Assembly (NCBI GenBank): GCA_903958395.1
Contig: CAJBSZ010000139.1
Span: 1-33,338 of the forward strand
Reading direction: 5' to 3'
From: an uncultured bacterium
Lineage (GTDB): Bacteria > Verrucomicrobiota > Kiritimatiellia > CAIKKV01 > CAITUY01
DNA: 33,338 bases
In this document: positions 1 to 33,338 of the stretch, one piece after another
Layout of the letters: each line of letters starts with the position of its first letter
Numbering within the stretch: position 1 is the stretch's first letter
Notes under the pieces: generated by a model
What the model saw: the letters and a program-made list of their open reading frames with translations, nothing else
Databases searched by the model: none
Told to the model about the DNA's origin: nothing
Program-made: the position numbers and the translations under genes

Positions 1-1
1 A

Positions 2-1516
2 CTGAAGGCAGGAGAGACACTCTATCGCCCTGCGCTCGGCAAGGGCGACTCGCGGAGAATGCCAGTGTCTATCGGCCCTGTGATGCCTTTCCGGTATGTG
101 GAGCTGGAGAACGCGCCTTCCGGCCTTAAGGCGCAGAACGTTCGGCAGTTGATGGCGCATTATCCTTTTGATGATTCGGCTGCCTATTTTTCCTGTTCCG
201 ACGCAAAGCTCAATGCTGTGTGGAGCATGTGCAAACACACGATCAAAGCGACGAGTTTTTGCGGGATGTTTGTTGATGGTGACCGGGAACGGCTGCCTTA
301 TGAGGCTGACGCCTATATCAACCAGCTCGGCTGGTATGCCTGTACGACGGACACGACGTTGCCGCGTTATTCTCATGAATACCTGATCAGGAAGCCGACC
401 TGGCCGACGGAGTGGATTCTTTTTTCGGTTTTGATGGCCTGGGAGGATTACCTTTACACTGGCGATACGGAGAGTGTGCGGAAGTTTTATGACGATCTAT
501 GTGCGAAGACTCTTGTTGATCTGGCCCGTTCCGATGGTTTGATCAGCACGGTTGAACCGCCTTTTCCCGAGGAGGTTGGGCGGAAGATCCATATCGGTAA
601 GATTTGTGATATTGTGGACTGGCCGGGGAGCGACCGTGATGGTTACAAGATGCTGCCGGTCAATACCGTAGTAAATGCCTTTCATATCCGGGCCTTGCAA
701 GTGATGTCGAAACTGGCTGCGGCTATTGATCAGCAATCTGATGCCCGGCGCTTTTCCACTGCTGCCGAGAGAGCGTCCGAAACTTTTAATATGAAGCTCT
801 TTAATCAGGAGACAGGGCTTTATATTGACGGCGAAGGCGCCACGCACAGTTCGCTTCACGCAAACATGTTTCCACTTGCTTTTGGGCTCGTTCCGCCGGA
901 GCGACGCAGGCAGGTAACGACATTTGTTCGGTCGCGGGGAATGGCCTGCAGCGTGTATGGTGCGCAGTTCCTTCTTGAAGCGCTTTTTGAGAATGGCGAA
1001 GCAGAGCATGCTCTAGCCCTTATTACTGCGCCTGGCGATCGAAGTTGGAGGCATATGTTCGAGGATGTTGGCGCGACGATGACGCTTGAGGCCTGGGATG
1101 CGAAATACAAGGGCAACCTTGACTGGAACCATGCCTGGGGCGCTGCGCCGGCTAATATTCTGCCGCGATATGTGCTGGGTGTGCGGCCCCTTGAGTCAGG
1201 CTTCGCGAAAGCTTTAATTGCTCCGTCTCCCGGTGGATTGCTTAAAGCATCGGGCACAGTTCCGACGATCCGTGGTCCGATTTCCATTGCCTTCGATAAT
1301 CAGGCTGGAGGTGTTTTTGAGCTGCGGGTAACTATTCCAGAAAAGATGAGTGCTCTTGTCAGCCTTCCTGTCGAACCCGGCGCCGATCGTGTTGTTATTA
1401 TTGACGGTTCAGAGACCAACGCCGTGCGAGTTGCAGACCGGATGGAGTTTAGTGTGGCGGCGGGGAATCATAAAATTCGTTCCGTGCGAATCGAAAAGGG
1501 AAATACTCGAAATTGA
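2..1516 (+). CDS. Alpha-L-rhamnosidase-like glycoside hydrolase (GH78-type), 5' truncated by the window edge
   Basis: The reading frame is open upstream of the listed ATG at 59 (LKAGETLYRPALGKGDSRRMPVS...), so the CDS runs off the window. GH78-like motifs: 'DGDRERLPYEADAY', 'LDWNHAWGAAPANILPRYVLGVRPL'. Confidence 0.85.
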   Translation: MKAGETLYRPALGKGDSRRMPVSIGPVMPFRYVELENAPSGLKAQNVRQLMAHYPFDDSAAYFSCSDAKLNAVWSMCKHTIKATSFCGMFVDGDRERLPYEADAYINQLGWYACTTDTTLPRYSHEYLIRKPTWPTEWILFSVLMAWEDYLYTGDTESVRKFYDDLCAKTLVDLARSDGLISTVEPPFPEEVGRKIHIGKICDIVDWPGSDRDGYKMLPVNTVVNAFHIRALQVMSKLAAAIDQQSDARRFSTAAERASETFNMKLFNQETGLYIDGEGATHSSLHANMFPLAFGLVPPERRRQVTTFVRSRGMACSVYGAQFLLEALFENGEAEHALALITAPGDRSWRHMFEDVGATMTLEAWDAKYKGNLDWNHAWGAAPANILPRYVLGVRPLESGFAKALIAPSPGGLLKASGTVPTIRGPISIAFDNQAGGVFELRVTIPEKMSALVSLPVEPGADRVVIIDGSETNAVRVADRMEFSVAAGNHKIRSVRIEKGNTRN

Positions 1517-1526
1517 CCGGAAAGCT

Positions 1527-2474
1527 ATGAAAACTGTGCCTCTTGGAACGGATGGATGTCAAGTAAGCGCCTTATGCCTGGGGACAATGTATTTTGGAAC
1601 CACGGTGGAGGATTCGGTGTCTTTTCAGATTCTGGACGCCTATGCAGAGGCGGGCGGAACGTTTCTTGATACGGCCAACAAGTACGCGAGCTGGGTGGCT
1701 GGTGGGCAGGGGGGCGAAAGCGAGTTGCTGCTGGGTCGCTGGATTAAGGAGAGGCGGAACCGGGAACGGCTGTTTCTGGCGTCCAAGGTGGGCTTGCCGA
1801 TGCCTGGTGTGCCTAAAGGGCTCAAGGCTGTGGTGATCGAGCAGGAATGTGAAAAAACATTGCGACGCCTGGGTGTCGATCGCCTCGATCTTTATTATGC
1901 CCATGCCGATGACAGGGAGGCGCCGTTTGAAGAAACCCTTGGGGCCTTTGATCGACTTCAGCGGGCCGGGAAAGTGAGATATTTCGGAGCCAGCAATTTT
2001 GAGACGCAGCGGTTGGATGAGGCTCGACGGTTGAGTGCGAGGCAATCCTGGCCAGCCTATGTCTGTGTGCAGATGCGGCATACTTATCTGCACTGCAATC
2101 CACGGGTGCCATTGGAGTTTACTGCGCAAATGGCAGTGACGCCGGAGTTGTTGGATTATTGCAAGGCTGAGAACGTCCGCCTTCTGGCTTATTCTCCACT
2201 CCTGGGAGGGGCCTACTGCCGGGGGGACAGGCCGTTGCCTGAGGCGTACCGCGGGCCGGAGAATGAGAGACGTCTGAAGCGACTGTCTGAGATGGCGCGA
2301 GCGTGCGGGGCTACTGTAAATCAGGTGGTGCTGGCATGGCTGATGCAGAGTCAGCCGGCAGCTATTCCAGTGGTGTCGGCGAGTTCTCCCGGGCAGATCA
2401 GGGAAAATCTTGGAGCGTTGAGTGTAAATATAAAATTAAACATGGAGAGCAGCAGTTATGATGACCAGTCGTGA
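1527..2474 (+). CDS. Aldo/keto reductase family oxidoreductase
   Basis: MKTVPLGTDGCQVSALCLGTMYFG..., 'LDTANKYASW', 'RLDLYYAHADD', 'YFGASNF', 'LLAYSPLLGG'. Start re-assigned to ATG 1527; the ORF-track start at 1350 overlaps the upstream gene. Confidence 0.88.
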   Translation: MKTVPLGTDGCQVSALCLGTMYFGTTVEDSVSFQILDAYAEAGGTFLDTANKYASWVAGGQGGESELLLGRWIKERRNRERLFLASKVGLPMPGVPKGLKAVVIEQECEKTLRRLGVDRLDLYYAHADDREAPFEETLGAFDRLQRAGKVRYFGASNFETQRLDEARRLSARQSWPAYVCVQMRHTYLHCNPRVPLEFTAQMAVTPELLDYCKAENVRLLAYSPLLGGAYCRGDRPLPEAYRGPENERRLKRLSEMARACGATVNQVVLAWLMQSQPAAIPVVSASSPGQIRENLGALSVNIKLNMESSSYDDQS

Positions 2475-3678
2475 GCGCGTTCGAAGGGCGTTGAATCATG
2501 AGGAGACGGACCGGGTTCCGGTTGATTTCGGCGGCAGCCGGGTGACCGGTATTGCGGCAGTGGCATATCGCCGGCTGGCTGCGCATCTTGGGATGCGGGA
2601 GGATATCCGGATTTATGACATAAAGCAGCAGTTGGCGGAGCCCTCGCATGCGATGATTGACCGTATGGGCGGGGATGTTGTTCAACTTCACCGGTTGGCA
2701 CCTTCGACGGGCATGGCGTTCATGGGGCTTGACGAGTGGAAAGCCGGGGTGATGGTTGACGGTGCCCCCTGTCTCGTGCCGAGAGGATACGAGCCGACGT
2801 TCAAAAATGATGGTTCCATTGAGATCTGGCACGACGGGGTGCTCTACGCCCGGCGGCCTGCCACGTCCCTTTATTTTGATGTTTGTCCCATGCCGCTGGC
2901 CAGGGCGGAAACGCCTGCGGACATTGACTGTTACGTATGGCCTGATGAGTGGTCGGAGCGCGAGGAGCGCTGGCTGGCCTCAGAGGTGAAGCGACTGTAC
3001 GAGGGGACTGACAAGGCTTTGTTCGCCGGTTTGCCGTTGATGACCTGCTCATTTTTTGAAATAGGAGCGGTGCTGTTCGGCTACGAACGTTTCATGGAAA
3101 ACCTGGTGCTCAATCCAGAGATGATGGAGCACTGGCTTGATGTTAAGCTTGAGCATGATTTTAAGATCCTGGAGAAATTCCTCGCTGTGGCCGGTCCGTA
3201 TATTGAAGGAATCCAGATGAACGACGACTATGGAGCCCAGGAGGCGCTGCAAATATGCCCGTCCCTGTTCCGGAGCATGTTTAAACCCAGGATGAAGCGC
3301 TGGATTGATTTTGTGAAGGCACGCACGAAGGCCAGAATATTCATCCATTGTGACGGGGCGATCGAGGAAATCCTGCCGGACTTTATTGAAGTCGGCATTG
3401 ATGTGTTGAATCCGCTCCAGACCAGCGCGAGGGGCATGGATCCGGCGTTGATAAAGCGGAAGTACGGGAAGGATCTCTGCTTCTGGGGCGGGGGCGTGGA
3501 CACGCAGTCGACACTGCCGTTCGGGACTGTGCAGGACATCAAGCATGAAGTTCGCGAGCGTATTGATTTGCTGTCGGCGGGGGGCGGTTTCGTGTTTGGG
3601 ACGATCCACAACATCCAGCCCGATATCCCGCCTGAAAAAATCCTGGCCGTTTTTGATACGGCAAATTCAGGTTTGTAA
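2458..3678 (+). CDS. Uroporphyrinogen decarboxylase (URO-D)/corrinoid methyltransferase-like protein
   Basis: MTSRERVRRALNHEETDRVPVDFGG N-terminus; 'IFIHCDGAIEEILPDFIEVGIDVLNPLQTSARGMDPALIKRKYGKDLCFWGGGVDTQSTLPFGT' and 'GGGFVFGTIHNIQPDIPPEKILAVFDT' typical of URO-D-like proteins. Overlaps the end of the AKR gene by 17 bp. Confidence 0.85.
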   Translation: MMTSRERVRRALNHEETDRVPVDFGGSRVTGIAAVAYRRLAAHLGMREDIRIYDIKQQLAEPSHAMIDRMGGDVVQLHRLAPSTGMAFMGLDEWKAGVMVDGAPCLVPRGYEPTFKNDGSIEIWHDGVLYARRPATSLYFDVCPMPLARAETPADIDCYVWPDEWSEREERWLASEVKRLYEGTDKALFAGLPLMTCSFFEIGAVLFGYERFMENLVLNPEMMEHWLDVKLEHDFKILEKFLAVAGPYIEGIQMNDDYGAQEALQICPSLFRSMFKPRMKRWIDFVKARTKARIFIHCDGAIEEILPDFIEVGIDVLNPLQTSARGMDPALIKRKYGKDLCFWGGGVDTQSTLPFGTVQDIKHEVRERIDLLSAGGGFVFGTIHNIQPDIPPEKILAVFDTANSGL

Positions 3679-3741
3679 TTCATTAGGGTTCGACGAATCC
3701 GCTTGTCGGGGCGGGCTAGCTAACATAAAATCGCCACTATT

Positions 3742-4908
3742 ATGAAACGCAAAAGCCAAACACGAACGCGTAAGTCGGTTCTGTTGGCCTTGGGCTGGTA
3801 TGTTCAGGAAATCGCCCTGGGGGTGGCCCGTTATGCCCGCCAGGCCGGATGGGAGTTGAACGACACCACCTCCCACAACGGCATGATTCCTTCCGCATGG
3901 GACGGGGACGGGATCATCACGCTCATCCCCGGCCGGCGGCACAAGGAGCGCATCGCGTTCGTGTTGAACGCCGGGGTGCCGGTGGTGGACCTCAGCGACC
4001 AGTTGCCCGAATTGCCTTTCTCGCGGGTCTTGCCCGACAATCTGGCGATCGGACGCATCGCGGCCGAGCATTTCCTGTGTCGCGGGTTCATGAACCTGGC
4101 GTTCTATTCGCTCGATTCGAGGGCGCCGGTCGTGCGGGAACGCATGGAAGGGTTCCGCCTTGCCGTGGCTGCGCGGGGCCGGAATTTCATTGCCGTGGAT
4201 TACACCCCCATGTTGAAATCGTCCGGAGCCATGAAACGCCTCCTTGAGTGGTTGCAGCGGGAACTGGCCAAGCTTCCGAAACCCGTGGCGATCATGGCCC
4301 AGTACGATGGCGAGGCTAATGATGTGCTCCGGGCCTGCGTGGAGGCGGGTATCCGCGTGCCCGAAGAGGTGGCGGTGGTAGGGGTCGATAACGATCCCAT
4401 TTATCGCGACCTGGGGCCATTGCCCCTGTCGAGCGTCGAAAGCAACCGCGAGTTGATCGGGTTCCGCGGGGCGGAATTGCTGGATCGCCTGATGAAGGGC
4501 GGGGAACCGCCCAGGGATCCGATCCGTATAGCGCCCGGCGGGGTGGTGGTGCGCCGCAGCAGCGACGTCGTGGCCGTGGAGGATCCGGCGGTGGTACGGG
4601 CGGTGGAGTTTATCGCGCAACATTACACCGACCCGATCACCGTGGATGACATCGTGCGCTTTTCCGGCGCGTCGCGGCGGGCCCTTTATGCCCGGTTCGA
4701 ACAGCAGGTGGGGCATTCGATCCTGCAGGAACTGATCCGGCAGCGGATGGAGAAGATCAAGCAGTTGCTGCGGGATACGGACGTTAAACTGCAGGTGGTT
4801 GCCGAACAAAGCGGCATGCGCGAGGCGGAATACCTAAGCAAGTGCTTTCGCTATTACGAGGGCATCTCCATCACCAACTATCGGCGCATGTTCCAACAGA
4901 AGATCTGA
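3742..4908 (+). CDS. XylR-type transcriptional regulator (LacI-like sugar-binding domain plus AraC-type HTH)
   Basis: N-terminal periplasmic-binding-like region ('VPVVDLSDQLPELPFSRVLPDNLAIGRIAAEHFLCRGFMNLAFYSLD', 'VAVVGVDNDPIYRDLGPLPLSSVESN') fused to a C-terminal AraC HTH ('ITVDDIVRFSGASRRALYARFEQQVGHSILQELIRQRMEKIKQLL'). Confidence 0.9.
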   Translation: MKRKSQTRTRKSVLLALGWYVQEIALGVARYARQAGWELNDTTSHNGMIPSAWDGDGIITLIPGRRHKERIAFVLNAGVPVVDLSDQLPELPFSRVLPDNLAIGRIAAEHFLCRGFMNLAFYSLDSRAPVVRERMEGFRLAVAARGRNFIAVDYTPMLKSSGAMKRLLEWLQRELAKLPKPVAIMAQYDGEANDVLRACVEAGIRVPEEVAVVGVDNDPIYRDLGPLPLSSVESNRELIGFRGAELLDRLMKGGEPPRDPIRIAPGGVVVRRSSDVVAVEDPAVVRAVEFIAQHYTDPITVDDIVRFSGASRRALYARFEQQVGHSILQELIRQRMEKIKQLLRDTDVKLQVVAEQSGMREAEYLSKCFRYYEGISITNYRRMFQQKI

Positions 4909-4974
4909 TAGGTCTGTGAAACAATCTTCGCGGACTTACAAGTTGAAGCAATCGAATATTGGTAAGGATTTGTT

Positions 4975-5050
4975 CGTAATCGTAATCGTAATCCTCTCTG
5001 GGGCAGCAGAATATGATTCCGATTACGATTATGATTACGATTATGATTTG
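4975..5050. repeat. Hexameric GATTAC/GTAATC inverted repeat (hairpin-forming simple repeat)
   Basis: Left arm (CGTAAT)x3+C at 4975-4993; right arm GATTCC-GATTAC-GATTAT-GATTAC-GATTAT-GATTTG at 5015-5050; the arms are complementary across a ~21 nt spacer. Confidence 0.8.
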
Positions 5051-5205
5051 GTTCCGGCTATGCTGGGTTAGCGCTTTCATGATCTTTACTCTCCTGCATG
5101 CACGGGGATTCCTATGGAATGCACACTGTGGCATGGCCGCAGGGCGAGGAGTGTGGTAAAAGGATCCCATTAATCACATTGCGCAGGGAAAGTAGGGGTA
5201 TTCAT

Positions 5206-8200
5206 ATGAAGCTACCGTTGTGGATAATGATAGTGTTCTCGGTTATTTTCGCCCTTCCGGCCAGTCGCGCGGAAAATGCGGCGGCCAAAATGGGCTTTAC
5301 CCATCTGGGGGCGGAGTATGGCGCCTATGATGTCGATGCCTCGGGCGGGATCAAGTTGGGTGGCGCCAAGAAGGGCGGTAACCGGCTGGGCTATCCTCTG
5401 GGCGGATCCTGGCGTATGGCCTTGGATCCGGAAAAGAAGGGCGCCCAGGAGGGATGGTTCAGAAAAATACCCGGCGACCGGCTGATGACGCTTCCTGGCA
5501 CGCTCGATGAGGCGGGTATTGGAGGACCGGTGAAGCCCTCGCTGTATGTGTTGACCCGGACCCACGAATACATTGGCATGGCGTGGTACCAGCGCGAAAT
5601 CGAGATCCCGGAGTCGTGGCGGGGGAAGGTGGTTCAACTCTGGCTTGACCGCGTGATGTGGGAAAGTCGGCTCTATGTGGATGGCGAGCTGGTGGGTAGC
5701 GAGGACAGTCTCTGCACACCCCATGTGTATGACCTTGGCTCAAGGCTTGCTCCAGGAAAGCATACCCTAACCTTGCGCATCGATAACAGCGGTCGCCCCT
5801 CGGCGAACGGCCATGGATACGGGGACGACATCCAGATCAAGTGGAACGGCGTTGTTGGCCGTATGGATCTGACTGCGCGGGATCCGGTTTATGTGGCCTC
5901 GGTCCGAACGATTCCTGAATTGGACAAGAAGCGAGTGCGGGTGTTGGTCAAGCTGGCCAACACTACGGGAGTGACGGTTGAGGGCGATCTGCAGGTGGCG
6001 GCGCGTCTGCGCGGTGAAGCCGCCGTTGTGGGCCAGAGACGGAACTTCTTCAAGATCGCCGGATCCGAGGCATTGGTGGAGCTGGCTGTGCCGCTGGATA
6101 AGAACTGGCGGACCTGGGATGAATTCGACCCCGCGCTCTATGAGTTGACCACCACCCTGCGTGCCGAGGCCGAAGGCGTGAAGTGTCAGGATGTCAGCAC
6201 CACGCGTTTCGGTATGCGGGAAATGGGGCAGAAAGGCACGCAGTTCACGCTCAACGGCCGCACCCTGTTTCTGCGTGGAACGCATGATGGCGCAGGCTTT
6301 CCGCTGCTGGGGCATCCGGCGGGCGACGTGGAGAGCTGGAGGCGTATTTTTAAAATCTGCAAGAGCTACGGTCTTAACCACGTGCGCTACCACTCCATCT
6401 GTCCGAACTCCCCGGCCTTCATCGCAGCAGACGAGGAGGGCGTCATCCTTCAGCCGGAACTGCCGGTATGGATGACCATCAAGGAGGAGATGGCCGGACA
6501 GGCTTTTCTGCAACGCGAGTTGGACCGCATCCTTGAATTTTACGGCAACAGCCCCAGCTTCTGCATGTTTAGCATGGGGAACGAGCATGCCGGCAACTGG
6601 GATTTTCTCGGGCGTATGGTGGAACGGGCGAAGCGGTTGGATCCGACCCGTAAATATGCGGCGGCTAGCAATGAGTACATCCGACCCGGAGAACGGGGGC
6701 TGCCGGTCAATCCCAACGATGACTTTGCGGTCATCATGTATGGCGCTGAGAAGGACGGCAAACGGTCCCGTATCCGCTATATGGAGCGCATTCAAGTGCA
6801 CAATGAGGACTTCAGGATGGATCAGGATTACCGGGACATTCTGGCCGGCTTTACCGTGCCGGTGATCGCGCATGAACTTGGCCAATGGTGGAGCTATCCG
6901 GATTTCAAGGAGATCGACAAGTACACGGGCGTTTTACGCGCGAAGAATTTCGAGGTTTTCAAGGAGAGTGTCCGCTCGGCCGGTATGCTGGAGCAGAACG
7001 AGGCTTTCCGAATGGCCTCCGGCAAGTTGGCGGTCGAGTTGTACAAGGAGGACATTGAGCGAGAACTGCGTACCCCGGGGCTGGGGGGATTTCAACTGCT
7101 TGATCTGCACGACTATTCCGGACAGGGGACGGCGCTGGTTGGTCTGCTGGATGCGTTTTGGGATTCGAAGGGGTTCATCGAGCCCGAGGCATTTCGCCAG
7201 TTTTGTGCGCCCACGGTGCTGTTGGCGCGTGTGCCTAAACAGGTTTGGGAGGAGGGGCAGACGATCCGGATCCCGCTCGAGGTTTGCCACTATGCGAAAG
7301 AGGACTTGAAGGACGCCATTGTTGAGTGGTCATTCAAGACCCGGCAGGGGCGTGTGATGGCTGAGGGACGAACCACGCCCGCATCCATCAGGCAGGGAGG
7401 AACCACGGGGGTTGGCGAGGCGATCCTGACGGTTCCGGGGGGGGCGGCGGAGCAGGTCACGCTGGAGGTTCGGGTTGCCGGAACCGGTATCAGTAACCGG
7501 TGGCGTTTGTGGTGTTATCCCAAAGTGCCCGCTGCAACCCCGGGTAGCGATGCCGTTCGCGTGGTTGAGACGCTGGATGGCGCGCTTCTCGACTTTGTGG
7601 AGAAAGGCGGGCGGGCGCTGGTGATTGCCGACCGGCTGGACGGTCAGGTTCCGGTCTATTTCTCCAACCCGATCTGGACACCGCAGAATAACATCGAAAC
7701 CACGGGCTTGCTCATCCAGGACAGGCATGGTGCGTTGGCGGAATTCCCGACCGCCTCCCACAGCGACTTCCAGTGGCACAATTTTCTGAGACCGGGCCGG
7801 GCCTTTATCCTGAATGATGTGCCGAAAATCCAGCCGGTGATCCAGGCGATTGAGGCACCGTCGCTGAGGCGTAATTACCGGCTGGCGACGGTGGTCGCTC
7901 TGCGTTTCGGGAAAGGCGCTTTGGTGGCCACCTCGCTCAATCTGCGTGAGCGACTGGAGCAGCGCCCTGAGGCGCGCCAGTTGCGCCAGAGCCTGGTCAA
8001 CTATCTGGCGCACGGCGACTTCGGCGGAGCGCAGGAGGTGACACGGGTGGAGATCCAAAGTCTCTTTAACAATCCGCGCTATGGAACGGTTCCCGCGCCA
8101 GCAGGCAAGTTTGTCCTCGATGTGAAGGCTGCTGGAAATGCTCATGAAGATGGCTTTAAGCCGTGGAAACTCACCGAAGATGCCGTGTCGCACCAGCAGG

Positions 8201-8586
8201 AGGGGTTCGGGTACCGTTTTGAAGGAACCAGCCAGCGGTGGGGAATCCGTGCACCCGGTGATATAGTGTTCCGGAAGGGAGATCAGGCCCGGGCCTGGTC
8301 CCTGAACCGAACCACGCTCTTCGTGACCTGTCCGAAGGGTTTTGCCGGCACGATCTATCTGCATTTCCAGGATCCTGAGAATAGCGGCAAGCGCAACGGG
8401 TATGTCTACGGGCTTGGCGGGGCTGTGATGGCGGGCAACCATACGGGAGCGGGGAAGTGGGCGGCATTTCAGGTGCGACCGGAAGATAGTCAAACGGGTG
8501 AGATCCCGCTCTATTTTCGGAAAATTAGTTATGGCGAGGGTTGGAGTACGACGCCACTGGTGACACGCCTGGTGGTGACTGAGTAG
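5206..8586 (+). CDS. Secreted glycoside hydrolase family 2-like protein (beta-galactosidase/glucuronidase fold)
   Basis: Signal peptide MKLPLWIMIVFSVIFALPASRA; sugar-binding jelly-roll 'YIGMAWYQREIEIPESWRGKVVQLWLDRVMWESRLYVDGELVGS'; GH2-like acid/base region 'CMFSMGNEHAGNW' and nucleophile region 'PVIAHELGQWWS'. Start re-assigned to ATG 5206. Confidence 0.82.
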   Translation: MKLPLWIMIVFSVIFALPASRAENAAAKMGFTHLGAEYGAYDVDASGGIKLGGAKKGGNRLGYPLGGSWRMALDPEKKGAQEGWFRKIPGDRLMTLPGTLDEAGIGGPVKPSLYVLTRTHEYIGMAWYQREIEIPESWRGKVVQLWLDRVMWESRLYVDGELVGSEDSLCTPHVYDLGSRLAPGKHTLTLRIDNSGRPSANGHGYGDDIQIKWNGVVGRMDLTARDPVYVASVRTIPELDKKRVRVLVKLANTTGVTVEGDLQVAARLRGEAAVVGQRRNFFKIAGSEALVELAVPLDKNWRTWDEFDPALYELTTTLRAEAEGVKCQDVSTTRFGMREMGQKGTQFTLNGRTLFLRGTHDGAGFPLLGHPAGDVESWRRIFKICKSYGLNHVRYHSICPNSPAFIAADEEGVILQPELPVWMTIKEEMAGQAFLQRELDRILEFYGNSPSFCMFSMGNEHAGNWDFLGRMVERAKRLDPTRKYAAASNEYIRPGERGLPVNPNDDFAVIMYGAEKDGKRSRIRYMERIQVHNEDFRMDQDYRDILAGFTVPVIAHELGQWWSYPDFKEIDKYTGVLRAKNFEVFKESVRSAGMLEQNEAFRMASGKLAVELYKEDIERELRTPGLGGFQLLDLHDYSGQGTALVGLLDAFWDSKGFIEPEAFRQFCAPTVLLARVPKQVWEEGQTIRIPLEVCHYAKEDLKDAIVEWSFKTRQGRVMAEGRTTPASIRQGGTTGVGEAILTVPGGAAEQVTLEVRVAGTGISNRWRLWCYPKVPAATPGSDAVRVVETLDGALLDFVEKGGRALVIADRLDGQVPVYFSNPIWTPQNNIETTGLLIQDRHGALAEFPTASHSDFQWHNFLRPGRAFILNDVPKIQPVIQAIEAPSLRRNYRLATVVALRFGKGALVATSLNLRERLEQRPEARQLRQSLVNYLAHGDFGGAQEVTRVEIQSLFNNPRYGTVPAPAGKFVLDVKAAGNAHEDGFKPWKLTEDAVSHQQEGFGYRFEGTSQRWGIRAPGDIVFRKGDQARAWSLNRTTLFVTCPKGFAGTIYLHFQDPENSGKRNGYVYGLGGAVMAGNHTGAGKWAAFQVRPEDSQTGEIPLYFRKISYGEGWSTTPLVTRLVVTE

Positions 8587-8714
8587 CGTTCATCTCCACT
8601 CAGGCTTAGAAAGAGGGTGTTCAACTGACCCATCAGATTCTCGACTACCCTCATGTCAACAGCTTGGCATGTTGGTGTTTGGCAATGACTTCAATTAACC
8701 ATCCGTTAGAGACA

Positions 8715-10559
8715 ATGAAAATAGCGCTGGTCAATATGCCCTTTGGGATGACGTGTATGCCGTCTCTGGGTCTTGCCCAGCTTGAGGCGGTATTAAGGGA
8801 ACAGGTCGGGGAGCGTGTGCAGGTGACGACACATTACCTGAACCTGGATTTTGCCCGGCAGGTTGAGGATCAGGAATTATATCATCATCCGTATTCACCG
8901 CTTGGCTTCATGACTGACGCCGGGGAATGGTTGTTCAGGGACGTGGCATTCCCGGAGGCCGGTGACAACACCCGGGATTATCTCAACCGCTATTATTTCG
9001 ACGATAGTCCTGATAGTACCCGGGCGAGGGAATTCCTGTTGGGACAACGGCCCGGGTTGGAGTCCTGTCTTGAGGCGTTGATTGACCGCCATCAGCTGGC
9101 GGAGGTGGATGTTGTCGGATTCACCCTGCTGTTTTCCCAGACGGTGGCCTCCTTGGCGCTGGCCCGGTTATTGAAACGGCGGAACCCCGACATCATTACG
9201 ATTATGGGGGGCGCTGCCTGCGAAGGAGAAATGGGGCAGGTGATCGTTGAACGTGTGCCCCAGGTGGATTACTGCTTTTCCGGTCCCGCCCTCGTCAGTT
9301 TTTCTGAATTTGTCAGGCGCAGGCTGGCCGGTGATGTGGCGGGCTGTGACCGGATCAACGGGGTTTTCTCAAAAACAAACCGTGTCCTGTGGGGTGATGG
9401 CACGGGAGGAACACTGGCGCCACTGGGGGATGACTTGGATATCAATGCCAATATCATGCCTGATTACAGTGGTTTTCTGGAGGCTCACGCGCGTCTGTTA
9501 CCCAATCCGTCCCGGGCGCCGGTACTGTTGTTCGAGACGTCGCGCGGGTGTGCCCGGGCGCAGGGCAAGGCGTGCCGGTTCTGCGGGCTCAACGGCCTGA
9601 ATGCGCGGTACCGGCAGATGAAGCCGGAGAATGCCATCCGCCAAATCAGCGCCCTGTGGAGGGATTTCCCCGGAACGCGGTTTTTGATGGCGGTGGACAA
9701 CCTGATGCCGTCCTCGTACCCGCGTGAAGTGTTCCCGAAATTGTCACCCCCCCAAGGGAAGGCCATGCGCTACGAGGTGCGGACCGACCTCTCCGAAGCC
9801 GATATTCAGGCACTGTGTCGGGGCGGGGCGACGTGGTTGCAGCCGGGGATCGAGTCATTGGCTACCTCAACACTCACGTTGATGCGTAAGGGGGTTGATG
9901 CCTTCAGCAATTTGCGGTTTTTGAAAGTGTGTGTGAAAGTCCCCGTCACCCTGGAGTGGAACCTGCTTATTGGGACGCCGGGTGAGGCTGAGTCGGTTTA
10001 TGAGAAGTATCTCCGGGATATTCCCCTGCTGATGCATTTGCCGCCGCCGACAGGAGTGTTTCCCGTCATGTTCGTCAAATACAGTGACTACTACGACCAT
10101 CCAGAGGACTATGGCTTATCGCTTCAGCCCCAGGAGGTCTATTCCTACATCTTTCCCTTTAGTCCTGCGGATTGTCGGCGCGTGGCCTCCCGGTACAGCG
10201 ACGCCAACGCGAGTCCCTTCCGTCTCGATATGTGGTTGGAGCGCTTGAATGGGCTGGTGCGGCGCTGGCGGGACCGGTGGGCGGGGCAGGATGGGAAACC
10301 AGCGGCGCAGTTGTGCTTGACTCAAGACGCTGGTGAGCCCTGCGTCTATGACACCCGTTCCGGTGAACCCGTATGGCACTTCTTGACTCCTGGCGCTTCC
10401 ACGCTTCTTCACCTTCTGGAAAAGCCTGTGGCGCTAACTGAACTCATGGCCAGCTTTCCCCATGATGAGGTGCATCTTCAGAAGGATCTGGATCACTTGG
10501 TGGCGCAGGGGTTGGTTTTTGAGGAAGACGGGCTACTCATGAGCCTTGTTGTTTCCTAA
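8715..10559 (+). CDS. B12-binding-domain radical SAM protein resembling RiPP maturation radical SAM enzymes (rSAM_ocin type)
   Basis: N-terminal 'MKIALVNMPFGMTCMPSLGLAQLEAVL'; 'FETSRGCARAQGKACRFCGLNGLNARYRQMKPENAI' (C-X7-C-X2-C, 'FCGLNG'); 'LMAVDNLMPSSY', 'YEVRTDLSEADIQALCRGGATWLQPGIESLATSTLTLMRKGVDAFSNLRFLKVC', 'WNLLIGTPGE'; C-terminal helical domain 'ALTELMASF...LDHLVAQGLVFEEDGLLMSLVV'. Confidence 0.82.
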   Translation: MKIALVNMPFGMTCMPSLGLAQLEAVLREQVGERVQVTTHYLNLDFARQVEDQELYHHPYSPLGFMTDAGEWLFRDVAFPEAGDNTRDYLNRYYFDDSPDSTRAREFLLGQRPGLESCLEALIDRHQLAEVDVVGFTLLFSQTVASLALARLLKRRNPDIITIMGGAACEGEMGQVIVERVPQVDYCFSGPALVSFSEFVRRRLAGDVAGCDRINGVFSKTNRVLWGDGTGGTLAPLGDDLDINANIMPDYSGFLEAHARLLPNPSRAPVLLFETSRGCARAQGKACRFCGLNGLNARYRQMKPENAIRQISALWRDFPGTRFLMAVDNLMPSSYPREVFPKLSPPQGKAMRYEVRTDLSEADIQALCRGGATWLQPGIESLATSTLTLMRKGVDAFSNLRFLKVCVKVPVTLEWNLLIGTPGEAESVYEKYLRDIPLLMHLPPPTGVFPVMFVKYSDYYDHPEDYGLSLQPQEVYSYIFPFSPADCRRVASRYSDANASPFRLDMWLERLNGLVRRWRDRWAGQDGKPAAQLCLTQDAGEPCVYDTRSGEPVWHFLTPGASTLLHLLEKPVALTELMASFPHDEVHLQKDLDHLVAQGLVFEEDGLLMSLVVS

Positions 10560-10660
10560 CCCGGCACAGCCAGAACCAAAATGAAGAATTTAAATAGAAG
10601 TCCAAAGTTGAGAGTCCAAAGTCCAATATTTGGCATCCAATTGAACAACGCTATTTTAAG

Positions 10661-10680
10661 CATCTGAATCGATTCAGATG
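10661..10680. promoter_or_regulatory. Perfect 20-bp palindrome, LacI-family-operator-like (CATCTGAATCGATTCAGATG)
   Basis: CATCTGAATC/GATTCAGATG is an exact inverted repeat with a central CG, as in LacI-type operators; intergenic between the radical SAM gene and the sugar transporter. Confidence 0.55.
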
Positions 10681-10846
10681 GCGAAAGTGACGGTTGGGAG
10701 AGTTTGGCCTGAGGCCGGAAAGCCCGCGCGCATGATGTGTGGTGGGTATAAGCGTTTATCCTCTTGTCCGAAAAGCAACAGTACACGTTTGAGCCGAGGT
10801 AGTCTACTCCGGAAGGGCAGAGATCCCGACGTAACAATAATCATAA

Positions 10847-10875
10847 TTGACTCAAACTGTATATTTGTAAATAAT
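10847..10875 (+). promoter_or_regulatory. Candidate sigma-70 promoter (TTGACT - 17 bp - AATAAT)
   Basis: -35 TTGACT at 10847-10852 and -10 AATAAT at 10870-10875 (5/6 each), 17-bp spacer, in an AT-rich patch upstream of the transporter gene. Confidence 0.45.
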
Positions 10876-11175
10876 AAGATACATTATGAGAAAGAGGCCT
10901 TGTCTGCTCCGCCTCTGACCCGAATTGCCGAATTGCAGGCCGCCGCTCATCTGTTCCAGTGCGGGGCGGCGTTGTGAGACCGGTTGTGTATATGGCGGCA
11001 CGGGATATCCTCCGCACACTCTCAGGCTCTTGTTGATGATCAACATCGTAATCATTAGCATCCCGCAGATTTTGCACGAAATGACAAGCGGAATGCACGT
11101 TACGACATTCCCGAACTTGCGGGAAAATGATAATAACAAAGAACCGAAGCAGAAGGAGATGGCTCGAAACATCAG

Positions 11176-12627
11176 ATGAATCATTGGGAGCACAAACATA
11201 AGACGCCGCTTAAAGATCGGGTGCCGATCCGGACCAAATTGGGTTACGGGGCGGGGGGCATGGCTGACTTCCTGTTCATGACCGTTCCCGGCAATATGGC
11301 CCTCCCGGTATTTGCCAAACAGTTCGGGATGGACACCGGATTGCTCGGGGTCGCCACGGCGATTCCCAAGATCATTGCGGCCTTCACCGATTCCGTGATG
11401 GGTTCCGTTTCCGACAACACCCGTTCCCGCTGGGGGCGGCGCAGACCCTTTATCCTGGTGGGGGCGGTTCTGGGTGCCGTATTGCTTCCATTCCTCTGGT
11501 TCCCGCCCGTCAAGTATGGCAATTGGGGCATGTTCGCCTATATCAGCGTATTGACGTCGATCTACACGATGATCTATTCACTCTATTTTGTGCCTTATCA
11601 GGCCTTGGGCTATGAACTGACCAAGGATTATGATGAACGGACCCGGGTTCAGGCATGGAAAGGGTATGTATCCACGGTCGGGTTCTTCATGGCGCCGTGG
11701 TTCTTCTGGTTCTGTACCCGTGATTGCTTCCCCAGTCTGGTGGTGGGTACCCGCTGGCTCAGTGTGCTGGCGGGTGCTGTGATCGTGCTGGGGGCCATCC
11801 TGACCGTGGTCTTCTGCCGGGAACAGGGAGAGGCCCAGAAGCAGGAGAAGATCGGTCTCGGCCAGGCGTTGCGCATGACCTTCAGAAACCGTCCGTTCCT
11901 GCTGTTGCAGGGGGCGGTCCTGTTCATGACGATGGGCATCTGTTGTGGCGGAACGGTGGGATTTTACCTGCTGCTGGATTATGTCTGCCAGGGGGATGAA
12001 AAGTTCTTCGGTCTTCTGACGGGCGTTAGCGGAACCGTTTCCACAGCCATGACGTTTGTCGGCATGGCGCTCGGGGTCTGGTTATCAACGCATCTGGGGA
12101 AACGGAACACGTCCCTTGCGGGCCTCGTTGCCATTCTTGTTTCCATCGGACTCCTGGTCATATTTCTGAGGCCGAGTTATCCCTGGCTCACGGTGTTGCC
12201 GGTTCAGTATCACCCCTGGCTAACGATGATTCCGGGGCTCTTGATGAACCTGGGACTTCAGAGCTGCAATCTGATGTTCAGTTCCATGACGGCCGATATC
12301 TGTGATGAGGATGAACTGGTTACGGGTCTGCGCCGGGAGGGGGCCTATGTGGCGGTAGCCGGCTTCTTCAACAAGATCATGAGTGTGGTTTTATTAGTGG
12401 TATCGGGCTTTATGCCCTATCTGGTTGGCTATAAAGTCATGGCACTTAAACCGACAGCCGAGCAGTTGGTGGGAATGAAGTGGGTTCTGATAGGCGCTCA
12501 AGGTCTATTTTCCTTGGTGGCTTTGGTGTTCCTGTTATTCTACCCGATTACCCGGGCGAGGTCGGAGCAGACGCGACGGCAACTGGATGAGAAGAAGAAA
12601 ACATCAACGTGTGATGATGCGAGGTGA
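11176..12627 (+). CDS. GPH-type (glycoside-pentoside-hexuronide:cation) sugar symporter, MFS superfamily
   Basis: 'RTKLGYGAGGMADFLFMTVPGNMALPVFAKQFGMDTGLLGVATAIPKIIAAFTDSVMGSVSDNTRSRWGRRRPFILVGAVLGAVLLPFLWFPP'; many TM segments. Confidence 0.88.
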   Translation: MNHWEHKHKTPLKDRVPIRTKLGYGAGGMADFLFMTVPGNMALPVFAKQFGMDTGLLGVATAIPKIIAAFTDSVMGSVSDNTRSRWGRRRPFILVGAVLGAVLLPFLWFPPVKYGNWGMFAYISVLTSIYTMIYSLYFVPYQALGYELTKDYDERTRVQAWKGYVSTVGFFMAPWFFWFCTRDCFPSLVVGTRWLSVLAGAVIVLGAILTVVFCREQGEAQKQEKIGLGQALRMTFRNRPFLLLQGAVLFMTMGICCGGTVGFYLLLDYVCQGDEKFFGLLTGVSGTVSTAMTFVGMALGVWLSTHLGKRNTSLAGLVAILVSIGLLVIFLRPSYPWLTVLPVQYHPWLTMIPGLLMNLGLQSCNLMFSSMTADICDEDELVTGLRREGAYVAVAGFFNKIMSVVLLVVSGFMPYLVGYKVMALKPTAEQLVGMKWVLIGAQGLFSLVALVFLLFYPITRARSEQTRRQLDEKKKTSTCDDAR

Positions 12628-12632
12628 AATAT

Positions 12633-13676
12633 ATGACTGACATTGCTAAGCGCTTTGAAAAAAATCCTATTTTGCGGCCGGCGGATATCCGGCCCTCGCT
12701 GCCGGAGTTGAAAATCCAATGCCTGCTCAACCCCGGGGTCTTCCGCTTTGAAGGGAAGACCTGGTTGCTCTTGCGTGTGGCCGAACGGCCGCCGCAGAAG
12801 CCGGGCAGGGTCAGTTTCCCGGTGCTGGAGAACGGGCAAACCAAGATTCTGGAATTCGATGCCAACGATCCTGATCTCAATACGAGTGATCCGCGGGAAT
12901 ATAAGTACAAAGGGGTGGGGTATCTGTCGACCCTCTCTCACCTACGCCTGGTCTGCAGTGATGATGGGGTGACATTCCGGGATCCCGGCTTACCGCCCCT
13001 GGTCGGGGCGAATGATCATGAATCCTTCGGGATTGAGGACTGTCGCGTGGCGACCCTGGCGGACGGGCGCTTTGTGCTGACCTATTCAGCGGTGTCGGCC
13101 AACGGCTATGGGCCGGGGATGAGGATCACCCGGGATTGGCGCACGTTTGAGCATTACGGAATGGTCATCTCCCCCTCCAACAAGGATTGTGCCGTGTTCG
13201 AAGAGCAGGTGGGCGGGGAGTATGTCTGCCTCCACCGGCCGAGTGGAGTCATTGTGGGCGGTCATTACATCTGGCTCGCCCGCTCCCCTGATCTGCGGCA
13301 TTGGGGCCAGAATGTGTGTATTGCCCGGACGCGGACGGGGATGTGGGACAGTGCGAGGGTAGGGGCCGGGGCCGCTCCGATCAAGACCGATCGCGGCTGG
13401 CTCGTGATTTACCACGGCGCCAATGAGCAGCATCGGTATTGTCTCGGGGCCATGCTGCTGGATCTCAAGAATCCTTCCAAGGTTCTGGCTCGTGGAACCG
13501 AGCCGATCATGGAGCCAATCGCGCCGTATGAGATAACCGGCTTTTTCGGCAACGTGGTCTTTACCAACGGCCACCTGGTGGACGGCGATACCGTCACCCT
13601 CTATTACGGCGCCTCGGATGAAGTTATTTGCGGTGCCAAAATGTCGATCGAAGACATTCTGAAAACACTGTGCTGA
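12633..13676 (+). CDS. Glycoside hydrolase family 130-like beta-mannoside (glycoside) phosphorylase
   Basis: 'NPILRPADIRPSLPELKIQCLLNPGVFRFEGKTWLLLRVAERP', 'ESFGIEDCRVATLADGRFVLTYSAVS', 'WLVIYHGANEQHRYCLGAMLLDLKNPSKVLARGTEPIMEPIAPYE', 'VVFTNGHLVDGDTVTLYYGASDEVICGA'. ATG 12633 with GAGGTG SD at 12621-12626; the track start at 12624 is a GTG. Confidence 0.9.
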   Translation: MTDIAKRFEKNPILRPADIRPSLPELKIQCLLNPGVFRFEGKTWLLLRVAERPPQKPGRVSFPVLENGQTKILEFDANDPDLNTSDPREYKYKGVGYLSTLSHLRLVCSDDGVTFRDPGLPPLVGANDHESFGIEDCRVATLADGRFVLTYSAVSANGYGPGMRITRDWRTFEHYGMVISPSNKDCAVFEEQVGGEYVCLHRPSGVIVGGHYIWLARSPDLRHWGQNVCIARTRTGMWDSARVGAGAAPIKTDRGWLVIYHGANEQHRYCLGAMLLDLKNPSKVLARGTEPIMEPIAPYEITGFFGNVVFTNGHLVDGDTVTLYYGASDEVICGAKMSIEDILKTLC

Positions 13677-13679
13677 TAT

Positions 13680-13777
13680 AATTGGCTGGACATGATCGGG
13701 TAGGTCGCGCGCTATGAGCGCGACGGTCTCAGGCGGCCTCGTAGCGGCCGCCCTACCGGGTTCATGTCTGGACAATT
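13680..13777. repeat. Cruciform-forming palindromic repeat (outer stem with two inner hairpins), MITE/REP-like
   Basis: Terminal AATTG (13680-13684)/CAATT (13773-13777); GACATGA (13689-13695)/TCATGTC (13762-13768); GGTAG (13699-13703)/CTACC (13753-13757); inner hairpin 1 GTCGCGC-GCTATGA-GCGCGAC (13704-13724); inner hairpin 2 GGCGGCC-TCGTAGC-GGCCGCC (13732-13752). Confidence 0.8.
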
Positions 13778-13826
13778 TTGAGACGTTAATAAGAACGCGA
13801 AGATCGCGAAGGAAGAAGCATTACTC

Positions 13827-15113
13827 ATGAAAAAACTGTTCGATGAATATCGTGTGTTTCTGTCGTATCCCTGGGATATGAGGGTGTTGCTGGTGACCAA
13901 CCTGATCTACGCCTTTGTCATGCCGGTGGTGGAGATGTTCATTGGTGCCTATGTGATGCGGAAGTCCGATGACGTGAAGATGGTGGTGACGTACCAGTTG
14001 GCGGTGTATGCGGGGATTCCGCTGACCTTTTTCATCAATGGCTGGCTGTTGCGGCATGTCCGCATTCAGCGGTTGTATTCGGTCGGCATGTTGCTCAGCG
14101 GGGTTTCGATGATCGTTATGATGTCCCTCCCGGAACTGAGCGTAGTGGGGCTGGCCGTGGCGGGTGGATTGATGGGGATGTCCTTCGGGCTGTACTGGGC
14201 CAATCGCGATTTCCTGGCCCTTTCCAGCACCAATGACTCCAATCGCAACTACTATTACGGCCTGGAGACATTCTTCGCCACCAACACAGGCATTGTGGTA
14301 CCACTGATCATCGGGGCCTTTATCGGATGGTATTCCCGGAATGACGCGTCCCTGGCCGGCCAGGCGTACCAGGTTGTCACGGGCATTGTCTTTGTTCTGG
14401 CGATCATCGCCTCGGTGGTGTGCCACCGGGGGCATTTCCCGAACCCGCCCAATACGCCCTTTATCTTCTTCCGCTTCCACCGGCTGTGGCGCTGGCAGTT
14501 GGTGATGGCCGTGCTTACGGGGTTGACGGGTGGCTTCATCGTCACCGCCCCGGCCATGCTGGTCATGAAACTGGTGGGCAAAGAAGGGTCACTCGGGACG
14601 ATCCTGTCGCTAGGAGGGGCCTTGTCGGCGGTCGCGTTGTACATCATCGGCAGGACGACGAAGCCCGAACACCGCCTCCACATCTTTGCCGTGGGACTGC
14701 TCCTCTTTCTTCTTGGCACCATTCCCAATGCGCTGTGGTTCAATGCGTCGGGGGTGCTGATCTTTATGATTTGCATGGTTCTGGCCCGTCCGCTGCAAAG
14801 CATTGCCAACTTCACGATCCAGATGCTGGCCATCGACACGGTGTCCCACATCGAGGGGCGGAACAAGAATGCCTATCTCTGCAATCAGGAGTTCGGTTTC
14901 TTTGTGGGACGGCTGCTGGGGTTGGGATTGTTCCTCGTGTTGGCTTATAAAGTCTCGGATGTGTTTGCCCTTCGCTTCGCTTTGCCTATTGTGGCAGGCC
15001 TTCAGTTAATGGTCTTCTGGGTGGCGAGAACAATTCTCCGTGGCTGTGCCGCCGAAGCCTGTGAAGTTCCTGAAATCCGCCCCCATGGATCAATTTCGAC
15101 AGGGACTCAATAA
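13827..15113 (+). CDS. MFS transporter
   Basis: Multi-TM protein; 'MRVLLVTNLIYAFVMPVVEMFIGAYVMRKSDDVKMVVTYQLAVYAGIPLTFFINGWLLRHVRIQRLYSVGMLLSGV...GMSFGLYWANRDFLALSSTNDSNRNYYYGLE'. Confidence 0.85.
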   Translation: MKKLFDEYRVFLSYPWDMRVLLVTNLIYAFVMPVVEMFIGAYVMRKSDDVKMVVTYQLAVYAGIPLTFFINGWLLRHVRIQRLYSVGMLLSGVSMIVMMSLPELSVVGLAVAGGLMGMSFGLYWANRDFLALSSTNDSNRNYYYGLETFFATNTGIVVPLIIGAFIGWYSRNDASLAGQAYQVVTGIVFVLAIIASVVCHRGHFPNPPNTPFIFFRFHRLWRWQLVMAVLTGLTGGFIVTAPAMLVMKLVGKEGSLGTILSLGGALSAVALYIIGRTTKPEHRLHIFAVGLLLFLLGTIPNALWFNASGVLIFMICMVLARPLQSIANFTIQMLAIDTVSHIEGRNKNAYLCNQEFGFFVGRLLGLGLFLVLAYKVSDVFALRFALPIVAGLQLMVFWVARTILRGCAAEACEVPEIRPHGSISTGTQ

Positions 15114-15230
15114 GGGCTCCTCCATGCTCCGGCTCACCGGGGACGGTTCGCCCCACCTGGATAGAACAGGATGAACAGGGTAATCCTGAATCACTTTGTC
15201 AGCCCTTCACCATCCTTGAAGAAGGGGCGG

Positions 15231-15277
15231 ATCCCCGTGGCCTTGTGGACGCCACGGATCACATCCGTCAGGAGACG
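15231..15277 (+). other. Structured leader segment upstream of the corrinoid-protein gene (alternative hairpins)
   Basis: CCGTGGC/GCCACGG stem and ACGGAT-CAC-ATCCGT hairpin (15254-15268) share ACGG, so they are mutually exclusive; followed by GTCAGGAGACG. Confidence 0.3.
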
Positions 15278-15494
15278 TTTTGAGAGTGTTGTCATAACGG
15301 TAAGAAAGATATATTCTCCGATCATGACCAGAGCCCTTAAAAGGCATTGACAAGCATCATTTGCGGATAATGCAGCAAGATCGTTATATAAAAAGCAGGA
15401 AGTCTCTATTTTTCTGCTTGCCTGGCGCGTATAGTTCGGGCTTTGTAAGCGAAGGATTCAACCAGCCAACCAATCAAGTACGAGGAGATGATCG

Positions 15495-16130
15495 ATGAGC
15501 ACTGTTTTGGAGCAGATCAAGGAACAGTTGATGAAGGGCAAGGCCAATGACGTCAAGGTCTTGGTTCAGCAGGCGCTGGATGAGGGAATCGGGGCTGGCG
15601 AGATCCTGAACAAGGGATTGCTGGGCGGGATGGGGATCATTGGCGAGCGTTTCAAGAAGAATGAGGTTTATGTTCCCGAGGTGCTGATTGCGGCGCGCGC
15701 CATGAAGGCGGGCATGGAAGTCCTCAAGCCCGCGCTGGCGGCGGCCAAGGTGGAACCCCGCGGCGTGGTGGTGATTGGAACCGTCAAGGGTGACCTGCAT
15801 GATATCGGCAAGAACCTAGTGGGCATGATGATCGAGGGCGCCGGATTCAAGGTGGTGGACGCCGGGATCAATGTGGAGCCGGCCAAGTTTATTGAAGCGG
15901 CGCGGGCAAGCAACGCTTCGCTCATTGGCGTCTCGGCCCTCTTGACGACCACGATGACGAGCATGAAGGAAGTCATGGATGTTTTGAAGGCCTCCGATCT
16001 GGCCGGCAAGGTGAAGCTGATGATCGGTGGTGCGCCTGTGACCCAGGCCTTCTGCGACGAAATCGGCGCCGACGGCTATGCGCCCGATGCCGCCTCCGCC
16101 GCCGACCTCGCCAAGGTATTGGCCCGGTAG
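15495..16130 (+). CDS. Corrinoid (methyltransferase) protein, cobalamin-binding
   Basis: 'MGIIGERFKKNEVYVPEVLIAARAMKAGMEVLKP' helical cap; 'GTVKGDLHDIGKNLVGMMIEGAGFKVVDAGINV' contains the DxHxxG cobalamin motif. SD-like 'gaggag' upstream. Confidence 0.95.
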   Translation: MSTVLEQIKEQLMKGKANDVKVLVQQALDEGIGAGEILNKGLLGGMGIIGERFKKNEVYVPEVLIAARAMKAGMEVLKPALAAAKVEPRGVVVIGTVKGDLHDIGKNLVGMMIEGAGFKVVDAGINVEPAKFIEAARASNASLIGVSALLTTTMTSMKEVMDVLKASDLAGKVKLMIGGAPVTQAFCDEIGADGYAPDAASAADLAKVLAR

Positions 16131-16169
16131 AACCGGGTCCGGGACGCTGATGAGCAGGGAGATATTCTT

Positions 16170-16970
16170 ATGAAACAAAGCGGGTTATTTCTGGTTTGTC
16201 TGGTGGCAGGGATGGTTTTCGGGCTGGACTGTCGGGCCCAATCTCCGGGGCCCGATGAGCGTGGCCTGTGGTTGGCCTGGGTTGCCAGCACCAATACGCC
16301 GGTTGATCATGCGGCGGTGGTGACGGCGTGCAAGCAATTCAGAACCAAGACACCCCAGGATCCCTTCTGTGTTGTTGTTGCTGGACTTGAAGCCTGGCAT
16401 CTTCTCAAGATGGGGAACACCAATGCCGCAATTGCGCTGTTTGAGCCGATGCTGTCGATTCCTGAGAATCCGAGCTCGCTCCAGGGAGCCGGGGCTGAGA
16501 TGGCGCGCGGTTGGCTGACCCGGCTTGACCGGGAAGGGGTTCGGGCTGCCCTGAAAAAGATCTATTTGAGGGAGATAGAATTCCCGGCATCGCTGGATCC
16601 GATAAAGACCCTGAAGATGAAGGCCCTTCCGCCGTTTGCGGACCGGTGGGGAAAGGCGTGGACGTACCGCCTGGAGAGTTCAATTAAAGGACTGAGTTCG
16701 CAGCATTATGTTCTGGAATCAAGTCGACTGGGATCCCGATCTGATCTGGCGAAGGCCTTGGCTTTGCCCTATGCGGATCGGGTGAGTCTCGAGCCCGTCA
16801 AGGTATCCCCGGTCAGCGCGGATACGGTTGAGTTTGCCATTCGTGGCGGGAAATCCGGCTATCTCCAGGCGGGCGGGGTTCTGAATGGGATTACCGCTGC
16901 GTATATCGGAGTAAACATCATTGTGATGGCGGACGAGAATCACTGGCGCGTGGTCTTGAAGCCGCGGTGA
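16170..16970 (+). CDS. Secreted protein of unknown function
   Basis: 266 aa, signal-peptide-like N-terminus MKQSGLFLVCLVAGMVFGLDCRAQS; helical 'AIALFEPML...' region; family not recognised. Confidence 0.6.
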   Translation: MKQSGLFLVCLVAGMVFGLDCRAQSPGPDERGLWLAWVASTNTPVDHAAVVTACKQFRTKTPQDPFCVVVAGLEAWHLLKMGNTNAAIALFEPMLSIPENPSSLQGAGAEMARGWLTRLDREGVRAALKKIYLREIEFPASLDPIKTLKMKALPPFADRWGKAWTYRLESSIKGLSSQHYVLESSRLGSRSDLAKALALPYADRVSLEPVKVSPVSADTVEFAIRGGKSGYLQAGGVLNGITAAYIGVNIIVMADENHWRVVLKPR

Positions 16971-17021
16971 GGGGACTCCGGATTTCCCGGGGATCGTTCG
17001 GTTATTTGAGTGATTCTTTCC

Positions 17022-17582
17022 ATGGAAAATCTGGATCAAATCATCGCGCAGATTCGTGCTGGCAACAGTGATCTTTACGGGAAGATTGTCGACGAGTTTG
17101 AGCGGAAGGTCAGGGCTGTCGTGGCGGCCATGATTCCTGATCCGAATCGGATTCCTGACATGACCCAGGAGGTCTTCATCACAGCCTATAGAAGGCTCGA
17201 CTCCTATCGACCTGGAACCAATTTTCCGGCATGGCTCAGCACGATTGCCCGGAACGTGGCCCAGAATGAGCGGCGTCGCTGGTATCGACAGCGTGAAAAG
17301 GAAGCCGGGTTCAAGGCGGAAGTTATTCATTGTGTCGAGCCGCAGATCGACCGGGTCATGGACGACATGCCTGAGGATACTCTGGACGCCCTGAAGGACT
17401 GTGTGTCACGGTTGCAGGGTAAATCCCAGGATGTCATGCAGGGGTTCTATTACAAGGATCGGCCCCTGGCGGAGTTGGCTGATCGCCTCCGGATTACCGA
17501 GAACTCCGCCAAGGTCATTCTTCACCGCGCCCGCCAGGCTATCGGATCCTGTCTGCAGAAGAAGGGGCGCTGTCATGTCTGA
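17022..17582 (+). CDS. ECF-type RNA polymerase sigma factor
   Basis: 'VRAVVAAMIPDPNRIPDMTQEVFITAYRRLDSYRPGTNFPAWLSTIARNVAQNERRRWYRQRE' (region 2) and 'RLQGKSQDVMQGFYYKDRPLAELADRLRITENSAKVILHRARQAIGSCL' (region 4). ATG at 17022 preferred over GTG 17010. Confidence 0.9.
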   Translation: MENLDQIIAQIRAGNSDLYGKIVDEFERKVRAVVAAMIPDPNRIPDMTQEVFITAYRRLDSYRPGTNFPAWLSTIARNVAQNERRRWYRQREKEAGFKAEVIHCVEPQIDRVMDDMPEDTLDALKDCVSRLQGKSQDVMQGFYYKDRPLAELADRLRITENSAKVILHRARQAIGSCLQKKGRCHV

Positions 17583-19476
17583 TGACCTTGACGAGAACCG
17601 GTTGATCGAGGATTACCTGGACGGCCAGTTAGGGGACGCCGAGGCGGAGCGCCTGATGGCCCTGCTGGAGAAATCGGATACGGCAAAGGATCGTCTGGCG
17701 CTTCTGGCCGTGGTGGACCGGTTGCTGCGGGCCTCCCGCCAGAAGCCGGTGTCGGGTGAGCGGGTGATGAAAGCCCTGCGCCAGGGCGGGTCGTTCCCTG
17801 CCCGCGCCCCTAAGCGCCGGACTTCTGTGTTCGGGATGACGGTGGCGGCTTTATTTCTGATTCTTCTGGTCGGTGGCGGGATAATTCTGTGGCGGGCGCC
17901 CGTGGCAGAGCCGGACCGGATTGGCGCAAACTTAAAGAGTGTTCAGGGTGGTCTCCCGTTGGTGTCCCGCCTTCAGGCGGCCGGGAGAAAGCCGGCTGAA
18001 GCCGGTACACCAACAGCAATAATCCCGGACAACTCAGTCCCAACCGAGCCGATCCCGAATGTTATTAAAGAACTTCCTGACGCCTCTTTTCATGACGATT
18101 CCCCGCCGCCGGTGGGCGATGGGTCTAATGAGCCGGGATTTGTAGCCCCGCCGAAGGCAGGGACATACAAGCCTGGTGAAGCGGGGAAAAGGGAGAAGGG
18201 GGGCGTTCACGTCATTGGTGCCATGGTGCCTACCCGTCCCCGGGATCTGCCCAAGGGTTCGGTGTTGTTTGTGAATCTGGATATAGGTGAATCCCAGCAT
18301 GGAGTATCCGCGTCGGGTGATCTGGAAGTGCTGCTCCGGGAGCTTCAGGAGCGAGCCGGGGTGATTTATCGCTCCGAAACCCGGAGCCCGGATGAGGTGG
18401 CGGCGGATCCGGAACGGAATCCGGTCATCACGGTCTCCGGGTATTATCACTTTTCCTTTACTCCGCCGCAACGGAAGGCCTTTCGGAAATTCATGCTGGC
18501 GGGAGGGACGATGGTGTTTGATGTCGGATTGGGATCGAAGCCCTTTTACGATTCAGTCCGGCGCGAACTGCGAATCATCTTTAGGGATTTTCCGCTGGAT
18601 CGTCTGGATCCGGCGCATCCGGTGTTTTCATCCTATTATGATCTGGCGAAAGAGCGGTCGGGTAGCCTGCCGATGCTGGAAGGAATAACTGTCCGTTGCC
18701 GCACCGTGGCGCTGGTGTCGCGGGGCGGGCTGCTGGCCGGACATCGTTCCGAGGAGTCGGTTCGGCTGGGTGTCAATGTGGCGTCCTATGTGATTGCCTG
18801 GCGGGGCTGGGTGAAGCCGGAGCGGATTCCTGCCGTGGAGATTCAGGATTCAAAAAAAGCTTATTTTGATCGGTTGCGCATCGGGCAGGTGAGGGTTGGG
18901 GGCGATTGGAAACCCCGGCCTTTTGCGTTGCCGATGTTGTTGCAGACCTTCAGCCGGAAGACCTCTGTTCCGGTCCAATCTGTGATCCGGGAAGTGCGCC
19001 TGACGGATCCCGGCCTGTTTGATCTGCCATTTCTTTTTCTGTCCGGTCATGAGGGGTTTCGGCTGACAAAAGACGAGCTTTACGCGTTAAGCAAGTACTT
19101 GGAGAGCGGGGGATTCCTGTTTGTTGAGGCCTGTTGCGGACGGAGCGACTTCGATCAAGCGTTCAGGGCCGAGTTGCGGCGGGTGCTGCCCGACAGTCTA
19201 CTGTCGCCCATTGCGTCATCGAGCAGTCTCTTTTCGATCCCAAACACGATCACGAAAATGAGCGTCACCCCTCTTTTGGCCGGGAAACTGGGTCGAGCGG
19301 TGATCGAGCCCCGTTTGGAGGGGGTAGAGTTGCGCGGACATTATGCCGTGGTTTACAGCCCTTATGGCATGGCCGGATGCTGGGAGATGTCCCAGAATCC
19401 TTATGCCCTGGGCTATAACGACAGTGAGGCTATCCGGTTGGGTCAGAACATTCTGATGTACGCTGTGACCTATTGA
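17575..19476 (+). CDS. Anti-sigma-like membrane protein with two tandem DUF4159-like domains
   Basis: ATG 17575 overlaps the sigma stop (coupled). N-terminus 'DENRLIEDYLDGQLGDAEAERLMALLEKSDTAKDRLALLAVVDRLLRAS' anti-sigma-like; one TM 'VFGMTVAALFLILLVGGGIILW'; Pro/Gly linker; then two DUF4159-like repeats, 'SVLFVNLDIG...GYYHFSFTPPQRKAFRKFMLAGGTMVFDVGLGSKPFYDSVRRELRIIF' and 'YFDRLRIGQV...GHEGFRLTKDELYALSKYLESGGFLFVEACCGRSDFDQAFRAELRRVLPDSLL...GIN-like end'. Confidence 0.75.
   Translation: MSDDLDENRLIEDYLDGQLGDAEAERLMALLEKSDTAKDRLALLAVVDRLLRASRQKPVSGERVMKALRQGGSFPARAPKRRTSVFGMTVAALFLILLVGGGIILWRAPVAEPDRIGANLKSVQGGLPLVSRLQAAGRKPAEAGTPTAIIPDNSVPTEPIPNVIKELPDASFHDDSPPPVGDGSNEPGFVAPPKAGTYKPGEAGKREKGGVHVIGAMVPTRPRDLPKGSVLFVNLDIGESQHGVSASGDLEVLLRELQERAGVIYRSETRSPDEVAADPERNPVITVSGYYHFSFTPPQRKAFRKFMLAGGTMVFDVGLGSKPFYDSVRRELRIIFRDFPLDRLDPAHPVFSSYYDLAKERSGSLPMLEGITVRCRTVALVSRGGLLAGHRSEESVRLGVNVASYVIAWRGWVKPERIPAVEIQDSKKAYFDRLRIGQVRVGGDWKPRPFALPMLLQTFSRKTSVPVQSVIREVRLTDPGLFDLPFLFLSGHEGFRLTKDELYALSKYLESGGFLFVEACCGRSDFDQAFRAELRRVLPDSLLSPIASSSSLFSIPNTITKMSVTPLLAGKLGRAVIEPRLEGVELRGHYAVVYSPYGMAGCWEMSQNPYALGYNDSEAIRLGQNILMYAVTY
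17958..18014. repeat. In-frame palindromic REP-like repeat inside the anti-sigma/DUF4159 gene
   Basis: Outer GTTGGTGT (17958-17965)/ACACCAAC (18007-18014); inner hairpins CCGCC-TTCA-GGCGG (17967-17980) and CCGGC-TGAA-GCCGG (17992-18005). Length 57 bp = 19 codons. Confidence 0.75.
18140..18170. repeat. Second intragenic palindrome in the same linker
   Basis: TTGTA (18140-18144)/TACAA (18166-18170) enclosing CCCCGCC-GAA-GGCAGGG (one mismatch). Confidence 0.55.
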
Positions 19477-19581
19477 GAGGGTGACTAGATGCGCCTGTCT
19501 GTGGCAGGGGTGTATGATAAATCTATGGATTCTAATTTTGGGGTGTGATAGGTTTCGAAGTGTTATTGAGGAGATCATGAT

Positions 19582-20004
19582 ATGAGCGATCCGAATGATA
19601 TCCGCGATTCTGACATCGTCTTTAACTGTCCTTTCTGTGAGAAGAGCCTCGCGATAGACTGTCGGGGTGCCGGGCTGACTATTGCCTGCCCTGATTGCAG
19701 CAACAAGATTGCCGTCCCCATTCCTGAGAACATGGAAGTGTCGGATATTGACAGTTCTGATGAGGACAAGGCGGTCCGTATCATCCATATGCGGGAAGTG
19801 ATCTCCGCGTCCCAGTCCAAAATCATGGAACTGGAATCAGAGGTGAAGGAAATTACACTCCGGCGCGATGCCCTGGAATCAACCCGAACGGAGAATTCCA
19901 TTCGCTTCGAGGTGATCCAGCGGGAAGTCGAGTCGATTCAACGGTCTCTGCTGCGGATTCAGGAAGTTCTGGCGAGCACCGGCGAATTTTCGAAAAAACC
20001 TTGA
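19582..20004 (+). CDS. Small zinc-ribbon plus coiled-coil protein, unknown function
   Basis: 'FNCPFCEKSLAIDCRGAGLTIACPDCSNKIAVPIPE' (two CxxC pairs) followed by a heptad-like Glu/Arg-rich segment. Confidence 0.7.
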   Translation: MSDPNDIRDSDIVFNCPFCEKSLAIDCRGAGLTIACPDCSNKIAVPIPENMEVSDIDSSDEDKAVRIIHMREVISASQSKIMELESEVKEITLRRDALESTRTENSIRFEVIQREVESIQRSLLRIQEVLASTGEFSKKP

Positions 20005-20016
20005 GTTCGGTTAGGG

Positions 20017-21198
20017 TTATTTAAGCAGGGCTTTTATCAGGCGTGCCTCAACGGCTTTCCACGCATATTCATCCTGCACATAGCGTTGTCCTGATGATCC
20101 CATGGCCTGGCGCAGTTCCGGGTACTCAAGCAACAGCGAAAGCTGCTCTTCGAATTCCGGGTAGTTCCGGAACCACAGGCCGCCGTTGGATTTCCGGCAA
20201 TGAAAGGGCATGACATCGCCGGCGGCATGAACCAGAACCGGAGTCCCGGCAAGCCATGATTCCAGGATCACGATGCTGAAACTTTCGTTTGTTGAGGGAT
20301 GACAGAAAGCTACTGCCCCCGCCATGGCGTCATGTTTTTCCTCTTCGGTGACAAACCCCAAATCTAGAATATGGGGAACCAGCCGGGTGGGGGGATCATA
20401 AGGGCCGCTGCCGGTCAGGACGAGTTTGATATCCTTTCCGGTTCGCTCCCTGAAAATATCCAGATAGTCCAGAAGGAGTGGAGTTCCCTTCATGGGCTCG
20501 CGACGGCCCGAATAGAGCACGTAAGGCGCGGTCAGGTTGTGACGGGCTCGGAACCGCTCAGGATGGGGTGTGAAGTCATCAATGCCCATACCCACGACTT
20601 CCGCCCGTCCGGGATCCAGTCCATACAGTTTCATGGCCAGATCACGTTCCGGTTCAGCGTTAAACAGCCAGCCTGACACATTCAGGAACATTTCACGGAT
20701 TGTTTTCAGGGTGGCAAAGCATTCATTGTGAAGGCAGGGAAGCAGAAGGGTTCGTTCCGGATGGATCTGGCTTGCAAAATAGACGAGGGCAAAGAGGTAA
20801 GGCCCCATGATGATCTTGTCATACCGGTGTCCCTCGGCCTTCAAGTAGGCGTAGAGAGCCTGACTGTTCACGTTATTCTGATGCCAGATCAATTCCTCGT
20901 CGCGAGTGATTTCAGTGGAACGGCTGATGCGGTTCTGGATGGTGATAAAAGCTCCCAGATCGCGGCCTCCGTCGACCGGGAAGTGTCGGACGGTGATTCC
21001 CGCAATCCTCGTGTCGCCCGGTTCAATTTCATTTTCCCAGGTAAAATGATTCCGGGCACACGTGGTCAGGTAGTCTACCTGCCACCCCTTTGCCACCAAT
21101 CGTTCGGCGAGTTTTCTCAGGAGTGTTTCCGCGCCACCCACAGTGGGGCCCTCGGAAAAACGAGGTGAAACAAAGGCTATGCGGGGAGGGGGGGCCAT
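20017..21198 (-). CDS. Glycosyltransferase family 4 (GT-B)
   Basis: 'RIAFVSPRFSEGPTVGGAETLLRKLAERLVAKGWQVDYLTT', 'PYVLYSGRREPMKGTPLLLDYLDIF', 'VAFCHPSTNESFSIVILESWLAGTPVLVHAAGDVMPFHC'. Confidence 0.9.
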   Translation of the reverse strand: MAPPPRIAFVSPRFSEGPTVGGAETLLRKLAERLVAKGWQVDYLTTCARNHFTWENEIEPGDTRIAGITVRHFPVDGGRDLGAFITIQNRISRSTEITRDEELIWHQNNVNSQALYAYLKAEGHRYDKIIMGPYLFALVYFASQIHPERTLLLPCLHNECFATLKTIREMFLNVSGWLFNAEPERDLAMKLYGLDPGRAEVVGMGIDDFTPHPERFRARHNLTAPYVLYSGRREPMKGTPLLLDYLDIFRERTGKDIKLVLTGSGPYDPPTRLVPHILDLGFVTEEEKHDAMAGAVAFCHPSTNESFSIVILESWLAGTPVLVHAAGDVMPFHCRKSNGGLWFRNYPEFEEQLSLLLEYPELRQAMGSSGQRYVQDEYAWKAVEARLIKALLK

Positions 21199-21650
21199 CA
21201 GCCGGGAGGGAGTTTTGACTCCAGTTTGGCGATGCGCTCTTCAAGAGACTTGATCTGGCCGCGGTATTTCCGGTCTACTTCCTCGGTGGCCGACAGCAGG
21301 AGTCCGTTGACCTGGTTCTGCTGTGACCAGAGCCGGTAGGTGTAGAACTTCATCAGGCTCCAGATCGTTTTCTTGAATCTAACCAGAAGGGGGGCCAATG
21401 CCGCCCTTCGCTCGCGGATCTCAAAGTCGTTGATGTCCACATACACGGCTTCCCGGAGGCTCTCCATGTAGAAATCAAAGAAGTTCTCATCCTTCTTCAG
21501 ATTCATCAAGTTGAAGCGTTCGGCCCTTGCCAGTTGGGCTCCGACATAAGCCCCGGCGGCCATCTTGGCTGCCACCGTTTCGCGTATGTCAGCGTTGATC
21601 CGCTCAACATCCACTCCGGTGGCGCCAATTTCAAAAGGTCCGGTACTCAT
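21198..21650 (-). CDS. Conserved-looking hypothetical protein, coiled-coil C-terminus
   Basis: 150 aa; start/stop overlap with the GT4 gene; 'EEVDRKYRGQIKSLEERIAKLESKLPPG' coiled coil. Confidence 0.6.
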   Translation of the reverse strand: MSTGPFEIGATGVDVERINADIRETVAAKMAAGAYVGAQLARAERFNLMNLKKDENFFDFYMESLREAVYVDINDFEIRERRAALAPLLVRFKKTIWSLMKFYTYRLWSQQNQVNGLLLSATEEVDRKYRGQIKSLEERIAKLESKLPPG

Positions 21651-21666
21651 GTGTGAAGCGGGGGGA

Positions 21667-23637
21667 TTACAGCTTCTGGATGCTGATCATCGGATCGTCC
21701 TTTTTGACAGGAGTGCCGTGGGGGATCAGCAATTTCACAACCTTACAGCGATAGGGGGCCTTGATCGGGTTGAAGAGTTTCATGGCTTCAACAATACAGA
21801 CCGTGGCACCCTCGGCAAGCTCATCGCCTTCCTGGCAGAACTCCGGTTTTCCGGGGCCCGGTGACCGGTAGAAGGTCCCGTTCAGGGGGGCATTGATGCT
21901 CGGGCCGGCCGGTGCGGCCGCTGGGGCCGCAGCCTTTGGGGCGGCAGCTGGAGCAGGGGCGGCTGTGCCTGCGGGGGCTGGTGCGGCCGGCGCGGCCACT
22001 GGAGCGGCAACAAGGGCACCCGCCGTAACGCCGGACGCATTGATGCTGATGGTACTGCCCGCATGCTGAATGGTCACTTGAGAGAAATTCAGGCCGCTGA
22101 TTTTGTCAACCAACTGGCTGATGGAGTCGTAATCGGATTGGGCCAGAAAGGGAATGGCTGCCTGGATGGGTGCCTTTGGCGGATTTTTGGCATCCATTTG
22201 TTTTTTGAGTTCAACATCGGCAGGGATCGGCGGGCGTTGTTCCGCAGGAAGAGCGCGCCATTTGAAATAATCCATGGCCACTTCCGGGAAGAGGCAGTAG
22301 GAGATGATGTCCTCCTCCTTTTTGATCAATTTGGGATCCACGCCCTCCGTGGCATCCGGCAGCATTGGCTGCAAAAGATCCGCCGGGCGTCCGCTGATGG
22401 GTTTTTCCGAGCCCAGGATCTTCTTGATAACCGCCTTGTCCATCGGCGCGGGAGAGCGGCCGTAAAGGCCCTTGGCGTAGTCCTTGACCTCCTGCGACAC
22501 GAGGGAATAGCGATCTCCCGAGATGACGTTCATGACGGCCTGGATGCCGATGATCTGGCTTGTCGGGGTGACGAGCGGGGGGTAGCCCAGATCCTCGCGC
22601 ACCTTCGGCAATTCCTCAAACACCTGATCAATTTTATCCAGGGCACCCTGTTGGGCGAGCTGGCCGCGGAGATTTGAGATCATGCCGCCCGGGATGTGAT
22701 GCAGCAGCACTTCCGGATCAATGATATTGTCCGCGACATGGGCGCTCAGCTGCCGGGTCGGGATGAGTTCAAGGAAGTACTTGCACACTTTCCGGAGGGC
22801 ATCCTGATCGAGGTTGGCGTGGTAGTGGGTTTCGGAGAAGATGGCCAGCATCGTCTCGACCGGCGGCTGGGAGGAAAATCCGGCCATGGGCGAGATGGCG
22901 CAATCAATGGCGCCAGCACCGGCCCGGACGGATTCCACATAGGTGGCGGAGGCCATGCCGCTGGTGGCATGCGAATGGACCTGAATCGGAACCTTGGTTT
23001 CCCGGACCAGAGCCGATACCAGGCGCTCGGCTGCGATGGGTGACAGGATTCCCGCCATATCCTTGATGCACAGCGAGTCGATCCCCATGGCGATTTGTTC
23101 CTGGGCGATGGCAACATATTTTTCCACGGTGTGCACGGGACTGACGGTGTAGCTGATCGTGCCTTGTGCGTGGCCGCCGTATTTCTTGACGCACTTGATC
23201 GCCACTTCCAGATTCCGGGTGTCGTTCAAGGCATCGAAGATGCGGAAGATATCCACGCCATTTTCGATGGCCAGCGCGATAAAGCGTTCCACGACATCAT
23301 CCGGGTAATTCTTGTACCCGAGGATATTCTGACCGCGGAGGAGCATCTGCAGCGGGGTTTTTTTGGCGCGTGACTTGATCTGGCGAAGGCGCTCCCAGGG
23401 GTCTTCCCGCAGGAACCGCAGGCAGACATCAAAGGTGGCCCCCCCCCAGACTTCCAGGGAGTAGTAGCCGACATTGTCGACGACATCGATGATTTTCATG
23501 ATGTCAGCGGTACGCATCCGTGTGGCCCAGAGGGATTGATGGGCGTCCCGGAGCGTCGTGTCGGTAATGCGAAGGGGGATGTGGTTGATGCTGTCGCGAA
23601 CGATATCCTGTGTTCCAATTGTCTTTTTCTTAGCCAT
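21667..23637 (-). CDS. OadA/PycB-type biotin-dependent carboxyltransferase fused to an AccB-like biotinyl (BCCP) domain
   Basis: 'ITDTTLRDAHQSLWATRMRTADI', 'LCIKDMAGILSP' (catalytic Lys), 'VPIQVHSHATSGMA' (metal-binding HxH), PYC/OADA C-terminal domain, Ala/Pro linker, then 'NAPLNGTFYRSPGPGKPEFCQEGDELAEGATVCIVEAMKLFNPIKAPYRCKVVKLLIPHGTPVKKDDPMISIQ'. Confidence 0.92.
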   Translation of the reverse strand: MAKKKTIGTQDIVRDSINHIPLRITDTTLRDAHQSLWATRMRTADIMKIIDVVDNVGYYSLEVWGGATFDVCLRFLREDPWERLRQIKSRAKKTPLQMLLRGQNILGYKNYPDDVVERFIALAIENGVDIFRIFDALNDTRNLEVAIKCVKKYGGHAQGTISYTVSPVHTVEKYVAIAQEQIAMGIDSLCIKDMAGILSPIAAERLVSALVRETKVPIQVHSHATSGMASATYVESVRAGAGAIDCAISPMAGFSSQPPVETMLAIFSETHYHANLDQDALRKVCKYFLELIPTRQLSAHVADNIIDPEVLLHHIPGGMISNLRGQLAQQGALDKIDQVFEELPKVREDLGYPPLVTPTSQIIGIQAVMNVISGDRYSLVSQEVKDYAKGLYGRSPAPMDKAVIKKILGSEKPISGRPADLLQPMLPDATEGVDPKLIKKEEDIISYCLFPEVAMDYFKWRALPAEQRPPIPADVELKKQMDAKNPPKAPIQAAIPFLAQSDYDSISQLVDKISGLNFSQVTIQHAGSTISINASGVTAGALVAAPVAAPAAPAPAGTAAPAPAAAPKAAAPAAAPAGPSINAPLNGTFYRSPGPGKPEFCQEGDELAEGATVCIVEAMKLFNPIKAPYRCKVVKLLIPHGTPVKKDDPMISIQKL

Positions 23638-23659
23638 AACCTGTCCTTTCTAAAAAATG

Positions 23660-24604
23660 TCAGTTAAAACGGCCCATGGCGGCAAACTTGTCAAACCGCC
23701 GGCTCGTCAGTTTCCTGGGAGAGACCTTCTTCAGGCTGGTGAGATGCTTAAGAAGCACCTTTTTGGTTGTCTTCATGGTTGTCACAAAGTCACGGTGGGC
23801 GCCGCCGACCGGCTCAGGGATGATTTCGTCAATGATCTTTAGCTGAAGCAGCGACTTGGCTGTGATTTTCAAGGCGTTGGCGGCCTCCGCCGCCTTGGTA
23901 CCGTCGCGCCAGAGGATGGAGGCACAGCCTTCTGGGGAGATCACGGAGTAGACGGCATTCGAGAGCATGAGCACGACATCGCCGACGCCGATTCCGATGG
24001 CCCCTCCGCTTCCGCCTTCGCCGGTAACGACGGCGATGACAGGGGTCTTCAAGGCGGCCATTTCGAGAAGGTTTCGGGCGATGGCCTCAGCCTGGCCGCG
24101 CTCCTCGGCGTCACGGCCCGGGAAGGCCCCGGGCGTGTCGATAAAAGTCACGACGGGGATGTGAAACTTTTCGGCAAGTTTCATCAGGCGGAGGGCCTTT
24201 CGGTAGCCCTCAGGGCAGGCTTGCCCGAAATTACATTTGATCTTTTCGTCCAGATCCTTGCCTTTTTGATGCCCGATGACCATGACGCGGTGATTTTCAA
24301 TTGTAGCGAATCCCCCGATCATGCCCCGGTCGTCGCCAAAGAGGCGGTCGCCGTGAAGTTCAATAAATTCAGAGCAAAGCCCGCTGATAAAATCCCGGAT
24401 CAGGGGGCGCTCGGGATGGCGTGCCACCTGAACCGTTTGCCAGGGGGTCAGGTTGGCGTAAATTTCTTTCAGCTTATCAGCCCGTTCCATCTCAAAGCGA
24501 TTGAGTTCCTTGACCAGCGTACCGGTAGGTTCTGGATTCTTGGCCTTGAATTCCTCTATCCGGCTTTCGATCTCCGCCACGTCTTTTTCAAAATCCAAGC
24601 TCAT
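23660..24604 (-). CDS. accA: Acetyl-CoA carboxylase carboxyltransferase subunit alpha
   Basis: 'PWQTVQVARHPERPLIRDFISGLCSEFIELHGDRLFGDDRGMIGGFATIENHRVMVIGHQKG', 'NFGQACPEGYRKALRLMKLAEKFHIPVVTFIDTPGAFPGRDAEERGQAEAIARNL', 'GEGGSGGAIGIGVGD'. Confidence 0.97.
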   Translation of the reverse strand: MSLDFEKDVAEIESRIEEFKAKNPEPTGTLVKELNRFEMERADKLKEIYANLTPWQTVQVARHPERPLIRDFISGLCSEFIELHGDRLFGDDRGMIGGFATIENHRVMVIGHQKGKDLDEKIKCNFGQACPEGYRKALRLMKLAEKFHIPVVTFIDTPGAFPGRDAEERGQAEAIARNLLEMAALKTPVIAVVTGEGGSGGAIGIGVGDVVLMLSNAVYSVISPEGCASILWRDGTKAAEAANALKITAKSLLQLKIIDEIIPEPVGGAHRDFVTTMKTTKKVLLKHLTSLKKVSPRKLTSRRFDKFAAMGRFN

Positions 24605-24649
24605 CGTTTCTCCATCCGTTGGGGGGTTGAGTGTTGGCGTGCGGCAGGG

Positions 24650-25492
24650 TCAGCGGCAGCCGGCATACTTTAAGATCTTGGAAAGCATGTCCTTCATATC
24701 CTTGCGGTGGACAATCATATCCACGAACCCGTGATCCACCAGGTATTCCGCAGTCTGGAAATCCTCGGGCAATTTCTGTTTGATGGTTTCCTCGATCACG
24801 CGGCGTCCGGCGAATCCGATCAGGCTGCGTGGCTCGGCGATATGAATATCGCCCACCATGGCAAAACTGGCCGAAACTCCGCCCGTGGTCGGGTCCGTCA
24901 TGATGGAGATATAGGGTAGATTGGCCTCCCGTAACTGGGCCAGTGCGGCGCATGTTTTAGGCATCTGCATCAGCGAAATAATGCCCTCGTGCATGCGGGC
25001 TCCGCCGGAAGCGGAGAGGATGATGTAGGGCAGCTTATGCCTGATTGCGTACAAGGCCGTCTGAAGGATTTTTTCCCCCGTTCCGCTGGCCAGACTGCCG
25101 CCCATGAACCGGAAGTCCATGATGGCAATGGCCACCTTGATGCCGTTGATTTTTCCTGCTCCGGTGGCCACCGATTCCTTCATGCCTGTTTTTTCGCAGT
25201 TTTCGACCGCTTTTTCAGCATAGGGGCCCTTGGAGTCAGAAAACTTAAGAGGGTCATTCCAGCTGACCTTGGCATTCAATTCAACAAAGGTTCCCGCATC
25301 CAGAAGCACATCAACCCGCTCTTTCCAAGTCAGGCGTTCATGAAAATGACACCGGTCGCAGACTTTCAGGTTTTTTTCCCACTCGTCCTTGTAAATGTGG
25401 GCTTTGCATGAAGGACACTGTATCCAGATATCCTCTTTCTTAGGGGATTCCGGTTTAGCGGCTATCTCTTTCGATTTGTGGAACCAAGCCAT
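24650..25492 (-). CDS. accD: Acetyl-CoA carboxylase carboxyltransferase subunit beta
   Basis: Zn-ribbon 'WIQCPSCKAHIYKDEWEKNLKVCDRCHFHERL'; 'MDFRFMGGSLASGTGEKI', 'ILSASGGARMHEGIISLMQMPKT', 'TGGVSASFAMVGDIHIAEPRSLIGFAGRRVIEETI'. Confidence 0.97.
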   Translation of the reverse strand: MAWFHKSKEIAAKPESPKKEDIWIQCPSCKAHIYKDEWEKNLKVCDRCHFHERLTWKERVDVLLDAGTFVELNAKVSWNDPLKFSDSKGPYAEKAVENCEKTGMKESVATGAGKINGIKVAIAIMDFRFMGGSLASGTGEKILQTALYAIRHKLPYIILSASGGARMHEGIISLMQMPKTCAALAQLREANLPYISIMTDPTTGGVSASFAMVGDIHIAEPRSLIGFAGRRVIEETIKQKLPEDFQTAEYLVDHGFVDMIVHRKDMKDMLSKILKYAGCR

Positions 25493-25541
25493 AAGCCGTC
25501 AGGCCTCCTTGTAAAATGTTGCGTTGCAGATTGATGCGTGA

Positions 25542-26291
25542 TCAGAAGTGGAAATTGAAGCTGGCGCCAAGTCCGACGCCTTCGAATTTCTGAACTTCCA
25601 ATTTGAGCCCCATGTTCGGGTTGGGGTTGAGCTGAAGACCGCCGATCATGCCGAACATCTGATCCTCGTTTCGGTCACTCATCGACAAGGTTGAGATTGC
25701 CGGTCCAAAATAGAATCCAAGCCGATCCCAAATGCCGGGTTTTTCGGGCCGGGAATAAACGCTCATGGTGACGGAGGCGAAGAGTTCTGACAGGTTCTTG
25801 CCCGAACCACCCCAATTATCCTTAATGCTGACATTTCGGTAAAACGAATTGACGTCGACGCCGACCCAGTAATTGTCAATGTCGTTCCAGGGTTCCAGAA
25901 CCATGAAGTCCAATGCACGGAGGGTTCCCCCGAAGAGCCATTCCGCGTTGGAGCCTTGTTTGCCGTTTCCTGAGCCTACATCCGCTTCGCCCGCACCCCC
26001 GTAGAGGGTTAACCATTTTGTGACGTCAAATCCCACGGTTGCGAGGAGATGGTTGATCTTCGTGTCGGTGGCCCCACCGAAATCAGACTTCAAGGTCCGG
26101 TTTTGCTGCTGGACGCCTATGCCCAGGCTGACCTTGCGTGGCCCGCCGCTATGGATTGCATCGGCAAACCGGGTTGAGTCGCCGTTAAACAAGGCGCCTT
26201 GATAAGCCGATGAATCCGCTCCGGAAGCCATGACCGACGTGCTCATCGCGACACAGGACAGAACCGACAAGAGGTTTACATAGGTTTTCAT
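25542..26291 (-). CDS. Outer-membrane beta-barrel-like exported protein
   Basis: Signal peptide 'MKTYVNLLSVLSCVAMSTSVMASG'; alternating hydrophobic pattern; C-terminal aromatic 'GVGLGASFNFHF'. Confidence 0.65.
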   Translation of the reverse strand: MKTYVNLLSVLSCVAMSTSVMASGADSSAYQGALFNGDSTRFADAIHSGGPRKVSLGIGVQQQNRTLKSDFGGATDTKINHLLATVGFDVTKWLTLYGGAGEADVGSGNGKQGSNAEWLFGGTLRALDFMVLEPWNDIDNYWVGVDVNSFYRNVSIKDNWGGSGKNLSELFASVTMSVYSRPEKPGIWDRLGFYFGPAISTLSMSDRNEDQMFGMIGGLQLNPNPNMGLKLEVQKFEGVGLGASFNFHF

Positions 26292-26332
26292 ATGCGGGGG
26301 ATACTAGCCGTTCAAAGAGGAACCTTTCAAGG

Positions 26333-28537
26333 TCAAATTTTAGCCCGTCGCAGGCGCAGGGCATTGGCGATGACCGAGACCGAGCTGAAACTCATGGCCG
26401 CTGCGGCCAGCGTGGGGCTCAGGAGAAGTCCAAAGGCCGGGTAAAGCGCTCCCGCAGCAAGGGGAATTCCAGCCATATTGTAGGAAAATGCCCAGAACAG
26501 GTTCTGGCGAATGTTCCGCATGACAGCCCGGCTGAGCAGGATCGCCCCTTCAATTCCCCGGAGATCCCCTTTAACCAGCACCACGCCGGCGCTCTCCATT
26601 GCCACATCAGTGCCTGTCCCCATCGCAATTCCCACATCGGCGGCGGACAGGGCAGGGGCGTCATTGATCCCGTCCCCCGCCATCACCACTCGGCGTCCTT
26701 CGGCTTTCAAGGAGTGGATGATCTCCCACTTCCCGGCTGGCGTCACGCCGGCGTGAACCTCATCGATCCCCAGTGGCCCGGCGATGGCCTCAGCGGCAGC
26801 GGAATGATCCCCGGTCAACATTACAATCCTCAATCCCATGTGATGCAAGGCCTTGATCGCCGCCGGGGTAGTGTCCCGGACTCGATCCGCCAGGGCAATG
26901 GTTCCAAGGATTGTCCCGTCCACCGAAACAGAAACCAGGGTTTCCCCGTTCTGGAAGGCGGGGTGAGGCCCGGTAGCTTTCTGAATACGAACGGCTCTGC
27001 CTGCCACGAGTCCGGCAACCCCTTCGCCGGCCATGGATTCAAATCCGGCCGCAGGTTCCGGCGTGATGCCCTGTTCACCCGCGTAGTGCACGATGGCCTT
27101 TCCTATAGGGTGTTCGCTATGAATTTCCACGGAAGCCGCCCACCTGAGGAGTTCTGTTTCCTTTATGGGGCCCTGCACCGCGACGACCCGGGGCCGCCCT
27201 TCAGTCAAAGTTCCGGTCTTATCCACCACCACGGTGTCGACGCTTCCCAGCTGTTCGAGTACCTCGGCATTCCGGAAGAGGATGCCGGCCCGTGCCCCGC
27301 GTCCCATGCCAACCATGACCGCCATCGGGGTTGCCAGGCCGAGGGCACAGGGGCAGGCCACAATCAGGACGGAGACGGCACTGACGAGGGCATGGGCCAG
27401 TCTCGGTTCCGGCCCCAGCCCCATCCAGGCAATGACTGCCGTTAAAGCGGCTACGACCACCACAGGAACAAATACGGCGGCTGCCCGGTCTGCCGCGTGC
27501 TGAACCGGCGCCCGGCTGCGCTGGGCCTCGGCCACCATGTGAAGGATGCGTGCGAAAAGGGTGTCTGCCCCCACTTTGTCAGCCCTCATCACAAAGGAGC
27601 CCGAAAGCGTGATGGCGCCCGCCGCAACAGGGATTCCTGGAACCCCCTCTATCGGGAGGGATTCTCCGGTCAGGAGCGAGTTGTCGAGCGAGCTTTGGCC
27701 TTCCAGAATGATTCCGTCTACCGGCACCTTGCCGCCCGGCTTGACCCGGATCCGGTCGCCCACCAGAACTTCGTTTAATGAAACCTCGGTTTCCTCGCCG
27801 TTTCGGATGACAAAGGCGGTGGTGGGCGCCAGCTTCAATAGTTCCCGGATAGCGGCACCGGTTTTGGTCCGCGCGCGCAGTTCCATGACCTGTCCCAGCA
27901 AGACCAGTATGATGATCGTGGAGGCGGCCTCAAAATAAACCGGAACTTCCCCCATATGCCGGAATGAGTCCGGAAAAATACCCGGCGCCAGAATCGCCAG
28001 AACACTGGCCCCATACGCCGTTCCAGTGCCCAGCCCGATGAGGGTGAACATGTTCAGGTTACGCGAGGCTAACGACTGCCACGCCCGCTGAAAGAAAGGC
28101 AGGCCGCACCCCAGAACGACCGGGGTCGCCAGGATCAGTTCGAGCCAACGGGATACCCGGGGCGAAATGAGATGATGGAGGCCGGGGAAGACCATGGGGC
28201 CCATGGCGAGCAGGAAAAGGGGGATCCCGAAGACCAGTCCGATTTTGAAGCGCCGGGTCATGTCATCCAGCTCGGAGGTGTCTTCCCCAGTTCCCATTCC
28301 GCTGCTTTCAAGCGCCATGCCGCATTTCGGGCAAGTGCCCGGCTTCTCGCTTTCAACCCCCTCGCACATGGGGCAGAAATAGGGGAGAGTGGACGCGTGT
28401 GCCGCCGGAACGGGGGCAAGGCCGAGGAATTTCCGGCGACAGAACTCACAGCAGAAGAAGAAGGTCTCGCCATTCCTGACGGCCGATAGCGCCGTCTTCT
28501 CATCCACCGTCATGCCGCATAGGGGGTCTATTACCAT
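26333..28537 (-). CDS. Copper-translocating P1B-type ATPase with N-terminal YHS and heavy-metal-binding (HMBD) domains
   Basis: 'MVIDPLCGMTVDEKTALSAVRNGETFFFCCEFCRRKF' (YHS), 'YFCPMCEGVESEKPGTCPKCGMAL' (HMBD), 'TGESLPIEG', 'CPCALGLATP', 'DKTGTLTEG', 'GDGINDAPALSAADVGIAMGTGTDVA', 'AMSFSSVSVIANALRL'. Confidence 0.95.
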   Translation of the reverse strand: MVIDPLCGMTVDEKTALSAVRNGETFFFCCEFCRRKFLGLAPVPAAHASTLPYFCPMCEGVESEKPGTCPKCGMALESSGMGTGEDTSELDDMTRRFKIGLVFGIPLFLLAMGPMVFPGLHHLISPRVSRWLELILATPVVLGCGLPFFQRAWQSLASRNLNMFTLIGLGTGTAYGASVLAILAPGIFPDSFRHMGEVPVYFEAASTIIILVLLGQVMELRARTKTGAAIRELLKLAPTTAFVIRNGEETEVSLNEVLVGDRIRVKPGGKVPVDGIILEGQSSLDNSLLTGESLPIEGVPGIPVAAGAITLSGSFVMRADKVGADTLFARILHMVAEAQRSRAPVQHAADRAAAVFVPVVVVAALTAVIAWMGLGPEPRLAHALVSAVSVLIVACPCALGLATPMAVMVGMGRGARAGILFRNAEVLEQLGSVDTVVVDKTGTLTEGRPRVVAVQGPIKETELLRWAASVEIHSEHPIGKAIVHYAGEQGITPEPAAGFESMAGEGVAGLVAGRAVRIQKATGPHPAFQNGETLVSVSVDGTILGTIALADRVRDTTPAAIKALHHMGLRIVMLTGDHSAAAEAIAGPLGIDEVHAGVTPAGKWEIIHSLKAEGRRVVMAGDGINDAPALSAADVGIAMGTGTDVAMESAGVVLVKGDLRGIEGAILLSRAVMRNIRQNLFWAFSYNMAGIPLAAGALYPAFGLLLSPTLAAAAMSFSSVSVIANALRLRRAKI

Positions 28538-28584
28538 CCCTCACTATTTCCCCAGTTCCGGGGACAAGCAAGGATTTTCTGATT

Positions 28585-29475
28585 TCAACCTTTTCTCATT
28601 TTCCGGTGCTCGCGTGGAGAATGTCCGATGGTTTTGCGGAAGAGGCGGGAGAAATAGTAGGGGTCGTCGTACCCGGCCTTTACGGCGATTTCGCGGATCG
28701 TGAGCGGGGTGGTGTCCATGAGCCTGCAGGCGAGCCGCATCCTTTGCTGGATCAGGAATTGCAGGGGAGCGACTCCGGTCTGGCGCTGGAACAGGAGGGA
28801 GAAATGAGCCGCGGATAACCCCGCATGACGGGCCAGGGCGTTCCGGGTCAGGGGTTCGACGCAGTGCTCCATGATATAGGTGACAGTGGGTTGGAGGTCA
28901 TGTGAGGCGGGTGCCCGGAGGGTGGGGGAATAGGCCTGATTATGGAAGAATATCAGTCCCAGTAGGTGGTGGCAGAGTTGGGCCAGATAGAGGATATTCG
29001 ACTGGCTGTACGCATCCGCGATGGCGGAGGTGGCGGAACAGAAGATGGATTCCAGTCCAGCGATGCACGCCGGAGCCAGCGGCAGCCTGAATTCACCATC
29101 AGGCAGAAGCCGCAGGTATAAGTCCGCGTCACTGCCCTTGAAATGAATCCAGTGGATCGACCACGGCTCCTGTTCGTCGGCCTCGTAACGGTGCGGTACT
29201 CCCTTGGGAATCAATAGTGCCTGACCGGCCTCCAGCAGGCTGTTGTGCCCCTGAACCTCGAACCGGCCTTTTCCTGCCACACAAACTATCAGGATGTTCT
29301 CATCGGCGCCCTCCGCCCGCTTCCGGTAATGGTGCCGGGCCTTTGGATACCAGCCTATATCACTGATGTAAAGCGGCTGCATGAGCGGGTGCAGGCAATC
29401 CCGTTCCAGGATGGGGCGCGGAATCATGTGCAGGATCTGCCCCCGGAATCCTTCGCTTTTCTTGAGTGTATTCAT
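28585..29475 (-). CDS. AraC-family transcriptional regulator with cupin-type sensor domain
   Basis: 'LLEAGQALLIPKGVPHRYEADEQEPWSIHWIHFKG' (arabinose-binding-like), HTH 'LTRNALARHAGLSAAHFSLLFQRQTGVAPLQFLIQQRMRLACRLMDTTPLTIREIAVKAGYDDPYYFSRLFRKTIGHSPREHRKM'. Start set to MNTLKKSEGF at 29475. Confidence 0.9.
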   Translation of the reverse strand: MNTLKKSEGFRGQILHMIPRPILERDCLHPLMQPLYISDIGWYPKARHHYRKRAEGADENILIVCVAGKGRFEVQGHNSLLEAGQALLIPKGVPHRYEADEQEPWSIHWIHFKGSDADLYLRLLPDGEFRLPLAPACIAGLESIFCSATSAIADAYSQSNILYLAQLCHHLLGLIFFHNQAYSPTLRAPASHDLQPTVTYIMEHCVEPLTRNALARHAGLSAAHFSLLFQRQTGVAPLQFLIQQRMRLACRLMDTTPLTIREIAVKAGYDDPYYFSRLFRKTIGHSPREHRKMRKG

Positions 29476-29496
29476 GGATAACGCGCTGACTTTCTC

Positions 29497-29526
29497 ATGC
29501 CCAAGTTGGCCTGTCAACTTGGGCAT
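29497..29526. promoter_or_regulatory. Perfect 12-bp-stem inverted repeat upstream of the AraC-family gene
   Basis: ATGCCCAAGTTG (29497-29508) - GCCTGT - CAACTTGGGCAT (29515-29526); lies 22-51 nt upstream of the AraC start, in the divergent intergenic region. Confidence 0.6.
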
Positions 29527-29544
29527 TATAACGGGTTACCCTCC

Positions 29545-29617
29545 CGCTCAGGGCAGGTCAGGCGCGGCACCGTAGCCGCCGCTGCTAAGCGGTGGCCGGA
29601 TCATGTCTGGATTATTA
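29545..29617. repeat. Partial/degenerate copy of the cruciform repeat found at 13680-13777
   Basis: CCGGATCATGTCTGGATTAT (29596-29615) resembles both arms of the first copy (CCGGGTTCATGTCTGGACAATT; reverse complement of the left arm CCGATCATGTCCAGCCAATT); preceded by two tandem hairpins GCGGC-ACCGTA-GCCGC and CCGCT-GCTA-AGCGG. Confidence 0.5.
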
Positions 29618-29684
29618 TGGGAACATTAAGGCTTTGTCCCATTGACCGTTGTTTTTTCAAGTCGTGTATGGTAGTAACGAATGG

Positions 29685-29993
29685 ATGAGGGTTACTCCTT
29701 TCCAGCAGCGTGTCTATGATCTGGTGGCTCGTATTCCCCGGGGCCGGGTGGCGACCTATAGAGATATTGCCGACCGGCTTGGGTGTGGCTCGGCCCGCGC
29801 GGTCGGCCAGGCGTTAAAGAGGAATCCCTTCGCGCCCAGGGTGCCCTGTCATCGTGTCGTCAGCTCGGACCTGACCCTGGGGGGCTTTCAGGGTAAAATT
29901 TCAGGCGCAGCCATCCGCCGCAAGTTGCGCTTGCTGGAAGGCGAGGGGATCCGTTTTACAAAGGGGAGGCTCGATGAATCCTGTCGGTACTAA
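29685..29993 (+). CDS. Methylated-DNA--protein-cysteine methyltransferase (MGMT/Ogt C-terminal-domain-only)
   Basis: 'TPFQQRVYDLVARIPRGRVATYRDIADRLGCGSARAVGQALKRNPFAPRVPCHRVVSSDLTLGGFQG'; active-site PCHRV present, so not an alkyltransferase-like (PWHR) variant. Confidence 0.9.
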   Translation: MRVTPFQQRVYDLVARIPRGRVATYRDIADRLGCGSARAVGQALKRNPFAPRVPCHRVVSSDLTLGGFQGKISGAAIRRKLRLLEGEGIRFTKGRLDESCRY

Positions 29994-31284
29994 CATCTGG
30001 CACCCCTATACCCGCTTCTCCGCCTTCTCGGACAAAGCGTTGCCGGTGATCACTCATGGCGAAGGCGCTTTCCTTTATGACGACCAGGGTCGGAAATACC
30101 TGGATGCCATCTCCTCATGGTGGGCCTGCAACCTGGGGCATGGCCATCCCCGCATTGTTGAGGCGATCATCCGGCAGACCCGGGAGCTGCAGCACAGTAT
30201 TCTTGGAAACCTGTCCCATCCCCGCGCCATGGAACTGGCGTCAATGATAAACGGGTTATTTCCCGACGATCGGCGCGTGATGTTCGCCAGCGATGGATCC
30301 TGTGCTGTGGAGGCGGCGCTGAAGATCGCGCTCCAGTACTGGTATAACATCGGGAAACCGGACAAGACGAAATTTGTGGCGCTCGATTTCGCCTATCACG
30401 GCGATACGCTTGGCGCGGTTTCGGTGGGCTATCTCGAGCCGTTTCACAAACCCTTCAAAAGCGCGCTTTTTCAGGTTTTCCAAGCTCCCTCACCCTGTTG
30501 CGGGACCTGCGCTTTCCACGAAACGGAACAGGTCTGCCTGAGCGAATGTTTTGACACGATGCGGATGCTGCTCAAGCAGCACGCCCATGAGCTGGCGGCC
30601 GTTATCCTGGAGCCCATGTGCCAGGGATCAGGCGGGATGAGGATTCAAAATCCAGAATACCTGAGGCGTCTTTCGCAGCTTTGCCGGGATGAGGGGGTGT
30701 TGTTGATTGCCGATGAGATTGCCGTGGGAATGGGGCGCACGGGAAAGATGTTCGCCTGCGACCATGCGGGGATAGCGGCCGATATTGTCTGCCTCTGGAA
30801 AAGTCTTTCGGCCGGGTATCTGCCGATCAGCGCGGCAGTGGCGCGGAGTGCCATTTACGAAACATTCAGCGACAAGCCCGAGGATCATACTTTTTATCAT
30901 GGTCATACTTTTGCCGGGAACCCGATCGCCGCCGCCGCGGCGGTTGAGACATTGCGCGTCTATCAGGAGGAGGGAATCGTCGCCCAGTCTGCCGCCATGG
31001 GTAGGGTTCTGGCAGAGGAACTTCAGGGTCTTTCCGCTCTTCCCGGCGTTCGCAATGTCCGCTCGCTGGGTATGATCGGCGTGGTGGAGCTGGACGATGA
31101 CAAAGAAGGGCAGGGCACCCGGCGCGCCATCCTGGTTCGCGACCGCTTGCGTGAAAACGGGATTCTCCTGCGTCCGCTGGGCCCGGTCATCTATGTCATG
31201 CCACCCCTCATCACTCCAGAACCGGTTCTTCGTTATCTCGTGCAGGCGATGGGAAAAGTGATTTCAGGAACGCCTCTAGCTTGA
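29974..31284 (+). CDS. bioA: Adenosylmethionine--8-amino-7-oxononanoate aminotransferase
   Basis: 'NIWHPYTRFSAFSDKALPVITHGEGAFLYDDQGRKYLDAISSWWACNLGHGHPRIVEAI', 'AYHGDTLGAVSVG', 'LIADEIAVGMGRTGKMFACDHAGIAADIVCLWKSLSAGYLPISAAVA', 'FYHGHTFAGNPIAAAAAVETL'. Confidence 0.95.
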   Translation: MNPVGTNIWHPYTRFSAFSDKALPVITHGEGAFLYDDQGRKYLDAISSWWACNLGHGHPRIVEAIIRQTRELQHSILGNLSHPRAMELASMINGLFPDDRRVMFASDGSCAVEAALKIALQYWYNIGKPDKTKFVALDFAYHGDTLGAVSVGYLEPFHKPFKSALFQVFQAPSPCCGTCAFHETEQVCLSECFDTMRMLLKQHAHELAAVILEPMCQGSGGMRIQNPEYLRRLSQLCRDEGVLLIADEIAVGMGRTGKMFACDHAGIAADIVCLWKSLSAGYLPISAAVARSAIYETFSDKPEDHTFYHGHTFAGNPIAAAAAVETLRVYQEEGIVAQSAAMGRVLAEELQGLSALPGVRNVRSLGMIGVVELDDDKEGQGTRRAILVRDRLRENGILLRPLGPVIYVMPPLITPEPVLRYLVQAMGKVISGTPLA

Positions 31285-31317
31285 CAGTCAGGAGGGCGTT
31301 TGATAACTCCGCGCGCC

Positions 31318-32265
31318 ATGAAAAACGAGAACCTCACCCTTTTTGCGCCTGCCAAGATCAATTTAACGCTGGAGGTTTTTGGAAAGCGGGCGGACGGATA
31401 TCACGACCTCCGGAGCCTCGTTGTTCCGGTATCCCTGTATGACGTTTTGACCCTGACGCCTCTGGACGCGGATATTGAGGTGTCCTGTGAAGTGGTCGGA
31501 TTGCCGGGTGAGAATCTTCCGATGCTGCCTGCTCCCCGGGATAATCTGGCGGTGCGTGCGGCCCACTTGCTCCGCGAGGTTACAGGGTGTTGCGGGGGTG
31601 CCCGAATCCATATTCGCAAGGAAATTCCGATTGGCGGGGGAATGGGCGGGGGAAGCGCGGATGCGGCGGCGGCGCTGACGGGGTTGAACCGTCTGTGGGG
31701 GACGGGATTGTCGATCGAGGCTCTGATGGAACTGGGCGCTCGTTTGGGGAGTGATATCCCGGCGATGGTGTATGGAAAGGCCGTCTGTATGGAGGGGCGG
31801 GGGGAGAAAATCACCCCTGTGCCCACTTGCTGGACGGCGGGAACGGAGTGGTGGATTGTCGTCGTCAACCCCGGATTCAACGTCCCCACGGGAGATATTT
31901 ACAGGCGATTTAGATCGGGGTTGACTTCGAATGAAGAAACCTTTATCAATGCACGCTTTGCGCTTGAAAGGGGCGACCGGAAACTGGCTTGTGCCAGCTT
32001 GGTGAATTCCCTTGAGGCGCCGGTTTACGATAAATATCCGCTCCTGGCGAGTGTGGCCGGAAGGCTGAAATCGGCGGGTGCGGACGGTGTTTTGTTGTCG
32101 GGCAGCGGAGCCTCGGTGTTTGCAGTGGCCGAGAATCACGGACAGGCCCTGGTGATCGAGGCGCGAATGAAGCGCGAAAACGGTTCGTGGTTGTGGTCAC
32201 GAGTCGCGCAAATATTGCCCGATGGTGTAATGGTAGCACACGGCCCTTTGGAGGCTAGAGTCTAG
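31318..32265 (+). CDS. ispE: 4-diphosphocytidyl-2-C-methyl-D-erythritol kinase
   Basis: 'LFAPAKINLTLEVFGKRADGYHDLRSLVVPVSLYD', GHMP motif 'PIGGGMGGGSADAAAALTGLNRLWG', 'LGSDIPAMVYGKAVCMEGRGEKI', 'VLLSGSGASVFAVAE'. The 3' end overlaps tRNA-Gln. Confidence 0.93.
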   Translation: MKNENLTLFAPAKINLTLEVFGKRADGYHDLRSLVVPVSLYDVLTLTPLDADIEVSCEVVGLPGENLPMLPAPRDNLAVRAAHLLREVTGCCGGARIHIRKEIPIGGGMGGGSADAAAALTGLNRLWGTGLSIEALMELGARLGSDIPAMVYGKAVCMEGRGEKITPVPTCWTAGTEWWIVVVNPGFNVPTGDIYRRFRSGLTSNEETFINARFALERGDRKLACASLVNSLEAPVYDKYPLLASVAGRLKSAGADGVLLSGSGASVFAVAENHGQALVIEARMKRENGSWLWSRVAQILPDGVMVAHGPLEARV

Positions 32266-32289
32266 GTTCGAGTCCTAGTCGGGCAACCA
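32216..32289 (+). tRNA. tRNA-Gln (anticodon TTG)
   Basis: Acceptor TGCCCGA/TCGGGCA with the U1-A72 pair typical of tRNA-Gln; D loop AATGGTA; anticodon loop CTTTGGA; T arm CTAGG-TTCGAGT-CCTAG; discriminator A and encoded CCA. Confidence 0.92.
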
Positions 32290-32297
32290 TCTGGCAG

Positions 32298-33245
32298 ATG
32301 ATGAATACGAGTAACATGAAGATTTTTACAGGAACAGCTCACCCGAAGTTGGCGCAGAGTATTGCCGACAGCCTGGGTCTTCCCCTGGGTAAGGCGGATG
32401 TCAAGCGTTTCCCGGATGGGGAGACCTGGGTGAAGATCCTGGAAAATGTCCGGGGCAAGGATGTGTTCGTCGTGCAGCCGACGTGCCACCCTCCGAACGA
32501 GAACATCATGGAGCTGCTGATCATGATTGATGCGCTGCGGCGCGCCTCGGCGGCTCGCATCACGGCGGTATTGCCCTTCTACGGGTATGCGCGGCAGGAT
32601 CGCAAGGATCAACCCCGTGTTCCCATTACAGCCAAACTGGTGGCCAATCTCCTGGTGGCATCCGGAACGAACCGGTTGCTGACCATGGATCTGCATGCCC
32701 AGCAGTTGCAGGGATTCTTTGACATTCCGGTAGATCATCTCTATGCCGCCCCGGTGCTGGGCAAGTATTTGATTGATAAGAAACTCACGAATCTGGTTGT
32801 GGTCTCGCCGGACACGGGTGGATTAAAAATGGCGCACGCCTACTCGGAGATGCTGAAGGCGGGCCTGGCGATTGTGGCCAAGCAGCGCAAAGGCCCGAGC
32901 GAGGTGGAAGCCATGACCATGGTGGGTGATGTCAAGGGGTGCAACTGCGTTCTGGTCGATGATCTGGCCACTACTGCCGGGACGTTGACCTCGGCGGCGC
33001 GCATTCTCAAGGAGAATGGGGCTGAAAATATTTTTGCGGCGGTGTCGCATGCCGTGTTGACGGATGTGGGCATCGAGCGGCTGAAGGCCTCCCCCATCAG
33101 GGAGCTGGTGACGACCGATACGGTTCCCCTGACGGTGAAGACCAACGGGTATCCGGTGACGGTGCTTCCGGTGGCCGGATTGCTGGGGGAAGCCATTATC
33201 CGCATTCATGACAACCAGTCGGTCTCATCATTGTTTAAACTTTAG
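32298..33245 (+). CDS. prs: Ribose-phosphate pyrophosphokinase (PRPP synthase)
   Basis: 'MKIFTGTAHPKLAQSIADSLGLPLGKADVKRFPDGETWVKILENVRGKDVFVVQPTCHPPNENIMELLIMIDALRRASAARITAVLPFYGYARQDRKDQPRVPITAKLVANLL', 'DLHAQQLQGFFDIPVDHLYA', 'VLVDDLATTAGTL'. Confidence 0.97.
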   Translation: MMNTSNMKIFTGTAHPKLAQSIADSLGLPLGKADVKRFPDGETWVKILENVRGKDVFVVQPTCHPPNENIMELLIMIDALRRASAARITAVLPFYGYARQDRKDQPRVPITAKLVANLLVASGTNRLLTMDLHAQQLQGFFDIPVDHLYAAPVLGKYLIDKKLTNLVVVSPDTGGLKMAHAYSEMLKAGLAIVAKQRKGPSEVEAMTMVGDVKGCNCVLVDDLATTAGTLTSAARILKENGAENIFAAVSHAVLTDVGIERLKASPIRELVTTDTVPLTVKTNGYPVTVLPVAGLLGEAIIRIHDNQSVSSLFKL

Positions 33246-33271
33246 GTTAAGGCGAAAGGGAAAAGGTAAGT

Positions 33272-33338
33272 ATGGCGAAGGAAATCAAACTGACTGCGAG
33301 CACGCGCGAAACATCCGGAACATCCGCCGCGAAGGCAT
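33272..33338 (+). CDS. rplY: Ribosomal protein L25/CTC family, N-terminal fragment (runs off the window)
   Basis: MAKEIKLTASTRETSGTSAAKA... immediately downstream of prs, the usual position of ctc/rplY. Confidence 0.7.
   Translation, partial: MAKEIKLTASTRETSGTSAAKA

Follow-up and report, generated by a model that had tools for sequence, protein, structure and literature searches.

The locus described here raises the question of how the end of an enzyme gene can also be the body of a tRNA, and whether one RNA can supply both products. It lies in the window, that is, the whole 33,338-nucleotide stretch of Kiritimatiellia DNA that we analysed, with the following features:

31318..32265, + strand: ispE (4-diphosphocytidyl-2-C-methyl-D-erythritol kinase); open reading frame, Pfam GHMP kinase, NCBIfam TIGR00154 and PRK14608 above cut-off
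between 32215 and 32216, + strand: predicted RNase P cleavage point, placed from the tRNA 5′ end; a cut here removes the ispE stop codon
32216..32289, + strand: tRNA-Gln(UUG), CCA encoded; ARAGORN and Rfam RF00005; anticodon at 32248-32250
32216..32265, + strand: ispE/tRNA overlap of 50 nt; IspE tail PDGVMVAHGPLEARV plus stop, conserved in relatives
32263..32265, + strand: ispE stop codon TAG; tRNA nucleotides 48-50, 5′ strand of the T stem (Rfam structure line)
32298..33245, + strand: prs (ribose-phosphate diphosphokinase), 3′ of the tRNA; likely start ATG 32298 or 32316

The ispE reading frame runs into tRNA-Gln(UUG) with no earlier stop, and this overlap is kept in relatives. An earlier note on this DNA had claimed a same-strand overlap of the two genes. 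The overlap is real, with the open reading frame extending to the TAG at 32263-32265 and the tRNA recognised by both ARAGORN and Rfam. The claimed tRNA-encoded tail of IspE was likewise confirmed, and TTG at 32215-32217 is the first full codon touching the tRNA, as proposed. The acceptor, D arm, anticodon arm, variable loop and T stem all contribute to the coding of PDGVMVAHGPLEARV. The note had located the stop in the "variable loop/T stem"; its position stands, and the structural assignment is narrowed to the T stem.

IspE and tRNA-Gln are both well-defined genes

The identity of IspE is supported by an equivalog match to TIGR00154 of 210.7 bits against a cut-off of 138.7. The PRK14608 match stops at residue 294 of the 315 in the window IspE, so the tRNA-coded tail lies past the usual end of the family model. 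Elsewhere in the phylum, at 20 ispE loci of other classes that all lack a tRNA nearby, the protein often stops no more than a few residues from the position matching the tRNA start. This indicates that the tRNA abuts a complete enzyme. At the other end of the gene, an AGGAGG at 31290 lies 4 nt before TTG 31300 and 22 nt before ATG 31318; because of this spacing, TTG 31300 may be the true start instead of ATG 31318.

The tRNA-Gln folds into a cloverleaf with a TTG anticodon. ARAGORN places it at 32216-32289 and Rfam RF00005 at 32216-32286 (59.3 bits), with the CCA encoded at 32287-32289. Whole-genome searches returned one match for ispE and two tRNA-Gln genes, TTG (at ispE) and CTG, in a draft of 559 contigs that is 93.5% complete and may lack a further copy of ispE or of the UUG tRNA-Gln. 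Both IspE and the UUG tRNA-Gln function probably rest on this one stretch.

The overlap is a class-wide architecture

The search covered 77 near genomes and 288 of the class, and at each locus we traced the ispE frame to its stop. The earlier note had suggested comparing the ispE-tRNA-Gln spacing in relatives, and this comparison revealed the overlap in 89 of the 98 class loci with ispE directly upstream of tRNA-Gln(UUG), spread over 28 of the 29 families with such loci. This frequency is explained neither by chance nor by sequencing error. The note itself had named an upstream error hiding an earlier ispE stop as grounds for rejecting its claim, and the origin of the window in a 559-contig draft could speak for such an artefact. 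However, the same junction recurs in dozens of independent assemblies from 28 families. An assembly or sequencing error is therefore refuted by the relatives, and we put its probability at practically nil.

The overlap is hence not a single-genome oddity. Beyond what the note had described, it is class-wide, uses all three reading frames of the tRNA, and in some loci engulfs the tRNA whole. The class loci are distributed as follows:

Frame A, TAG at tRNA nucleotide 50: 23 loci
Frame A, stop at tRNA nucleotide 44: 28 loci (TGA, except TAG in one with an extra D-loop base)
Frame A, stop only after the whole tRNA: 13 loci
Frame B, stop at tRNA nucleotide 15: 20 loci (TAA, once TAG)
Frame C, TGA at tRNA nucleotide 10: 4 loci
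Frame C, TGA at tRNA nucleotide 37: 1 locus

In family f15 (L063-L067, L132, L137, L140, L143, L144, L151, L152), the entire tRNA-Gln including its CCA lies inside the ispE open reading frame, which stops 3-30 nt past the tRNA, just before the prs start. The extra D-loop base is found in the tRNA-Gln of locus L010 (genome G008), where it puts ispE into another frame within the tRNA and so yields another tail and another stop (TAG, nucleotide 44).

The two genes are separated at nine of the 98 loci, eight in family f7 (gaps of 43-128 nt) and one in f34 (L112, 3 nt). Most members of f7 (L023, L026, L028-L030, L091, L106, L122) lack a full encoded CCA on tRNA-Gln, whereas it is encoded in most class members other than f7. 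Six more ispE loci of the class have no adjoining tRNA, as is the case at all 20 ispE loci from other classes. In 25 class genomes, tRNA-Gln has no recognisable ispE in front, and here spacing is mostly ordinary: the nearest same-strand open reading frame (90 codons or more) ends mostly 60-390 nt upstream, once 11 nt upstream, or is absent from the stretch. The overlap thus goes with ispE rather than with the tRNA generally. No ispE match at E ≤ 1e-20 was obtained in 140 of the 288 class genomes, which have either lost the MEP pathway or carry an IspE too divergent for detection.

Stop codons behind the tRNA point to translation through it

Where the tRNA offers no in-phase stop (f15 and one f49 locus), the placement of the next stop is informative. 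All 12 distinct loci have a stop in the ispE phase at most 48 nt past the tRNA, at several different positions and with different codons. Of the two remaining phases of these loci, 8 of 24 have a stop this close (Fisher p about 2e-4), as does the ispE phase in 55 of 110 other loci (Fisher p about 5e-4); both tests ignore relatedness, and a single genus supplies 11 of the 12 loci. The trailing stops are thus specific to the ispE phase, which is our strongest sign that ribosomes probably keep to the ispE frame while translating across the tRNA. For stops within the tRNA, a phylogenetically controlled comparison of retention between frame-A and unlinked tRNAs, with too few independent pairs, gave no demonstrable excess.

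Proposed mechanism: translation before tRNA maturation

Several points are established: the overlap, its conservation across the class, one detected copy each of ispE and the UUG tRNA-Gln, the presence of rescue genes, and a stop placement that fits translation through the tRNA. From the sequence evidence, we consider it rather probable that ispE, having no stop of its own, borrows the first in-frame stop in or behind the tRNA, and that the RNA serves as message first and as tRNA precursor last. In this model, ispE, tRNA-Gln and prs would form one transcript. While its tRNA part is unprocessed, ribosomes would translate through it and terminate at the T-stem TAG, giving IspE with a tail of about 16 residues that is probably dispensable. 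Once ribosomes are absent, the tRNA would fold and RNase P would cut between 32215 and 32216, releasing tRNA-Gln and a stopless ispE message. Each transcript would therefore be contested between ribosomes and RNase P.

Since a cut in front of the tRNA takes the stop codon away from ispE, one RNA can be a full message or a source of tRNA, not both. The geometry of the overlap thus upholds the reasoning of the earlier note that no single transcript yields a mature tRNA as well as an ispE mRNA with its stop. Ribosomes left on a cut message would stall at its 3′ end and be rescued mainly by tmRNA/SmpB. The note had proposed looking for rescue genes, and the window's genome indeed contains a tmRNA (tag ANTEYALAA) and SmpB. 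A further gene, on the minus strand at L214:1255-1794, codes for a short protein that combines a GGQ motif and an RF-1 domain with a basic C-terminus; it scores below the ArfB cut-off and is a possible second ribosome-rescue factor.

We found no terminator-like site between ispE and prs and, in a consensus scan that other promoter types could escape, no sigma-70-like promoter near the tRNA; the tRNA may have a promoter that departs from this consensus. Synonymous-site conservation was not raised in the last 20 ispE codons just upstream of the tRNA. Single-strand folding of the ispE/tRNA junction gave no informative signal (z 0.62).

These signals bear on the alternative that a separate promoter within ispE drives the tRNA, with or without prs, while ispE messages run through the tRNA and escape processing. 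The spacers of 60-390 nt that mostly precede the tRNA in class relatives without an upstream ispE suggest that independent promoters probably exist in the class. Against separate transcripts stand the missing sigma-70-like promoter and the unremarkable codon conservation. In addition, RNase P would still recognise a long ispE transcript that crosses the tRNA. Overall, we regard this alternative as distinctly unlikely. Mitochondria offer another model, in which RNase P would free an ispE message ending in U and polyadenylation would complete a UAA stop. The window fits: the base before the tRNA is a T at codon position 1, so that U plus AA would give UAA, and a T occupies this site in 37 of 63 frame-A loci. 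However, the base is C or A in the remaining 26 of 63, and frames B and C are incompatible with such completion. As a general rule across the class, poly(A)-completed UAA is therefore rejected. It could at best be family-specific, and we judge it very improbable.

Persistence of the overlap

One account of why the overlap has lasted is a neutral ratchet, in which a deletion in an ancestor joined tRNA-Gln directly to the final ispE codon and left no spare codon that could become a stop. The arrangement would then have no regulatory role, and losses to RNase P would merely be tolerated. This account concerns persistence and is compatible with the proposed mechanism. In its favour, the junction codon in frame A is NTG, a triplet that is not a stop whatever its first base, and later codons are fixed by the tRNA, providing a neutral reason for the overlap to persist. 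The spacing is also constant, with six full codons between the last conserved Trp and the tRNA start in 57/64 frame-A and 13/20 frame-B loci. Moreover, the IspE tails of the three frames are unrelated (LPDGVMVAHGPLEARV, TCPVV, IVR and similar), so no particular tail sequence is required. Escapes from the overlap came with inserted sequence (f7, gaps of 43-128 nt) or a 3-nt gap (L112). On the other side, an IspE tree counts 11 frame-state changes versus 2 changes between overlap and separation, numbers that are approximate because this quick tree has many weak forks. So few escapes over a deep divergence, despite indels at the junction, weigh against purely neutral retention, albeit only suggestively. 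Both parts of this reading together seem to us to have slightly less than an even chance.

Alternatively, the overlap could be a selected switch, in which ribosome traffic on ispE would delay maturation of tRNA-Gln and RNase P cutting would destroy ispE messages; on the sequence evidence, we hold this to be rather doubtful. By analogy with the non-stop control of arfA, such a switch might link the amount of IspE to translation capacity and to the supply of tRNA-Gln, an extension as tentative as the coupling of isoprenoid and tRNA output raised in the earlier note. The retention of the overlap through frame changes across the class and the presence of rescue genes are in line with selection, as is the arfA precedent, in which a nuclease cut inside an open reading frame yields a non-stop message under tmRNA control (PMC3989581; PMC8012679). 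However, the neutral account explains retention without any benefit. We also know of nothing that links IspE functionally to glutamine decoding, which counts against a switch. That the whole class keeps a selected arrangement, with an essential tRNA forming the end of an essential enzyme's gene and ribosomes competing with RNase P, appears unlikely to us. If true, each tRNA-Gln(UUG) made would cost one ispE message, and the locus would be a natural message/tRNA switch with built-in non-stop rescue.

Comparison with known systems

Protein genes in mitochondria abut or overlap tRNAs, and excision of the tRNA cuts the message. This tRNA punctuation is the nearest structural precedent: at our locus, too, a protein gene meets a tRNA whose excision would cut the ispE message. 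However, the ispE stop lies inside the tRNA, and completion by poly(A) is impossible in many loci. Mixed mRNA-tRNA operons also exist in E. coli, where in tRNA-tufB and secG-leuU a tRNA is cut from a transcript shared with protein genes. Unlike ispE, the coding regions of these operons share no bases with the tRNA.

The nearest mechanistic precedent is E. coli arfA, where RNase III cleavage inside the open reading frame removes the stop and creates a non-stop mRNA controlled by tmRNA (PMC3989581; PMC8012679). As would be the case for ispE, a nuclease recognises a structure in the 3′ part of the frame, the stop is lost and a non-stop message is left for tmRNA. ispE differs from arfA in that its structure is an essential tRNA that functions in its own right, its nuclease would be RNase P and its product is a metabolic enzyme. 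At ispE, control by rescue is hypothetical, and the cut site is predicted from the tRNA 5′ end.

The ispE overlap would belong with mRNA/tRNA overlaps that produce non-stop messages. We found no published description of an ispE/tRNA-Gln overlap in the open-access literature searched. If the proposed mechanism is right, the UUG-reading tRNA-Gln of a large bacterial class costs one enzyme message per transcript. The locus would then be a natural system in which to measure how ribosomes compete with RNase P, how much work falls to tmRNA, and the way in which genes are locked into overlaps. In practical terms, annotation pipelines that forbid overlaps of coding sequences and tRNAs may truncate or drop ispE in genomes of this class.

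The gene order itself is more widespread: ispE-(tRNA-Gln)-prs neighbourhoods occur in other phyla, for example in Pseudomonas, with the order seen in the window. In E. coli K-12, ispE adjoins prs with no tRNA between them.
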